Assembly: GCA_944326545.1 (NCBI GenBank)
Contig: CALVEH010000002.1
Span: forward strand, 248,001-312,000
Direction: 5' to 3'
DNA: 64,000 nt
DNA from: Candidatus Gastranaerophilales bacterium
GTDB taxonomy: Bacteria > Cyanobacteriota > Vampirovibrionia > Gastranaerophilales > Gastranaerophilaceae
The notes below the pieces were generated by a model. It did no database searches and was not told the origin of the DNA. It saw nothing but the letters and a program-made list of their open reading frames with translations. Of the stretch, positions 1 through 64,000 are shown in pieces (positions within the stretch are counted from its first letter, which is position 1; each line of letters opens with the position of its first letter). The position numbers and the translations under genes were made by a program.

Positions 1-1769
<1,769 letters not shown>

Positions 1770-1855
1770 TCAAACTATTTTACTCTAACTCTTTTATAAC
1801 ACCGTTTTTTTGGAAAAATTAAAAAATAAACAAAAAATTAATATTTCAGGCATGT

Positions 1856-1890
1856 AAAAGAGTCGGTTGAATATATCAGACCGACTCTTT
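1856..1890 (-). terminator. Intrinsic terminator of the 1914-2414 gene
   Basis: Inverted repeat AGAGTCGGT / ACCGACTCT around a short AT-rich loop. Read on the minus strand it is followed by TTTT. It lies just after the stop codon of the 166-residue gene and separates it from dnaK. Confidence 0.8.
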
Positions 1891-1913
1891 GTTTATGATT
1901 ATTTCCTAATAGC

Positions 1914-2414
1914 TTATTTTCCGCCTTTGTATGCGTCAACAATAGTATGGATTTTGTTAGCCAATAATCCAAAGCCTGCTAAAGCTGCACCAATATATGC
2001 TGCTTTACCACCGAGACCCAATTTAGCACCAGTTTGTGTTGCTTTAGCAAAAGCATTCATAAATGCCATAGAAAGACCTCCTGCTGTTGCATACAAGCCT
2101 ACATCAGTAGCCATATCTACCAGACCGTCTTTTGTTCTGCCATCAAACAACTGTCCTAAGCCTGTTAAAAATGTTGAAGCAATAGCTTTTCCCCAGTTTC
2201 CACCTTTTTTATTTTCTTTTACAGGTTTGGAATCGTCTTTTTTAGCAGAAAATTCAACTGTATCTGTTGCTCTGTTATATTTTTGTCTCAACTCTTCTAC
2301 GCCAGCTTTGTCTGTAACAAAAGCACCAAGATTGCCATTATTTAAAGCAACTGCGTATTTATTATCCCCCATTTTTGTTACATTGTACTGCCCGATTCTT
2401 TCAACACCCAACAT
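1914..2414 (-). CDS. Unknown 166-aa protein with Gly/Ala-rich hydrophobic C-terminal half
   Basis: I do not recognise this family. The first 60 residues look soluble and mixed alpha/beta. A Lys-rich linker (about residues 62-72) leads to a Gly/Ala-rich half with two or three weakly hydrophobic helical stretches (about residues 75-110 and 130-150), ending in KGGK. There is no signal peptide. The weakly hydrophobic, glycine-zipper-like segments suggest peripheral or oligomeric membrane association, but that is inference. It is a single gene with its own terminator between dnaK and the intergenic hairpin region. The start has a plausible GGAAG-type ribosome site. Confidence 0.75.
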   Translation of the reverse strand: MLGVERIGQYNVTKMGDNKYAVALNNGNLGAFVTDKAGVEELRQKYNRATDTVEFSAKKDDSKPVKENKKGGNWGKAIASTFLTGLGQLFDGRTKDGLVDMATDVGLYATAGGLSMAFMNAFAKATQTGAKLGLGGKAAYIGAALAGFGLLANKIHTIVDAYKGGK

Positions 2415-2811
2415 AAGATCTTCCTTTCAACACTTTACACTTATGTTTTAATAAAGTCTTTTTATTATCACTTATTGCTACTACAAAAATAGTTGTTTAT
2501 TGAAATATTGGTATAACAAGCTTTTTAAGAACTTTACATTTGTTTATACAAATATTAGGGCTGATTTTAATTTGAGAGTTTTACATATTTTCAAGATTCA
2601 TCAATCTAATCTAGTGTCGTAACCTGCCGCAAACTAAACTAACCTCTCACAAAACGTGACATTTAGTCACTTTTTGTTCGGCAGAGTGTCACTTTACTCA
2701 CCTTTTAATGTGTCACCCCAAAAATTTGCTCACGTTCTTGTCACAAATTTTTCTCGAACATTTTATGTTTCTTGTATAATATAAGCACTCATTAAATACG
2801 GAAGGTTTTAG
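2415..2811. other. 397-bp gene-free stretch between divergent genes
   Basis: No coding signal is visible. It holds one copy of the hairpin repeat family (2644-2686), followed by further GTCAC/GTGAC words up to about 2750. A TATAAT hexamer at 2775-2780 could be the marC -10 box, but no good -35 pairs with it. Confidence 0.6.
2644..2686. repeat. Hairpin repeat, copy 1 (core TGACATTTAGTCA)
   Basis: Stem AAAACGTGAC, loop ATTTA, stem GTCAC plus a T-run, enclosed by CTCT...AGAG. The same layout recurs at 27636, 44825 and 50533. It is the only copy in the window that is not beside a tRNA gene or in the 44.6-kb repeat cluster. Confidence 0.8.
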
Positions 2812-3456
2812 ATGTTAGAACATTTACATTCGTTTTTAAGCTATTTTTCAAAGCTATTTGTAACGCTTGACGGCATAGGGCTTGCTCCTGTATTCATTGC
2901 TTTAACAGCAAATTCAAAGAAAAAATGGCGCAACATTATGATGAATAAAGCCATTGTTATTGCATTTTTTATATTGCTGTTTTTTGCTTATACAGGTTCT
3001 GTTGTTTTAGATTTGTTGGGAATCAGCCTTACTGCTTTAAAAATTGCAGGAGGTATTTTGCTTTTAATAATGGCGATTGATCTCGTTTTAGGCAATCCTG
3101 AACCGGCAATGAATAACGAAAATAAAGAGGAAAGAAAAGAATCAATGAAAAGAACAGATATATCTGTATTTCCTCTTGCAATACCGCTATTGTCAGGTCC
3201 TGCAACTATAACAATGCTTACTATTTGTATGAAAAACGCTCAAGGAATGCCGCTTGAACGTTCTCTTATCATTGCAGCTCTTGCAGTGAACCTAATAGTT
3301 TGTTGGTTAATATTGAAATTTTCATCTAAAGTTAGCCAATTGCTTGGTAAAACTGGTGTAAGTGTAATAAACAGAATTGTAGGTATTCTACTTGCAGCAA
3401 TGTCTTGCGAATTTTTGATGAATGGTTTAATTGAAATTTTAAAAAACGCTAGGTAA
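2812..3456 (+). CDS. MarC family (UPF0056) integral membrane protein
   Basis: About six transmembrane helices in 214 residues, the usual MarC length. Family features include the conserved early stretch VTLDGIGLAPVFIAL, a PLAIPLLSGPATIT segment opening the second half, and a hydrophobic C-terminal helix. Members sit in the inner membrane; the proposed link to multiple antibiotic resistance in E. coli was not upheld and transport function is unproven. The start follows GGAAGG. It ends four bases before nadA, so the two are probably co-transcribed; no functional link is obvious. Confidence 0.88.
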   Translation: MLEHLHSFLSYFSKLFVTLDGIGLAPVFIALTANSKKKWRNIMMNKAIVIAFFILLFFAYTGSVVLDLLGISLTALKIAGGILLLIMAIDLVLGNPEPAMNNENKEERKESMKRTDISVFPLAIPLLSGPATITMLTICMKNAQGMPLERSLIIAALAVNLIVCWLILKFSSKVSQLLGKTGVSVINRIVGILLAAMSCEFLMNGLIEILKNAR

Positions 3457-3460
3457 AAAA

Positions 3461-4375
3461 ATGGAACATAAAGAATTAGTAAAAAGAATACAGGAATTAA
3501 AGAAAGAAAAAAACGCGATTGTTTTGGCTCATACATATCAAAATGTCGAAATAGATGAAGTTGCTGATTTTTCAGGAGATTCTTTATACCTAAGCCAACA
3601 AGCTGCAAAAACAAACGCTGATGTTATTGTTTTTGCCGGTGTATATTTTATGGCAGAAACTGCAAAAATATTATCACCACAAAAAACAGTATTATTACCG
3701 AACCTCAATGCTGGCTGTGCAATGGCAGATAAAATCAACTTGGCACAATTAAGAGCTTTTAAAGCAAAACATCCTAATATTCCTGTAGTTTGTTATGTAA
3801 ACTCAACAGCAGAAGTTAAGTCAGAATCTGATATTTGCTGTACTAGTGCAAACGCTGTTAATGTTGTAAAATCTTTGAAAGCCAAAGAAGTTCTATTTGT
3901 ACCTGACCAACACCTTGGTTCGTACGTAGAATCCCAACTTGAAGGTGTTAAGGTTATTACTTACCCAGGATTCTGCCCAATACACCACTCAATTACAGTT
4001 GATGACGTAAAAGAGAAAAAATCATTGTATCCAAATGCTCAAGTAATGGTTCATCCAGAGTGCGCTAAAGAAGTTACACAAATGGCTGATTTTGTTGGTT
4101 CTACAACTGCAATTATAAAAGAAGTAAAAAGCAGCAATAAAAAAGAATTTATTATAGTCACTGAAAAAGGCGTTGTTGAAAGATTAGAAAGAGATTGTCC
4201 TGACAAAAAATTTGTTCTTATCAACGAAAAAGCAATCTGTGAAACAATGAAGCTTATTAAGCTGGAGGATATCTTAAACGCTCTTCAAAATAATGAACAT
4301 GAAATAACTGTTGATGAATCTGTTTCTAAAAAAGCAATTAAAGCTATAGACAGAATGGTTAATATAAATGCTTAG
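3461..4375 (+). CDS. nadA: Quinolinate synthase NadA
   Basis: Condenses iminoaspartate with dihydroxyacetone phosphate to quinolinate in de novo NAD synthesis, using a 4Fe-4S cluster. The 304-residue length matches the short NadA type. Likely cluster cysteines are C86 (NAGCAMAD), C172 (PGFCPIHH) and C260 (AICETMKLI); the last motif is usually CPNMK, so this is a slightly divergent version. His24 (AHTYQ) and the HPEC motif are also present. nadB and nadC are not in the window. It follows marC by four bases and ends at a strong bidirectional terminator. Confidence 0.96.
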   Translation: MEHKELVKRIQELKKEKNAIVLAHTYQNVEIDEVADFSGDSLYLSQQAAKTNADVIVFAGVYFMAETAKILSPQKTVLLPNLNAGCAMADKINLAQLRAFKAKHPNIPVVCYVNSTAEVKSESDICCTSANAVNVVKSLKAKEVLFVPDQHLGSYVESQLEGVKVITYPGFCPIHHSITVDDVKEKKSLYPNAQVMVHPECAKEVTQMADFVGSTTAIIKEVKSSNKKEFIIVTEKGVVERLERDCPDKKFVLINEKAICETMKLIKLEDILNALQNNEHEITVDESVSKKAIKAIDRMVNINA

Positions 4376-4392
4376 ATAAGAATTTTCTTAAA

Positions 4393-4428
4393 TAAAAAAA
4401 CGTCTCTCAAAGAGAGAGACGTTTTTTT
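4393..4428. terminator. Bidirectional terminator between nadA and ispF
   Basis: Near-perfect hairpin AACGTCTCTC / GAGAGACGTT with A-runs before and T-runs after, so it can end transcripts from both converging genes. Confidence 0.9.
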
Positions 4429-4438
4429 ATTGTAATGA

Positions 4439-4924
4439 TTATATATCAATTTCTTCAAGCAAAACTACAGCATCAACAGCGAGACATTTGCCTTCTCCAA
4501 TTGGTCCCATCATTTCCATCGTTTTGGCTTTTACAGAAACTTGTGAAAACTGAAGATTTAAAACCTTTGCAAGATTTGCTCTGATTTCGTCTATATATGG
4601 TGCAAGCCTTGGGTACTGTGTTTTAATTGTTGCGTCTATGTTATTTATTTTATAACCTGCTTTTACAACATCATAGAGTGTTTGTGCTAATAATTCTGTA
4701 CTATCACACCCAAAATATCTCGGATCTGTATCAGGAAAATGGTGTCCTATATCACCAAGAGCAAGAGCTCCCAGCAAAGCATCTATAATTGCATGACAAA
4801 GTGCATCAGCATCAGAATGTCCCAAAAGTCCTTTATTGTGGTCAATTCTAACACCACCTAAAATAAAATCTCTATCCGGCGCAAATTGGTGCAAATCAAA
4901 GCCTTGTCCGATTCTAAAATGCAT
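4439..4924 (-). CDS. ispF: 2-C-methyl-D-erythritol 2,4-cyclodiphosphate synthase
   Basis: MEP-pathway enzyme that makes the cyclic diphosphate precursor of isoprenoids; a cytosolic zinc trimer. The 161-residue length is typical. Metal ligands are in GFDLH (Asp10, His12) and GDIGHHFPDTD. The C-terminal signature reads KAKTMEMMGPIGEG, a variant of the common KATTTE-type signature. Its start lies inside the end of the HAD gene (11-bp overlap), indicating translational coupling. It is last in the order aspS-nudix-HAD-ispF. Confidence 0.96.
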   Translation of the reverse strand: MHFRIGQGFDLHQFAPDRDFILGGVRIDHNKGLLGHSDADALCHAIIDALLGALALGDIGHHFPDTDPRYFGCDSTELLAQTLYDVVKAGYKINNIDATIKTQYPRLAPYIDEIRANLAKVLNLQFSQVSVKAKTMEMMGPIGEGKCLAVDAVVLLEEIDI

Positions 4925-5726
4925 ATTTTTCTCCTATAAATTTTCCAACAGCAGTCACAACCCCATCATCATCCACAGAGTCAGTGACAAAATCAGCTAA
5001 ATTTTTCAAATCTTTAGTAGCATTACCCATTGCAACTTTTGTACCTGCAGCAAGTAACATTTCTATGTCATTATCTTGATCTCCGCAGGCCATAATTTCT
5101 TCTTTTTTTATCCCCCACATATCGGCAAGAAAACGAACAGCATTTCCTTTAGTTGCCTCAGGGTTTGAAAACTCACAGAAACGAGAAGTTGAACGAACCA
5201 CATACAACTTGTCTTTATACTTTTCAGCCATCTCTTTTTGCAAATTTTCTATCAATACAGGGTCATCATCTATAGCTAAAACTTTATTCAGCCCTTTTAA
5301 ATCCATATCATCGCAGTCGCCAACAACTTTATATGATATGTTTCTGGCATCGACATATTCTCTTATTAATCTGTCATCTTTTTCAACAATAAGGTTATCA
5401 TTTATATATAAGTTAAAAAAGATATTTCTCTCTTTCAAAACAGAAATAACATCACGAGCAAGCTCAACATCCATGTTTATTTCAAGGAGTGTTTTATCAT
5501 CATTCAAAAAATCTTTTATAATCCCGCCTTGATAACAGATAACAGGAGTATTAAGCCCAAGTTCTTGAGCAATAAACTTTGTTGCTGCATACATTCTGCC
5601 TGTGCACAAAACAACCTTGATACCATCTTGCACTAAAGCCTTAAGGGTGTTTTTGACCCTGTCAGAAGCAGTATAATCTTTTCTAAAGATTGTTCCATCT
5701 ATATCCAGAACCAGCATTTTTATCAT
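4914..5726 (-). CDS. HAD superfamily Cof-type phosphatase
   Basis: Cytosolic haloacid dehalogenase-like phosphatase of the Cof/YidA type (C2B cap); substrates are usually sugar phosphates or flavin nucleotides and cannot be told from sequence. Motif I is VLDIDGTI, motif II CTGR, and motif IV GDQDNDIEML near the C-terminus. An in-frame extension reaches position 5780, but I place the start at MIKMLVLDIDGT because the catalytic Asp motif should lie within the first ten residues. It lies 17 bp after the nudix gene and overlaps ispF. Confidence 0.9.
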   Translation of the reverse strand: MIKMLVLDIDGTIFRKDYTASDRVKNTLKALVQDGIKVVLCTGRMYAATKFIAQELGLNTPVICYQGGIIKDFLNDDKTLLEINMDVELARDVISVLKERNIFFNLYINDNLIVEKDDRLIREYVDARNISYKVVGDCDDMDLKGLNKVLAIDDDPVLIENLQKEMAEKYKDKLYVVRSTSRFCEFSNPEATKGNAVRFLADMWGIKKEEIMACGDQDNDIEMLLAAGTKVAMGNATKDLKNLADFVTDSVDDDGVVTAVGKFIGEKYAF

Positions 5727-5743
5727 GTTGTTATTCCGTAAGC

Positions 5744-6280
5744 CTAAACGCTCTCTATATTGTATCTTGCAAGTGCACAAATTGTCTTTGCATCATTAAT
5801 TGTACCATTTTTTATGAGTTTGTACACCTCACTTAAAGGAAGCTCAAAATAATCGAGTATTTCACCCTCATCAGGATCAGGTTTATCAAAAGTCAAATCT
5901 GTTGCCTTAAAAAGATAGAGTTTTTCATCACAAATACCAAATGTTGTAAAAATATACCCTAATGACTCCCAGTTTTTTGCAATATAGCCTGTTTCTTCTC
6001 TTAACTCTCTTTTAGCAGCAAAAAGAGGATCTTCTCCTTTTTCCAAACGTCCTGCAGGCAGCTCAGTTTGAACTGATTTTACTGCATAGCGGTTTTGTTT
6101 GACGAGAAGAACATTGTTGTCGTCTTTTATTGCAAGAATCACAACACCACCGGGGTGATGAATAATTTCTCTATTTCTTTTCAATCCATCAGATAAAACT
6201 ATCTCATCGCTTGTAATATCAAAAATCCGTCCTTTATAGACGGTTTTTGATGATAAAGTTTTTTCTTCAAATTTATCCAT
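5744..6280 (-). CDS. NUDIX hydrolase, ADP-ribose pyrophosphatase type
   Basis: Probably hydrolyses ADP-ribose or related nucleoside diphosphates. The full Nudix box runs from GRLEKGE to RELREETGYI, matching GX5EX7REUXEEXGU. N-terminal KTVYKGRIFDI and the PAG before the box match the ADP-ribose subfamily. I start at MDKFEEKTL, whose ATG overlaps the aspS stop in TAATG; a longer frame would run into aspS. Length is 178 residues. It is the second gene of the aspS operon. Confidence 0.9.
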   Translation of the reverse strand: MDKFEEKTLSSKTVYKGRIFDITSDEIVLSDGLKRNREIIHHPGGVVILAIKDDNNVLLVKQNRYAVKSVQTELPAGRLEKGEDPLFAAKRELREETGYIAKNWESLGYIFTTFGICDEKLYLFKATDLTFDKPDPDEGEILDYFELPLSEVYKLIKNGTINDAKTICALARYNIESV

Positions 6281-8079
6281 TATACTTTTGCTTCGTGTCT
6301 TACTGTTGATCTCAAATGTAATTCCATAAGCTGTTCTTCTGATGCATAAGTTGGTGCATTTGTCATCAAGCACTTTGCAGCAGAGTTTTTAGGGAATGCA
6401 ATTACTTCTCTGATAGAAGTATTGTGAGTTAACAATGCGACCAATCTGTCAAGACCGATTGCAAGACCTGCGTGTGGAGGTGTTCCGTATTGGAAGGCTT
6501 GAAGCATAAATCCAAATTTTTGTTGAACATCTTCTTCAGAAAGTCCTAAAGCATCAAATACTTTTCTTTGAACTTCTGTAGAGTGAATTCTAACTGAACC
6601 GCCACCCAATTCTGTTCCGTTGTAAACAATGTCATAAGCGATAGAACGAACATTCAACGGGTCTGTTTTCATCTTATCAACATCTTCAAGGTTTGGAGAT
6701 GTGAATGGATGGTGCATAGCCATAACTCTATCAAATTCTTTGCTGTATTCAAACATTGGGAAATCAACAACCCATAATAAAGCATGTTTATCTTTATCGA
6801 TGAGGTTAAGTTTTTCACCAAAGAACAATCTGAATCTGCCCATAACGTCATAAGTTGTTTTCTTATCATCTGCAACAAAGAATACAACATCGCCTGGTTT
6901 TGCATCTGCTTTAACTTTTAGGGCTTCGATTTGTTCTTCTGTTAAGAATTTCAATATAGGAGACTTAACTGTTCCGTCTTCCATATAAGTAATCCAAGCG
7001 ATACCTTTAGCACCGAAAGAAATTGCAGTAGAACGAACATCATCCATTTCTTTTCTTGAATATCCTGCAATACCAGGAATTTTAATAGCTTTAGCAATAC
7101 CGCCGTTTTTCAAAGTTTCTTTAACAGGCTCAAATGTAGATTCCATCATGATATCTGAAATATCAAAGAGCTCTAAGCCGAAACGAGCATCAGGCTTGTC
7201 AGAACCGAATCTGTCCATAGCTTCTTGCCAGCTGATTCTTGTAAACGGAGCCTTAACTTCAACACCAGCTGCTTTAAATGCTTCTTCAATCAAGCCTTCA
7301 GTTAATGCGATAACATCATCTTGAGTAGCAAATGACATTTCCATATCAACTTGTGTAAACTCAGGCTGTCTGTCAGCTCTTAAGTCTTCATCACGGAAGC
7401 ATTTTGCTATTTGATAGTATTTTTCAATACCGCCAACCATTAACAATTGTTTAAATATTTGTGGTGATTGTGGCAATGCGTAGAATTTACCTTCTTGAAC
7501 ACGGCTGGGAACGAGATAATCTCTTGCACCTTCCGGAGTTGTATTAATAAGGATAGGAGTTTCAACTTCCATAAATTCTGCATTATTAAGGTAATTTCTG
7601 ATTGCTGTAACAATCTTATGTCTCAATCTCAAATTGCTAGCCATTTGAGGACGTCTGATGTCCAAATATCTGTATTTTAAACGAATATCTTCTTTTGTAT
7701 CGTCAGAAGAAAGTTCAAAAGGCAATAGTTTTGCTTCTGAAAAGATTTTAACTTCTGTAGGATACATTTCTATTTCCCCTGTAGCCAACTCAGGGTTATA
7801 AGTTTCTGCAGGTCTTTTAGAAATTTTTCCTGATACTTGGATAACATATTCGTCTTTTAATTTAGAAAAAACTTCATGCACAGATGGGTTAATTTGAGGG
7901 TCTGCAACAACTTGGAAGAATCCTGTTTTATCTCTTAATTCAACAAATATAATACCGCCAAGGTCACGAACAGCAGATACCCAACCTGCAAGAGTAACCT
8001 CTTTATCTATGTCGGCAATTGTTAAATCTTCGTTATAATGTGTCTTCATAGAAGAAAATGTATGAGCAAATGTTGTCAT
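6280..8079 (-). CDS. aspS: Aspartyl-tRNA synthetase, bacterial type
   Basis: Charges tRNA-Asp; in organisms lacking AsnRS it may also charge tRNA-Asn for amidation. The 599 residues show an N-terminal OB-fold anticodon domain (GWVSAVRDLGG), class II motif 2 (FRDEDLRADRQPEF), the bacterial GAD insertion, and motif 3 (GLAIGLDRLVALL). I choose MTTFAHTF as start, with GGGA seven bases upstream; the frame runs 18 codons further but without a ribosome site. First gene of the operon; the repeat array lies upstream. Whether it is discriminating cannot be decided here. Confidence 0.95.
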   Translation of the reverse strand: MTTFAHTFSSMKTHYNEDLTIADIDKEVTLAGWVSAVRDLGGIIFVELRDKTGFFQVVADPQINPSVHEVFSKLKDEYVIQVSGKISKRPAETYNPELATGEIEMYPTEVKIFSEAKLLPFELSSDDTKEDIRLKYRYLDIRRPQMASNLRLRHKIVTAIRNYLNNAEFMEVETPILINTTPEGARDYLVPSRVQEGKFYALPQSPQIFKQLLMVGGIEKYYQIAKCFRDEDLRADRQPEFTQVDMEMSFATQDDVIALTEGLIEEAFKAAGVEVKAPFTRISWQEAMDRFGSDKPDARFGLELFDISDIMMESTFEPVKETLKNGGIAKAIKIPGIAGYSRKEMDDVRSTAISFGAKGIAWITYMEDGTVKSPILKFLTEEQIEALKVKADAKPGDVVFFVADDKKTTYDVMGRFRLFFGEKLNLIDKDKHALLWVVDFPMFEYSKEFDRVMAMHHPFTSPNLEDVDKMKTDPLNVRSIAYDIVYNGTELGGGSVRIHSTEVQRKVFDALGLSEEDVQQKFGFMLQAFQYGTPPHAGLAIGLDRLVALLTHNTSIREVIAFPKNSAAKCLMTNAPTYASEEQLMELHLRSTVRHEAKV

Positions 8080-8190
8080 TTTTATATTCCCTATCCTTAA
8101 TAATATTGCGTAATACAAATTTATAACAAACAAAGCAGATAATCAAATCTACAACTCATAAGCTTCAAGAGAGTACAGGGCTATAGCCAT

Positions 8191-8575
8191 AAACAAACAC
8201 AAATGGACTTGTTGTAAATGATTAAGATGTTTAGTTTTTATAGTTAGTCAAGATATTGAAGCCTTATGAAAAAACAAAACACAAATGGACTTGTTGTAAA
8301 TGATTAATGTGCTTAGTTGTCATAGTCAGACAAGATATTGAAGCCTTATGAAAAAACAAAACACAAATGGACTTGTTGTCTACAGATTAGGTGTTCAATT
8401 GGCATAGTTCGCAAAGATAAAGAAGCCCTATAAAAAACTGAAAATTCAAAGAATTAAGTTGTGGAAGGGGCTGTGCCCCTAAACAACGATGAATGGACTT
8501 GTTATTAACAATTTAGGTGTTTAGTTGTCATAGTTCGCCAAGATAAAGAAGCCCTATAAAAAAAACAAAGATTTA
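8191..8575. repeat. Four imperfect tandem copies of an about 80-bp repeat
   Basis: Units start near 8195, 8277, 8358 and 8480. Each contains ATGGACTTGTTGT, then a TTAG-TGT stretch, then CATAGT, then a GATA-rich part with GAAGCCyTATrAAAAA. The fourth is preceded by a GGGGCTGTGCCCC hairpin. A further copy lies inverted at 44582-44662. The repeats fill most of the aspS-ricT gap; no gene is seen in it. Confidence 0.85.
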
Positions 8576-8611
8576 TGATAGAATACAAGAGGGAGTACAA
8601 TAGGATAAAAA

Positions 8612-9538
8612 ATGATAAAATACGCTGTTAATTTAATAAAGAACACTTTTCACCCCTTACAAATAGCAGAATCAGCTCATGTTGAGCACGGTCAGCTTGT
8701 TCTTGTGAGAACAGAAAAAGGTGAAGAAGTTGCAAAGGTTTTTGCCGTTAACCCAATGATTGCGAAATGTTGGGAAAAGAAAATGCCTGAAGCCGTACCC
8801 TTAATAAGAGTTTTAGGCAAACAAGATATGCAAACACTTGAAGAAATAAAAATTGCAGAGGAAGAGGCTTTTAAAATATGTAAAAGTCTTGTTGCTCAGC
8901 ATAACCTTTGTATGAATCTTGTTCAAACAAAATACACTTTTGACAGAAGAAAAATCACATTTTATTATACAGCGCCTGAAAGAGTTGATTTTAGAGCACT
9001 TTTAAAAGATTTAACACAAGCGTTCAAACGTGTAAGAATAGACTTGCGTCACATCGGCGTAAGAGATGAAACTTCTATTTTAGAAGGTAACGGACTTTGC
9101 GGAAGACCGTTTTGCTGCTGCTCTTTTTTAAGAAAATTTGACTCTATAAACATAAAACTTGCAAAAGACCAAGGTATGCCGATTACACCTGGAAAAATTT
9201 CAGGAACTTGCGGCAGACTTTTGTGCTGTCTTAACTACGAATACAAAAACTACATTGATGCAGCCAAAGATATGCCGCCTATCGGTTGTGGTGTTATGAC
9301 GCCTGATGGTCTTGGCAGAGTTTGTTCATTGCATTTCTTATGTAATGAAATTGCTGTTAAAACAGAAGACGGCAAAATTAAAAACTTCAAAAAAGAAGAA
9401 CTTGAAATGGTTGACTCTGACGTTAATATCGATATTGATATTTCAGATACAAACAATTTGTATCAGGAACAATCAGATTACAATGTTGATATAAAACAGT
9501 TGGAAGATGATAGAAACAGTTCTACAGGCAATGTTTAA
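8612..9538 (+). CDS. ricT: PSP1-domain protein, RicT (YaaT)-like
   Basis: Homologue of Bacillus RicT/YaaT, which with RicA and RicF forms an iron-sulfur complex acting on RNA maturation with RNase Y and on phosphorelay signalling. The PSP1 core is clear: GEEVAKV near the N-terminus, RVDFRALLKDL in the middle, then two Cys clusters, CGRPFCCCSFL and CGRLLCCLNYE. The last 50 residues are acidic and probably disordered. AGGAT precedes the start. It is followed after 27 bp by the FlhA-like gene; ricA and ricF are not seen. Confidence 0.92.
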   Translation: MIKYAVNLIKNTFHPLQIAESAHVEHGQLVLVRTEKGEEVAKVFAVNPMIAKCWEKKMPEAVPLIRVLGKQDMQTLEEIKIAEEEAFKICKSLVAQHNLCMNLVQTKYTFDRRKITFYYTAPERVDFRALLKDLTQAFKRVRIDLRHIGVRDETSILEGNGLCGRPFCCCSFLRKFDSINIKLAKDQGMPITPGKISGTCGRLLCCLNYEYKNYIDAAKDMPPIGCGVMTPDGLGRVCSLHFLCNEIAVKTEDGKIKNFKKEELEMVDSDVNIDIDISDTNNLYQEQSDYNVDIKQLEDDRNSSTGNV

Positions 9539-9565
9539 TTTTAGTTAACACGGGAATTTTGAAAT

Positions 9566-11026
9566 ATGAAATCAACAAGAATGCAATACTGTATAAAGTC
9601 AGTGCCAAGTGATGATACATACAAAATGGAATCACTGCTTAACGAAATGTCTTCAGAAGGCTGGGAGCTCTACACAATGCATGAGGTCGAAGGTGACGAA
9701 GGCTTTAACTACAACTGCATTTTTGTTAAAGAAGCAGAAATAGCTCAAGAAGATGAAGACGATGAAGAAATAGAATTCGGCTACAAATCACAAATGCAAA
9801 AAATTATTTCTGCTCAAAATGAGCCCTTTGAAAAATGTCTTGATATTCAAACAAAAATTAAAGATAAAAGAAAAAGAATTAACAGCATAAAATCTCTTAT
9901 TGATGAAACAACAGAAACACAAAGACAAGAACTCAACAATGAAATGTCTAAAAACCTTGAAGAATTACATGAACTAAAAAAACAGCTTCAAAAGACAATT
10001 TCGCCAGAGATAATGCTCGACAAAATCGGCGAAGATAAAATAAAAATTAAACTCAGCGAAGAAAATATCGAACTTGTTAATCCTGATATGGATGCAAACC
10101 TTGTTGCTCAAACCGTTAAAGTTAGACAAGAGCTAACAGAAGAACTTGGTTATATCATCCCTAAAATCAGATTTGAAAATGATGATACTCTGCAGGCAAA
10201 CGAGTTTGAAATCGATGTAAGAGGGGTATGTGCAGCAAAAGGTGTTGTTTACTGCGGTTATAAAATGTATTTTCAAGATGACCTAAAACTTGATAAACCC
10301 TCAAAAGATTTTATCAAAGACTCTGACCCTATCACAGGAAAAAATATTCTTTGGATTCCAGAAGAAAAAACAAAGGATTTTTGGGCCGCAGGCTACAATC
10401 CTTCTGAGGTTATCGCCCGTATATTAGAATACGTTTGCATCAAAAATGTAGAAGAAATCTTTGACTATAACGATATTAACAACTACATTGAAATTGTTAG
10501 TGAGACAAACCTCTACCTTATAGAAAACATTATTCCTGATTTTGTTTCTATTGCAGAATTAAAATACATACTAACAAGCCTTATCAAAGAGCGTGTATCC
10601 ATAAAAGATATTGTTTATATTTTTGAAAAAATCAACGATTTTGCAGACGAAGAGACAAAAGAAGATTTGTTGAGCAGAGTAAGACACTCACTCTCAAGAC
10701 AGATATCAAAAAGCATAGCAAATGAAAACAATCTCATTCAAGCTTTTGAACTGTCTGAAGAAACGGTCAAGTATCTTTCTGCAAAAGTTGCAGGTAAAAA
10801 TGTTGTAATTAGAATTGACAACTCAAAAATGAAAACAGTTGTTAATAATATTTACAAAGTTATAGATAAGAACAACATAAACGCCGATGAGATAGTTGTT
10901 ATTGTTCCTATGGAAATAAGACAGGTGACAAGCGTTGTGCTTTCTCAACTTATGCCTTCTGTTAAAGTTGTTGCAAAAGAAGAAATTGCAAACGGCTATA
11001 CATTAGAAATTTATGACAGAGTGTAA
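9566..11026 (+). CDS. Soluble protein: DUF4177-like domain, coiled coil, FlhA/FHIPEP cytosolic domain
   Basis: 486 residues without membrane segments. Residues 1-55 resemble DUF4177 (LNEMSSEGWELY). Residues about 90-145 are charged heptad-like coiled coil. From about 175 to the end it aligns with the cytosolic export-gate domain of FlhA/SctV: LGYIIPKIRF and NEFEIDVRGV (compare LG..IPPIRI, NEY.IKI.GV), GKNILWIPEE, AGYNPSEVIA, LTSLIKERVSIKDIVYIFE (compare LQNLL.E.VSIRDL..ILE), VRHSLSRQI, and a final VVIVPMEIRQ block. The eight-helix membrane part of FlhA is absent. It is probably co-transcribed with ricT. No flagellar or type III genes are nearby. The homology is recognised from motifs; the role is unknown. 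Confidence 0.8.
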   Translation: MKSTRMQYCIKSVPSDDTYKMESLLNEMSSEGWELYTMHEVEGDEGFNYNCIFVKEAEIAQEDEDDEEIEFGYKSQMQKIISAQNEPFEKCLDIQTKIKDKRKRINSIKSLIDETTETQRQELNNEMSKNLEELHELKKQLQKTISPEIMLDKIGEDKIKIKLSEENIELVNPDMDANLVAQTVKVRQELTEELGYIIPKIRFENDDTLQANEFEIDVRGVCAAKGVVYCGYKMYFQDDLKLDKPSKDFIKDSDPITGKNILWIPEEKTKDFWAAGYNPSEVIARILEYVCIKNVEEIFDYNDINNYIEIVSETNLYLIENIIPDFVSIAELKYILTSLIKERVSIKDIVYIFEKINDFADEETKEDLLSRVRHSLSRQISKSIANENNLIQAFELSEETVKYLSAKVAGKNVVIRIDNSKMKTVVNNIYKVIDKNNINADEIVVIVPMEIRQVTSVVLSQLMPSVKVVAKEEIANGYTLEIYDRV

Positions 11027-11097
11027 CTTTTTTTAATAACGCTAACAAAATATAATATTTAGGGTGTTTAAAGCTTTCATAAGAAAGCGAGTTTTAT

Positions 11098-11796
11098 ATG
11101 CAAATACCTAAAATATCACCTGACAAAGTAAGAAAAAACTTTGAAATATTTTTATCTCAAACAGAAAAAAAACTAAACCGAGGACAAAAAACAGATATAA
11201 AAGATTTTTCAACAGACTTGTATAGGTTTAGTTCTGCTTTTGAAAAAACACCAGAAGCAGACATTCTTGTAAAAAAAGCCAACCAGTTTGCCGAAAAGTT
11301 TACAAGTAATGGAAATAACAACTTCGCCGGTGTTATTTACAGCTTTTTGCTCAAGGTTGTTAAAAACCCTAAAATTGTTGAAACTCTTGCAGTAAAACAA
11401 CTTGCTATTGCAAAAAGAACTAACGACCCTATCCACATAATGGCTAGAACAGCAGACATAAGAAAAGTCTACCAGGAAATAGTACCAAACAGCCTTGAAC
11501 ATTTGAAATGGCTAAGAGAAGAAGTAAGAAGTATAAGAAAAGTAATAAACCATTACGAACACTCAACAAAAAACTATAAATCAGTATCTCGTGACGTCAG
11601 ACCAAAAGAATTTTATGAAGAAATGCTTGGTTTTATCTTGGTTGATGTAGGGAAAATTCTAAAAAAACAAAGCCCTAAAGAAGCCATGCCTGTAATGCTT
11701 GAAGCAAAAGAAATTTTTGCAAAATTGAATAATGAAAAAGCTTTAGATTTTGTAAACCAACTCATTAAAGAAACTGAACCAAAGCTAAAAAAATAA
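11098..11796 (+). CDS. Unknown 232-aa helical protein
   Basis: I do not recognise it. The sequence is rich in Lys, Glu and Leu and appears all-helical, with spacing reminiscent of TPR-like helical pairs (about residues 40-110 and 170-230). There is no signal peptide, membrane segment or cysteine cluster. It lies 71 bp after the FlhA-like gene in the same direction and may share its transcript. The region before its start (GAAAGCGAG) gives only a weak ribosome site. It ends three bases before the converging tRNA-Thr gene. Confidence 0.8.
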   Translation: MQIPKISPDKVRKNFEIFLSQTEKKLNRGQKTDIKDFSTDLYRFSSAFEKTPEADILVKKANQFAEKFTSNGNNNFAGVIYSFLLKVVKNPKIVETLAVKQLAIAKRTNDPIHIMARTADIRKVYQEIVPNSLEHLKWLREEVRSIRKVINHYEHSTKNYKSVSRDVRPKEFYEEMLGFILVDVGKILKKQSPKEAMPVMLEAKEIFAKLNNEKALDFVNQLIKETEPKLKK

Positions 11797-11799
11797 CAC

Positions 11800-11872
11800 A
11801 GCCGGTGACGGGGTTCGAACCTGCGACCTGATCATTACGAATGACCTGCTCTACCAGCTGAGCTACACCGGC
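11800..11872 (-). tRNA. tRNA-Thr (anticodon CGT)
   Basis: Cloverleaf with acceptor GCCGGTG / CACCGGC, D arm GCTC...GAGC, anticodon loop TTCGTAA on a GGTCA/TGATC stem, and T loop TTCGAAC. One T-stem pair is A-C. CCA is not encoded. Two tandem partial copies of its 5' end lie immediately upstream. Confidence 0.93.
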
Positions 11873-12056
11873 TTACTATGCTATTCTATTGTCGTATGCG
11901 GTAGAGCAAGCTCTACCATAATTTTTAAACGTTCCGTTTCACTCCACTTGGGGCTACACCGGCTTACTATGCTATTCTATTGTCGTATGCGGTAGAGCAG
12001 GCTCTACCATAATTTTTAAAACGTTCCGTTTCACTCCACTTGGGGCTACACCGGCG
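11862..12056. repeat. Two tandem copies of the tRNA-Thr 5' end with about 90-bp leader
   Basis: Read on the minus strand, GCCGGTGTAGC of the tRNA occurs twice more upstream (near 11966-11976 and 12045-12055). Each copy is followed by a near-identical segment containing an AAACG-TTC-CGTTT hairpin and a palindrome made from the tRNA D arm (GGTAGAGC / GCTCTACC). The last leader copy joins the real tRNA. The two copies differ at only a few positions. Confidence 0.88.
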
Positions 12057-12081
12057 TTCTGTAATCATCCAAAAACTATTC

Positions 12082-13647
12082 TTATTTAATTGATTTAAGC
12101 TTATAAAAATCAAGATTTTTAATTACAGCCTCTCCATTTGCAACAAATTTTATGTTAGAAGAAGCCTTATCAGGATAAATTCTTGCAGTCATAGCAATAT
12201 TATTAGCAAATATTTCAACAGAAGATTTATCTACAAAAATTCTAAGCTTTAATAAATTATTTTCAAGAGGTAGTTTTACTTCTCTTTCTCCTTTTAAAGC
12301 GTGACCTGATTTATCTCTGTTAAGCTTTAAAGTTTGAGTTTCTTTATCATAAGTCAAAACAGTCTCTTGAATTTTTGATTCTCTTAACTTAACAGAAAAA
12401 GAAGCAGCCTTAGCCATATCAATAGTAGCCTCTATTTCATAAGAATCACCCTTAATATTAAAAAAGTCTTTTTCACCATTTAACTTAATTTCAGTATGAG
12501 AGATTTTTTCACCTCTCAAATTTTTAAGTTCTTCTATCGGAGAAGTAACAATTTTACCATTGACAATCTTTATCTCTCTAGGCAAAGTCATTAAGCCTGC
12601 CCACTTTTCGCTTTCTTCATGCAATTTAGAATCAGGCATTCCCAACCAACCAATAACCACATATCTTCCGTCAGGAGTCTTTACAGTCTGTGGAACATAA
12701 AAATCAAAACCGTAATCTAAAAGACCAAAAGGCCCGCTTTGTTTAAACTTGCCTGTATTATAATCAAGCTTACCGACAAATCCGCCTGAAATATACTTGT
12801 TCAAATACATTTTTCCGTGAGGTTTTATACCAGTCGGGTTAATTATTAAGACATCCGCATTATCAGTGTGTATAAAGTTTGGACAATCCCAAGTATTACC
12901 CATCTCTCCTTTAGACCCGATAGCTGTGATATTAACAAACTTCCAATTTCTTAAATCCGAACTTTTGAACAACAAGACGGCGCCATCTTTTGTTTGCTCA
13001 TACTGGGACCCCATCAGAGCATAATAGCTATCACCATTTTTCCATACAAACGGATCTCTAAAATATTCATCAGTAAATTTTATGTTAGAAAAATTTTTAT
13101 CCATCTTTATGACAGGATTGTTTGCCGATTTTCCAAAATTAATTCCGTCTTTACTCACTGACAAATTGGCTGTTTCTTGTTTTAGTATTTTGTCATTTTC
13201 TTTTTTTTCGGAATATCCTGTATAAAACAAATGCAACAAATCATTCTCAACAACAGCACTACCTGCAAAAATACCGTCTTTATCATAATCTTCTGACGCT
13301 GCTAATGCGAGTTCGGAATTTTTCCAATGTATTAAGTCAGTGCTTGTTGCATGTGCCATCACAGTTGTTTTTTTGCCTGTAGAATCTTTTAACTCAGTCT
13401 CATAAAAAAGATGATAAGCGTTTTTAAAATAAACAATAGCCGCAGGGTGATTCATTAAACCCGCCTGAGATGCAAAATGATATGTCGGATACCACTTTGA
13501 TGCGGTCATTTCTTTTTTAATAGATTCTATTGTACTTTTGGCATCCTTAAGTGCTTGCTTGTGAGCTGCTATATCAGCAGCAAACGAAGAACCTTGAAGG
13601 GAAAATATAAGTGCAGAAGCCAAAACCATTTTGACAAAAGATTTCAT
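12082..13647 (-). CDS. Exported GH32 family protein with altered catalytic residues
   Basis: Glycoside hydrolase family 32 (invertase/levanase/fructanase) fold: five-bladed propeller (about residues 50-370) and C-terminal beta-sandwich (about 380-521). Family blocks include DGIFAGSAVV, FRDPFVWKNG, YVVIGWLGMPDS and VDKSSVEIFANN. A Sec signal peptide ends near SSFAADI, so it is exported. The usual WMNDPNG box reads GLMNHPAA: the nucleophile Asp is His67. The acid/base EC motif reads WDCP, with Asp254 in place of Glu. The stabilising RDP (197-199) is kept. It may be a binding or scaffold protein, or an enzyme of changed mechanism. GGAG supports the start. It is a single gene. Confidence 0.9.
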   Translation of the reverse strand: MKSFVKMVLASALIFSLQGSSFAADIAAHKQALKDAKSTIESIKKEMTASKWYPTYHFASQAGLMNHPAAIVYFKNAYHLFYETELKDSTGKKTTVMAHATSTDLIHWKNSELALAASEDYDKDGIFAGSAVVENDLLHLFYTGYSEKKENDKILKQETANLSVSKDGINFGKSANNPVIKMDKNFSNIKFTDEYFRDPFVWKNGDSYYALMGSQYEQTKDGAVLLFKSSDLRNWKFVNITAIGSKGEMGNTWDCPNFIHTDNADVLIINPTGIKPHGKMYLNKYISGGFVGKLDYNTGKFKQSGPFGLLDYGFDFYVPQTVKTPDGRYVVIGWLGMPDSKLHEESEKWAGLMTLPREIKIVNGKIVTSPIEELKNLRGEKISHTEIKLNGEKDFFNIKGDSYEIEATIDMAKAASFSVKLRESKIQETVLTYDKETQTLKLNRDKSGHALKGEREVKLPLENNLLKLRIFVDKSSVEIFANNIAMTARIYPDKASSNIKFVANGEAVIKNLDFYKLKSIK

Positions 13648-13736
13648 AACATAACTCCGTAACGCATTTAATGGATTAATAATACCATAAAAATGACAGA
13701 TTTTAAATTAAGCAGCAAAATCGACATGAAAGATGC

Positions 13737-14291
13737 TTAAGGATTAAAATAATCAATCATTATTTTTTGAAACTCATCACACATATCCTTAGCAGACTTT
13801 CTTACATTTTCAGGATTATGAATCTCTTGCAATATCTTTTTTGCATCTCCCTTTGCAAAATAAGAAAAATTAGATTTACAATCAAACGAATCCAAATATT
13901 TTTCACCCATTTTTAGTTCAGAATCAGGTGTTTTGGACAATTTAGAAAACAATTGCGATAATTTCGAAAATATCGGCAAATTGGCATCATTTAATACCAA
14001 AGGCCTGTAATTCAACCAAAATTCTTTTTTCGTTTTATTTAAAGATTCAACAAAATACTTATCATAGTGAAAAATTATTGTATTTTTCTGACAATCATTA
14101 GGAAACTTTCTTAAAATCTCACCAAAAGTACTTAAATCTTTTTCTCCTACGTCATTCAATGTTGTTGAAAGTGTAAGATGCACATATTTAGGCCTTTTAA
14201 AAAGCAAATTACCTTTCAATATTTGTTTGCTTTCTTTATTTATATCTACACCTATGCCGGTATTTCTAAATCCTTTAAAACTTATATCCAT
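13737..14291 (-). CDS. Unknown 184-aa protein with N-terminal SFKG tag
   Basis: No family recognised. It begins MDISFKGF, one of the set of proteins in this window with an early F-K-G motif. The rest is mixed alpha/beta and Lys-rich, with a central LTLSTTLNDVG strand region and helical C-terminal part; there is no signal peptide or membrane helix. It sits between the GH32 gene and a membrane protein on the same strand, with gaps of about 50-90 bp, so linkage is uncertain. Confidence 0.75.
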   Translation of the reverse strand: MDISFKGFRNTGIGVDINKESKQILKGNLLFKRPKYVHLTLSTTLNDVGEKDLSTFGEILRKFPNDCQKNTIIFHYDKYFVESLNKTKKEFWLNYRPLVLNDANLPIFSKLSQLFSKLSKTPDSELKMGEKYLDSFDCKSNFSYFAKGDAKKILQEIHNPENVRKSAKDMCDEFQKIMIDYFNP

Positions 14292-14338
14292 AAATTGCAG
14301 CTTCTTTTGTATTACGAGTGCTGTAAAACATAAAAAAA

Positions 14339-15529
14339 CTATTTTTTGCTACTTGCCTCAGCCTTTTCTTTAATAAATCTGTATTTTGTAAACAGGTTAG
14401 AAATACCTGAAACAAAAAAGCCCATAAACCCAATACTAAAAACAAAAGGGACACCTGAGATTAAAACTTTTTGCTTAGCTAACTTTTTAAACTCTGCCTC
14501 AACATTAGTTGAATTTTTAACGGCAAGTTTTTTGGCAAGATCTTCTAACTCTGCAAAAGAAGGTACTGATAAATTTTTGCCCAAAGTTTCTTTACACTTG
14601 CCTGCTTTTTTAAGCAAAACTTTAAACCCTTTTTCAAAAAGTTCGGAACCTGTAATCACATAAAACCCAACAATCGGATATCTAAATAATGTTTCCAAAA
14701 AGTTTTGCTTACCTCGGTCTTTAGCCGCTCCAAAATAACCTGCACCGCCTATAACGACACAAGATGTAAGTTGACCTTTGCTTAAAACAAGCTTTCCGTC
14801 TTGAGTAGCAAAATCTAGTGAACAATATTTGTTAAAAAAGTTTTCTGCCTTTTTATTGTTTTTAAAAAATTTTGTCCCAGGAGCCAAAACAGCCTCACTT
14901 ATATTTTGCACAAGTTTTGATTTATGAGCCCCTCTTGCTGATAAAAGTGTAGCCAATATAGTTCCCAATCCAAAGATTCCCAAAGCTCTTTTTATATTTT
15001 TATTTGCACTGTTTTTTACTTTTGTTTGCAAATTTTTATCTTCCTTTTTGTTCTCAAGATTAGCAATATTATTAAAATCACTTTTTTTAAAGACCTTGAG
15101 CGTCATTAAATTTTTAATATAGTTTAAGGTAAATTCTGTCAGAGGAATCAACAAAGAACTCAACGCAATAGCAGCTCTTACTGGAACAGCCTTTTTAGCT
15201 GCAGGATTATTTGAGTTTAACAATTTAGCAGTTGATTCAGTAACAAGCTTTTTAGCCTCTGGCGTCAAACTGTGAGAATAAATATCTTTTGCAACTTTAC
15301 CTACAAGCAACGGTGCAAAATACACAAGAGCACTTTCCGAAAGTTCAAGAAAACTGTTTTCAACAAGATCAGCCTTACTACGGGCAAAAGTAGCTTTTGG
15401 AACAAGACAGGTAGCAGTATCTTGAATAAACCTTGATGTTGAAAGCCCTGAAGCTTGTTCATTATGGTTTACAAATTTTGCTGCTGCTTTTAAGGGCTGA
15501 GATAGTGTGTTTATTAAGTTGATAGACAT
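14339..15529 (-). CDS. Unknown membrane-associated protein, 396 aa
   Basis: I do not recognise a named family. It contains about five hydrophobic segments (near residues 70-90, 125-150, 190-210, 255-300 and 355-380 of the product), separated by Lys-rich soluble loops. The N-terminal third (FIQDTATCLVPKATFARS, then a hydrophobic helix) resembles in layout the paralogous pair at 54210-55346, suggesting a loose lineage-specific family. The start is MSINLINTL, preceded by GGAAGGAA at eight bases; six more codons from a TTG are possible but overlap that ribosome site. Confidence 0.78.
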   Translation of the reverse strand: MSINLINTLSQPLKAAAKFVNHNEQASGLSTSRFIQDTATCLVPKATFARSKADLVENSFLELSESALVYFAPLLVGKVAKDIYSHSLTPEAKKLVTESTAKLLNSNNPAAKKAVPVRAAIALSSLLIPLTEFTLNYIKNLMTLKVFKKSDFNNIANLENKKEDKNLQTKVKNSANKNIKRALGIFGLGTILATLLSARGAHKSKLVQNISEAVLAPGTKFFKNNKKAENFFNKYCSLDFATQDGKLVLSKGQLTSCVVIGGAGYFGAAKDRGKQNFLETLFRYPIVGFYVITGSELFEKGFKVLLKKAGKCKETLGKNLSVPSFAELEDLAKKLAVKNSTNVEAEFKKLAKQKVLISGVPFVFSIGFMGFFVSGISNLFTKYRFIKEKAEASSKK

Positions 15530-15752
15530 TGTTGTGATTCCTTCCAATTTAGACTGCTGACTTAACCCTATGTACAGGTCTAAATTAAGAAATCATTGCC
15601 AAAATAATCGCAAAAAACTCAAGCCTGTACTAAACTGACAGGCGCCACCAACGATTATTCAAATTAAAAAAGCCAGTGTATTTCATAGTCTCAATATAAC
15701 TCCAACATTTAAGACCGTCAATAGCACTGACTTATTTAATACTTTTTTCGTT

Positions 15753-17006
15753 TTACACAGAATCTCTGGAATCAGTAATATAACCTGTTATTGCACTGCA
15801 AGCAGCAACAGCAGGAGAAGACAGATAAATAAAGCCTTTTGTATTACCCATTCTGCCTTGAAAGTTTCTGTTTTGTGTTGCAAGACAAACTTCACCATCA
15901 CCTAAAATACCAGCATGAACCCCTACACAAGGTCCGCAACCGGGGCCCAAAATTTGAGCACCAGCGTCAATAAGCGTTGTTATTACGCCTTCTTCTACAG
16001 CTTGTTTATAAACTGTCTTAGACGCAGGGACAACAATTAATCTTACATCAGGATTTACCTGCTTGTCTTTAAGAATACTTGCCGCAATTCTTAAATCTTC
16101 AATACGTCCGTTAGTACAAGTTCCAATAAAGACCTGATTAACTTTTACATCTTTTAAATCTTTAGCAAGCTTTGTATTATCAACTGTATGTGGACAAGAC
16201 ACAGTTGGCTCAAGTTTTGAAGCATCAATTCCAATAACTCTTTCATAAACAGCATCTGAATCAGGTTTAATCTCGACAAACTTATCTTCTCTGCCGTGCT
16301 CTTTTAAATAAGCTTTTGTTTTTTCATCGGTAACAAAAAGACCAGCCTTAGCACCAGCTTCAACAGCCATATTGGCAAGTGTAAATCTGTCAGCCATTGT
16401 CATATTTTCTATTGTAGAACCGTGAAACTCAAGTGCCTTATATGTTGCACCATCAGCACCAATCATTCCGATTAAATGCAAGATTAAATCTTTTGCGTAA
16501 ACGCCTTTTGAAAACTCACCATTTACAACAATTTTGAAAGTTTGAGGAACTTTCATCCAAGTTTTACCCAACGCCATAGAAACAGCAACATCTGTAGAGC
16601 CCATACCTGTAGCAAATGCACCTAAAGCGCCTGACGTACAAGTGTGAGAATCAGCACCTACAAGAATTTCTCCAGGATTAACAAAAGATTCGACAAGTCT
16701 TTGGTGACATACACCACAACCGGTTTCGGAAAGAATTGCGCCTGTTTCTTTGGCAAATTCTCTCAACACAACATGTGTGTTAGAAAGTTCTTTTCTCGGG
16801 CTTGGTGAAGCGTGATCGATAAAAAGAATAGAACGAGAAGGATTAGCCAGAGTCTTTTTACCTAATTTTTTAAACTCTTGAACCATCAAAGGTCCTGTTC
16901 CGTCTTGAACAGCAGCAACATCAACTTTTGCAATGCAAAGTTCTCCTGCTTTAACTTCGTGACCTGCGTGTTTAGATATTATTTTTTCTGCAATTGTTTG
17001 ACCCAT
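15753..17006 (-). CDS. leuC: 3-isopropylmalate dehydratase large subunit (LeuC/HacA type)
   Basis: Aconitase-family enzyme isomerising 2- to 3-isopropylmalate in leucine synthesis. The 417-residue length matches the short LeuC/homoaconitase class that pairs with a separate small subunit. 4Fe-4S ligands are in GTCTNGR and GPGCGPCVG; GADSHTCTSGALG is the family block. leuD and leuA/leuB are not adjacent: downstream is an unknown gene and upstream a divergent small gene, so the small subunit is elsewhere. Homoaconitase or a related dehydratase cannot be excluded, because this subfamily covers several substrates. Confidence 0.92.
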   Translation of the reverse strand: MGQTIAEKIISKHAGHEVKAGELCIAKVDVAAVQDGTGPLMVQEFKKLGKKTLANPSRSILFIDHASPSPRKELSNTHVVLREFAKETGAILSETGCGVCHQRLVESFVNPGEILVGADSHTCTSGALGAFATGMGSTDVAVSMALGKTWMKVPQTFKIVVNGEFSKGVYAKDLILHLIGMIGADGATYKALEFHGSTIENMTMADRFTLANMAVEAGAKAGLFVTDEKTKAYLKEHGREDKFVEIKPDSDAVYERVIGIDASKLEPTVSCPHTVDNTKLAKDLKDVKVNQVFIGTCTNGRIEDLRIAASILKDKQVNPDVRLIVVPASKTVYKQAVEEGVITTLIDAGAQILGPGCGPCVGVHAGILGDGEVCLATQNRNFQGRMGNTKGFIYLSSPAVAACSAITGYITDSRDSV

Positions 17007-17192
17007 TACTATCTCTTTTCTTATCTACTTATCTATCTGACATCTTTTATATTAGCACATGTTCTAAGAAATAGAGTCTATGTTATCATGCTGTAAACTA
17101 ATGTAAACTATCTTCATGCATCTAGCAACAATTTTCTTGTTCTGGTTTTATATTGGTACTTATCAACTAAATTTGGAAAAGGGGTAAAAGGT

Positions 17193-17627
17193 ATGTCAAT
17201 GAGCATCAGACCAATTGCAGCAACAAACGTATCAAATGTTTCAAAAATTTCTGCAAACAACGTAGCGTTCAAAGCAAATGAAGAAAAACCGGCAGAGAAA
17301 GCTGACACAGTAGAAATTTCTAAAAAAGAATTAACTACTGAAGATAAACAAAAAATTCTTCAAAAAGCAAGACAAAAAGCCGCAGGTTATGCATTTTTCG
17401 GCAGCTTTTGGAGTACATTGTATTACGGTTTAAGATCTGACGAAAAAGTTGCTAAAAAATACAACCTTGATGCAGAAAAAGACAAATCTTTAGTAAAACA
17501 AATTAAACGTGAACAATTTTACGCCACCTTACCTTCTGTAATTCCAGGTATGCAATTTGTTGGTGGTGCAGTCGCATATATCTATTGCAGAAACACTGAT
17601 CCATCTGATATCAAAGTAAAAGGATAA
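17193..17627 (+). CDS. Unknown 144-aa protein with early AFKAN motif
   Basis: No family recognised. A low-complexity Ser/Asn/Val-rich N-terminus (about 22 residues) leads to NVAFKANEE, similar to the tag of other proteins in this window. A charged Lys/Glu segment follows, then a domain with two hydrophobic stretches (AAGYAFFGSFWSTLYYGL and VIPGMQFVGGAVAYIY) that could span or line a membrane. AAAGGT lies just before the start. It is monocistronic, divergent from leuC, and closed by a terminator. Confidence 0.8.
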   Translation: MSMSIRPIAATNVSNVSKISANNVAFKANEEKPAEKADTVEISKKELTTEDKQKILQKARQKAAGYAFFGSFWSTLYYGLRSDEKVAKKYNLDAEKDKSLVKQIKREQFYATLPSVIPGMQFVGGAVAYIYCRNTDPSDIKVKG

Positions 17628-17650
17628 TTTAATCGCAACATAAAAAAAAG

Positions 17651-17680
17651 AAACAGACCTCAAAAAGGTCTGTTTTTTAT
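17651..17680 (+). terminator. Intrinsic terminator after the 17193 gene
   Basis: AACAGACCT-caaaa-AGGTCTGTTTTTT: eight to nine base-pair stem with U-run. Confidence 0.9.
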
Positions 17681-17744
17681 TGCATGGTGATTGTTTTTAT
17701 AAAAATGTAAATTTATGTAAATATATACAAAATATATGTTTAGA

Positions 17745-17853
17745 ATATACGAAATTGGGCATTATTATTATGTAGCCAATTCTCTTTATACTTTCTCTTC
17801 CACTCCTTTTCTCCATGATGAAAACTTTGCCGCCACTACCCCGGCGGCTTTTT
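17745..17853 (+). ncRNA. Candidate small RNA with CU-rich stretch and strong terminator
   Basis: A GCCGCC-actacccc-GGCGGC stem followed by TTTTT (17829-17853) is a strong intrinsic terminator with no gene before it on this strand; the nearest upstream gene already has its own terminator at 17651. Ahead of it is a pyrimidine-rich stretch with CTTCC, CTCC and TCTCC words (about 17780-17812) that could pair with Shine-Dalgarno sites. A TAGAAT at 17741 and the TATATAC/ATATATG words before it could be the promoter. A 65-codon reading frame overlaps but looks non-coding. The rest of the 17628-17999 gap holds nothing else I can support. Confidence 0.5.
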
Positions 17854-17999
17854 ATTTTACATTATTTCATCTTCTAAAAAATTCTTGTGTAAACCAAAAG
17901 AGATTAAACATATTTTTCAAACTCAGTAATTAAGATGAGTTCAAATCTTTTGTGGGATATTATAATGTATTTGTATATTTACCCCACGGAATATAGTTG

Positions 18000-20900
18000 A
18001 TGAATTGTCCCAAATGTAAAACCCCAATATCCGAGAAAGATTTAATATGTCCTAAATGCAAAAGAGTCATTAGGATTCAATGCCATACTTGCGACAACAT
18101 CACCAAAAACACGATATGCGAAAAATGCGGCACAGTGCTTGTAAACAAATGCTATAAGTGTGGAAAATTAAACTCAACAACACTGGAAAATTGTCCAAAA
18201 TGCGGGCTTAACATCAACGCAAGCATCGGTCTTAGAGAATCAGTTATTGAAGAATTTGCTGTTTTAACAATAGAAGTCACAAACTTTGAAGACATCAAAA
18301 CAGCATTCAAAAGCGATAAAATAACAGAACAATTTAAATACAACCTATATTCGGTAATAAAAAAGACTGCATCACAAAAAAAACTCAGGGTACAATTCAT
18401 TGATGACACATACATTATAAGATTCTGCAAAGATTTCAGTTTTGAAGAATCCTGCAAATCTGCTATAGATTTTTCAATTTACGTAGCACAAACTGTTAGC
18501 GAAATAAATAAAAAACTTTTTGAAGCCAAAGGCGTAGAGCTAAAAGTTCAAATGGCTGTACAAAAAAGAGATGTTTATTCAAAACCGTCTGAGTACAAAT
18601 CAGGACTAAACATAAACGTAGTTTACTCTTCAAGCGGAAAAGGACACTTGTACAACAATACAGAAGTAGTTGTTGACTCTTACATATATCAACAGACCAA
18701 ACTTCAATACCCGTTCCAATCATTGAGTGCAGTATTTGTCAAAAACCAGATGGTCATGTTCTTTGAACTGGTATTACACAAAATCATCCAGCCGGAAGAA
18801 GAAACAGAAAAAACAATTGAGGTTAACCAAGTAAAACTTCCTAAAAACATCGATTTTGAACCTGAAGAAGAAGTTGATGATGAACAATTAATCAACTTTG
18901 ACAGTTTAAACTGTACATTTTTAAGAGCAAAACAAGAAAACATAGCAACAGAACTTGAAAAAATTGCAGCTAAAAATATGCTTAACCCAATTATTTCGGT
19001 ACGTTCCGAAGAAAGATTGGGCAAGCTTGCTCTTTGTGACAATGACAAATTAAAAGAAGTATTCAGTGATTACAACCTAATAAGATTTTCTTGTTCTAAA
19101 AATAACAAATACAGCGCTTACGGATTAATGAAAGAAATGCTGTTAGCATACCGCGGCATAGACGAATTGAGTATGTTGCTTAACAACGACTTACTTGATG
19201 CGGTGTCATCAGATGTTCATTTGTTAGAACTTTTTAGAATGGAAATAAAAGAACAAGTCCACCCCGAAGACTTGAGATACAGTTATTATGAAGCCTTCAC
19301 AAATTTCATAGCTTCAATACCTTACAAAACAATATTTGTAATAGAAGATTTTGAAAATACTGATGAAGGGTCATTAGAAATTATCAAATATCTTTGTGAA
19401 AATAAAAAGCTTGGCAATGTCGGATTTTTAATTTCTTGTGATATCAAATATTCTCTTCACAGAAAAATATACAAGCTAATGACTGCGCCAAACTACTACG
19501 ATATAGAGCTAAAACCTTCTTCAAATAAACGAATAGTAGCTGAAAAGCTTCAAGTATTAAAACACATTCAGGATTCTTTCTTTGTTGAAAAGGCATTGGA
19601 AAACACAAAAGGTTCATTCTTCTACTTTGATACAGCATTAAAATATCTTGTTGACGACGAAATATTGAAAATATCAGAAGGTAAATACGAAATTGCCAAA
19701 GACAGAATGATTGTAATTCCAAAAGACTTGAATGAATTAATTCAAAAAAGAATTCATCATCTACAAGTAAAACCAAACGCCTACGAGTTCTACGCATCAC
19801 TTCTTTTACTCGGTGAAAAGAACGAATTTTCTAATATACACAAACTAGGTTTCAAAGAAGACATAAAATTAGTTAAATATCTTGAAAAAAAAGAATTCAT
19901 AAAAGTTGTTGATGACAAAGAAATCATCATAAAAGACTTTAATATATACAGCAAAAACTTCTTAGAAATTTGTCCTCAGGAAAAATTAATTGAAATATCG
20001 AAAAATATTTTAGAGTCGATATATCTGGATGAACAAATACCAAACTGCAATAAGGCAAGATTGCTTGAATTTGCAAAACTCAAAAAAGAAGCATTTGCTC
20101 AATGGCACGCACTGGCTATGATATCAAGCCAAAGCGGCGATTTTTGCGCATATTTAAACTGCACAAACAAATTCCTTTCACTTGTTGATAACGTAATTGA
20201 TGCAGAAACTGACAAAACAGTAGAACAAGTAAAAATGGATGTATATTCAGAACTTGCATCAATGATGTACAAGTATTACCCGGACAAAATACGCAGCTTT
20301 TTAGAAACTCTTTTGACAAATCTGGAAGCGCAAAATGATGACCAAAGAATTAAAGAAGTAGCTAACAAGCTTGTCCAAAGCTGTTTGATGAGCGGAAACT
20401 ATAATAATGCACTTGAATACATAGGTAAAATTATTTCAAGAACACCAAGAAGCTCTTTTAACCCTGCTGATGAAAACTTCAACCTAAATTACTTCTTAGT
20501 AAATCTTGTCACACTTGAAATTTACTTCAATCTTGGAAGATTAAACGAATGTATAGAACTCGGTGACGAACTATTCAAATACATCGATTTGGCAACTATT
20601 ACAGACAATGTTCTACCGGAAGGTTTTTCTAAAAAACAATTTGAAGAAGCCCTCTGTGATGCAATGTTCTTTGTTTGCATTTCCAGAATAATACTTCTAA
20701 AACCAGACAGAGTAGATGTATTAATTGACTTTGAAGACAGAACAAAAACAAGATTTACGTTCTTTAAACTATTGTATTTGCTCAACGAATTTTTAGAGGG
20801 CAAAAACATTGTTGAGCCAATGAATCAAATAGCAAATAGCGGACTAAAAGACAAATACTCACAAATTTTATTTCCACTAATTCAAGGCTTAATTGCGGCA

Positions 20901-21494
20901 AATTACCAAGACTGGAACAATTTAGGCAACTACACTTATAATGCTAAACTTGTTGCTGCAATTTTAAATCAACATCAGCTTGAATATTTTGCTGATTTAA
21001 TGATTGGTTTTGCATACCAAAATCTTGGTAATACCAAAAAAGCGAAACAAATCTATTACAATATTCTTGATATAGCAGAAGAAAAAGGTATAAAAAACAT
21101 AATATACCTAAGCTGGATTCTCATCGCAAAAGCAGAATTCCAAGACGGTAACATTGATATGTCAGTAGGCATAATCAACAACTCAATTTTACATCTGGAA
21201 AAAGATTCAGATGCATCAGAATTCTTTGTTATTTTATTTAAGGCTCTATCAGCAGAAATAATGATTTACACAAAATCTAACATAGAAAAAGCAATGTTCT
21301 GTGCAGAACAATCTTTTGAAACATCTTTAAAAGATAAACTTAACATATACTTACCACAATTTGCTAATATGCTCTTATTTATTTATAATACAATCGCAGC
21401 AGGCAACAAATCACCTCAAGTTATACAAGTTATCAAACAAAAAACTAACTATATAAAACAGGTGATGAATACAAGAGTCAGACCGAAAAAATAA
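18000..21494 (+). CDS. Large protein: zinc ribbons, degenerate class III cyclase domain, degenerate ATPase, TPR-like helices
   Basis: 1164 residues. Residues 1-70 hold five or six CxxC pairs (zinc ribbons). Residues about 83-255 follow the class III nucleotide cyclase fold, but the first metal Asp is Glu92 (LTIEVTNF); IDDTYIIRF at 134-142 keeps a second Asp. Residues about 300-640 have the layout of the STAND-type ATPase that often follows such cyclases, but the P-loop is degraded (SVRSEERLGKLAL), while a Walker B-like FVIEDF (446-451) remains. The C-terminal half is TPR-like helical repeat. It is probably a regulatory scaffold rather than an enzyme. I start at ATG (GGA ten bases before). The next gene starts 14 bases after its stop. 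Confidence 0.82.
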   Translation: MNCPKCKTPISEKDLICPKCKRVIRIQCHTCDNITKNTICEKCGTVLVNKCYKCGKLNSTTLENCPKCGLNINASIGLRESVIEEFAVLTIEVTNFEDIKTAFKSDKITEQFKYNLYSVIKKTASQKKLRVQFIDDTYIIRFCKDFSFEESCKSAIDFSIYVAQTVSEINKKLFEAKGVELKVQMAVQKRDVYSKPSEYKSGLNINVVYSSSGKGHLYNNTEVVVDSYIYQQTKLQYPFQSLSAVFVKNQMVMFFELVLHKIIQPEEETEKTIEVNQVKLPKNIDFEPEEEVDDEQLINFDSLNCTFLRAKQENIATELEKIAAKNMLNPIISVRSEERLGKLALCDNDKLKEVFSDYNLIRFSCSKNNKYSAYGLMKEMLLAYRGIDELSMLLNNDLLDAVSSDVHLLELFRMEIKEQVHPEDLRYSYYEAFTNFIASIPYKTIFVIEDFENTDEGSLEIIKYLCENKKLGNVGFLISCDIKYSLHRKIYKLMTAPNYYDIELKPSSNKRIVAEKLQVLKHIQDSFFVEKALENTKGSFFYFDTALKYLVDDEILKISEGKYEIAKDRMIVIPKDLNELIQKRIHHLQVKPNAYEFYASLLLLGEKNEFSNIHKLGFKEDIKLVKYLEKKEFIKVVDDKEIIIKDFNIYSKNFLEICPQEKLIEISKNILESIYLDEQIPNCNKARLLEFAKLKKEAFAQWHALAMISSQSGDFCAYLNCTNKFLSLVDNVIDAETDKTVEQVKMDVYSELASMMYKYYPDKIRSFLETLLTNLEAQNDDQRIKEVANKLVQSCLMSGNYNNALEYIGKIISRTPRSSFNPADENFNLNYFLVNLVTLEIYFNLGRLNECIELGDELFKYIDLATITDNVLPEGFSKKQFEEALCDAMFFVCISRIILLKPDRVDVLIDFEDRTKTRFTFFKLLYLLNEFLEGKNIVEPMNQIANSGLKDKYSQILFPLIQGLIAANYQDWNNLGNYTYNAKLVAAILNQHQLEYFADLMIGFAYQNLGNTKKAKQIYYNILDIAEEKGIKNIIYLSWILIAKAEFQDGNIDMSVGIINNSILHLEKDSDASEFFVILFKALSAEIMIYTKSNIEKAMFCAEQSFETSLKDKLNIYLPQFANMLLFIYNTIAAGNKSPQVIQVIKQKTNYIKQVMNTRVRPKK

Positions 21495-21508
21495 ATACGG
21501 AGCGAATA

Positions 21509-22078
21509 ATGAAAAAAATAGTATCAGGAATCGTATTATTTGTTTTTTGCTTTTTTCAATACCTTCCTGCCTTTTCACTATCTAAAACAGAAGAAAACAA
21601 CTATCTTTCTTTAAAAAGAACGTCAAGACACCTCCACAGTCGTCTTTCAAAAGACTATACAGGCTATGAATATAAGCTAAAAAATGTTTATGACAAACCA
21701 ATTAATGTACAAAGCATTAGTGTCTGGGATAATGCCAGCTCAAAAGTTGCATATTTATCAGTCAAAAGAACAGGGGCAAGAGCAGCTGCAGAAACTCTAG
21801 GCACAGGCGTAGCTTTAGCACTTCCGACATTAACATTATCGCTTATAGGCTCGGTAATTGCAGTACCTTTTATAATTGTCAGCAATCAAATAGGTAATAT
21901 CGGCGCAAACCAAGAAGCAAAAAGATATGATAAAAGACAAGACAGCTCTTTTACAATAAATCCAAAAGAAGAAATTGTATTCAAAACAATGGCTTTACGT
22001 ATGCACAAACCGTCAGTAAAAATTGTGTTTACAAACCCTATTACCGAAGAAAATATGACATTAGATATGCAAAAATAA
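21509..22078 (+). CDS. Unknown exported or membrane-anchored 189-aa protein
   Basis: An N-terminal hydrophobic signal segment (about residues 4-24, ending near PAFSLS) indicates export. A soluble beta-rich part (about 30-85) is followed by a long hydrophobic Gly/Ala/Leu stretch (about 90-125) that may be a membrane hairpin, then another soluble part. No family recognised. GGAG precedes the ATG. It follows the cyclase-like gene by 14 bases and shares its transcript, ending at the terminator at 22077. Confidence 0.78.
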   Translation: MKKIVSGIVLFVFCFFQYLPAFSLSKTEENNYLSLKRTSRHLHSRLSKDYTGYEYKLKNVYDKPINVQSISVWDNASSKVAYLSVKRTGARAAAETLGTGVALALPTLTLSLIGSVIAVPFIIVSNQIGNIGANQEAKRYDKRQDSSFTINPKEEIVFKTMALRMHKPSVKIVFTNPITEENMTLDMQK

Positions 22079-22108
22079 AAAGCTCCTGTTTTTAAACAAG
22101 AGCTTTTT
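22077..22108. terminator. Bidirectional terminator between the 21509 gene and gdhA
   Basis: AAAGCTC-c-TGTTT-tt-AAACA-a-GAGCTTT with A-run before and T-run after; one mismatched pair. It serves both converging genes. Confidence 0.88.
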
Positions 22109-22132
22109 GGAATTGGTTAGGTTTACCAAGTT

Positions 22133-23621
<1,489 letters not shown>

Positions 23622-23782
23622 TCGAACTCACTATTTTTATTTTTGCTAGAAAATTATAACACGTTTTTTTTTAAACTCTTCGGATGTAAATATTTTCTTT
23701 ATATCTTGTTTAAGCTCATATTAAAATTCTGATTTTTAAGGTAAAATCTTCTTGTATGAAAAGATAAAGGTGGAATTACAGA

Positions 23783-25171
23783 ATGAACATCTCAACTAAT
23801 TACAATGTTGCTATCGTTGGCGCAGGCCCTGCCGGTATTTTTGCGGCACTCGAAATAATGAAACTTAAACCTGACTGGAAAGTTGTCATTGTAGAAAAAG
23901 GTCTAAAAATCGAAGAAAGAAAATGCTTTCTAAGAGAAGGCGTAAAAAAATGCCTTAATTGTAAAACTTGCGGACTCCTTTGCGGATGGGGCGGAGCCGG
24001 TGCATTTTCTGACGGAAAACTGACTCTTACACCTGATGTCGGCGGACATATGTTAGATTATATGGATAGAAAAGAAGTCGAAGACTTAATCAAATACACT
24101 GATGATATCTATCTTAAATTTGGAGCAACAGACGAAGTTTTTGGTACTAACAGAGACGACTTTGCAGAAATTGAAAGAGCTGCAACACTAGCTGAGTTAA
24201 AGCTTGTTCATTCTCCTGTTCGTCACCTTGGTACAGAAAGAAGTCTTGGCGTTTTGAAAAATATGCAAGACTACTTAAGTGAAAACGTAACTATATTGAA
24301 CAAAAAAGCTGCAGCAAGTCTTATCGTTGAAAACGAACAAGTTAAAGGTTTTGTTACAACTGACGGTGAAGAAATTCGTTCAGAATATCTTATTATCGCC
24401 CCAGGTAGAGAAGGCGCTGATTGGTTAACTAAAGAATTTGCTAAAAACAAAATCGGCATGGTTAATAACGCTGTTGATGTTGGGGTACGTGTTGAGCTTC
24501 CTGCTCCTGTATTCTCACACATAACTGATAAATTATACGAATCAAAACTTGTTTATCACTCAAAAACATTTGGTGATGAAGTAAGAACATTCTGTATGAA
24601 CCCATACGGAGAAGTTGTTGCTGAAAACTACAGCGGTATCGCTACAGTAAACGGTCACAGCTACGCAGAAAAAAGAACACAAAATACAAACTTTGCTCTA
24701 TTGGTTAGTGAAAAATTCACAGAACCTTTCAAAGAGCCTATTGCTTATGGTCAACACGTTGCAAGACTAGCTAACATGCTTTCAGGCGGTATTCTTGTTC
24801 AACGTTTTGGTGACTTGCTCGATGGAAGACGTTCAACACCTGACAGAATCAAAAGCAGCATAATCACTCCGACATTGCAATGCGCAACACCCGGTGATTT
24901 GAGCCTTGTATTACCATACAGACAAATGACTGCTATTATCGAGATGCTACAAGCTCTTGATAAAATTGCTCCTGGGGTTGCTTCAAGATACACTCTTCTT
25001 TACGGTATCGAAGTTAAGTTCTACTCAGGACGCGTTAAATTAACAAAAGAGCTCGAAACAGAACAAGTTAAGAACCTATTTACTATAGGTGACGGTGCAG
25101 GCGTAACAAGAGGTTTGATTCAAGCATCTGCCTCAGGTGTACATGCAGCAAGAGTTATCTGTAGCAGATAG
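23783..25171 (+). CDS. FAD-dependent oxidoreductase (COG2509-type)
   Basis: Flavoprotein with N-terminal FAD fold VAIVGAGPAGIFAALE. A cysteine-rich loop follows the first fold (CLNCKTCGLLCGWGG), then GAGAFSDGKLTL, the hallmark of the COG2509 uncharacterised dehydrogenases. The C-terminal FTIGDGAGVTRGL block closes the FAD site. The reaction and substrate are unknown; it is probably cytosolic. 462 residues, GGTGGA before the start. It is a single gene divergent from gdhA and ended by a clear terminator. Confidence 0.88.
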   Translation: MNISTNYNVAIVGAGPAGIFAALEIMKLKPDWKVVIVEKGLKIEERKCFLREGVKKCLNCKTCGLLCGWGGAGAFSDGKLTLTPDVGGHMLDYMDRKEVEDLIKYTDDIYLKFGATDEVFGTNRDDFAEIERAATLAELKLVHSPVRHLGTERSLGVLKNMQDYLSENVTILNKKAAASLIVENEQVKGFVTTDGEEIRSEYLIIAPGREGADWLTKEFAKNKIGMVNNAVDVGVRVELPAPVFSHITDKLYESKLVYHSKTFGDEVRTFCMNPYGEVVAENYSGIATVNGHSYAEKRTQNTNFALLVSEKFTEPFKEPIAYGQHVARLANMLSGGILVQRFGDLLDGRRSTPDRIKSSIITPTLQCATPGDLSLVLPYRQMTAIIEMLQALDKIAPGVASRYTLLYGIEVKFYSGRVKLTKELETEQVKNLFTIGDGAGVTRGLIQASASGVHAARVICSR

Positions 25172-25188
25172 AATAATTTTTCCAATAA

Positions 25189-25217
25189 AAAAGACCCACT
25201 TTATGTGGGTCTTTTTT
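25189..25217. terminator. Bidirectional terminator
   Basis: AAAAAAGACCCAC-ttta-GTGGGTCTTTTTT between the converging flavoprotein and YtxH genes; perfect stem, T-run in both directions. Confidence 0.92.
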
Positions 25218-25230
25218 GTGATTCTTTTAA

Positions 25231-25503
25231 CTATGCTTCTTCTTTTTCTTCTTTTTTGGTGTTAATCATGGTTTGAATTTTGTCCATAATATCTTCACCT
25301 TTTTTCTGCATATCAGAAACAATGTCTTCTGCTTTGCCTTGAATTTCTTTTACTGTTTTTTCTGCTTTGTTTTTCAATTCTTCAGAATTCTTGGCGAGCA
25401 TTTCTCTTGTTTCTTCACCTGATTGAGGTGCAAGCAATAGCCCAACAACAGCGCCAACAACACCGCCGACTATAAAACCTGCTAAAAATTTTCCGGTTGA
25501 CAT
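25231..25503 (-). CDS. YtxH domain protein (1)
   Basis: 90 residues: Gly-rich hydrophobic helix (FIVGGVVGAVVGLLLAP), the family turn PQSGEETRE, then a long amphipathic Lys/Glu helix. This is the YtxH (GvpP-like) layout of small envelope stress proteins; molecular function is unknown. GGAG before the ATG. A close relative lies at 26128 with a DUF948-like protein between, all on the same strand, a grouping seen in other bacteria. Confidence 0.88.
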   Translation of the reverse strand: MSTGKFLAGFIVGGVVGAVVGLLLAPQSGEETREMLAKNSEELKNKAEKTVKEIQGKAEDIVSDMQKKGEDIMDKIQTMINTKKEEKEEA

Positions 25504-25652
25504 AATTTTTCTCCTTTGGACTTATGTACATGAGAATGTTTTTGACAATTCTCTCCATTATATATATACAATACCCATTTTTTCATTGTCCTAAACAATT
25601 ATATTGGTGTACATTGTACAATATTTACAAATCATAACATTTATAAAAATTA

Positions 25653-26012
25653 TTATCTTTTTCTAAAAAGATTAAAAGCAGAGAAAAAGCCTTTCATAAA
25701 GCTGCCAGAAAGGAACTTAAACTTGCCTGCAAACATAGACAATGCTCCAAGCACAGTAGAAATTATCTTCTTAACAGTATTAATTTGACTATTTGCATTT
25801 TCAGCAAGCTCATTCACGTGTTTAACAGTAGCTGATAACTCACCTAACAATGGTTCAAGTTCATTTTTAACAACAGTTGTTGTTTCGTTAAGATTTTTTG
25901 TTAACAATGTAAGCTCAATTAACCATTTAGCAACGTAAACAGTTAATGCTATAACTGATGATGCTATAACTAATACAAGAATTATAAGGCTTATTGTTAG
26001 TGCTGTTGACAT
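25653..26012 (-). CDS. DUF948-like membrane protein
   Basis: 119 residues: N-terminal membrane helix (about 5-30), then a heptad-like helical region (LTKNLNETTTVVKNELEPLL, continuing to about 85) and a hydrophobic/basic tail ending LFRKR. This matches the DUF948 layout, whose members accompany YtxH proteins; function unknown. AAGGAG supports the start. The gaps to both YtxH genes (about 115-150 bp) leave open whether the three share one transcript. Confidence 0.82.
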   Translation of the reverse strand: MSTALTISLIILVLVIASSVIALTVYVAKWLIELTLLTKNLNETTTVVKNELEPLLGELSATVKHVNELAENANSQINTVKKIISTVLGALSMFAGKFKFLSGSFMKGFFSAFNLFRKR

Positions 26013-26127
26013 ATTATTCTCCTTCTAGTATCGCTTGTCACCGGCACAACATTCCGTATCCGGTAGACCTGTAGTACTCGTGCATAATGTTATTACAAAT
26101 TATTCAACACGAATATTCAACAAACGG

Positions 26128-26439
26128 CTAATTTAAGTCGTATGAACGATCTTCCAGCTCTTTAGCTTTTGCCATTTGTTTAGCTTTTATATGCTCGTTA
26201 ATTTTGTTATATTGCTTTTCTAGCTTATATTTCATCATATCAAGAGATTCGAGCGCTTGTTTTTTTGCTTCTTTAATTTCAGGCGCATGTTTTTCTGCAA
26301 AGTTGTTAACAAAGTTTTTTACGTCTTCTCTTGTTTCTTTACCTGATTTTGGAGCCAAAAGTATTGCAGCAACAACGCCGCCAAGTACTCCAGCCAATAG
26401 CCCCATTCCAAAGCTTATTGAATTATCGTCTTTTGACAT
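26128..26439 (-). CDS. YtxH domain protein (2)
   Basis: 103 residues with the same build as the 25231 gene: hydrophobic Gly-rich helix (GMGLLAGVLGGVVAAILLAP), KSGKETRED turn, then charged helix about 60 residues long. AAGGAG precedes the start. Likely first gene of the YtxH-DUF948-YtxH cluster. Confidence 0.88.
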   Translation of the reverse strand: MSKDDNSISFGMGLLAGVLGGVVAAILLAPKSGKETREDVKNFVNNFAEKHAPEIKEAKKQALESLDMMKYKLEKQYNKINEHIKAKQMAKAKELEDRSYDLN

Positions 26440-26548
26440 ATTGTTTCTCCTTACTTATTATTATTCTATAGCAAATAGTATATCATTATTTTTTAAATTT
26501 CACACTACTACAAAGGCTATAAATATCATTAAATGTTTTTTGGGCATT

Positions 26549-27343
26549 ATGCAAGTACACAGCGTTCGAAACACCTATCACTATAATCAGCCGTTAAATA
26601 ACAACAAATCACCTAACTTTAAAGCCAACGGAAGGGCATACTTTACCCCTGACGGACTAACAATGGGGTGTATAAGTTGGATGTTCCGTAATGATATTGA
26701 CTGGAAAAGACTTGCAAAATATGAACACACTCACTTTATTGATAAACACAAAGTCAATGTTGTTATTTATGCAGCCTCTGACGGTTCAGAAGCTTATACA
26801 AAAGCAATTTCTTTGATTGAAGCATTAAGCGAAACTAATAAAAAAGAAGCGAACAAGTTTTTCCCAATAATATGCTATGACTTGGACGATAATATAGTAC
26901 AAGCTGCAAATAGCGGGCTAATAAACACAGGAACTGTCGATAGAATGAACTTACAGATGAACTGTGAAAACTATGAAGACTATTTTTCCGAAACAACAGA
27001 TAGTCTTAAAATAGCTAATGATATAGTTATGCCAATCAAAAACAAAAGGACATTGAAAGCCAAAAGCATACTAACTGAGAAAATACGTTTCAGCCAAGGT
27101 GACATGTTCAAAAAAATATTAGAACTTGAAGATAATTCAAATACTGTTTTAATGTGTAGAAACGTTTTAGCATACTTTGAAAGTTATGAAATTGAAAATT
27201 TTGTACGTATTGTATCTAACAAATTAAAACAGGGAAGCCTTTTTATAATCGGAGACCACGACACAAGATTGTCTAACATCCAAAATATCCTTGATAACTA
27301 CGGGTTTGAGGAGGTTATGAAAAATGTTTATAAAAAAGCTTGA
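26549..27343 (+). CDS. CheR-like SAM methyltransferase with N-terminal SPNFKA tag
   Basis: 264 residues. The C-terminal 200 have the CheR methyltransferase layout: YAASDGSEAYTKAISL (SAM motif I region), FPIICYDLDDNIVQAA (acidic ribose-binding strand), and VLMCRNVLAYF, equivalent to the CheR RNVLIYF motif. The N-terminal CheR helical domain is reduced to a linker. The first 32 residues are Asn/Tyr-rich and carry SPNFKANGRAYF, the tag seen in several unrelated proteins here. No chemoreceptor or che genes are near, so a protein methyltransferase of other target is likely. The frame is open for a further 345 bases upstream, but the ATG at 26549 fits the tag position. Confidence 0.78.
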   Translation: MQVHSVRNTYHYNQPLNNNKSPNFKANGRAYFTPDGLTMGCISWMFRNDIDWKRLAKYEHTHFIDKHKVNVVIYAASDGSEAYTKAISLIEALSETNKKEANKFFPIICYDLDDNIVQAANSGLINTGTVDRMNLQMNCENYEDYFSETTDSLKIANDIVMPIKNKRTLKAKSILTEKIRFSQGDMFKKILELEDNSNTVLMCRNVLAYFESYEIENFVRIVSNKLKQGSLFIIGDHDTRLSNIQNILDNYGFEEVMKNVYKKA

Positions 27344-27391
27344 AAAAGATTTATTTTGTTGATATATTTGCTATACAGATAAAATCATTGT

Positions 27392-27450
27392 GGCGGGTAT
27401 CGTCAAGTGGTCAAGACCTCGCCATTATAGATTACGGTTCCGATGAGGAA
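27392..27450 (+). pseudogene. Truncated tRNA-His 5' copy
   Basis: The first 34 bases of tRNA-His (GGCGGGTATCGTCAAGTGG onward to GACCTCG) are repeated exactly 94 bp upstream of the real gene. The copy then diverges: the GTG anticodon region is replaced by CCATTATAGATTA and a GGTTCCGATGAGGAACC hairpin follows. No 3' acceptor strand exists, so it cannot form a tRNA. A TATACA at 27372 could be the promoter, lying upstream of this copy. Confidence 0.85.
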
Positions 27451-27485
27451 CCACAGAGAAATTAAAATTGAATAGTGTATTACAT

Positions 27486-27562
27486 GGCGGGTATCGTCAA
27501 GTGGTCAAGACCTCGGATTGTGGTTCCGATATGCATGGGTTCGAATCCCATTACCCGCCCCA
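27486..27562 (+). tRNA. tRNA-His (anticodon GTG)
   Basis: Cloverleaf with the His-specific extra G at -1 pairing C73, acceptor GCGGGTA/TACCCGC, anticodon GTG in loop TTGTGGT, T loop TTCGAAT and encoded CCA. Flanked by a 5' partial copy upstream and 3' partial copies downstream. Confidence 0.96.
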
Positions 27563-27790
27563 TTTTAAGACTCCAAGCGGAGTCTTTTTTAATGGGATTC
27601 AAACCGCAAATTTTCTTCAAAAATTTGGGGTTCTACCTCTCACAAAACGTGACATTTAGTCACCTTTTGCTCGGCAGAGTCATTACCCGCCCCATATTAA
27701 GACTCCAAACGGAGTCTTTTTTAATGGGATTCAAACCGCAAATTTTCTTCAAAAATTTGGGGTTCTACCTCTCACAAAACGTGACATTTA
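27550..27790. repeat. tRNA-His 3'-end repeat unit, two copies, with hairpin repeat
   Basis: Unit: tRNA tail CATTACCCGCCCCA, terminator AAGACTCC-aagc-GGAGTCTTTTTT, inverted T-arm ATGGGATTCAAACC, an AT-rich spacer, then the hairpin repeat (full copy 27636-27678). The second copy starts about 27679 and is cut inside the hairpin loop at 27790. The two terminators differ by one base. The remaining sequence to the GNAT gene (27791-27863) is AT-rich with nothing else visible. Confidence 0.9.
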
Positions 27791-27863
27791 TAAATTATTT
27801 AAATCAATATTTTATAGCATAAAATTTTAGTAACCTAATAAAAAAATGTGCTAGTATCTATAT

Positions 27864-28391
27864 ATGTCAAAGATATTTTTAAAAACCAAAAGATTATTTT
27901 TAAAATATATAACCCAATCTGATTTTCAAGAACTAAAATCAATTCTTCAAGATGGAGAAGTTATGTACGCTTGGGAATATGATTTTAGTGATGAAGATGT
28001 TCAAAACTGGATAGACAAAAACATTTCGTTATACCAAAAATATAATCTTGGCTTTTTTTTAATGTTGGAAAACACATCACGAAAAGTTGTAGGACAAGCT
28101 GCCCTTATGCCGGATGAAATTGACGGACAACAATATTACGAAATCGGTTATATTTTGAAAAAAGAACACTGGCACAAAGGTTATGCGACAGAAGCAGCAA
28201 AAGCATTAAAAGATTACGCATTTAATACTCTAAACATAGACGAAGTTATATTTGAAATCCGACCTAATAATACTTCTTCTCGTAAAGTTGCAGAAAATTT
28301 AAATACTCAAATCCAAGGTCATTTTATAAAACATGTCAGAGGAAAGGATATGGAACATTTAATATACAAATTGGCAAAAGAAAAGAACTAA
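27864..28391 (+). CDS. GNAT acetyltransferase, RimJ/RimL-like
   Basis: 175 residues. N-terminal LKTKRLFLKYITQSDFQEL is the start of the RimJ/RimL (Acetyltransf_3) group; the acetyl-CoA-binding segment is HWHKGYATEAAKAL (QxxGxG/A type) and NNTSSRKVAENL is the family block after it. It transfers acetyl from acetyl-CoA to a protein N-terminus or small amine; the substrate cannot be told. The ribosome site is weak. It follows the tRNA-His repeat cluster. Confidence 0.9.
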   Translation: MSKIFLKTKRLFLKYITQSDFQELKSILQDGEVMYAWEYDFSDEDVQNWIDKNISLYQKYNLGFFLMLENTSRKVVGQAALMPDEIDGQQYYEIGYILKKEHWHKGYATEAAKALKDYAFNTLNIDEVIFEIRPNNTSSRKVAENLNTQIQGHFIKHVRGKDMEHLIYKLAKEKN

Positions 28392-28412
28392 TAAAACTCG
28401 TTTTTATTGTTT

Positions 28413-29006
28413 TTAATATGGAGAAACTTTAAATATTTTTAAAAACAAGTCATAGCAAGGGTCTTTCTTTAATTGCGCATATTCTTCAACAGAAAATATG
28501 CCATCTTGTCCTGCATGCTTATCGATAATTGATTCAATCATTGCTGTATTAATAAACGGAGCAACTTTGCGCAAATTATTAATAATTCCGACTTTTAGCT
28601 CACCTTTAGATAACAATCCGTCTTTAAAACCTTCTTGAGATTGTTCAATTTTCTGCACTTCTTGCTTTAGACACTTGCTTGACGAACTATAACTATCCAA
28701 AAACTGCCCCCACTCGTTACCGTTTAAAAAATCAGCCCATTCTTGTGCTTGAAAAACTCCATCCTTCCCTGCATATTTTTGCAACGCCTGAGGTATATTA
28801 TCAGCCAATGTCTTAAGATTGTTATATTCCTGAGTGCCTTGCTGGATACCATATAACATTCCGCCTATATCCAAACTGTTTAGCGCTTCCTGAACAGTAA
28901 CCATTCCATCTTTCTTGCCGCCATTTCCATCTGCATTTTCAGATAAAGCTTGTCTAACACCGTTTAAATACACATTTGAATACCTGTTTGCCGGTACACT
29001 AACCAT
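28413..29006 (-). CDS. EF-hand-like repeat protein, 197 aa
   Basis: Four EF-hand-like units: DGNGGKKDGMVTVQEAL, AGKDGVFQAQEWADFL, GFKDGLLSKGELKVG and AGQDGIFSVEEYAQL. The loops have the D-G-hydrophobic-S/T-E/Q-E signature but most lack one or more of the usual calcium-ligand positions, so calcium binding is likely weak or altered. No signal peptide. GGAG before the start, and a promoter block of the AGTATATACT type lies 18 bp upstream. It is divergent from a second EF-hand gene. Confidence 0.8.
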   Translation of the reverse strand: MVSVPANRYSNVYLNGVRQALSENADGNGGKKDGMVTVQEALNSLDIGGMLYGIQQGTQEYNNLKTLADNIPQALQKYAGKDGVFQAQEWADFLNGNEWGQFLDSYSSSSKCLKQEVQKIEQSQEGFKDGLLSKGELKVGIINNLRKVAPFINTAMIESIIDKHAGQDGIFSVEEYAQLKKDPCYDLFLKIFKVSPY

Positions 29007-29024
29007 AAAAACTCCTTACTAACC

Positions 29025-29064
29025 GTTACATATAATAAAAGTATTTTTATTACTAAAAATTGCC
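29025..29064 (-). promoter_or_regulatory. Promoter block shared with DUF3137 gene
   Basis: On the minus strand: GGCAATTTTTAGT, then TAATAAAAATACTTTTATTA, then TATGTAAC. By hand it aligns without gaps to 39877-39916 at about 31 of 40 positions. The rest of the 29007-29356 gap is AT-rich with several GTTACA/TGTAAC words, one pair forming TGTAAC-N6-GTTACA near 29263-29280, and no gene. Confidence 0.5.
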
Positions 29065-29356
29065 TATGTAACAAAAATATTTGCAGATAAAATTCATTTT
29101 AGCATCTTAAGTCATATCACTCTCAACATTTGAGAAAAATAATAGAAATAAAATTTCACGATTTGCGAAAAAACAAGCTAAAATGCATAGATTTCAGACA
29201 CAATAAAATGTAAAAATTTTGAATCAATGTTTTATGCAAATTAGAGCTTTTAAAATTTTCAATGTAACAATAAAGTTACAATAGCAAATATTTTCTAAAG
29301 AAATTAAAAAAAAAAACGAATACATAACTGTGTATATTTATATGAAAGGTAAAAAA

Positions 29357-29944
29357 ATGATTAAAAATGTAACAAACAGTTATTCAGTGGGAGCAGTATC
29401 AGGATTTTCCACTAAAGAAACAGGGAAAGGTTCTTTGAAGGATTTAATGGTATCAGGTACTTTATTCGAAGAAACTGAATCAGATGATTATGAAGTAGAT
29501 TTAGATAACATTCCTGAATATAGTACAAATTACAAGCAACCTTCACCGAAAAATCAGCTTAAAGGTGTACCTGCAAGTATCTTTGAACCTTGTAGAGATT
29601 TAAGTTCAAAAGGTTGGCCAGAACCAATAACTTCGGATGACATATTTGATAATCTGGGGAAAAGCCCAATTGCTGATTTATTTAAAACAACTACACCAAA
29701 CGGCATTACAGGTATAGACATGGCAATGGTTGTAGCAATGGGTGGAATTATCGATTTTAGTACCGGTAGTTTTACTATAGACATAATGACTCTTGCTCAA
29801 AACATTCAAAGTAAATTAGATAAAGATGGAGATGGTCAAGTTTCCGAGCAAGAACTTGCAGATTTCAAAAACACTCCTGAATACAAAAAAGCAGCTGAAG
29901 AATATAAAAAGCAGTGGGAAGAAGAATACAAACGAAGAAGCTAA
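29357..29944 (+). CDS. Protein with C-terminal canonical EF-hand, 195 aa
   Basis: Most of the protein is unrecognised and Ser/Thr/acidic-rich with a mildly hydrophobic stretch (MAMVVAMGGIIDF). Near the C-terminus is a canonical calcium loop, LDKDGDGQVSEQELADF, followed by a charged helix. I start at MIKNVTNSY, with AAAGGT seven bases upstream, although nine more codons are open. Divergent from the EF-hand repeat gene at 28413; the pair may have a joint calcium-related role, which is inference. Confidence 0.8.
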   Translation: MIKNVTNSYSVGAVSGFSTKETGKGSLKDLMVSGTLFEETESDDYEVDLDNIPEYSTNYKQPSPKNQLKGVPASIFEPCRDLSSKGWPEPITSDDIFDNLGKSPIADLFKTTTPNGITGIDMAMVVAMGGIIDFSTGSFTIDIMTLAQNIQSKLDKDGDGQVSEQELADFKNTPEYKKAAEEYKKQWEEEYKRRS

Positions 29945-29998
29945 AAGCAATCATCCCATATAAAACCGTTAAACAGTATGTCATAAAACAGATATATA

Positions 29999-30034
29999 AA
30001 AGCCTCGTTAACTTCCGCTAACGAGGCTTCCTTT
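29999..30034. terminator. Bidirectional terminator before adhE 3' end
   Basis: AAAGCCTCGTTA-acttccgc-TAACGAGGCTT, ten base-pair stem between converging genes; T-run is interrupted (TTCCTTT) on the plus strand. Confidence 0.75.
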
Positions 30035-30052
30035 GAGGATCTTATTCTCAAA

Positions 30053-32695
30053 TTATATTCTTCCGTAGTATGCATCCAAGTACATTTGTTTGATTTCTTC
30101 AAACAACGGATATCTTGGGTTAGCACCTGTACATTGGTCGTCAAATGCAAGTTCAACCATTTGGTCAAGTTTTGCAAGGAATTCAGATTCTTCGATACCG
30201 AACTCTTTAATAGACATTGGTAAACCAAGATCTTTTTTCATTTGAATCAATGCTTGTTGCAACAATTCAACTTTTTCATCATCGTCTTTACCGCCTAAGC
30301 CTAATTCATCAGCAATTTGACCATATCTTGCTTTAGCATTCGGGAATTTGTATTGTGGGAATGCTGTTTGTTTAGCAGGTTTGTCAGTTGCGTTGAACTT
30401 GATAACTTGGTTGATTAACAATGCGTTAGCCATACCGTGAGGTACGTGGAACATAGCACCCAATTTGTGAGCCATAGAGTGGCATACACCTAAGAATGCG
30501 TTAGCAAAAGCCATACCTGCGATTGTTGAAGCATAGTGTACTTTTTCTCTTGCTTGCGGGTCTTTTGCTCCGTTGTCGTAAGAACGTTTCAAGTATCTGA
30601 ACAACAATTTCAAAGCTTCTAAAGAGTTAGAGTTTGTGAAGTTTGTTGCCATAACTGATACGTAAGCTTCGATAGCGTGAGTAATAGCATCGTAACCAGA
30701 AACAGCTGTTAAGCCTTTTGGCATAGAATCAACGAGGTTTGGATCTATGATAGCTACGTTTGGAGTCAAAGCGTAATCAGCGATTGCATATTTAACACCA
30801 GTTTGGTCATCAGTGATGATAGCAAACGGAGTAACTTCTGAACCTGTACCTGATGTTGTAGGAACACAAACCATTTCAGCTTTTTGTCCGAGTTGAGGAA
30901 TCATGCAGATTCTCTTTCTGATATCCATAAATCTCATTGCGATATCTTCGAATACTGTATCAGGTTGTTCATACATTAACCACAAGATTTTAGCTGCGTC
31001 CATTGAAGAACCGCCACCTAATGCGATGAATACATCAGGTTCATAAGCTTTAACCATCATCATTGCATCGTTGATAGTAGACAATGTTGGATCCGGTTTA
31101 ACATCAAAGAAGATTTGATAATCAACGCCAATTTCATCCAATGTGTTTGTAATAGCGTTTGTCATACCAGAATTGAACAAGAATCTGTCTGTAACGATGA
31201 ATGCACGTTTTTTGCCTTGCAATTCTCTGAGAGCCAAATCCAAAGCTCCTCTTTTGAAATATACTTTAGCAGGAACTTTGTACCAAAGCATGTTTTCTCT
31301 CCTTTCAGCAACTGTCTTGATGTTCAATAAGTGTTGAGGACCAACGTTTTCGCTTACTGCGTTACCGCCCCAAGATCCGCAACCCAATGTCAATGAAGGG
31401 TTAACTCTGAAGTTGAACAAGTCACCGATACCACCTTGTGAAGAAGGAGTGTTGATTAAGATTCTGCAAGTGTGTAATTTAACACCAAATTTTTCAATTC
31501 TTTCAGAATCTCTTTCATCTGTATAAAGAACAGATGTGTGACCTGCACCACCGAAGTCTACCAAATCATATGCTTTTTGTACAGCATCATCAAAGTCTTT
31601 AGCTTTGTACATTGCCAATACTGGAGAAAGTTTTTCGTGAGCAAATGATTCTTCTTCGCAAATGTCTGTAACTTCACCGATGATAACTTTTGTATCAGCA
31701 GGAACTGTTACACCAGCCATTTCAGCAATTTTAGCAGCAGGTTGACCAACGATAGCAGCGTTTAATCTGCCGTCTTTGATAATTGTAGCTGCAACTTTAT
31801 CTTTTTCTGCTTTAGAAAGGATATAAGCACCTCTCAAAACAAATTCTTTTTTAACTTCTTCATAAACGTCTTTAACAACAACAACTGATTGTTCAGAAGC
31901 ACAAATCATACCGTTGTCGAATGTTTTTGACATAAGGATTGAAGAAACAGCCATTTTGATGTCAGCAGTTTCATCGATAACAGCAGGAGTGTTACCAGGG
32001 CCAACACCTAAAGCAGGTTTTCCAGAAGAATAAGCTGCTTTAACCATTCCAGGACCACCTGTTGCAAGAATCATATCGATATCTTCGTGGTGCATCAAAG
32101 CGCCTGACAATTCAACTGATGGTTCATCAATCCAAGCAATAAGTCCGTCTGGAGCACCAGCTTTAACAGCTGCTTCCAAAACGATTTTAGCTGCTTCAAT
32201 AGTACATTTTTTAGCTCTTGGGTGTGGAGAAAATACAAGAGCGTTTCTTGTTTTCAAAGCGATTAAAGATTTGAAAATAGCAGTTGAAGTTGGGTTAGTT
32301 GTAGGAATAACTGCTGCAATAACACCAATAGGTTCTGCTACTTTTTTGATACCGTTAGCTTTATCTTCAAAGATAACGCCAGCAGTTTTCATATTTTTAT
32401 ATTTATTGTAAATATATTCAGCGGCAAAGTGGTTTTTAATGATTTTATCTTCCATAACGCCCATGCCTGATTCTTCAACAGCCATTTTAGCGAGAGGAAT
32501 TCTCATTTTATCAGCTGCAGTTGCTGCTGCTTTAAAGATTTTATCAACTTGTTCTTGAGAGAAAGTTGCATAAATCTTTTGAGCTTTTTTAGCTCTTTCA
32601 ATGATTAATTTCAAATCGTCGTGAGTTTTTACCTCAGTTGATCTGTTAAAAGCTTTTTCCAACTTTTCAGTTTCAGCTTGCTTTTTTGTTGCCAT
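30053..32695 (-). CDS. adhE: Bifunctional aldehyde-alcohol dehydrogenase AdhE
   Basis: Reduces acetyl-CoA to acetaldehyde and then ethanol with two NADH; forms spirosomes in the cytosol and is central to fermentative redox balance. 880 residues, typical. N-terminal aldehyde dehydrogenase (about 1-440) with catalytic Cys in [10 protein letters not shown]-terminal iron alcohol dehydrogenase (about 450-880) with [12 protein letters not shown] and metal ligands in [19 protein letters not shown] precedes the start. A promoter (TTGAAA-16-TATATT) and a TGTGA-N6-TCACA box lie upstream. Signs of strong expression: intact, well-conserved and with optimal-looking ribosome site. Confidence 0.98.
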
Positions 32696-32834
32696 AGTGT
32701 AATATCTCCTTTATCGTGAAATAATTCACTATTAATATTACACACAAATGCTAAAATTTCAAGTGTTATTTTTACAATTATTAAAAATTATGAATAACTG
32801 AAAAACTCTACATACAAAGCTTATAAATATACGC

Positions 32835-32888
32835 AATATATATTTCTTGTGTTAGTTTTCAAAACAAACAAATGTGATTTTTTTCACA
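32835..32888 (-). promoter_or_regulatory. adhE promoter with Rex/CRP-FNR-type operator
   Basis: Minus-strand -35 TTGAAA (32862-32857), 16-bp spacer, -10 TATATT (32840-32835). Just upstream is TGTGA-N6-TCACA (32873-32888), matching the core of both Rex and CRP/FNR-type sites. Its centre lies near -52 of the inferred start, which suits an activator better than a repressor. Confidence 0.5.
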
Positions 32889-32973
32889 ATTTATTTTTAG
32901 GATTTAAAATTAACTTTCCAATATACACTGTTTAGCAGTTATAAAATCTTACATCATCAGTTACAATTTTTTT

Positions 32974-33846
32974 ATGAACGAAAAACACACAGATATAATA
33001 GACGAATACTTTAAAGCAATGGAAAGCTGCAACTCTATAAATTGTCAAAAGGTTATTTTTGAACCTGAACAAAAAATTGAGTGGTTTTTCTATGAAGATT
33101 ACTGGTGCTATTTTCAATTTCTGTGCGAAGACGGAGACTATCGTCTTGTAAAGAAAAAAGATAAAGATTTTGGCTATGATTGTGTAGTTAAAGATATGAG
33201 TTATGAAATAAAAATGCTTCTTAACTACTACAACTTAAGAGGAACTGTAACTATAGGTAAAGAGCTCTTTTCTACCTACGTCATAAGATACGAACTTGAA
33301 AAGAAAACAGATCCATCATTAACGCCTGAAAAATACAACTTTAATTTAAAAATGAAAGAAGAAGAAGCCTTAAGGAAATCTGATAAAATTGCCAACAAAA
33401 TTTTATGGGGATGCTTGAGTCTTATTGTAGTTATAATAGTAGCTTTCGGATTATTGGTTTTATCAGTTTATTTAGCTCCTAAAGCAGAAGCTAAATCAAA
33501 ATATTCTCAACAATTTATCCAAAGTTTTTACCAATGCAAACCTTATCGAGAATCTACCTTTAACACAGCCTACAACTCAAACAGTACTTACGAAGTAAAA
33601 GGCTTTGCTCCTGATGGCAGCGGAAAATGCATATATGTTGAAACTAACAGCTGGATGAGAGGCAGCAACGTCACAACTTGTTATTTTGACGAAAAAAATC
33701 AAAAGGAATATTTTAATGCAATGATGTCACCGGACAAACAGGGGTCTGTTTTGGTTAAAGGCATGCCTGTTGTCGGGAAAAACGAAGACGTTGTATTTTT
33801 AAAATTTTTCAACAATCCGAAAGTATGTAACACTGTAGCTCAATAA
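32974..33846 (+). CDS. Unknown single-pass membrane protein, 290 aa
   Basis: Soluble N-terminal half (about residues 1-130, rich in acidic and aromatic residues), one transmembrane helix (about 146-170, LIVVIIVAFGLLVLSVYLA) followed by PKAEAK, and a C-terminal domain of about 115 residues with four cysteines, which may lie outside the cytoplasm. No family recognised. Divergent from adhE; 75 bp ahead of the SIMPL gene and possibly co-transcribed. Confidence 0.8.
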   Translation: MNEKHTDIIDEYFKAMESCNSINCQKVIFEPEQKIEWFFYEDYWCYFQFLCEDGDYRLVKKKDKDFGYDCVVKDMSYEIKMLLNYYNLRGTVTIGKELFSTYVIRYELEKKTDPSLTPEKYNFNLKMKEEEALRKSDKIANKILWGCLSLIVVIIVAFGLLVLSVYLAPKAEAKSKYSQQFIQSFYQCKPYRESTFNTAYNSNSTYEVKGFAPDGSGKCIYVETNSWMRGSNVTTCYFDEKNQKEYFNAMMSPDKQGSVLVKGMPVVGKNEDVVFLKFFNNPKVCNTVAQ

Positions 33847-33921
33847 CCCAAAATGAACTTTTCTTTTATAATATCGTTTATGGTCTTGTAGGTATTATAT
33901 TTTATTTGAAAAGGAGAAGAT

Positions 33922-34671
33922 ATGAAAAAATATTTATCAGCTGCACTTATTGCTGCACTTTCAGTGGGCTTTATTTCATCAGGGGCATTAAAAGCGACTG
34001 CAGATGTTATAGAAAGAGGCTTCGTTTCTGTTTATACAACCGCAAATACAGAACTTCCACCAGATATAGTAGAAATAAATATTTCTGTTCAAACAGAAGA
34101 CGCAAAATCACTGCAAAAAGCTGCAGAAGAAAATAAACTTATCTCAGACAAGGTTTATGAAGTCTTATCAGGAATGATAGACAAGAAAAACGGCGACTTT
34201 GTTAAAACATCAAATTACAATGCGTCACCAATATACAGCTACAAAAATGACAAAAAGAACCTTATTAAATATCAGGCATCAAATAACGTAATCGTACATA
34301 CAAAGAATATCCAAGATGCTGGCAAAATGATAGATAAAGCAATCTCTTTGGGTGCAACAAACATCAATGACATAAGCTTTTCTATCTCATCTTATGACAA
34401 ACAATGTGATGAATTACTTTCATTAGCTGCTAAAAAGGCTTATACAAGAGCACAACTTCTTGCAACAAGTGCAGGCAATCAATTAAACGGAATTAAAAAT
34501 CTTAACGGAAGCTGTTCAATAACAGATTCAAGACCTCAATACAGAATGCTTGCAAAAAATATGGTAGCAGGTGCATCTGCAGATTCTTCTGTTGTAGAGA
34601 GTGCAAGCCCAATTCAAGGTGGCGTGATAAAACTCTTTGCTAACCTGAACGCATCATACTTCGTTAAATAA
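33922..34671 (+). CDS. SIMPL domain (DUF541) exported protein
   Basis: 249 residues with a signal peptide (about 1-27). The mature part follows the SIMPL pattern: GFVSVYTTANTELPPDIVEI at the start, a KKAYTRAQLLATSAG block equivalent to the family A..KA..LA...G motif, and a final beta strand NLNASYFV. SIMPL proteins are periplasmic or outer-membrane linked and of poorly defined stress-related role. AAAGGAG precedes the ATG. A terminator follows. Confidence 0.9.
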   Translation: MKKYLSAALIAALSVGFISSGALKATADVIERGFVSVYTTANTELPPDIVEINISVQTEDAKSLQKAAEENKLISDKVYEVLSGMIDKKNGDFVKTSNYNASPIYSYKNDKKNLIKYQASNNVIVHTKNIQDAGKMIDKAISLGATNINDISFSISSYDKQCDELLSLAAKKAYTRAQLLATSAGNQLNGIKNLNGSCSITDSRPQYRMLAKNMVAGASADSSVVESASPIQGGVIKLFANLNASYFVK

Positions 34672-34690
34672 AAGTATAAGATACTAGTCA

Positions 34691-34732
34691 ATAGAGCTGC
34701 CTTTATTCTTCAAAAAGGTGGCTCTATTTTTT
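34691..34732 (+). terminator. Terminator after the SIMPL gene
   Basis: AATAGAGC-tg-CCTTT / AAAGG-tg-GCTCTATT with TTTTTT at the end; an internal two-base mismatch. It may also act for the converging 34738 gene. Confidence 0.82.
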
Positions 34733-34737
34733 AACGC

Positions 34738-36099
34738 CTAAATTTTATGAAAAAATGCAGATCCGTAAACTTTTTTTATAAACTCATCAAGCGGCATTTC
34801 TCTGTATTCAGCAGTACCGTTAGGGTTAGAATATTTAACAATATCATTTGTACAATCAAAAACAGATATATAGTGTCGTTTTCCTGTTCCTAAATCATAA
34901 GACCCCCCGCCACCTGATATCAGTGTTGTTGTTTTACCAACTGTGCGAATTTTTTCTTTTAATCTTTCTATTTCGCAATCAGAATGATTTATCAAAGCAA
35001 GTTCCACAGTGTCTAAATCCATAAAAACTGTACCTTGTTCGGAGATTAAATCTTTACAAAAATACTTATCGCTTGATTTGGGTTTTATTATTCCATACTG
35101 AGCAATTTGGTATTTTTTATTAGAATGTTTTTCAAGCATTTTTAACCCATAACAAGTTTGAGACAAAATTCCATCACTTAAATCCCCCAGATCATTAAGA
35201 TCAAACACTGATTTATTAAAGCTATTTCCAAGAGAATGAACTATTATCTTATTTCCTTTTTGTTCAAACATTTTATACATTTTCACTCTATTTTGAGGAA
35301 CCTGTATCAAATTGTTAATTACGGCAATAGGCCCACAATTTTGAGAAAAGCCTTGTGCTATCGCGTATCTGTCAACAGCTGGGAATAACAATTTATAAAC
35401 ATTTTTATCAAAATCCAATTTGATAAACCCTTTTGGAGTTCTTACAAACATATCATTGTCTATAGAAAAAGCATCACCTACGGAAGTTTTTGATAAAATC
35501 TCAAGCTTTGAAGTGTTTGCACTAAATTCTTCAAAATAATTTTTACCTTCGATTAATGCTTGCATATCTTTTTTTACAAGAGGGTTTAGTTTGCCTTTAG
35601 GCATAACAAAACGAGGAACGTATTTAATTTTCCCCATTCTGTTCAGTTGCAATAGTTGCAATATATCAGCATAATGCTCGGGATTATCAAATTTTGCCTC
35701 AAGCAAAGCCCTTGTATTGTAGCTTCTTTTATGACCTGCTTCTCTCACAAATAATTGACAATTGTATTTGTCTTTTAAATTTGCAAGGTCATCCAATGTA
35801 GGATTTAAAATATAAGGTGGAATATTCTTTTTATTTTTTGTAAAAAATTTATAATCTTTATCCGTTAAAACAGAACGATTTTGGGTGTCTAAAGAGACAG
35901 GAACTGCCGTACCTTTTTTCTTCAGCCAAAAAGAGTTTTGTCTCAATATAGAAAAATCTTTGTAATACTCACGTGCAATCAATTCGTTTTTAGTCTCCAC
36001 AAAAGACTCTAAAACAGCCGGTGCTTCACAAGAAACTGTTTTGTTAGCTCTTTTGATTAACTTAATTGCTCTATTAAAAGTATTTACGAATAAACCCAT
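34738..36099 (-). CDS. Papain-like cysteine peptidase candidate, 453 aa
   Basis: No named family recognised. The C-terminal half has a papain-fold-like set: QNCGPIAVINNL (Gln253, Cys255 at the head of a helix), KRHYISVFDC (His409) and YSNPNG (Asn425/427), in the order Q-C-H-N expected of calpain, papain or C39-like enzymes. A Gly-rich GGGGSYDLGTG lies just before the His. The N-terminal half is Lys-rich and unrecognised; no signal peptide. The start is supported only by the open frame. Divergent from mutS2. Peptidase or transglutaminase activity is inference. Confidence 0.72.
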   Translation of the reverse strand: MGLFVNTFNRAIKLIKRANKTVSCEAPAVLESFVETKNELIAREYYKDFSILRQNSFWLKKKGTAVPVSLDTQNRSVLTDKDYKFFTKNKKNIPPYILNPTLDDLANLKDKYNCQLFVREAGHKRSYNTRALLEAKFDNPEHYADILQLLQLNRMGKIKYVPRFVMPKGKLNPLVKKDMQALIEGKNYFEEFSANTSKLEILSKTSVGDAFSIDNDMFVRTPKGFIKLDFDKNVYKLLFPAVDRYAIAQGFSQNCGPIAVINNLIQVPQNRVKMYKMFEQKGNKIIVHSLGNSFNKSVFDLNDLGDLSDGILSQTCYGLKMLEKHSNKKYQIAQYGIIKPKSSDKYFCKDLISEQGTVFMDLDTVELALINHSDCEIERLKEKIRTVGKTTTLISGGGGSYDLGTGKRHYISVFDCTNDIVKYSNPNGTAEYREMPLDEFIKKVYGSAFFHKI

Positions 36100-36186
36100 T
36101 AATATTTCAGACCTTCACAACTATGTATATAGTAAAACAAAACTATAACAAAAATTGCGAAAAATCTTTGTGTTAAAATCAAAGTT

Positions 36187-38556
36187 GTGGATAAAGCGTT
36201 AAAAACAATTGAATTTGATAAAGTTCTTGAAATATTAAGCTCGTTTGCCCTGAGTGAAATAGGTAAACAGCGTTGTCTTGATGCCAAATTAAGCACAGAT
36301 TTTGATGAAATTGTATTAAACCAAAAGCTCACAACACAAGCACAAAACGCATACCGTCTCAGTGTCAACGCAGTCCCTGTAGGAAATTTGCCTGATATTA
36401 GAGAAGCCTTATCAATACTTAAGAACAAAATTACATTATGCGTTGAAGATGTTCAAAAAGTTTATGACGTAATTGTATCCACAAGAAGATTTTCATCTTT
36501 TTTGCATAAATATGCACAAGATCAAGAGGATTTATTCAAGTTTACACAAGAGCTAAAACCGCTACCAGAAATTGAAGAAAAAGTTGAAAACGTATTTGAC
36601 CCTGCCTTTAACATAAAAGAGTCTGCGTCGCCTGAGCTAAAATCACTTTTTCAAGCCAAAAGAGACACAACAGAAAACCTAAAAAATACGGTTTCTGACT
36701 TAATGAAAAACTCCTCTTTTACTTCGTATCTACAAGATTCTGTCTATACGGTACGTGATAACAGAATAGTTTTTCAGGTAAAAGCAGAAGCAAAAAACAA
36801 GGTACAAGGTATTGTTCACGACATTTCTCAATCAGGTCAAACCTATTTTATAGAACCCAAACAGGTCGTGGGATTAAATAACAAGCTTAGAGAACTTGAA
36901 ATATCTATAGAAGCAGAAATTCAAAGGATTTTAAAAGAAATTTCCTCCTCTATGGGTGAACATTATGAAGATATAAAGTCTTCTTTTTACGCACTTATAG
37001 AACTTGATTTTATTTTTGCAAAAGCAAAATATTCAACAAGCATTGATGCTTGCGAAGCAGAAATAGCAACAGAACCTGTTATTGAACTTAAATCTATGAA
37101 AAACCCTGTATTACTCTCAATACTTGATAAAGTTGTCGAGAATGATTTTTCAATAGGTTCACCATACAAATCAATAATCATTACAGGTTCAAACGCAGGC
37201 GGTAAAACAGTAGTTTTAAAAACTGTAGCTCTTGCAATAGCAATGACAAGAGCGGGATTGCACATCCCTTGTTTTAGTGCAAAAGTTTACCCATTTAAAA
37301 AGTTATTTGCTGAGATCGGTGACGACCAAAGCATTGTTCAAAGCTTGTCAACGTTTTCTTCTCACGTTAAAAACATAAAAGAAATATTAGACAACGCCGA
37401 CTCTGAAACATTCATATTAATAGACGAAATTGCAGCAGGTACTGACCCAAAAGAAGGAGCCAGCCTTGCTAAAGCGGTTATGGAAACATTTGTTGAAAAA
37501 GGTGCGTTATCACTTATTACAACCCACTTTAACGAATTAAAATCATTACCTTTTAACAACAACCTGTTTCAAAACGCATCAGTAGATTTTGACGTAGAGA
37601 CACTGCAACCGACTTATAAACTAAGAATCGGAGTGCCGGGTGCATCTAACGCTTTTGCTATTGCACAAAACTTCGGTATAGATTCATCAATTATTGAAAA
37701 AGCAAAACTAAATTACGAATCTGAAAGAACTGACGAGTCCAAACTGTTGGGAGAACTTCAGGAAAAATACTCTGAGCTAAACCGTTTGACAGAAGAGGCC
37801 CAAAAACTAAAAACAGAATCCGAAGCAAAATACAAAGAGTATAACGAGCTATTTGAAAACCTTAATGCTCAAAAAAGAAAAACACTTAAAGATTACAAAC
37901 GCAGATATGAAGACAATCTGCAAGAAGCAAAAGGTCAGATTAAAAAGGTTTTGGAAAATCTGAACCACCACAAATCAAAAGAAAACGCCATAAATTCTTA
38001 CAAAAAACTATCTCAAAAAGGTTCAAAAGCGGCCCAAGCACTGGCAAAAGAATTTGAACAGGTGGACGTTAAGTACGAAGAACTTACACAAGAAGATATT
38101 AAAATCGGCGCAAAAGCCATAATAAAAGGCTTGGACCAAGACGTAACAATAGAATCTTTGCCTGACAAAAACGGAAACTTGCAAGTTCTTGTTGGACAGC
38201 TAAAATCCACAATTAACATAAAAAAACTGGCTAAAAATCTTAAGAGACAAAAAGATATTATTAAAAAGAAAATCATCATCAGCTCATCTAAAGTGTCAAT
38301 TCAACGAACAAACATGTCACCCAAAATAGACTTGAGAGGCTACAGAATCGATGATGCTCTTAACGAGTTAGATTTATTCCTAGACAAAGCCAGCATGGTC
38401 AATTTGTCTTATGTTGAGATAGTACACGGACATGGGACAGGTCAATTACGTTCCGCTATAAGAGATTATTTGAGTGATTCTCCATACGTTGCTAAATTCC
38501 GCCAAGGCGAAGACGGAGAAGGCGGAAACGGTGTAACTTTTGTAGATTTAAATTAA
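36187..38556 (+). CDS. mutS2: MutS2 ATPase with Smr domain
   Basis: 789 residues, typical. MutS-type ATPase domain with Walker A GSNAGGKTVV and Walker B ILIDEIAAGTDP; long coiled coil (about 510-620); C-terminal Smr domain with the DLRG (KIDLRGYR) and HGHGTG motifs. In other bacteria MutS2 acts on collided ribosomes or suppresses recombination rather than mismatch repair. The start is GTG (no nearby in-frame ATG fits). Its last four bases overlap the converging DUF3137 gene. Confidence 0.96.
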   Translation: MDKALKTIEFDKVLEILSSFALSEIGKQRCLDAKLSTDFDEIVLNQKLTTQAQNAYRLSVNAVPVGNLPDIREALSILKNKITLCVEDVQKVYDVIVSTRRFSSFLHKYAQDQEDLFKFTQELKPLPEIEEKVENVFDPAFNIKESASPELKSLFQAKRDTTENLKNTVSDLMKNSSFTSYLQDSVYTVRDNRIVFQVKAEAKNKVQGIVHDISQSGQTYFIEPKQVVGLNNKLRELEISIEAEIQRILKEISSSMGEHYEDIKSSFYALIELDFIFAKAKYSTSIDACEAEIATEPVIELKSMKNPVLLSILDKVVENDFSIGSPYKSIIITGSNAGGKTVVLKTVALAIAMTRAGLHIPCFSAKVYPFKKLFAEIGDDQSIVQSLSTFSSHVKNIKEILDNADSETFILIDEIAAGTDPKEGASLAKAVMETFVEKGALSLITTHFNELKSLPFNNNLFQNASVDFDVETLQPTYKLRIGVPGASNAFAIAQNFGIDSSIIEKAKLNYESERTDESKLLGELQEKYSELNRLTEEAQKLKTESEAKYKEYNELFENLNAQKRKTLKDYKRRYEDNLQEAKGQIKKVLENLNHHKSKENAINSYKKLSQKGSKAAQALAKEFEQVDVKYEELTQEDIKIGAKAIIKGLDQDVTIESLPDKNGNLQVLVGQLKSTINIKKLAKNLKRQKDIIKKKIIISSSKVSIQRTNMSPKIDLRGYRIDDALNELDLFLDKASMVNLSYVEIVHGHGTGQLRSAIRDYLSDSPYVAKFRQGEDGEGGNGVTFVDLN

Positions 38557-39761
38557 AGTCCGATTTTTTGGTTCAATTTTAACTCATCAATCAAAGAAAG
38601 TACGGAATACAATTCTTCAAAAAGTTCGACAAAGGTTTTGCTTGTAGTCTTTTTGGAAATATTACCCATCGCAAACAAATCCTTATTAACGCCTAAAATC
38701 AGATATAACTTGTCATTTTTAAACTCTGCTCTTATATATTCAGCTTTAAAAGCTGTTTTGATTTTTAAGAATCGTTCTATAAAAGCCGTAGTTAAAAGAT
38801 ATCTCGCTTCAATTTGGTCTGTTGATTCAACTTTATATATGCTGTTAAATCTTGTATCTTCCAAACGGACTTCTTGAAGATCAGCTCTTTTTCTGAATTT
38901 CAATTTTTTATTTGTTAATGCTTTTTCATACACACAAGTATTGCCATGAAAATTTTTATTCATATCCAATTCAACAATCAAACATCTCATTGATCCGGTG
39001 ATAATGAAATAAGCAAAAACTAATATTATTGGAAGAAGAATCATCAACAAAATTGTGATAAACGTAAAAAAACCTGCAACAGCTTGACTAAATATAGACA
39101 ATATAGAAATAAAAAGAGTAATTATTATACTACATATAAGAATATAAATTGGAGATACAAAAGCAAAAACAAAAGCAAAAAAAAGCACTGTAAGAAGATT
39201 TATTGCCTTATAACCTATTTTGGTTTCCAATAATCTAACACCAACGTTATGGTAAAAGCCTTCTATAGTATCATCTATAGAAAATAAATGGAATATAGGC
39301 ATTACCCTCAACATTGTTAATGTTTTATATATTAGCTTATTCTGTTCAGATATCCTTTTAACTTGTTTTCTTTGTTCATATTCATTGCCATCCATTAGCG
39401 AAGAAGATTTGGACCATTTAAACTCACCAAACAAAGACAAAAATTCAGGCATTAATTCAGATTTTAAATTGTTTTCATAGTCCATCTCAACTTTAACGGT
39501 TGATCCTATACCATTTCTTAAAAAAATTATAAGTAGAGGGACAAAAACCAAAAGCGCACCAACAAATTTTAAAGTTTTAAACCCGACTAGGATTAGTATA
39601 AACCCAACCAATATAGCATTAACAGCATACACATTGTATTTATCTTGATTTCTTTTCTGCTCGTAATCCGGCAATAGCGGAGCAGCTTTTTTATAATAAA
39701 ACTGCTGAAACTCTTTTATAAGCTCTTGCTTAGTTTTTCCTAAATAATTTAAACTATCCAT
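38553..39761 (-). CDS. DUF3137-like membrane protein, 402 aa
   Basis: Two hydrophobic pairs (about 48-85 and 185-262) giving about four transmembrane helices, and a C-terminal soluble domain. The family-like blocks are MRCLIVELDMNKNFHG, VRLEDTRFNSIYKVES and DQIEARYLLTTAFIERF, matching DUF3137 in order. Function unknown. The start has no clear ribosome site. A promoter with the AGTATATACT palindrome lies 115-155 bases upstream. Confidence 0.82.
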   Translation of the reverse strand: MDSLNYLGKTKQELIKEFQQFYYKKAAPLLPDYEQKRNQDKYNVYAVNAILVGFILILVGFKTLKFVGALLVFVPLLIIFLRNGIGSTVKVEMDYENNLKSELMPEFLSLFGEFKWSKSSSLMDGNEYEQRKQVKRISEQNKLIYKTLTMLRVMPIFHLFSIDDTIEGFYHNVGVRLLETKIGYKAINLLTVLFFAFVFAFVSPIYILICSIIITLFISILSIFSQAVAGFFTFITILLMILLPIILVFAYFIITGSMRCLIVELDMNKNFHGNTCVYEKALTNKKLKFRKRADLQEVRLEDTRFNSIYKVESTDQIEARYLLTTAFIERFLKIKTAFKAEYIRAEFKNDKLYLILGVNKDLFAMGNISKKTTSKTFVELFEELYSVLSLIDELKLNQKIGL

Positions 39762-39876
39762 AATACTGGAATTATATAAATTTTTTAGAACTATATCAAG
39801 TCAGCAGGGCTAAATTTTTTATTACGGTTTAAAAATCTTACTAACAATGCTCTCATGCTTTTCTCTCTTAATTTCT

Positions 39877-39916
39877 CTTACATATATATAAAGTATATAC
39901 TTCACTAAAAATTGCC
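39877..39916 (-). promoter_or_regulatory. Promoter/operator block with AGTATATACT palindrome
   Basis: Minus strand: GGCAATTTTTAGTG, then the palindrome AGTATATACT (39892-39901), then TTTATATATATGTAAG. The first 25 bases of the plus strand (39877-39901) are identical to 58915-58939, and the 40-bp block matches 29025-29064 at about 31 positions. The rest of the 39762-40077 gap holds the tRNA-Asn promoter and AT-rich sequence. Confidence 0.6.
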
Positions 39917-40014
39917 TTTTTTGTCATGCATTTTCTATATATTTGTTAACAAAAAGGTGAAAACGCCGTCAGTAGTGAGCTTTCAAAAAAAATAAAAAAA
40001 TAATAAAAAAACTG

Positions 40015-40042
40015 TTTACAAAAAATATTGTCTTGCTATAAT
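40015..40042 (+). promoter_or_regulatory. tRNA-Asn promoter
   Basis: TTTACA-16-TATAAT with extended -10 (TGCTATAAT), ending 35 bases before the mature tRNA. Confidence 0.75.
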
Positions 40043-40077
40043 AATTTATACAAGGTCAGTGAAGACCGCTGAGATAT

Positions 40078-40152
<75 letters not shown>

Positions 40153-40156
40153 TTTT

Positions 40157-40360
40157 AAAAGAGAAGGCGTTAAGCCTTCTTTTTTTGTGTTTTTTGCTTG
40201 CTGGGACTCTCACGATTCGGATTTTATTCTAAAATCCTCACGGTTCTCCCCTCCATTGGCTCTTAAATACTACAGCTATACTTATATTTTTACCACACGC
40301 AAAACGATACTTAATCGTTTTGCTACTCGCCAACGGAGTCCTTCACCCGAGGAGCCATTT
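40157..40360. repeat. tRNA-Asn downstream repeat: terminator, inverted T-arm pieces, hairpin, 3'-end copy
   Basis: After the tRNA: terminator AGAAGGC-gttaa-GCCTTCTTTTTTT (40159-40184), then TGGGACTC (inverted T-arm piece), CCATTGGCTCTTAAA (inverted 3' tail), hairpin GCAAAACGAT-actta-ATCGTTTTGC (40299-40323), and finally a direct copy of the tail CACCCGAGGAGCCATTTAAA (40345-40364). Same order of parts as at tRNA-His and tRNA-Leu, but more decayed. No gene in 40153-40442. Confidence 0.78.
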
Positions 40361-40400
40361 AAACTTTTAGGGAGTCATTTTTTGTGCTTTTGATAAAGTA

Positions 40401-40428
40401 TTGATATTAGAAATCAAAGTGCTAGAAT
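40401..40428 (+). promoter_or_regulatory. tRNA-Gln promoter
   Basis: TTGATA-16-TAGAAT with extended -10 (TGCTAGAAT), 14 bases before the mature tRNA. Confidence 0.72.
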
Positions 40429-40442
40429 ATAGCTGTAAACAT

Positions 40443-40516
40443 TCCGGGATCGTCTAACGGCAGGACAGGTGACTCTGGATCATCTAATCGTGGTTCGAAT
40501 CCATGTCCCGGAGCCA
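40443..40516 (+). tRNA. tRNA-Gln (anticodon CTG)
   Basis: Acceptor TCCGGGA/TCCCGGA, D arm GTCT...GGAC, anticodon loop CTCTGGA, T loop TTCGAAT, discriminator G, encoded CCA. It is the only tRNA in the window without partial copies beside it. Confidence 0.95.
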
Positions 40517-40656
40517 ATAAAATCTCATAACATGCCTGTTTTTTATTCAAGTTTTTTAATCCTATATTCGGCACGACTATAAAAACAAAATCTTTTATGT
40601 TTTAATATAATTCTTGTCTGGGAATTACATTAATAACATTCGAAAGGTTATGGATT

Positions 40657-40974
40657 ATGCCGATAAATGCAGTATCTCCCGTAAGTTTTAAGGGAGTATA
40701 TTATACAAAGAGCGCAGAAGCTTTGTGTTCACCAAAAGCAAAACAAAAAATCAGCGCATTAGCCAAAGATCCTCGTTCTAATTACGAAAAAGATGTTTTT
40801 GTAGAAGCGTTTTCACCTGAAAACAACGCCGAACCTGTTGTAAAGGTAGATGTTTATAACTTATATGCGCCTATTTATAAATACGGTGTATTAGAAAGCA
40901 TAGACAGAGTGCACGAAAAAACATATTTCCGCTCAGCAAAAGATTTTGGCGCAGTGCCTATGACAAGAAAATAA
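40657..40974 (+). CDS. Small unknown protein with N-terminal PVSFKG tag, 105 aa
   Basis: No family recognised. It opens MPINAVSPVSFKGVYYTK, one of the clearest cases of the N-terminal F-K-G motif. The rest is a compact soluble protein with several aromatic residues (VYNLYAPIYKYG) and no membrane helix. GAAAGGT precedes the start and a TATAAT lies at about 40605. Its stop abuts the converging dapB stop with no gap. Confidence 0.8.
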   Translation: MPINAVSPVSFKGVYYTKSAEALCSPKAKQKISALAKDPRSNYEKDVFVEAFSPENNAEPVVKVDVYNLYAPIYKYGVLESIDRVHEKTYFRSAKDFGAVPMTRK

Positions 40975-41757
40975 CTACATTATATTTTCAAGGCCGTAGA
41001 TAAATTCATTGTGCTCGGCAATGTATTTAACAGCGAGTTTTACTCCATCCATATAGCATTTTCTGTCCATAGAATCGTGTCTGATTTTAAACAGCTGACC
41101 GGAAGCACCGAACAAAACTTCTTGAGAAGCAATATATCCTGGCATTCTTACAGAGTGAATGTGAATATCAGAGTATGACTTTCCGCCTCGTGAACCTTCA
41201 ATTGTTTCTGTTTCTTCGCAGTTGCCTTGAGTGAATGTCATTTTACCTGTTTCTGCCATCATCAATGCTGTTTTAATTGCCGTACCTGATGGTGCATCTT
41301 TCTTTTGGTTGTGATGGAGTTCAATAATTTCTGCATTATCAAAATATTTAGCAGCCTGTTTAGCAAACATCATCATCAATACAGCACCAGTAGAAAAGTT
41401 TGGAGCAATTAAACAGCCCAAGCCTTTTATTTGCGTGAGTTCTTTTAATTCTTGTATCTGTTCATCAGACAAGCCAGTTGTACCAATTACTGGTCTTACA
41501 CCGTTTTCAAGACATATTTTTGCATTTTCAAAAACGTATTTTGGCTGAGTAAAGTCAACCATAACATCAGGTTTGTGGATTTCTATAGCTGATTTTAAAT
41601 CGCCTATAATACGAACTTCCTTATCAGCACATATTTCTCCGTCGATATTTATTTTATCAACAGCGCAAACAAGCTTTAGATTTTCATCTTTACATACAGC
41701 TTCAACAACTTCTTTACCCATTTTGCCCATTGCACCTGTTACGCCGACTTTTATCAT
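40975..41757 (-). CDS. dapB: 4-hydroxy-tetrahydrodipicolinate reductase
   Basis: Second dedicated step of lysine/diaminopimelate synthesis, NAD(P)H-dependent, cytosolic tetramer. 260 residues. N-terminal fold GVTGAMGKMGKEV; catalytic ELHHNQKKDAPSGTA with the His pair, Lys and the SGTA phosphate-like loop. GGAG precedes the ATG. Not clustered with other dap genes here. Confidence 0.97.
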   Translation of the reverse strand: MIKVGVTGAMGKMGKEVVEAVCKDENLKLVCAVDKINIDGEICADKEVRIIGDLKSAIEIHKPDVMVDFTQPKYVFENAKICLENGVRPVIGTTGLSDEQIQELKELTQIKGLGCLIAPNFSTGAVLMMMFAKQAAKYFDNAEIIELHHNQKKDAPSGTAIKTALMMAETGKMTFTQGNCEETETIEGSRGGKSYSDIHIHSVRMPGYIASQEVLFGASGQLFKIRHDSMDRKCYMDGVKLAVKYIAEHNEFIYGLENIM

Positions 41758-41957
41758 AAATATCTCCGTTTCTTATTTCTTTTAAATCATCATACACAAA
41801 ATTTTAATAAAATTTTATTATCCATGCAATTATGCTCTTAAAAAAATTGAGTTAAAAAAAATTTTTTTTGTGCAAACTTTATGAAAATAAAAATTTTTTA
41901 AAACAGATAAAAAAACTCTCAATCTTAAAAAAGCTTGTGTATTAATTATTTTCGGTT

Positions 41958-41991
41958 ATGCGAACGCAATGCGATCGCTATGCGTTCGCAT
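41958..41991. repeat. 34-bp near-perfect palindrome with GCGATCGC core
   Basis: Arms ATGCGAACGCA and TGCGTTCGCAT flank GCGATCGC (41971-41978); only the two base pairs at each junction are unpaired. GCGATCGC is the cyanobacterial HIP1 octamer. It is strikingly GC-rich for this AT-rich gap. Confidence 0.85.
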
Positions 41992-42132
41992 TGCTATAAA
42001 AGAAAAGAAAGAAAAAGAAAGTAAATAAAATAAAAAAAAGAAAAGAAAAGAAAGAAAAAGATAACCTTAATCTTTTATCTCACTTCTCATAGAAAGAGCC
42101 TCTCACGTTTTTAAGATGTGGAGGCTCTTTTT
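41992..42132 (+). other. 60-bp purine tract followed by an orphan terminator
   Basis: 42000-42061 is almost wholly A and G (GAAA/GAAAA repeats). It is followed by AAGAGCCTC-loop-GAGGCTCTTTTT (42093-42132), a strong intrinsic terminator with no gene before it on the plus strand. With the palindrome at 41958 this may be a small RNA. The remainder of the 41758-42302 gap shows no gene. Confidence 0.5.
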
Positions 42133-42302
42133 AAGCTATCTTCTACACCTGCAAACTGTTTTAAAATCGTACCCAAACGGGTACAATTTCTGTTCTAGGC
42201 GTAAAATCCCTATACATCAAATAAGGAATCAAGTATAATAAAAAAGTGTCTGATTACAAAAAGATGACACTGTAATAAATAAACACTTGGAGAACGTTAA
42301 TA

Positions 42303-44576
42303 ATGAATAAACAAGCACACAGTACTTTAGAACAATCTTTATTTGACTCAGTTGATTCTAAAACACCTGATTATATAAAACAAGACAAACTCGTAAACCT
42401 CGACGATAAAGGTGATATTGTTTTTAGACTGAAAAAAGAACACCTAAATCCATACGATAGTGAGGTTAACCCCGCCGGTTTAAATTTAAAAGAATGGTTC
42501 AAGAACTACGCTAAAGAAGCAGAAGTTTCTACAGCAGGTATCAGAGGCCCTCAAAATATTCTTTACCCTCACGATACAAGATTCCCCATCAACATGATAG
42601 GTATTATGCTTGCTACAGAAGCAAAAGCTCTTGTTGCAAAAGAATTGTACCCTAACACAGAACTCGTAAAACTTGCAGGCTGTGAAGTACGTTACAACTC
42701 TCAAGATTTCTTAGAGCTTATTGCTCGTGTACAAGCTGCACACGGTATAAAAACAATTGTTCCGCAAGGCAGAAAAACCATTCCTATCTGGATGGCATCT
42801 TTCTTGGCGTTTAAACTTGATTTGCTAGGTGGTGAATACATTACATCAAGCCACGGTATTTCTGTTAAAAACGCAACAAAAGACCTTAACTCACAAGGCA
42901 GCCAATACTTGCCTGAAGAGTCTATGCTCTTTGTTAACAAAATCAAATACATTTTTGAACAAGTTGAACAAAACGGCTACTACGATATTAAAATTGCAGC
43001 AAACGACAACCCTCTCATCAGCGAAGCAATGATGAAAGAGCTCGATGACGGTGTAAAGCTCTACAAAGAATACCTTCTTGACGGGGTTGCAAAAGACGCA
43101 AACCTCAACCTTATCAAAGATTTAAAAGAAAAAATCGTTATCGAAAATGTTGGCGGTTCAGCTTACAGAACTCTAAGCAGAATCTTAAAGGCTTTAGACA
43201 TAGATTCTCATTTTGTTTGGATGAACAAAGAAGAAGATCCGTTCTTCCACGGTATAGGCAAATACGATGTTGACCCTAAAGGCAACAAAACTTTCTACGA
43301 TTATTCTGTTGATGCCACAGTTATTTCAAAAGACAAAGACGGAAAGCCTTACTTCCCTGTAATTAAATCGCTTCATTACGACGAAAAACTCAAAGATTCT
43401 CCAATTGGAACAGTAGTTCTAATCACAGACCCTGACCACGACAGATTAACAGTTTGTCAAATAGAAGCAGAAGACAAAAAAGACTTCTTAAAATCTCTCG
43501 GAGTTGATTATGTTGAGCTTGGCAACGGCAGAATCTTGACAGTATTCACTGCTAACCAATCATTCCTTATGATTATGGATTTTTGGGCAGACAGCTTAAA
43601 AAGAGAAGGTTTATTTGACAAACACCCGAGATTCATCATCAAAACAACAGCCTCAGCACGTTCTTGGGATGAATGGGCTAAGAAAAACAACATAAAAGTT
43701 GTTAACGTTCCTGTCGGTTTTAAAGAAATCGCAAACATAATGAAAAAAGTTGAAAAACAAATTAACGATAATCCTCAAAAAGAAGTTGTTGTTACAGATG
43801 TTTTGGGCAACGATATAAACCTTGGTGTTAACCCAAAACTCGTATTTGGTGGTGAAGAATCAGGCGGTATGATTATAGGTTCTGAGTCTTTAATCACTTC
43901 TCACTCAGGCAGAAAAGCCATTGCAATGAGAGAAAAAAGTGCAACAGAAGCTATCGTTGTTGCGTCAGCTCTTACTTCTTATCTTGAAAAAGAAGGCAAA
44001 ACAATGTCTGAATACCTTAATGACGTATTCAACAAAAACGCTATTATTTCAAAATTCGATATAAGAGAAGATATTGCATACTACAACGAGTCAGAACCTG
44101 ATATCGAAAAGCTAAAAAAAGCTAAAGTTGAAGGCGAAGCTCTTAGAACTAAAAACGATGTATTCTATTTAACAATGGCCGTTGCTAAAAAAGACGGAAA
44201 AATGACACTCGAACAAATAAGAGAAATCCTCTCCGATACATTCAAAGAGCTTGATTTCACAAACCTTATTGATGTCAAATTTGTTGGTGACGGAACATAT
44301 CTTGAATTTGATGACAAGTTTATCGAAATCCGTCCATCAGGTACTGATGCAAAAACAAAAGCATACGGTGCAGGTGCGTCTAAAGAAGTTATCAAAAAGT
44401 TTGCGCAAATTATGGGCAACTACTCAGGTGATTTGACAGATTTGTACAAAAAACATGTTGATATGAACCTCTATGAAAACGCAAAAGAATTATCGCTAAA
44501 AGATTATGCAGAATTTACAAACAAAGACGCTAACAACGAAAAGTTTGTAGTTCCTGATTATTCTTTTATTTTATAA
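42303..44576 (+). CDS. Phosphohexomutase family protein (phosphoglucomutase-like), 757 aa
   Basis: Alpha-D-phosphohexomutase superfamily: N-terminal STAGIRGP (76-83, the family GT-GIRG block), a serine loop ITSSHG (180-185, usually TASHNP), metal loop ITDPDHDRLTV, sugar loop GGEESGG and phosphate-binding RPSGTDAKTK. It interconverts hexose 1- and 6-phosphates. It is far longer than the usual 450-580 residues, with an extended N-terminus and a C-terminal tail of about 60 residues. The altered serine loop keeps the Ser and His but lacks Asn-Pro. GGAG precedes the start. The substrate (glucose or mannose phosphate) is not resolved. Confidence 0.9.
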   Translation: MNKQAHSTLEQSLFDSVDSKTPDYIKQDKLVNLDDKGDIVFRLKKEHLNPYDSEVNPAGLNLKEWFKNYAKEAEVSTAGIRGPQNILYPHDTRFPINMIGIMLATEAKALVAKELYPNTELVKLAGCEVRYNSQDFLELIARVQAAHGIKTIVPQGRKTIPIWMASFLAFKLDLLGGEYITSSHGISVKNATKDLNSQGSQYLPEESMLFVNKIKYIFEQVEQNGYYDIKIAANDNPLISEAMMKELDDGVKLYKEYLLDGVAKDANLNLIKDLKEKIVIENVGGSAYRTLSRILKALDIDSHFVWMNKEEDPFFHGIGKYDVDPKGNKTFYDYSVDATVISKDKDGKPYFPVIKSLHYDEKLKDSPIGTVVLITDPDHDRLTVCQIEAEDKKDFLKSLGVDYVELGNGRILTVFTANQSFLMIMDFWADSLKREGLFDKHPRFIIKTTASARSWDEWAKKNNIKVVNVPVGFKEIANIMKKVEKQINDNPQKEVVVTDVLGNDINLGVNPKLVFGGEESGGMIIGSESLITSHSGRKAIAMREKSATEAIVVASALTSYLEKEGKTMSEYLNDVFNKNAIISKFDIREDIAYYNESEPDIEKLKKAKVEGEALRTKNDVFYLTMAVAKKDGKMTLEQIREILSDTFKELDFTNLIDVKFVGDGTYLEFDDKFIEIRPSGTDAKTKAYGAGASKEVIKKFAQIMGNYSGDLTDLYKKHVDMNLYENAKELSLKDYAEFTNKDANNEKFVVPDYSFIL

Positions 44577-44581
44577 GGTTT

Positions 44582-44662
44582 CCTTATCTTGGCGGACTAT
44601 GACAATTGAACACCTAATCTGTAGACAACAAGTCCACTTGTAGTTGTTTAGGGGCACAGCCC
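44582..44662. repeat. Inverted copy of the 8.2-8.6 kb repeat
   Basis: Read in reverse it gives GGGGCACAGCC-type hairpin, TGGACTTGTTGT, TAGGTGTTCAATTG and CCAAGATAAGGA, matching units 3-4 at 8358-8568. It contains the palindrome ACAAGTCCACTTGT. Confidence 0.85.
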
Positions 44663-44666
44663 ATTG

Positions 44667-44770
44667 AACTCGTCATTCTGAGGGAGTGCAACGACCGAAG
44701 AATCGCAAGAACTATTTGTCACACACCAAGTCTGTGCGATGTTTCGGCTTGCGCCTCAACATGACGAGTT
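44667..44770. repeat. 104-bp inverted-repeat (MITE-like) element
   Basis: Ends AACTCGTCATTCTGAGG and CCTCAACATGACGAGTT are inverted repeats matching at 15 of 17 positions; the inside also pairs (ACCGAAGAATCGCA with TGCGATGTTTCGG). It has no reading frame and the layout of a non-autonomous repeat. A partial direct copy of its right end (GGCTTGCGCCTCAACATGAC) lies at 44871-44892. Confidence 0.85.
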
Positions 44771-44824
44771 ATTTCTATATATCTCTATACAGCACACAAA
44801 AACTACGTTTTTGATTTAGCTTCC

Positions 44825-44865
44825 CTCTATTCAAAAGCTGACATTTAGTCACCTTTTGAACAGAG
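44825..44865. repeat. Hairpin repeat, copy at 44.8 kb
   Basis: CTCT-att-CAAAAG-c-TGAC-attta-GTCA-c-CTTTTG-aac-AGAG. Same core as the other copies, with a changed stem that still pairs. The 44577-44912 gap is filled by this and the two repeats before it, plus the fragment at 44871. Confidence 0.85.
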
Positions 44866-44912
44866 TTCTTGGCTTGCGCCTCAACATGACGACAATGTCC
44901 TTTGGTACTTAC

Positions 44913-46091
44913 TTAAAACAACCACTTTCTGACTTCATCAGCAACGTAAGCAAAAGTAGGCAAAATGCCTAAATCTTTGGCTGTAAAGTCATCAGCCTTT
45001 GAATAAACAAGCAAAGGTACTTGTTCTCGTGTATGGTCTGTTCCAGGGACTGTCGGGTCACAACCGTGGTCAGCTGTTACAAACAAAATATCATCTTTGG
45101 TCATTTTGTCCATAATTTTAGGCAAGAAAGCATCTATCTCTTCAATTGCATTTCCATAGCCTTTCCAATCATTTCTATGACCAAAAAGCATATCTGTATC
45201 AACAAGGTTTGTAAAAATAAGCTCAGCTACCGGCGGCTCTTTAGAATCAGCGATTTTTATATTATCAAGCTCTAAGCTTCCCTCAACAGCTTTTAATGTT
45301 AGTTCCAAACCTTCTTTATTAGAACCTGTATGAACGGCGTGAGAAATACCCGATTTTACGTAAATATCTTCAATTTTACCGATACCTACAACTCTTCCAC
45401 CTGCTTGCAAAATCTCGTTTAAAACAGTCGGTTTTGGCGGTTCTACAGAGTAATCCCTTCTATCTTTTGAAATTCTTGTAGGTTTTCCATCCACAACATG
45501 ATAAGGTCGTGCAATTACTCTTGAAACATTATGTTCTCCAACAAGAATTTCTCTAGCTATACGGCACATTCTGTATAGCTCTTCAAGAGGAATTACATCA
45601 ACATCAACCGCAATTTGAAAAACACTGTCTGCACTTGTATAAATAATAGGGAACTTAGTTTTGTGGTGTTCTTCGTTAAGGTCTTCAATAATTTTTGTAC
45701 CTGAGGCGGGATAATTTCCAAGCACACCGCCACATCCTGTTTTTTCAATAAATTTTTCTATAACATCAGAGGGGAAACCTTCCGGGTAAACTCTAAAAGG
45801 CTCATCTAAAACAAGACCTGCAATTTCCCAGTGACCTGTAGTTGTGTCTTTGCCTTTAGACACTTCTCTCATTATGCCGTATTGAGCAATCGTATTTTTT
45901 TCTGGAGCAACACCCATTACATCACCGAGGTTGCCTATGCCCATTTTTTGCATTGTAGGTAAATTCAACCCGCCGTTTGCTTTTGCTACGTTACAAAGTG
46001 TATTGCAATCAGGAATATCTTTATAATCCGCACAATCAGCCATTGCACCGCAACCCATTGAGTCTATTACCATTATAATTGCTCGTTTCAT
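44913..46091 (-). CDS. deoB: Phosphopentomutase DeoB
   Basis: Interconverts ribose or deoxyribose 1- and 5-phosphate in nucleoside salvage; manganese enzyme of the alkaline phosphatase superfamily. 392 residues. N-terminal VIDSMGCGAMAD, TTGHWE in the nucleotide-like site, VTADHGCDPT and DHTREQVPLLVYS at the C-terminal metal site. AGGGGA before the ATG. No purine phosphorylase gene is adjacent. Confidence 0.96.
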   Translation of the reverse strand: MKRAIIMVIDSMGCGAMADCADYKDIPDCNTLCNVAKANGGLNLPTMQKMGIGNLGDVMGVAPEKNTIAQYGIMREVSKGKDTTTGHWEIAGLVLDEPFRVYPEGFPSDVIEKFIEKTGCGGVLGNYPASGTKIIEDLNEEHHKTKFPIIYTSADSVFQIAVDVDVIPLEELYRMCRIAREILVGEHNVSRVIARPYHVVDGKPTRISKDRRDYSVEPPKPTVLNEILQAGGRVVGIGKIEDIYVKSGISHAVHTGSNKEGLELTLKAVEGSLELDNIKIADSKEPPVAELIFTNLVDTDMLFGHRNDWKGYGNAIEEIDAFLPKIMDKMTKDDILFVTADHGCDPTVPGTDHTREQVPLLVYSKADDFTAKDLGILPTFAYVADEVRKWLF

Positions 46092-46208
46092 AGATTAGTC
46101 CCCTTTAAGCATAATGTTATGTGTCTTTATTTTAGCATATCATTTGTAAAACAGGTGTGTTTTTTGTACGATTAAGATTAAGAATTACATAAAAAGAGGG
46201 ACATAAAA

Positions 46209-47306
46209 TTGTTAAGAGCAGGGATTGTAGGACTTCCAAACGTAGGTAAATCAACATTATTTAACGCATTAACATCAACAGCTAATGCACAAAGTGCAAA
46301 CTATCCGTTTTGTACTATTGAACCGAATGTCGGAGTTGTTACTGTACCTGATGAAAGATTGTATGTTCTTCAAAAAATGGTAAAAACAGACAAAGTTGTT
46401 CCAACTGCGATAGAATTTGTTGATATCGCCGGTCTTGTAAAAGGCGCAAGCAAGGGCGAAGGTTTAGGTAACCAATTTTTGGCAAACATCAGAGAAACTG
46501 ATGCAATCATCGAAGTAGTAAGATGTTTTGATGACCCTAACACAATCCACGTAACAGGCAAGGTTGACCCTATTGATGATATCGAAACAATCAACACAGA
46601 GTTGGCTTTGGCTGATATGGCAAGTCTTGAAAAAAGACAACAAAGATTGTCAAAGGTTGCTAAAACAGGTGACAAAGATGCTGTTGCTGAGCTTGCAGTT
46701 GTTGAAAAACTTTTAAAACTTCTTGAAGACGGCAAATTTATCAACGTAAAAGATCATTTTAACGAAGATGAATTACCTTACATCAAGCTTATGCATCTTA
46801 TGACAACAAAACCTGTCATCTATGCTGCAAACGTATCAGAAACAGACCTTGCAACAGGCAACGATTATGTAGAAAAAGTTAGAGAATATGCCAAAACTCA
46901 CAACGCTGATGTTGTTGTTATTTCTGCAAAAATCGAAGCTGAGTTGTCAGAATTAGGCGAAGAAGAAAAGAAAGACTATCTTGCAGAGTTAGGTGTTGAA
47001 AATTCAGGTATCGAAAGAATGATTAAAGCAGTTTATCATCTTTTGGATTTAAGAACATTCATTACAGCAGGTGAAATAGAAGTTAGAGCTTGGACAATCC
47101 CTGCAGGAGCAAAAGCCCCTCAAGCAGCAGGTGTAATACACACAGACTTTGAAAAAGGTTTTATCCGTGCAGAAGTAACAGGATATGAAGACTTTATCTC
47201 TTGCGGCTCTTATACAGCAGCAAAAGAAAAAGGCTTAACTCGTCTTGAAGGTAAAGACTACGTTATGCAAGACGGCGATATTGTTCACTTTAGATTTGCT
47301 GTTTAA
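46209..47306 (+). CDS. ychF: Ribosome-binding ATPase YchF
   Basis: Obg-family P-loop protein that prefers ATP and binds ribosomes; involved in stress response. 365 residues. G1 GLPNVGKSTLFN, switch region NYPFCTIEPNVG, G3 DIAGLVKGAS, the NVSE motif in place of NKxD that gives ATP preference, and a C-terminal TGS domain. The start is TTG, with GAGGGA seven bases upstream; no in-frame ATG could precede the P-loop. The next gene starts one base after its stop. Confidence 0.96.
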   Translation: MLRAGIVGLPNVGKSTLFNALTSTANAQSANYPFCTIEPNVGVVTVPDERLYVLQKMVKTDKVVPTAIEFVDIAGLVKGASKGEGLGNQFLANIRETDAIIEVVRCFDDPNTIHVTGKVDPIDDIETINTELALADMASLEKRQQRLSKVAKTGDKDAVAELAVVEKLLKLLEDGKFINVKDHFNEDELPYIKLMHLMTTKPVIYAANVSETDLATGNDYVEKVREYAKTHNADVVVISAKIEAELSELGEEEKKDYLAELGVENSGIERMIKAVYHLLDLRTFITAGEIEVRAWTIPAGAKAPQAAGVIHTDFEKGFIRAEVTGYEDFISCGSYTAAKEKGLTRLEGKDYVMQDGDIVHFRFAV

Positions 47307-47307
47307 T

Positions 47308-47973
47308 ATGTTTAAGAAGTTTTTTAAAATTCTATTCAGTATCATTCTGTTGTGTTTTGTGTGCGGATTTTCTGACATAAAGCAGAACGACGAGTATTCT
47401 TGCGCCCCTGTATGTGCAGCAAACTGTATAATAAATTACAACAACTTTGACAATAACAACCTTGTAGAATATTTTTCAAAAGAAGCTAAAACTTCAACCA
47501 AAGGCACCAAGGCTAATAATTTATGCAAAGCATTAAACAAGTATTTTATCCGGCATAAAAGGCAAGCTTACATAAAATACTACGGAATAAGACCTGTTGA
47601 TAAAAAATTCCGTTCTGACAAAGAGTTAGATATATTTGATGAAATAACAAACGGAAAATCTGTAATATTAAATATTGGGGTTTATGAACAACACGGCAAG
47701 GTTTTAAATCGTAAATACGGTCATTATGTCAACGCAGTAAATATTGATAAAAACGGAAAAATCCTTATAACAGACCCATATGCAAAAGAGCCTTATTTTA
47801 TTGAAATAAAAGACCTCAAATTAAATTCCAAAATAAAGCACAACAAAGACGACAACGAAAGAGTTTGTCGTAAAAAATACGATTACAAAGAAATCACAAA
47901 TGTTCCGTATCTTGAAAACAATGAAAAAGCTTTGCTAAACGGAATTATCAGCATACATCTGATTTATTTTTAA
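47308..47973 (+). CDS. Exported C39-like cysteine peptidase domain protein, 221 aa
   Basis: Signal peptide or N-terminal anchor (about 1-22), then IKQNDEYSCAPVCAANCII, the Gln and nucleophile Cys32 of the peptidase C39-like fold, and later RKYGHYVNAVNI followed by KILITDPY, the His and Asp positions. Probably acts outside the cytoplasm; hydrolysis is inferred. I start at MFKKFFK directly after the ychF stop because an upstream start would lie in ychF. Its stop is one base from the converging GH77 gene. Confidence 0.8.
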   Translation: MFKKFFKILFSIILLCFVCGFSDIKQNDEYSCAPVCAANCIINYNNFDNNNLVEYFSKEAKTSTKGTKANNLCKALNKYFIRHKRQAYIKYYGIRPVDKKFRSDKELDIFDEITNGKSVILNIGVYEQHGKVLNRKYGHYVNAVNIDKNGKILITDPYAKEPYFIEIKDLKLNSKIKHNKDDNERVCRKKYDYKEITNVPYLENNEKALLNGIISIHLIYF

Positions 47974-47974
47974 T

Positions 47975-50155
47975 CTAAACTTTTTCAGGTTCTTCTGTAT
48001 CAGGAGTTTTTAGCATTTTTTCAAAGTAATCGAGCCTGTCTATCAGGTCTTTTTGTGTGCTTAAATCATCTCCGTCACACACAACCTTAGATATTACAGG
48101 GCGTTTGAGTTCTTCAGGCATGTTGAGAGCAACTTTATTCACGCCTTCATCTCCGGGTTTCCATTCAAGAGCTTTGTAATAATCTTCTTGATAGTTTTTC
48201 TTCATACGCAGTTTCCAGTTATTTGGGTTTTGAGTTCCTGCGTTGTTATAAGTTTTATCAAGCCCAAAGAAATCCATAAATGTTAATTGAATTTTTTGAG
48301 CAAATCTGAACATCTCTTCAAATTTGAGTTTAACTCTCAAGCGTCTGTCCCATTTGAGTTGTTCCATTATTTTAGAACGCTCATCATTCGTTTTTTCAGG
48401 ATACAAGCTGCCTACGATATAAGCTTCTTCATAAATGCCGTTAGGACAGTTCTTTTGTGCATAGAAATTGTCATCACAGACTTGTGCAAACGGGCCATGA
48501 TCGTGGCATCCGAGTATTACCGTATTGTTTTGGTGTCTTGGGTCTGCCAGACGTTTTTGTATTTGCCACTCATAAGCTGAAGTAATCTCAGGGATGTAAT
48601 GACCGTCACGGTTTTTATTGAATACTTCTCTGAATTTTTGTGTGTCACAGCCTAAAGTTTCCCAAGCCATATCCTCAGGGTTTACGCCTTTTTCTTCGAA
48701 CAACGGTAATAAGATTTCATCCAAAATCTTTGCATAATCGCCATCTGGGTCGAGGTCAGGCATGTTTTTTATGTCATCATTTATTTGGTCCGTAATATAA
48801 GGGTCCCAGCCTCTATCATAGCCAAACACGTGGTCTTTATGAATCATGCTTATATTTGCGCCATGTGCGTTTCTGTAAATAACGTGTTCAGGGACTGACG
48901 GGTCTTCTTCTGGATATCTGCCGACTTTGACTTCAACACGGTTTTTGTTGTAAATCCACGGGTCAATAAGCCCGATTGCGTGATCAATCCTTATATTTTC
49001 GTAAGTATCTAAAAGCTTTTCAAACTTTTGTCTTATAAGTTTGCCAGCAGGTCCTAGTCCTGTAATATTTCCTGATTCGTCTTTTACAAAAAGCTTTTTA
49101 GGGTCAACAACAGGTATATCCCAAGTTTGGTTATTGCCCCAAGGAGAACCGTTGCCTATTGCTCGGCCTTCCCCGCCGTATGGTGTTCCTACTCTAAATC
49201 CGGGTAAAAAGGCATCTTTGTGGGCATAGTAATCCATCATGTGGAAGCCAATGATAGCATCTGTGCTGTACTGGAGCTTGCCATGCTGCGATTTGAATTC
49301 GTGTTCCTGTTTATCAACAATGAACTGTTTGAATTTATAAATATCCAAGTCTTTTTTATACTTTTTATTAAAAAGTCTATAGTACTCTAAAGCTTCGTCA
49401 TGGAATGGAGACTCTTTGTCTTCTTTGTAATCAAAAAGGTTTCTGCACATGTCAGGCCATTCAAAGAAATTGTCATCCATTCTTAATAAATTGCGCATCT
49501 GTACAAAAACAGCGTCTTTTTCTAGCCAATCGTTTTGATCTTTTTTAAATTGTTGAAATTCCTTGTTAAGTTTTAGCGCAGACGTGTCACCTGATTTTAC
49601 TTTCTTAGCAAGATTTACGTACGCCTTGTCATATAACTTATCAACAACATAAAAAGCTTTGTTAAAGTTGGTTTGATCAGAATTTGCCTCATATGTTGCA
49701 TCTTTATCAACATTTCTTATAACATCGGCAATATCGTCTTGAGTGTCGTTTACAGTGAGGATATTAGCGTATTCATCCGTTGCCAATTTTTCCATATCCG
49801 TATAAAGATAATTTTTAGAGTTGATAGAAGACTGGTATGGTGAAAGCTTTGTTAACCCCGGAGGCCCTAACTGTATTGAGTCAAAACCATGGAATTTTAA
49901 AAACTTATTAAGCTCCAAAGCTTTTGAATTTATGTGAGAACCTATAAACAAATCTTTATCCTTAACAGGGAAAGATGATTGATGCAAAATCAGTGCCAAG
50001 TTTTTTATACCCAAAAAATCTTTTGCATCTGCAATGGCTTTAGGGTATTCTTCCACCTCTGATTTACCGTTCCAAGGTACTTTTACATCCTCTCTTGGGG
50101 CACGTTTGAATGAAGGTGCAGTGTAATAAGTGTTGGTTAAATTTAAAATTCGCAT
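47975..50155 (-). CDS. malQ: GH77 amylomaltase-like (4-alpha-glucanotransferase) with N-terminal APSFKR tag
   Basis: Transfers maltosyl or longer alpha-1,4-glucans in glycogen or maltodextrin metabolism. 726 residues. GH77 elements: LGPPG and SPYQ at the acceptor side, the nucleophile in RIDHAIGL, the acid/base Glu in DMAWETLG, and the third carboxylate in CHDHGPF. The first 23 residues are an extension, MRILNLTNTYYTAPSFKR, which carries the tag motif found on unrelated proteins in this window. A classical signal peptide is lacking. The ribosome site is weak. No glycogen operon surrounds it. Confidence 0.88.
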   Translation of the reverse strand: MRILNLTNTYYTAPSFKRAPREDVKVPWNGKSEVEEYPKAIADAKDFLGIKNLALILHQSSFPVKDKDLFIGSHINSKALELNKFLKFHGFDSIQLGPPGLTKLSPYQSSINSKNYLYTDMEKLATDEYANILTVNDTQDDIADVIRNVDKDATYEANSDQTNFNKAFYVVDKLYDKAYVNLAKKVKSGDTSALKLNKEFQQFKKDQNDWLEKDAVFVQMRNLLRMDDNFFEWPDMCRNLFDYKEDKESPFHDEALEYYRLFNKKYKKDLDIYKFKQFIVDKQEHEFKSQHGKLQYSTDAIIGFHMMDYYAHKDAFLPGFRVGTPYGGEGRAIGNGSPWGNNQTWDIPVVDPKKLFVKDESGNITGLGPAGKLIRQKFEKLLDTYENIRIDHAIGLIDPWIYNKNRVEVKVGRYPEEDPSVPEHVIYRNAHGANISMIHKDHVFGYDRGWDPYITDQINDDIKNMPDLDPDGDYAKILDEILLPLFEEKGVNPEDMAWETLGCDTQKFREVFNKNRDGHYIPEITSAYEWQIQKRLADPRHQNNTVILGCHDHGPFAQVCDDNFYAQKNCPNGIYEEAYIVGSLYPEKTNDERSKIMEQLKWDRRLRVKLKFEEMFRFAQKIQLTFMDFFGLDKTYNNAGTQNPNNWKLRMKKNYQEDYYKALEWKPGDEGVNKVALNMPEELKRPVISKVVCDGDDLSTQKDLIDRLDYFEKMLKTPDTEEPEKV

Positions 50156-50375
50156 ATCATATTCTCACCCAGACTACTATTAATTAAACCCCCAAAATGC
50201 TTTTTTGAACAGTATATAACAGAAATGTTACAAATAATATGATAAATTTTAAAAATAAGTACTGGAAATTTAAAATTGTTTTGGTAGAATAATCTTACAG
50301 GCTTGAATCTATATCATGCCAGCTTATGAGAGGGACTCTCTCATAACAATAGATTGAAAACAGAATACATTGAAT

Positions 50376-50462
50376 GCCGTTGTGATGAAATTGGTAGACG
50401 TGCTAGACTCAAAATCTTGTGTGGGCAACCACGTGCCGGTTCGACTCCGGCCAACGGCACCA
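50376..50462 (+). tRNA. tRNA-Leu (anticodon CAA)
   Basis: 87 bases with long variable arm, acceptor GCCGTTG/CAACGGC, anticodon loop CTCAAAA, T arm GCCGG-TTCGACT-CCGGC, discriminator A and encoded CCA. One anticodon-stem pair is T-T by my folding. A hairpin TTATGAGAG-loop-CTCTCATAA lies 30 bases upstream. Confidence 0.93.
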
Positions 50463-50670
50463 TTTATAAAAACTCTTCGAAAGAAGAGTTTTTTTATTTG
50501 CAAAATTTACGGAGTCGAACCTCCGGTTCTACCTCTCGTCAAAACTGACATTTAGTCAGTTTTTTCTCGGCAGAGTGGCCAACGGCACCATTTATAAAAA
50601 CTCTTCGAAAGAAGAGTTTTTTTATTTGTAAAATTTACGGAGTCGAACCTCCTGTTCTACCTCTCGTCAA
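50453..50670. repeat. tRNA-Leu 3'-end repeat unit, two copies, with hairpin repeat
   Basis: Unit: tail CCAACGGCACCATTTATAAA, terminator AACTCTTC-gaaa-GAAGAGTTTTTTT, inverted T-arm ACGGAGTCGAACCTCC, TTCTACCTCTCGTCAAAA. The first copy continues into the hairpin repeat (50533-50575, stem AAAACTGAC/GTCAGTTTT), which joins the second tail copy at 50577. The second unit is cut at the hairpin (about 50670). The gap to the next gene (50671-50768) shows nothing else. Confidence 0.9.
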
Positions 50671-50768
50671 AAGCAACAAATGTCGGTTAAAGAAAATTGG
50701 ATTTATCTAAACTACATAAATCCTGTTAGATTACTAAATTCTAAAGTACAGACAAAGATCATTATAAA

Positions 50769-52829
50769 TTAATTATTAGACATTTCTTTGAATTTATTGC
50801 CTATATATGCAATTGTTCTTGGAAAATACTGTTGGAAAAAGAATGTTCTTGACCCAAAATCTTTAAATTCTTGTGTTGTATTGATTACCAAATTTGCTTC
50901 TGCCATTGTTTCAGCCAACCCTCTTGAACCATCTCTTAAAAAATATGCCGGTTGATTTACAACAAGTTCCGGTAAATTTGTTGTGAGTTGCAACTTTTCT
51001 TCTTGATAGATTCTTTTCAATTCTTTATCATCAAATAATCTTAGGTAATTGCTTTTTTCGTGTCCTAATTCATGCTCAAATGCTGCTAAATTATTATCAT
51101 CGTTATCCATTTCAATTATTTTCCCGACACTATGAGAAGTATTGATGGTTGAATTTATTGCATAAACCTGTGCTTTATAAGCATTAAACCATTCGTCACC
51201 TGATAGATATTTTAATTGTTTAACTATTTTTTTATCAACAGTATATTTTTCAATCAAACCTCTTTCTAATAATAAATCGCCGATAAATAAGGTTCTTTTT
51301 AAAAGTTGTGGTCTGAGCTTTTTATCTTGTAAATCTAAAGATATACTGATACCAATGCTTTGATAATTGTCTTGTGAATACTTTTTGATTTTATATTCAA
51401 TTTCTTCATTAGTGTTAAGGTTTTTGATAGCAATTTTTTCAGAATCAAATTTAATATCATACTCTATGCCATTAGTTGTCGATAAAAAATGATTATCTCC
51501 TAATACTTTAAATTTCTTTTCATTTTCAAATAAAACTTTTTTATCTTTATCTGTTATTTTTTGATAAAAATAATAGTTTCCTTTTTTATCGCAGGCATAA
51601 ACATAATCAGTAGTTGTTCCGTCTAACGAGGTAAAATGTTTTTCTATATGTTTTCCGCCTTTTTTATCAAACTCAGCTAAAGCCAGTTTATATTTATTTT
51701 TTGATGATATTTCTTCAAACTCAAATTCTCCTTTGATTTTGCTTTGATAAAAACTTTTTTTAACTGATTCGTTATTTGAATTAACTTCTTCAAAATCGGC
51801 TGAACATAAATTTTCCCTGTCAAAAACAGCGTCTTTGGCTATTTTTATTTTTTTAGGTGTAATTTTATAAGATGTATTATTTGTTAAATTATGAATTGTA
51901 TTATCTTTTTCAAAGCTCAACAAATTCCCGTTTTTATCAAATAAGAAATTTATTTTGTTACGTGTAGTAAAATAAACTAAATCTGTATTTATTTTGTAAT
52001 CGGTTTGAGATAAATGATCCAAATTTAAGTTATATTTTTCTTGTATATCATTAACTTGCTCAAGCATTTTATTTAATACTTTTTCATCAAATTTATTCAA
52101 TAATTCGTCTTTATAAGCAGGAGTGAGTCCGTATTTTTGCGTAAAATCTTTCAAATAATCGGTGTCTTTTTTATTTTTTGAATATTCAATAATCTCTTTG
52201 ACAAAACTGTTATTACCAAATTCAGGATTTTTAATAGCTTCATCTATCAAATTAATTTTTGTTTCTAGCTCAGTTTCATTTTCTATATGTTCAACAACAT
52301 CTCTATTCAACAAGTCACAAACCGTTTTGGGAACTTTATTTTTATTTATGTATAAATAATCAAAAAATTTGGCAGAATAGATATTATCAATACTACGGAT
52401 TGTTTTATATAACTCCCAAAAATCGTCATTTGATTCAATTACTTTATTCAAAACTTGGATATTATATTTATTAATTTTAAAAGAAGTGTCTATTATAGAA
52501 TTATTATAGTAATTGAGCTTTTCTCTTTTTTTTAGAATGACTTTTTGCATATCCTCAAATTCTTCATCGCTCAATTCTTTTATTGGAATTTCAAATACTT
52601 TATTCAATTCATCTTTTCTTTTTTGACCTGCTACGCCTGCAACTGTCGCACCCAAACCCAAAGTAGCAAGAGTCCCTGCAACTTCCGCGGTCGGAATAAA
52701 GTTTTCTTTGTAATCTTTTGTTGAAAGATTGGCACCGGCAATAGAACCGGCGGCTATTAAAGTGGCTATTCCTGTATTTCTTAAAAATTTATATGGATTA
52801 AGTTTTGACGGGGAAATTATTGTATTCAT
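50769..52829 (-). CDS. Zincin-like metallopeptidase candidate, 686 aa
   Basis: Near the C-terminus HELGH (586-590) is followed about 50 residues later by GLAETMAEA (Glu640 or 644), the HExxH-x-E arrangement of gluzincins such as the anthrax lethal factor-like group. Two Gly/Ala-rich hydrophobic segments lie near the N-terminus (about 16-34 and 47-66) and may anchor it. Residues about 280-520 are a Lys/Asn-rich beta region resembling repeated KxGNxxxF-type strands. Family unnamed. A GGCAATT box lies 32-37 bases upstream of the start. Confidence 0.75.
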   Translation of the reverse strand: MNTIISPSKLNPYKFLRNTGIATLIAAGSIAGANLSTKDYKENFIPTAEVAGTLATLGLGATVAGVAGQKRKDELNKVFEIPIKELSDEEFEDMQKVILKKREKLNYYNNSIIDTSFKINKYNIQVLNKVIESNDDFWELYKTIRSIDNIYSAKFFDYLYINKNKVPKTVCDLLNRDVVEHIENETELETKINLIDEAIKNPEFGNNSFVKEIIEYSKNKKDTDYLKDFTQKYGLTPAYKDELLNKFDEKVLNKMLEQVNDIQEKYNLNLDHLSQTDYKINTDLVYFTTRNKINFLFDKNGNLLSFEKDNTIHNLTNNTSYKITPKKIKIAKDAVFDRENLCSADFEEVNSNNESVKKSFYQSKIKGEFEFEEISSKNKYKLALAEFDKKGGKHIEKHFTSLDGTTTDYVYACDKKGNYYFYQKITDKDKKVLFENEKKFKVLGDNHFLSTTNGIEYDIKFDSEKIAIKNLNTNEEIEYKIKKYSQDNYQSIGISISLDLQDKKLRPQLLKRTLFIGDLLLERGLIEKYTVDKKIVKQLKYLSGDEWFNAYKAQVYAINSTINTSHSVGKIIEMDNDDNNLAAFEHELGHEKSNYLRLFDDKELKRIYQEEKLQLTTNLPELVVNQPAYFLRDGSRGLAETMAEANLVINTTQEFKDFGSRTFFFQQYFPRTIAYIGNKFKEMSNN

Positions 52830-53047
52830 ACAAAAACATAAATAACACTGACAAAAAATAATTGCCTATTAAGAATTAAAAAAAAGAAATATAATCCCAA
52901 ACAAAACGAAAAATCAGGGAAAATTTGCTTTAACAAAACTTAATATTTAGTTAGTAAAGTAGATTTACTAAGCTGCTCTGTGACAAATATGGTAAAATCA
53001 CTATTAAATAATAGTTTTTAAAGACAGAAAAGATTGGAAGTTTTACG

Positions 53048-53644
53048 ATGGAAAACGTAAACGTAGTTATAAAAGAGCAAAGAAAAAAATCATTATTGTT
53101 CATTTTGCCATTTTGTCTTTTTTTATTCTTAATTGGCGGGTTGTTTTTAGGTATTCACAAGGATTATTCAAGTATAACATTTTTGGATTTTAGCGGGCAT
53201 GTGACTTTTTTGCTTGCACTTGTTGTTTTAGGTATTGGTGTGATAATTAGCTTTTTTAGTATCTTATTTTTGATTTTTAAAACAATTTGTCCATCAACAA
53301 TTACACTAAACAAATGTGGTATAAAATCAAGCGGGTTAAAACTTCTTAATTGGGAAGAGATAGAAGAAATCGAATATCTTAAAATCCCCCAAATATACAA
53401 AAACACATTCTATACAACGACTATACTATTAAGTCTTTTGGTAGCTGTAAATCCTATAACTTATCTAGGTTACATACTAAGAGCCATTTTTACGCTTAAA
53501 GAATTTGAATCAAAAGCTATTGTTGTAAAGATGAAAAATAAAAAGACACATATACTAATGTTTGATGAAGCTCTAGGCAAAGAAGAAGAGCCTTGTGCAC
53601 TACCAACAATAAAAAGTTATATGGAAGAAATTAGAATAAGATAA
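53048..53644 (+). CDS. STM3941-like membrane protein, 198 aa
   Basis: Two transmembrane helices (about 16-36 and 52-78) followed by a PH-like beta segment TLNKCGIKSSGLKLLNWEEIEEIE, the hallmark of the STM3941 type, and a third hydrophobic segment (about 123-148). Function unknown. GGAAG precedes the start. It is a single gene. Confidence 0.82.
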   Translation: MENVNVVIKEQRKKSLLFILPFCLFLFLIGGLFLGIHKDYSSITFLDFSGHVTFLLALVVLGIGVIISFFSILFLIFKTICPSTITLNKCGIKSSGLKLLNWEEIEEIEYLKIPQIYKNTFYTTTILLSLLVAVNPITYLGYILRAIFTLKEFESKAIVVKMKNKKTHILMFDEALGKEEEPCALPTIKSYMEEIRIR

Positions 53645-53827
53645 AAAATATTTTAATATTGCTGCCTGTTAATTAACTAATCTGTCCAAAGTTATACTAC
53701 AAATTTGTTTATATCCTATAAAAGATTAGTTTTGATATTTATACCAAAGTACATATTCGAATAATTGAATGTTATTAATAAAAAATGTAATATAAAAATG
53801 CTTGTAATAAATAGGTACGTGAATAAA

Positions 53828-54139
53828 ATGACTGACAATATTATTTCTTTAAATGACATAGAATATTTGGATATAATTAATAAAAAGATTATTTTTGATA
53901 ACGAGCAAAGTTCTTTAACATTAATTTCTTTTAAAGCGGGTATTGAAAGAAGTTTGCACGTTGATGAAAAAGATGAAGTTGCACAAATTATTGAAGGTTT
54001 AGCAGACATAACAATAGGCAAAGAGGTATTCAGGCTAAAAGCGGGTGAAATGGTTGTCATGCCGGCGAAAACCCCACATGGATTAAAAGCAATCGAAAAC
54101 ACAAAAATGCTGCTATTGCGTCCAAAACACACACATTAA
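53828..54139 (+). CDS. Small cupin-fold protein, 103 aa
   Basis: Single cupin barrel: RSLHVDEKDEVAQIIEGLADI covers the first cupin motif (His plus Glu spacing), and GEMVVMPAKTPHGLKA the second with its metal-type His. Function (sensor, isomerase or dioxygenase-like) cannot be told. I start at MTDNIISL; an open frame extends 21 codons upstream but lacks homology-like content. Weak ribosome site. Confidence 0.82.
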   Translation: MTDNIISLNDIEYLDIINKKIIFDNEQSSLTLISFKAGIERSLHVDEKDEVAQIIEGLADITIGKEVFRLKAGEMVVMPAKTPHGLKAIENTKMLLLRPKHTH

Positions 54140-54209
54140 AAAATCTGTAATGTCAAAAATTTTCAAAGCGCTAAAATAACAAGCACTTTATCTTATGTAT
54201 AAACTAAAC

Positions 54210-54830
54210 TTATTTAACCGCCAAAGTTTTATCTACATAGTTTTTTTGTTTGAGTGACTTATCATCTGCGTTTGGATTTTTCTTAAAAATCAAATCCATT
54301 ACGGGGTGTAGTATAATTTGTGACAATATCGGTGCGCACAAAGCAAGTATAAACACTGTTGCAACGATAGAACTAAACTCTTTTACACCTTTGCCAAAGT
54401 GATAATCCTTGTTTGTATGCAAAAGATGAGTAAATTGTTCTTCAAGCTTTTTCTTTGAAGCTTTATCTTTTGCATTTTTAATTTTTGCTTGAAAATTATC
54501 ATACAAATCTAATTTTCTTTTATCTTCAGGGTCATTAGCCGCAAATTTTTTGCTTATATGTTTATATGCAATGTTTTTAAATTTATTAATTAGTCCAAGA
54601 TACAACCCCAAACAAAAAGACTGGTATAACAATTCTTTTGTTGCTGCATATTTTTTAGACTGTTTATTTGCGTGCTTGTCGTAATAAATAAAAGCAGGAC
54701 GACCTGACGCTTTTAGCGTTGTTTCAACAGCAATTGCACAAACAGTATTCTTTGAAAACTCAGCAACTTTATGATTTGCAACAACTTTTCTAATATTTAT
54801 TAATGTTTTTTGAACAGGTGTGACATTCAT
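54210..54830 (-). CDS. Unknown membrane protein, paralogue of the next gene, 206 aa
   Basis: Helical protein with a hydrophobic N-terminal part, a Lys-rich linker (about 95-140) and a C-terminal hydrophobic segment ending in IILHPVMDLIFKK. It shares with the 54834 gene the order CAIA..., RP, DK, KYAA-x-ELL and a C-terminal P-V-M before a basic end. It starts three bases after that gene, with GGAATGAG inside the previous coding end, so the two are translationally linked. Confidence 0.78.
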   Translation of the reverse strand: MNVTPVQKTLINIRKVVANHKVAEFSKNTVCAIAVETTLKASGRPAFIYYDKHANKQSKKYAATKELLYQSFCLGLYLGLINKFKNIAYKHISKKFAANDPEDKRKLDLYDNFQAKIKNAKDKASKKKLEEQFTHLLHTNKDYHFGKGVKEFSSIVATVFILALCAPILSQIILHPVMDLIFKKNPNADDKSLKQKNYVDKTLAVK

Positions 54831-54833
54831 ATT

Positions 54834-55346
54834 CTACACTCTCATTCCAGCACGATAATACGGCGAATTAGATTTAACTCGATATACGTTGTAATAGTTG
54901 TTTGCATTTATTTTTCCAAATGCAGGTTTATTACCGACAGGAGCCACAGGCCCTTGTGCATTTGGATCATAGTTTGGCATAAGTTTTTTCATAACAGGGG
55001 GCATACCTATGTTACAGAACTTCGGTACAAAATACCCTGCTGCAGCACAAATACCAAGAAAGGATAAAAAAGACTTTGCATTCTTGTATTTTTGAGAGCC
55101 TTTACCGGCAATCAAGCCTGCACAGCTTTCACCAAGAAGCCCCAATGCCATTGTGGTCGGTACACCAATAAACTCTGTCATTAACTCTCTTAATGCAGCA
55201 TATTTTCTTGCATCAGGTGATTCTTTTTTATCTGTAATACTTAAAATAGGTCTGACAGTGCCTTTTCCACAGGCTATTGCCAGTACTGTGTATATGGGTT
55301 TGTTATTTTCACCCAGCTTTTCACAAACACTGTGGATAAATTTCAT
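54834..55346 (-). CDS. Unknown membrane protein, paralogue of the previous gene, 170 aa
   Basis: Hydrophobic segments at about 15-30, 66-84 and 90-110. Shared blocks with the neighbour: VLAIACGKGTVRP, ARKYAALRELM and MPPVMKKLM. After the shared part it has a C-terminal tail with NKPAFGKINANNYYNVYRVK. No family name known to me. A weak ribosome site precedes the start. Confidence 0.78.
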   Translation of the reverse strand: MKFIHSVCEKLGENNKPIYTVLAIACGKGTVRPILSITDKKESPDARKYAALRELMTEFIGVPTTMALGLLGESCAGLIAGKGSQKYKNAKSFLSFLGICAAAGYFVPKFCNIGMPPVMKKLMPNYDPNAQGPVAPVGNKPAFGKINANNYYNVYRVKSNSPYYRAGMRV

Positions 55347-55441
55347 TTTTTACACGCTATCTTTTGTTATTAATGTAAAGTTTCAACTACAAAATAATTT
55401 TAAACCCGGAAAAAATGAAATTCAATATGTAAAATAAATTT

Positions 55442-56221
55442 TTATTCGATAGAATTTATGGATTTAAGATAATAAACAGCTCTGCTTACATTGTCATAAT
55501 CTTTTTCGCTCAATATCGGACATCTGAATTCATCATAAGGAATTTCGTAGCATTTTTTACCAATAGCGGGTAAAAGATTTTCCATTAATTCTTCATAAGC
55601 TTGATAAGAATTGCCAAATTTTGGCGCTTTGTCTACAAAATCTGCACCGCCTATATTTCCATCCAGGTAGTACAAAGTTCTGTTCAAGACAGTTTCCATT
55701 TTTGCATATCTGTCTTCCGGCAAACTTTTTGAAATACCTACTAGTCTTTCGTCTCCTTTTGTAGAACAAAACATATTCTTTATCTTAGCTTTTACATTTG
55801 CAAAGGCAGAGTCTGCTGCAACTTGTCTTTCTTTTGGTTCCATCAAATCCACAGTAACAAAGGTTTGTTTGCCAAAATGATTATGGTCATCATTAAAGAA
55901 AATTTTGTTATAAGTAGTATCATATTTTTTTGAATGAAAGAAATCATCAATATCCCCGCCTATTGCAAGAAATTTTCCGTTGCCGAGATTGGATGATTCG
56001 AGTTTTTTGCCTATAATTTCCTCAACTTTTTGTTGGAATTTTACCGTATCTCGCCCGTATACATTTTCTTTATACCCAATAGATTGGAGAGTATCACTTG
56101 CCGCTTTTAGAAGTTCTCCGTCTTGCTTTTTGGTTGTTTTATATGTTTGAGTTGAAAAACTTCCATTTTCTCTGGATTTTACAGTAATAAGGCCTTTAAA
56201 AGACAGAGGGGAAATAGACAT
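55442..56221 (-). CDS. Unknown 259-aa protein with N-terminal LSFKG tag
   Basis: It opens MSISPLSFKGLITVKS. The rest is soluble, mixed alpha/beta, with an aromatic-rich FFNDDHNHFGKQTFVTVD centre and no recognised family. AAGGAG eight bases before the ATG fixes the start; an 11-codon extension upstream overlaps that site and is rejected. It follows another tagged gene (56317) on the same strand, with a perfect palindrome between. Confidence 0.8.
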   Translation of the reverse strand: MSISPLSFKGLITVKSRENGSFSTQTYKTTKKQDGELLKAASDTLQSIGYKENVYGRDTVKFQQKVEEIIGKKLESSNLGNGKFLAIGGDIDDFFHSKKYDTTYNKIFFNDDHNHFGKQTFVTVDLMEPKERQVAADSAFANVKAKIKNMFCSTKGDERLVGISKSLPEDRYAKMETVLNRTLYYLDGNIGGADFVDKAPKFGNSYQAYEELMENLLPAIGKKCYEIPYDEFRCPILSEKDYDNVSRAVYYLKSINSIE

Positions 56222-56262
56222 GTGATTCTCCTTATGTTGTTGTGTTGCTTGCACAAAAACAC

Positions 56263-56284
56263 GCTAACAAAATATTTTGTTAGC
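56263..56284. promoter_or_regulatory. 22-bp perfect palindrome between two tagged genes
   Basis: Two 11-base arms, GCTAACAAAAT and ATTTTGTTAGC, with no spacer. On the minus strand it is followed by GTGTTTTTG, so it may be a weak terminator of the 56317 gene; it lies 42 bp before the 55442 gene and could equally be an operator. Confidence 0.7.
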
Positions 56285-56316
56285 TAAATAATTCTATATT
56301 ACAAAATCTTTAAAAT

Positions 56317-56790
56317 TTAATAATTAGAACTCGGTGGAACTTTAGTCTTTTCGTATTTTTTTATTAATCTTGGCAGCCACTCAGTAAGGAGTTCATTGTA
56401 CTTTTTAATATATTTTTCATCAGAAATTTTACAAGGATAATTTCCTGTTGAATAAAAAGCAAAATCCTTATCATTTTTTACGTGCATAATTTCAAACTCG
56501 TTAAGCTCTTCGCCTTTTTTAGTTAGCCTCACCTTATGCCAAGATGAGTTGTTATATAAAAATTCAAATTCTTTGTTTCCGTTTTTAACACGGATGACAA
56601 CAGGTTCCGGATTCAAACGGTCGTAAGACTTATGAGCAATGCTTGCACATTTTTCCACATATCCTTGATTTTCTTTTGTAAGAATTTCTTTTACTTTAAT
56701 AAATTTATCTAAAACTTTGCCTATTCTATCAATCAAACTTCCTGAAAATGAAGGCGCGTAATAATTACTTTTGTATGAGTCTATTTTCAT
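56317..56790 (-). CDS. Unknown 157-aa protein with N-terminal APSFSG tag
   Basis: It begins MKIDSYKSNYYAPSFSGS. The Tyr-rich run before the motif resembles that of the GH77 enzyme (TNTYYTAPSFKR). The rest is soluble and Lys/Tyr-rich with an early amphipathic helix and a beta part (VVIRVKNGNKEFEFLYNN). No family recognised. The ribosome site is weak. Confidence 0.77.
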   Translation of the reverse strand: MKIDSYKSNYYAPSFSGSLIDRIGKVLDKFIKVKEILTKENQGYVEKCASIAHKSYDRLNPEPVVIRVKNGNKEFEFLYNNSSWHKVRLTKKGEELNEFEIMHVKNDKDFAFYSTGNYPCKISDEKYIKKYNELLTEWLPRLIKKYEKTKVPPSSNY

Positions 56791-56873
56791 TTATTGTTCC
56801 CTGTTTCTAAAAATAGCTAGTGCAATATAAATTATTCACACAAAAGTATCAAAAACACAAAACATTCTTGTTA

Positions 56874-57059
56874 TTATGCTAACTTATCCAATTTTTTACC
56901 AACTAACTCCCCGATTGTATTGAACTTTTTAGGTTCTGGTGTAAAAACAGATTTTAAATACTGGTTGATTTTTTCCTGCTGAATATCATCAGCAATATCA
57001 TCAAATCTGGTTTTAATATCTTTAGGTACTTTGTTAGGGAAATTTTTACCAATACACAT
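56874..57059 (-). CDS. Small 61-aa protein
   Basis: MCIGKNFPNKVPKD..., highly charged and apparently helical, ending in GKKLDKLA. No family recognised. AAAGGAA precedes the ATG at about eight bases and a GGCAATT box is about 45 bases upstream, which supports a real gene despite the size. Confidence 0.6.
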   Translation of the reverse strand: MCIGKNFPNKVPKDIKTRFDDIADDIQQEKINQYLKSVFTPEPKKFNTIGELVGKKLDKLA

Positions 57060-57141
57060 ACAAACATTCCTTTTCTACTTTAAGTAAGGTAAAAAAAGAA
57101 ATTGCCTAAAAACAAAGTATTATTAAGAAATATAACCAATA

Positions 57142-58029
57142 TCATCTTATTGAGTTTATTGAATAATGTTTGAACTTATCAATAAAAGATGCATTTTGTG
57201 AAACAAAATCATCTACGGTTGTAAACTCAAATGCTTCCGGCTGAGTTGTACGGCTGTATTTTATATCGGGTTTGCCAAACAACATTACGTAAGAAACTTT
57301 GTAGCCCTCAGGAACCTTAAATTGTTTTGCCAACTCAGGGAAAAGCTGCATACATATTTGTGCAAAACCGCACCAACAAGTGCCAACACCCAAGCTCGCA
57401 GCATAAAGCTCTAAATAACTTAAAGCAATAACAGGGTCAATGTTTACACAGGGTGCATTAACAGGAGTTGAAACAACAACCATATGCGGTGCACCTCTGA
57501 AAATAACATCTTCACCATTTACCAAAGCATCTTTATAGTGAGAAAACTTTGTCTTGATTTTACTTACAAACTTTTGTGAAAGAATTTGTATGAGCTTGTT
57601 ATTAACGTGCGTTCTTATTTTGTCCATTACAGACATATCTTCAACAAAAGCAAAATGCATTTTATGAAAGTTGCATCCTGTAGGGGTCCAATTAAGCATA
57701 TCTTTTAACTTTTGTATTGTTTCCTGCTCCAGGTTCTCTTGTTTGTAGTGTCTTACACTTCTTCTTGATTTTATAAGATTCAAAATAGAATCAGGGTTTT
57801 GAACCCAAACAGGCTCTGAGTTTTCAGGCTTTTTATTCATAATAGAAATTGCCCCGACAGGACACACTGCCAAGCAGTGCTGGCATTCGATACATCTGTT
57901 TTCGCCGTTTTTGGCAAATTTGGGAGTATTATTTTCATCCATTTCAAGTGCGTAAGCTATGCAATCTTTTACACAAAGACCACAGTGAATACATTTTTCT
58001 TTATCTATATTTAAATTCTTATCTTTCAT
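57142..58029 (-). CDS. Ferredoxin-nitroreductase fusion, 295 aa
   Basis: N-terminal two-cluster ferredoxin (CIHCGLCVKDC, then CIECQHCLAVCP) and a nitroreductase domain from about residue 85 (KSRRSVRHYK is the FMN-binding start; GVGTCWCGF is the family block near the second half). It is expected to reduce quinones, nitro compounds or a similar electron acceptor in an FMN dimer, with electrons fed by the clusters. TTAAGGAG precedes the ATG. It follows pnuC by nine bases, so it is co-transcribed. Confidence 0.92.
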   Translation of the reverse strand: MKDKNLNIDKEKCIHCGLCVKDCIAYALEMDENNTPKFAKNGENRCIECQHCLAVCPVGAISIMNKKPENSEPVWVQNPDSILNLIKSRRSVRHYKQENLEQETIQKLKDMLNWTPTGCNFHKMHFAFVEDMSVMDKIRTHVNNKLIQILSQKFVSKIKTKFSHYKDALVNGEDVIFRGAPHMVVVSTPVNAPCVNIDPVIALSYLELYAASLGVGTCWCGFAQICMQLFPELAKQFKVPEGYKVSYVMLFGKPDIKYSRTTQPEAFEFTTVDDFVSQNASFIDKFKHYSINSIR

Positions 58030-58038
58030 AAAAACTCC

Positions 58039-58755
58039 TTAAAAATTTTTCATTTCTTTTTTCCAAATAACCAAAAAGTATATAGCAAGTATAAAATAAA
58101 CAACCCACATAACAAGAGTAGAATAAGCTTTTGAACCTTGAATAATCAAACTAAGCCACATGCAAGATGACAAACCGTTTACAACAAGCCATATAATCCA
58201 TTGTTCAATACACCTTTTTACCGTCAAATACATACCAACTACGGATAAAACAGAAGTAACAGCATCAAAAACAGGACGACTATCGTTAAAATACGTAAGA
58301 ACAAAAGTTGCGCAAACACATAATATTAGCGAAATTATAAAAAGAATCAATCGCTCTTTATTTGATAATTTGGTTTTTATAATCTCTTTTGTATCTTCCT
58401 TAAGATGATTTTTCCACTTAAAAATTCCAACTACCTGCATAGGAAAGTAATAACACATGTAAAGCAATAAATTCCCCCACAATGCATTTTTAAAAGCCAA
58501 ATATGAGTAAAAAGACGTACCCATAAGCCCGAAAAAATAGCAGGAAATCTTGCCTTTGCCAGCAATCACAGTATAAAGAATCCCGCAAAAAGCAGAAATA
58601 ACAGCAGCTTTGCTATCGTGTAAAATCAAAGCATTGAATACTACGATAAAAAAAACAACCGATAACCCAATAATTTCTTGTTTTTTCCAACCGCTTAACT
58701 CGTATTTTAAAAACTCTTTAAACCGCAATTTGAATAACCTAACATTGATATCCAT
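58039..58755 (-). CDS. pnuC: PnuC-like nicotinamide riboside transporter
   Basis: Seven or so hydrophobic helices in 238 residues; family-like blocks include AVISAFCGILYTVIAGKGK and YYFPMQVVGIFKWKNH (the W-K-N after helix 3-4 typical of PnuC) and IEQWIIWLVVN. Imports nicotinamide riboside or a related vitamin by facilitated diffusion in the inner membrane. No clear ribosome site; an intrinsic terminator lies only 20 bases before the ATG, suggesting attenuation. First of two genes with the nitroreductase. Confidence 0.88.
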   Translation of the reverse strand: MDINVRLFKLRFKEFLKYELSGWKKQEIIGLSVVFFIVVFNALILHDSKAAVISAFCGILYTVIAGKGKISCYFFGLMGTSFYSYLAFKNALWGNLLLYMCYYFPMQVVGIFKWKNHLKEDTKEIIKTKLSNKERLILFIISLILCVCATFVLTYFNDSRPVFDAVTSVLSVVGMYLTVKRCIEQWIIWLVVNGLSSCMWLSLIIQGSKAYSTLVMWVVYFILAIYFLVIWKKEMKNF

Positions 58756-58775
58756 CTGAATCGTACAACAGACAC

Positions 58776-58913
58776 AAAAAAAAAGCTCTAATTTTCATTA
58801 GAGCAATACTTTTAATAGGAAGGGAAGGTTAGGAAGTTAGGTAGGTTAGTGTTAGTGTGAAAGTCTCGTCTTATTTAAAATCTTTTTTATTGGTTTCTCG
58901 TTTTTTATTTAAT
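58776..58913 (-). ncRNA. Candidate leader RNA or sRNA before pnuC
   Basis: Ends in a textbook terminator: GCTCTAAT-GAAA-ATTAGAGC followed by nine T (58804-58776), with a GAAA tetraloop. Upstream is a CU-rich, nearly G-free stretch with CTAAC four times (58832, 58840, 58849, 58855 downward). The inferred promoter is TTGAAC with TATATA/TATATG near 58947-58919. It could be an independent small RNA with anti-Shine-Dalgarno character or the attenuator of a pnuC riboswitch. Confidence 0.6.
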
Positions 58914-58914
58914 G

Positions 58915-58970
58915 CTTACATATATATAAAGTATATACTAAGTTCAAAATTTCACTTTTGAGTATATACT
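58915..58970 (-). promoter_or_regulatory. Operator pair AGTATATACT at the pnuC leader promoter
   Basis: AGTATATACT occurs at 58930-58939, between the inferred -35 and -10, and again at 58961-58970, 31 bp away (three helical turns). Variants lie at 59046-59057 (AGTATATATACT) and 59128-59137. The gap to 59243 has no gene and is AT-rich; it also holds TTAATATACTTGAC at about 59079. Confidence 0.6.
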
Positions 58971-59243
58971 GTTACATTTCTTTACAATTTTCTAAAAAAG
59001 TGACATTTGCGCTCAGAAACAGAAATTGTTAAGAAATATTAATTAAGTATATATACTACACTTTAAAACTTTTTTTCTTAATATACTTGACTTTAAACCC
59101 TAAAAAGTTTAAACTTTTAAGAAATTTGTATATACTCATAAAAATTTTTTAATTCTAACTAGCAAAAAAAAATTTGTTCATGTTTTAAAGCATGAAAAGA
59201 CACGATGATATAAAAATGAAACAAGAATAGCCGGAGAGTAAAT

Positions 59244-59606
59244 ATGACAAACTTCGATAATAAATTAAATATAAACAATCTTCACAAGACATACACGCCT
59301 AGCGCGAAAAAAGAAGATGCAAAACCACAACCTAAGGCAGAAGAAACAACTCCTGAGGTTATAAATGACGGTACTCAAGCTGCTGATTCATACGGACGTA
59401 TTCTCGTACGCAAAGGCAAGTTTGATAATGCAGAAATGGTTCAGAACATAAAAGATTCTATTGATTTCTTTGTTCAAAATCCTGAATTAGCTGCAGCCAG
59501 CGTAAAAGCAGGCGATGACGCATACGAACTTTTGGAAGCAGCAGGCGTACAAAACGCTTATGAAAAATCTTGCTGCGGTGCTTGTGATGCTGCTTATTTA
59601 AAATAG
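59244..59606 (+). CDS. Small protein with C-terminal CCGAC, 120 aa
   Basis: Disordered Lys/Glu/Pro-rich N-terminal 45 residues, then a helical region (NAEMVQNIKDSIDFFVQNPE...) and an end reading SCCGACDAAYLK. The three cysteines are the only ones in the protein. No family recognised. GGAGAG gives a good ribosome site. Separated by 63 bp from nadK and possibly co-transcribed. Confidence 0.78.
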   Translation: MTNFDNKLNINNLHKTYTPSAKKEDAKPQPKAEETTPEVINDGTQAADSYGRILVRKGKFDNAEMVQNIKDSIDFFVQNPELAAASVKAGDDAYELLEAAGVQNAYEKSCCGACDAAYLK

Positions 59607-59669
59607 CGGCAATTGTAACTAATTTTTTATGTATTAGTTAGTTTTCCACTGTTATAGTATAATTCCTTT

Positions 59670-60494
59670 ATGGAAATGCTGTCATTAAAAAACATATCAG
59701 TTGTTTATAACGAAGACGTAAAAGAATCTTTAGATGTTGCAAACATAACAAAGAATCTTCTTTTAAAAAAGGGCTTAGACGCCAAAGTTTCACCGTCTTC
59801 AAAATTTGAATCCGACGCATCGCTGGTTATCACAATCGGCGGTGACGGCACTCTGTTAAAAGCAGCTAGATTTTATGCCCCTAAAAAAACTCCTATTTTA
59901 GGGATAAACCTTGGCAGATTAGGTTTTTTGGCCCAAGCAAATATTGATGAAATAGAAGATTCTATAGAAAAGCTAATAAAAGGGGAATATAGAATCGAAA
60001 GCAGAATGATGCTATCCGCATTTAATGACAATGTTCTTGCTTTGAATGATATTGTTATTAAGGGAGACTCTTTTTCTCGTACATCTAAACTGTTTTTATC
60101 AATAAACGACAAAGTCGTATGTGATTATCTGGCAGATGGTATAATTATTTCGACCCCAACTGGTTCAACAGCTTATACTTTGTCCGCAGGCGGGCCTGTT
60201 CTTGTCCCAGGGCTTAATGCGATTGTAATTGTACCAATATGTGCTCATACACTAACAGCAAGACCTCTTGTTATTCCTGCAGAAGAACAAATAAAAATTA
60301 CAAGCTGTAAAACTTGCAACAAGCTAAAAATGTCTGCGGACGGTCAAGATACAATTGATATTTCAAAAGATGACTGTGTTGTAATAAAGAAAAGTAATAT
60401 AGAAGCAAGGCTCATAATTCTTGAAAAAGAGAACAACGGGTTTTATTCTATATTAAGAGAAAAACTCCAATGGGGAGTTGCTCCGGAACGTTAG
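59670..60494 (+). CDS. nadK: NAD kinase
   Basis: ATP-dependent phosphorylation of NAD to NADP in the cytosol. 274 residues. GGDGTLLKAAR is the catalytic motif; INLGRLGFL and TPTGSTAYTLSAGGPV are the other family blocks. The ATG or the next one two codons later is the start; no strong ribosome site. First of the set nadK-recN-58aa-xer-metF, spaced by 1-50 bp. Confidence 0.95.
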   Translation: MEMLSLKNISVVYNEDVKESLDVANITKNLLLKKGLDAKVSPSSKFESDASLVITIGGDGTLLKAARFYAPKKTPILGINLGRLGFLAQANIDEIEDSIEKLIKGEYRIESRMMLSAFNDNVLALNDIVIKGDSFSRTSKLFLSINDKVVCDYLADGIIISTPTGSTAYTLSAGGPVLVPGLNAIVIVPICAHTLTARPLVIPAEEQIKITSCKTCNKLKMSADGQDTIDISKDDCVVIKKSNIEARLIILEKENNGFYSILREKLQWGVAPER

Positions 60495-60495
60495 T

Positions 60496-62148
60496 ATGAT
60501 TAAAACGCTTAAAATAAAAGACTTTATAATTATTGATGAGCTGGAACTTGAGTTTGGCAAAGGTTTCAATGTTATTACAGGTGAAACAGGTGCCGGCAAA
60601 AGTATAATGATTAATGCCATAGACCTTGCTTTTGGTGCCAGAGCTAACAAAGAGCTTATAAAAACAGGTAAACAAAAAGCATCAATAGAACTCACTATAG
60701 AGCTGAAAAAAGAATTACCGCAAGGCTTTATTGATGAATATGGTTTAGAAAGTTTCGGCAACGAACTCATTTTATCAAGAGAAATAACAGAATCAGGCTC
60801 TCGTTCACGTGTTAACGGCACTTTGGTTACTCAAGATGTCATAAAAACTTTAAGAGAAATGCTCATAGACATCCACAGTCAGCATATGACATACACGTAC
60901 ATTCAGCCAAAACACCATATAAGCCTTTTAGACAGCTATGGTGATGACAAGCATAAAAATATACTTGAGTCATACAAAAGTCTTTATAACGATTACGTGA
61001 GCGTGTGCAAAAAGCTTGATGAACTAACAAACAAAACAAAACTTGATGAACAACAAATAGAATTTTTAAAATTTCAAATTGATGAAATAGAATCTGCTCA
61101 GATTGAAGACCTTGACGAAGATAAAAAACTTGAAGAAGAATTGAATGTTCTAGCCAATGTAGAAAAGCTTAAAGAATTAACATATTCAAGCTACTGGGCA
61201 TTATACGGCGATGACGGCTGCATACTTGATGCGATTGGCAAAGTAAAAACAAATATCTCTAAAGCTGCAGAAACAGACAACAATCTTGCAGACTACGAAA
61301 GCGAAATAATAAATGTACAAGAGTCATTAAGAGAACTTTCTTCAAACCTCAGAAACTACGCAGAAGCAATGGAACTTGACGAGCAAAGAATGGACGAGGT
61401 TCAACAAAGAATAGAAACTCTTGAAAAAGTAAAACGCAAGTACGGAAACACTCTTGAACAAGTCTTAGAAACCTATGACAAGTTCACTAAAGAATACAAC
61501 TCTATAGAGTTTTTTGAGGAAGAAATTGCTAATCTTGAAAACAAAAAGTCAGATTGTCTTGCAAAAATGCAATCAGCAACGGCTATTTTGACAGATTCCC
61601 GAAAGGAACTAGCAAAACATCTTTCTGATGTTATGACAAAGCAACTCGAAAATCTCGACATGCCAAAAGTTAAGTTTGAAATAAGCATTGAGCCTTGTGA
61701 ATACAACTCTAACGGCTGCGACAACGTTGAGTTTTTAATTTCAACAAACATATCAGAAGAACCAAAACCACTGGCAAAAATTGCATCTGGCGGTGAAATA
61801 TCAAGAGTAATGCTAGCTATTAAAACAATCTTTGCCAAAGCAGACAATATTGATACAATCATCTTTGATGAAATTGATACAGGTATCTCAGGCAATGCTT
61901 GTCAGGCTGTTGCACAAACAATTTCAGAACTTGCAAAATCACATCAAATTATTTCAATCACTCATCAACCTATCATAGCAGCAAAATCAGATAGACATTT
62001 TTACGTAGCCAAAACACAGGATGGACAAACTGCTGTAAAAGTGTATACTTTAAATGAAGAGAATAAAATCAAAGCCATAGCAATGTTGGCTGCGGGTGAG
62101 ATTACGGATGACTCCGTAAAATTTGCAAAACAACTAATATACAACTAA
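60496..62148 (+). CDS. recN: DNA repair protein RecN
   Basis: SMC-like ATPase acting in double-strand break repair. 550 residues. Walker A GETGAGKSIM, long coiled coil (about 160-380), ABC signature ASGGEISRV, Walker B IIFDEIDTGISG. I start at MIKTLKIKDF, one base after the nadK stop; a start six codons earlier would overlap nadK. No LexA-type box is visible at its own start. Confidence 0.95.
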   Translation: MIKTLKIKDFIIIDELELEFGKGFNVITGETGAGKSIMINAIDLAFGARANKELIKTGKQKASIELTIELKKELPQGFIDEYGLESFGNELILSREITESGSRSRVNGTLVTQDVIKTLREMLIDIHSQHMTYTYIQPKHHISLLDSYGDDKHKNILESYKSLYNDYVSVCKKLDELTNKTKLDEQQIEFLKFQIDEIESAQIEDLDEDKKLEEELNVLANVEKLKELTYSSYWALYGDDGCILDAIGKVKTNISKAAETDNNLADYESEIINVQESLRELSSNLRNYAEAMELDEQRMDEVQQRIETLEKVKRKYGNTLEQVLETYDKFTKEYNSIEFFEEEIANLENKKSDCLAKMQSATAILTDSRKELAKHLSDVMTKQLENLDMPKVKFEISIEPCEYNSNGCDNVEFLISTNISEEPKPLAKIASGGEISRVMLAIKTIFAKADNIDTIIFDEIDTGISGNACQAVAQTISELAKSHQIISITHQPIIAAKSDRHFYVAKTQDGQTAVKVYTLNEENKIKAIAMLAAGEITDDSVKFAKQLIYN

Positions 62149-62196
62149 AATAAAAGAATAAAAATTATTACTGCGTCACAATATAGGGGTCTCAAA

Positions 62197-62373
62197 ATGA
62201 AAGCGGAAAATTTAATTTATCTTTATGTATTCGCTGTACTAATGTACATTGGTATGAATGTGTTTCATATCCATTTGAGAATGATTGACAGCTTCTTTAT
62301 GATGTTGTGCGGCTTATGTGTGATTGTTTCATTGGCTTCAATCGTAAAGATTCTTGCCGATAACAAAGAATAA
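62197..62373 (+). CDS. Small two-helix membrane protein, 58 aa
   Basis: Begins MKAENLIYLYVF and contains two hydrophobic segments (about 6-24 and 31-52) joined by FHIHLRMIDS, ending in a charged ILADNKE. AGGGGT precedes the ATG at about seven bases. It ends 16 bases before the Xer start. No family recognised. Position and ribosome site make it a real gene of the nadK-recN-xer group. Confidence 0.72.
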   Translation: MKAENLIYLYVFAVLMYIGMNVFHIHLRMIDSFFMMLCGLCVIVSLASIVKILADNKE

Positions 62374-62389
62374 GCTCTATAATAAATCT

Positions 62390-63259
62390 ATGCTTATACA
62401 GTACATTGCGGAATATCTTGAATATTTGCAGGCGGAAAGAGGTTTGGCCCAAAATACAATTGACGCCTACAGGAGAGATTTAACCGCATTTTGCGACTTT
62501 TTGTACGAGCTAAATTCGATTGACGACTTTGAAAAAATTGCAAGAAACCATATTAATTACTACATAAAAGAACTGCATGACAAAAACTACACCCCAACAA
62601 GCGTTACAAGAAAAATTGCCGCAATAAGAGGTTGGTTCAGATGGCTTAGTGCTAACGAAATTATAAAAAATGACCCTAGTCTTAGCATAGAATTGCCCAA
62701 ACTAACTAAAAAACTGCCCAAAGTTATGACAGTAACCGAGATTGAAAATATACTAAAAAACAACCTCAATAACTTAGAATCAGCAATCTTGGAACTTCTT
62801 TACGGAGCAGGTCTTCGTGTGTCAGAACTTGTTAATTTAGAACTAAACAATGTCGAAATGTCTGCAAAATACGTAAGATGTGTCGGTAAAGGTTCTAAAG
62901 AGAGAATTATACCAATAGGAGAAAAAGCTCTAAAATCTTTAAAAACTTACCTCAAAGAAAGAGATTTGCTGATAAAAAAATTTAAGCTAGAAACAAAAAA
63001 ACTTTTTATCAAAGATAACGGCAAAACAGTGACACGACAAGATGTTTATGTTTTTATAAGAAAACAAGGAGATATCCTTAAAAAGCATATTTCTCCTCAC
63101 ACGCTAAGACACAGTTTTGCAACACATATGCTTGAAAACGGAGCGAATTTAAGGATAGTTCAAGAGCTTTTAGGTCATAGCGATGTATCCACAACCCAGC
63201 TATACACGCACGTAAGCAAAAAAAGATTAAAGGAAGTTTACTTTTCAATTAACAAGTAA
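62390..63259 (+). CDS. Tyrosine recombinase XerC/XerD
   Basis: Resolves chromosome dimers at dif with a partner Xer. 289 residues. SAM-like N-terminal domain (about 1-90) and catalytic domain with Arg in GAGLRVSEL, Lys in GKGSKER, HTLRHSFATHML, LLGHSDVSTTQ and the nucleophile Tyr in QLYTHV. I start at MLIQYIAEYL; the frame extends 12 codons into the 58-aa gene. XerC and XerD cannot be separated here. It lies among housekeeping genes, not beside a mobile element. Confidence 0.94.
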   Translation: MLIQYIAEYLEYLQAERGLAQNTIDAYRRDLTAFCDFLYELNSIDDFEKIARNHINYYIKELHDKNYTPTSVTRKIAAIRGWFRWLSANEIIKNDPSLSIELPKLTKKLPKVMTVTEIENILKNNLNNLESAILELLYGAGLRVSELVNLELNNVEMSAKYVRCVGKGSKERIIPIGEKALKSLKTYLKERDLLIKKFKLETKKLFIKDNGKTVTRQDVYVFIRKQGDILKKHISPHTLRHSFATHMLENGANLRIVQELLGHSDVSTTQLYTHVSKKRLKEVYFSINK

Positions 63260-63271
63260 TAGGATAAAAAA

Positions 63272-64000
63272 TTGAGATTAAAAGAGATTTATTCACAAAC
63301 CGATAAACCGATAATATCTTATGAAGTGTTCCCTCCAAAAGAAGACTTTGATGGAAAAAAACTCGAAAACCTTTTTGAAGAGCTAAAAAAGCTTACAGCA
63401 TTTAACCCCTCTCTTATATCCGTAACATACGGTGCAGGCGGTTCCAATAAGGATGAGTCTGTTGAGATAATAAGAAGGATTAAAGAAGAATTAAAAATCA
63501 CGCCAATGCCACATTTTACGTGCGTTTCAACAGATACTAAGAACATTAAAAAGTATTTAGAAACAATTGAATCACTTGAAGTAAAAAACATCTTAGCCCT
63601 AAGAGGCGACATGCCTAAAGAAGGCACAATTTGTGATGATTTTAAACACGCTGATGAGCTTGTAGGTTTTATAAAAGAGCACACGAACCTTTCTGTTTCA
63701 GTAGCAGGTTACCCTGAAGGTCACAAGGATTGCGAATCTATGGAAAAAGATTTGCACTACCTAAAACAAAAAATAGATAAAGGTGCAGATGTAATTTATA
63801 CCCAAATGTTTTTTAACAACGAGCATTATTTTTCATTTGTTGAAAAGTGCGAAAAAATGGGAATAACAACACCAATAATAGCAGGTATTCTCCCTGTATC
63901 AAGCTACAAACAGTTGTCAAAAATGGCACAAATGTGTAGAGTAGAAGTACCTAAAAAAATGCAAGAAACTCTTGAAAAACATCAAGACGACTTAGACTAC
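63272..64000 (+). CDS. metF: 5,10-methylenetetrahydrofolate reductase MetF, 3' end outside window
   Basis: Reduces methylene- to methyl-tetrahydrofolate for methionine. TTG start with AGGAT seven bases upstream; first residues LRLKEIYSQTD (fMet-initiated). Blocks: YEVFPPKE, VTYGAGGS, LALRGDMP, AGYPEGH, TQMFFN. 243 codons are present of about 280-300. Thirteen bases after the Xer stop, so the last visible gene of the operon. Confidence 0.95.
   Translation, partial: MRLKEIYSQTDKPIISYEVFPPKEDFDGKKLENLFEELKKLTAFNPSLISVTYGAGGSNKDESVEIIRRIKEELKITPMPHFTCVSTDTKNIKKYLETIESLEVKNILALRGDMPKEGTICDDFKHADELVGFIKEHTNLSVSVAGYPEGHKDCESMEKDLHYLKQKIDKGADVIYTQMFFNNEHYFSFVEKCEKMGITTPIIAGILPVSSYKQLSKMAQMCRVEVPKKMQETLEKHQDDLDY

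Follow-up and report, generated by a model that had tools for sequence, protein, structure and literature searches.

A membrane-free FlhA/SctV-type cytosolic domain with a DUF4177-like head in the order Gastranaerophilales

The gene and its domain plan

The open reading frame at 9566–11026 (+ strand) of the window, by which the whole analysed stretch of 64 000 nucleotides is meant, is unbroken, starts with ATG and comprises 486 codons. The subdomain borders given below were carried over from the layout of Salmonella FlhA, and Salmonella residue numbers (D456, F459, L461, W465, T490) were taken from the sequence alignment.

8612–9538, + strand: ricT (PSP1/RicT_YaaT family), 27 bp upstream of the soluble FlhA-C gene
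9566–11026, + strand: whole gene, 486 amino acids; DUF4177-like head, helical hairpin and soluble FlhA/SctV-type cytosolic domain
9566–9739, + strand: DUF4177-like head, residues 1–58, beta-alpha-beta-beta (profile matches and its own model)
9740–9823, + strand: acidic spacer containing EDEDDEEIE, residues 59–86, low model confidence (pLDDT < 50 for residues 61–82)
9824–9997, + strand: helical hairpin, residues 87–112 and 117–144 (AlphaFold2 model)
10004–10255, + strand: linker end and first part of FlhA-C D1, residues 147–230, with S164 in place of the GYXLI glycine
10256–10399, + strand: FlhA-C D2, residues 231–278 (alignment); D254, equivalent to Salmonella D456, retained, F459 and L461 positions altered
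10400–10459, + strand: second part of FlhA-C D1, residues 279–298, with R285 and a small hydrophobic residue for T490–H491
10460–10699, + strand: FlhA-C D3, residues 299–378, highest conservation in the family
10700–11023, + strand: FlhA-C D4 and C-terminus, residues 379–486, lowest conservation in the family
11098–11796, + strand: 232-residue open reading frame of unknown family, downstream of the soluble FlhA-C gene

FlhA and SctV are membrane-anchored nonamers in which a cytosolic ring docks cargo. The product of 9566–11026 is, with near certainty, the cytosolic domain of such a protein (FlhA-C) without its membrane anchor. It matched the Pfam family FHIPEP (PF00771) with an E value of 1.5e-53 (182.7 bits against a cutoff of 29.1), and because residues 122–476 aligned with profile positions 300–654 of 657 only, the eight-TM N-terminal membrane half of the family is missing; no membrane segment was detected anywhere in the protein (highest 19-residue Kyte–Doolittle mean 1.4). 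The NCBIfam models FlhA (1.6e-48) and SctV (1e-26) were also matched, both well under their full-length cutoffs. A sequence search of the PDB returned FlhA cytosolic domains as the best solved relatives, and the match to Bacillus subtilis FlhA-C (3mix) rose from 1e-26 to 3e-45 when the family profile was used as the query. An AlphaFold2 model generated with 28 family members as input (pLDDT 79.8) was superposed by Foldseek on FlhA-C 6ch2 over 336 columns and all four subdomains (E = 1.2e-22, TM score 0.82 by target length), and the top 50 matches were FlhA or SctV without exception. A soluble FlhA-C preceded by a DUF4177-like head and a coiled coil had been proposed in an earlier sequence-only reading, with a structural comparison as its check; profile, fold and selection (see below) all agree with that description. 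It placed the cytosolic domain at residues ∼175–486, but homology to FlhA begins further towards the N-terminus: the linker region (residues ∼122–157) is also retained, and the second arm of the hairpin overlaps the FlhA-linker homologue (aligned to residues 320–345 of FlhA2, described below).

Compared with the solved FlhA-C structures (PDB entries 3mix, 6ch1–3 and 3a5i), the protein is alike in its four-subdomain fold, linker homologue and D3 core and in an Asp and a Trp equivalent to D456 and W465, both of which the soluble family retains. It differs in carrying the head and the hairpin instead of the membrane half and in having lost the GYXLI glycine, T490–H491 and the hydrophobic residues of the cleft. 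In the family F459 is replaced by Thr, L461 by Lys and T490–H491 by Arg plus a small hydrophobic residue, which leaves the D456 equivalent as the sole survivor of the chaperone-cleft set D456/F459/L461/T490; residues of this cleft dock flagellar chaperones onto FlhA (PMC5932034). The GYXLI glycine, required for the open–close motion of FlhA (PMC9431611), is Ser164 in 95% of the soluble family, whereas every FlhA2 and flagellar FlhA protein compared has Gly here, and further residues fixed in both FlhA types have been lost. W263, W273 and G276 of D2 are invariant. Mean pairwise identity within the family was highest in D3 (65%) and lowest in D4 (36%); D3 is 37% identical to that of FlhA2. The gates of injectisomes (SctV; InvA, CdsV, YscV) have the same cytosolic fold but score below FlhA, and no injectisome-specific operon was seen.

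The head matched DUF4177 (PF13783) with an E value of 0.017 within the whole protein and, taken alone, with 19.3 bits, under the Pfam gathering cutoff of 25; the same weak match was obtained for 27 of 28 family members. It also matched the NCBIfam model Sp36_fam (4.5e-5). Modelled alone, it formed a beta-alpha-beta-beta unit with a pLDDT of 89, for which nothing significant was found among PDB folds (the best match, with an E value of 0.02, was the KCTD5 C-terminal domain, with dodecins lower). The LLNEMS..GWELY core is shared with DUF4177 proteins such as B. subtilis YjzH. DUF4177 proteins are normally tiny and stand-alone, whereas here the head is fused to FlhA-C.

Distribution, selection and ancestry

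Related stretches were found at 216 places in genome contigs; the best 80 of these, mostly from Candidatus Gastranaerophilales records, were 43–98% identical over practically the full length, head included. The soluble protein was present in nearly every Gastranaerophilales genome sampled, G134 being the sole one in which it was not found, and in the phylum sample full-length matches (at least 620 bits among the matches listed) were confined to this order. In the genomes sampled from sister families of the class no such protein was detected, and the matches there were limited to complete FHIPEPs or a small piece of the C-terminus. The start and the domain plan are the same throughout the order. 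Estimates of dN/dS were 0.02–0.05 (about 0.03), most pairs being near saturation at synonymous sites, and 0.03–0.05 in pairs with usable synonymous divergence; these ratios indicate that the protein is under strong purifying selection across the Gastranaerophilales. Its identity to the pair of full FHIPEPs encoded in its own genome is 24–29%. The missing membrane half is what might be expected of an assembly error, a gene fragment or a decaying duplicate of a full FlhA, the outcome that the sequence-only reading had named as its own refutation; this origin is itself refuted by the intact frame, the order-wide occurrence, the constant start and domain plan, the low dN/dS and the low identity to the full copies.

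The two full FHIPEPs of the genome (G000) are a flagellar FlhA (contig C1) and a second protein, here termed FlhA2 (contig C4, 151313–153412). With the profile of the soluble family, FlhA2 proteins of the order scored 227–252 bits, FlhA2-type proteins of sister families 187–225 bits and the flagellar FlhA of the same genome 124 bits. A maximum-likelihood tree was built from 60 cytosolic domains. In this tree the soluble proteins formed a single clade (support 100/100) with a long stem branch (1.52 changes per site) on the FlhA2 side, which was itself split from flagellar FlhA at 100/100; the branching order inside the FlhA2 side was not firm (80/99). By score and tree FlhA2 is the nearest relative, and its linker is alignable; it differs in being a complete membrane gate within an export operon and is 29% identical to the soluble protein. 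Sequence comparison identifies the soluble protein as a paralogue of the cytosolic half of FlhA2 (linker plus C-domain), and an origin from flagellar FlhA was ruled out by the tree and the profile scores.

Other divergent FlhA-C proteins also fell on the FlhA2 side of the tree. In G148, from another class, an HTH_17 domain is joined to a TM-less FlhA-C (L153 4315–5556) encoded divergently from fliP-fliQ-fliR-flhB, which makes a regulator sensing the export gate possible. A 593-residue protein of G041 (L185 1462–3243) begins with a region similar to the product encoded at the FliG position in the FlhA2 operon (BLASTP 3e-9; see below), followed by two probable TM helices and an FlhA-C without D2. 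In both, FlhA-C has likewise been freed from the membrane half and lies beside or is fused to products of export genes, but the heads are different and the proteins are independent or far more divergent branches. Further FlhA-C-like proteins of 215–509 residues were seen in G045, G073, G083, G016, G096 and G127. Short or TM-bearing, fast-evolving ones in the same size range are encoded in the order at L158, L187, L191, L193 and L186, and several such proteins occur together in some genomes. Three distinct TM-less FlhA-C-like proteins are encoded in G162, from another class of the phylum (L155 3629–5410, L156 1657–3114 and L157 1773–3089).

A second export apparatus and its relation to the soluble gene

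The sequence-only reading had noted the lack of flagellar or type III genes, which is true of the window; the search of the genome that it proposed revealed both a flagellar set and a second apparatus, and with the latter FlhA2, of which the soluble protein is a paralogue. The flagellar FlhA on C1 has FliI-, FliH-, FliG- and FliF-like genes nearby. The FlhA2 operon on C4 has the order FliF2, a 333-residue protein in the FliG position, FliH2, FlhA2, FliI2, with Pfam matches for FliF2 (PF01514, 1e-32), FliH2 (8e-23), FlhA2 (2e-218) and FliI2 (T3SS_ATPase_C, 9e-28). The 333-residue protein (L084 10508–11509) had no Pfam match and is likely to be a diverged FliG or its replacement. A separate block contains FliM/N-like, FliO, FliP2, FliQ2 and FliR2 genes. 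The loci of the second apparatus are L084 8811–15777 (G000, C4), L144 10351–14471 (G000, C12), L087 and L088. Between fliQ2 and fliR2 (L144 13330–13692) a 120-residue secreted-looking protein with a weak T2SS-T3SS_pil_N/AMIN-like match is encoded, which might be linked to an outer-membrane secretin.

In G012 and G001 a FliE-like gene precedes the FlhA2 block, and in G012 it is also preceded by FlgB-like, FlgC-like and two FlgG-like genes and a lytic transglycosylase-like gene. These genes were named from sequence by eye; in several genomes that lack flagellar FlhA, genes of this kind are backed by rod-domain matches of ∼21–31 bits. No filament genes were seen with the second apparatus, although rod-type genes are present. 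With its flagellar-type FliE-, FlgB/FlgC/FlgG-like and FliO genes the apparatus differs from injectisomes.

An FHIPEP was found in all 146 genomes of the order; the flagellar type (about 860–890 bits) occurred in only some of them and the FlhA2 type (about 710–736 bits) in nearly all. FliP followed suit, with a flagellar type of 260–277 bits in some genomes and FliP2 (228–244 bits) nearly throughout. The second apparatus is thus near-universal in the order and extends to genomes that have no flagellar genes. Each of the non-flagellar genomes examined encoded a single FliI-type ATPase and a single full FlhB. In G045 and G121 FlhA2 seemed to be missing; because the neighbouring FliF2 is missing too, and FliP2 and FlhB are retained, an assembly gap is likelier than a loss. 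Such genomes have been described as carrying partial flagellar gene sets (PMC4040986, PMC3787301), and it appears that a complete second export machine was read in earlier work as incomplete flagella; a literature search, incomplete in coverage, returned no paper naming the second apparatus.

In G000 the soluble gene lies outside the FlhA2 operon. Its link to ricT, noted in the sequence-only reading, is real here and in close relatives, but of the 89 loci compared only about 22 have ricT just before it. In other lineages its neighbours include genes resembling BamA, Skp or a nucleoside phosphorylase; no neighbour was constant among the 89 loci, and a fixed ricT operon was ruled out, as neighbours vary between genera. 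In seven of 81 genomes (three genera) no more than 12 kb separates the soluble gene from fliP2; in a genome of 1.9 Mb, chance would place two unrelated genes this close in about 1% of cases. The seven genomes are not independent and the signal, a modest one, emerged after three partner genes had been examined, so that this linkage is at most suggestive of an association. In G001 the FliI2 gene is ∼14 kb from the soluble gene. Co-distribution has low power because nearly all genomes carry both the soluble protein and the apparatus. G134 retains FlhA2, FliP2, FliF2, FliI2 and FlhB without the soluble protein, and the apparatus is therefore not strictly dependent on it.

Possible role of the soluble protein

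The reading that we favour, with a probability of roughly 0.5, is that of a cytosolic accessory that serves the second apparatus in docking or regulation but does not itself gate. Its fold and homology, paralogy with FlhA2, co-distribution, the linkage to fliP2 and FliI2, the precedents of detached FlhA-C proteins, the selection and the conservation of D3 were counted in favour; the altered chaperone cleft, the separate operon, the varying neighbours and G134 were counted against. The protein would remain in the cytosol and work with the second apparatus, the changed D1–D2 cleft binding substrates, chaperones or FliH2, FliI2 or the FliG-position protein. D3 mediates ring contacts in SctV rings, and the conserved D3 may serve self-association or association with the FlhA2 ring. 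The protein would hold, sort or hand over cargo. On its own it is unable to conduct protons or to form a channel, and the glycine behind the open–close motion of FlhA is lost. The substrate-binding platform suggested at the outset is possible, but the cleft that canonically receives chaperones has changed and the switch glycine is gone. A bolder version, in which the protein is devoted to adapting cargo or chaperones to, or to regulating at the level of the ring, a rod-bearing, filament-less type III apparatus that is universal in Gastranaerophilales, previously unrecognised and mistaken for incomplete flagella, is less likely than not.

The main alternative is neofunctionalisation without any role in secretion, the FlhA-C fold serving as a scaffold, for example in RNA handling together with the DUF4177-like head. 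The product of ricT is a partner of RNase Y, and the adjacency of ricT in close relatives would fit, as would the long stem branch, the absence of residues that are fixed in flagellar FlhA and FlhA2 alike and the presence of YjzH, a DUF4177 protein, among listed candidate RNA-binding proteins (PMC12456014). The ricT adjacency is limited to one set of lineages, however, D3 is still the best conserved part, there is some linkage to fliP2 and other FlhA-C paralogues without a gate occur together with export genes; we regard this alternative as rather doubtful. An inhibitor or assembly factor that does not carry cargo but uses D3 to enter or cap the FlhA2 ring, stopping export or setting its timing, would account for the conservation of D3, and a mixed ring lacking the GYXLI glycine in some subunits would be stiff, given the role of this residue (PMC9431611); with D3 domains 37% identical, the soluble protein and FlhA2 may be too different to assemble together, and such a factor seems unlikely.

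It had also been speculated that the soluble protein recognises an N-terminal tag seen on other proteins of the window. Tagged proteins (13737–14291, 17193–17627, 40657–40974, 47975–50155, 55442–56254 and 56317–56790) start with a short polar stretch followed by SFKG, SFSG, AFKA or SFKR. The SFKG-like motif was modestly enriched at N-termini, both in the window (five of 52 proteins against three of 261 internal windows, p = 0.004) and at other loci of the order (p = 0.005), and was found in none of 113 proteins of the sister family f8; a loose first version of the motif and a strict DNA pattern for the tag were both poorly informative. A function as tag receptor is unsupported, since N-termini with the tag (small counts), such as one that ends in PTFKA, are still encoded in G134, where the soluble protein was not found. 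Also encoded in the window, at 17997–21494, is a protein of 1165 residues in which double zinc ribbons are combined with TPR repeats and what is probably a nucleotide-binding region.

A docking domain freed from a second, apparently non-flagellar gate and fixed throughout a whole order would mean that docking is separable from gating, and the soluble FlhA-C is a natural construct for studying this separation. Its wider interest is that it points to a complete, order-wide second export machine in uncultured, mostly gut-dwelling relatives of the cyanobacteria. If this machine works, these commensals may have an unexamined route of protein export to their surroundings.
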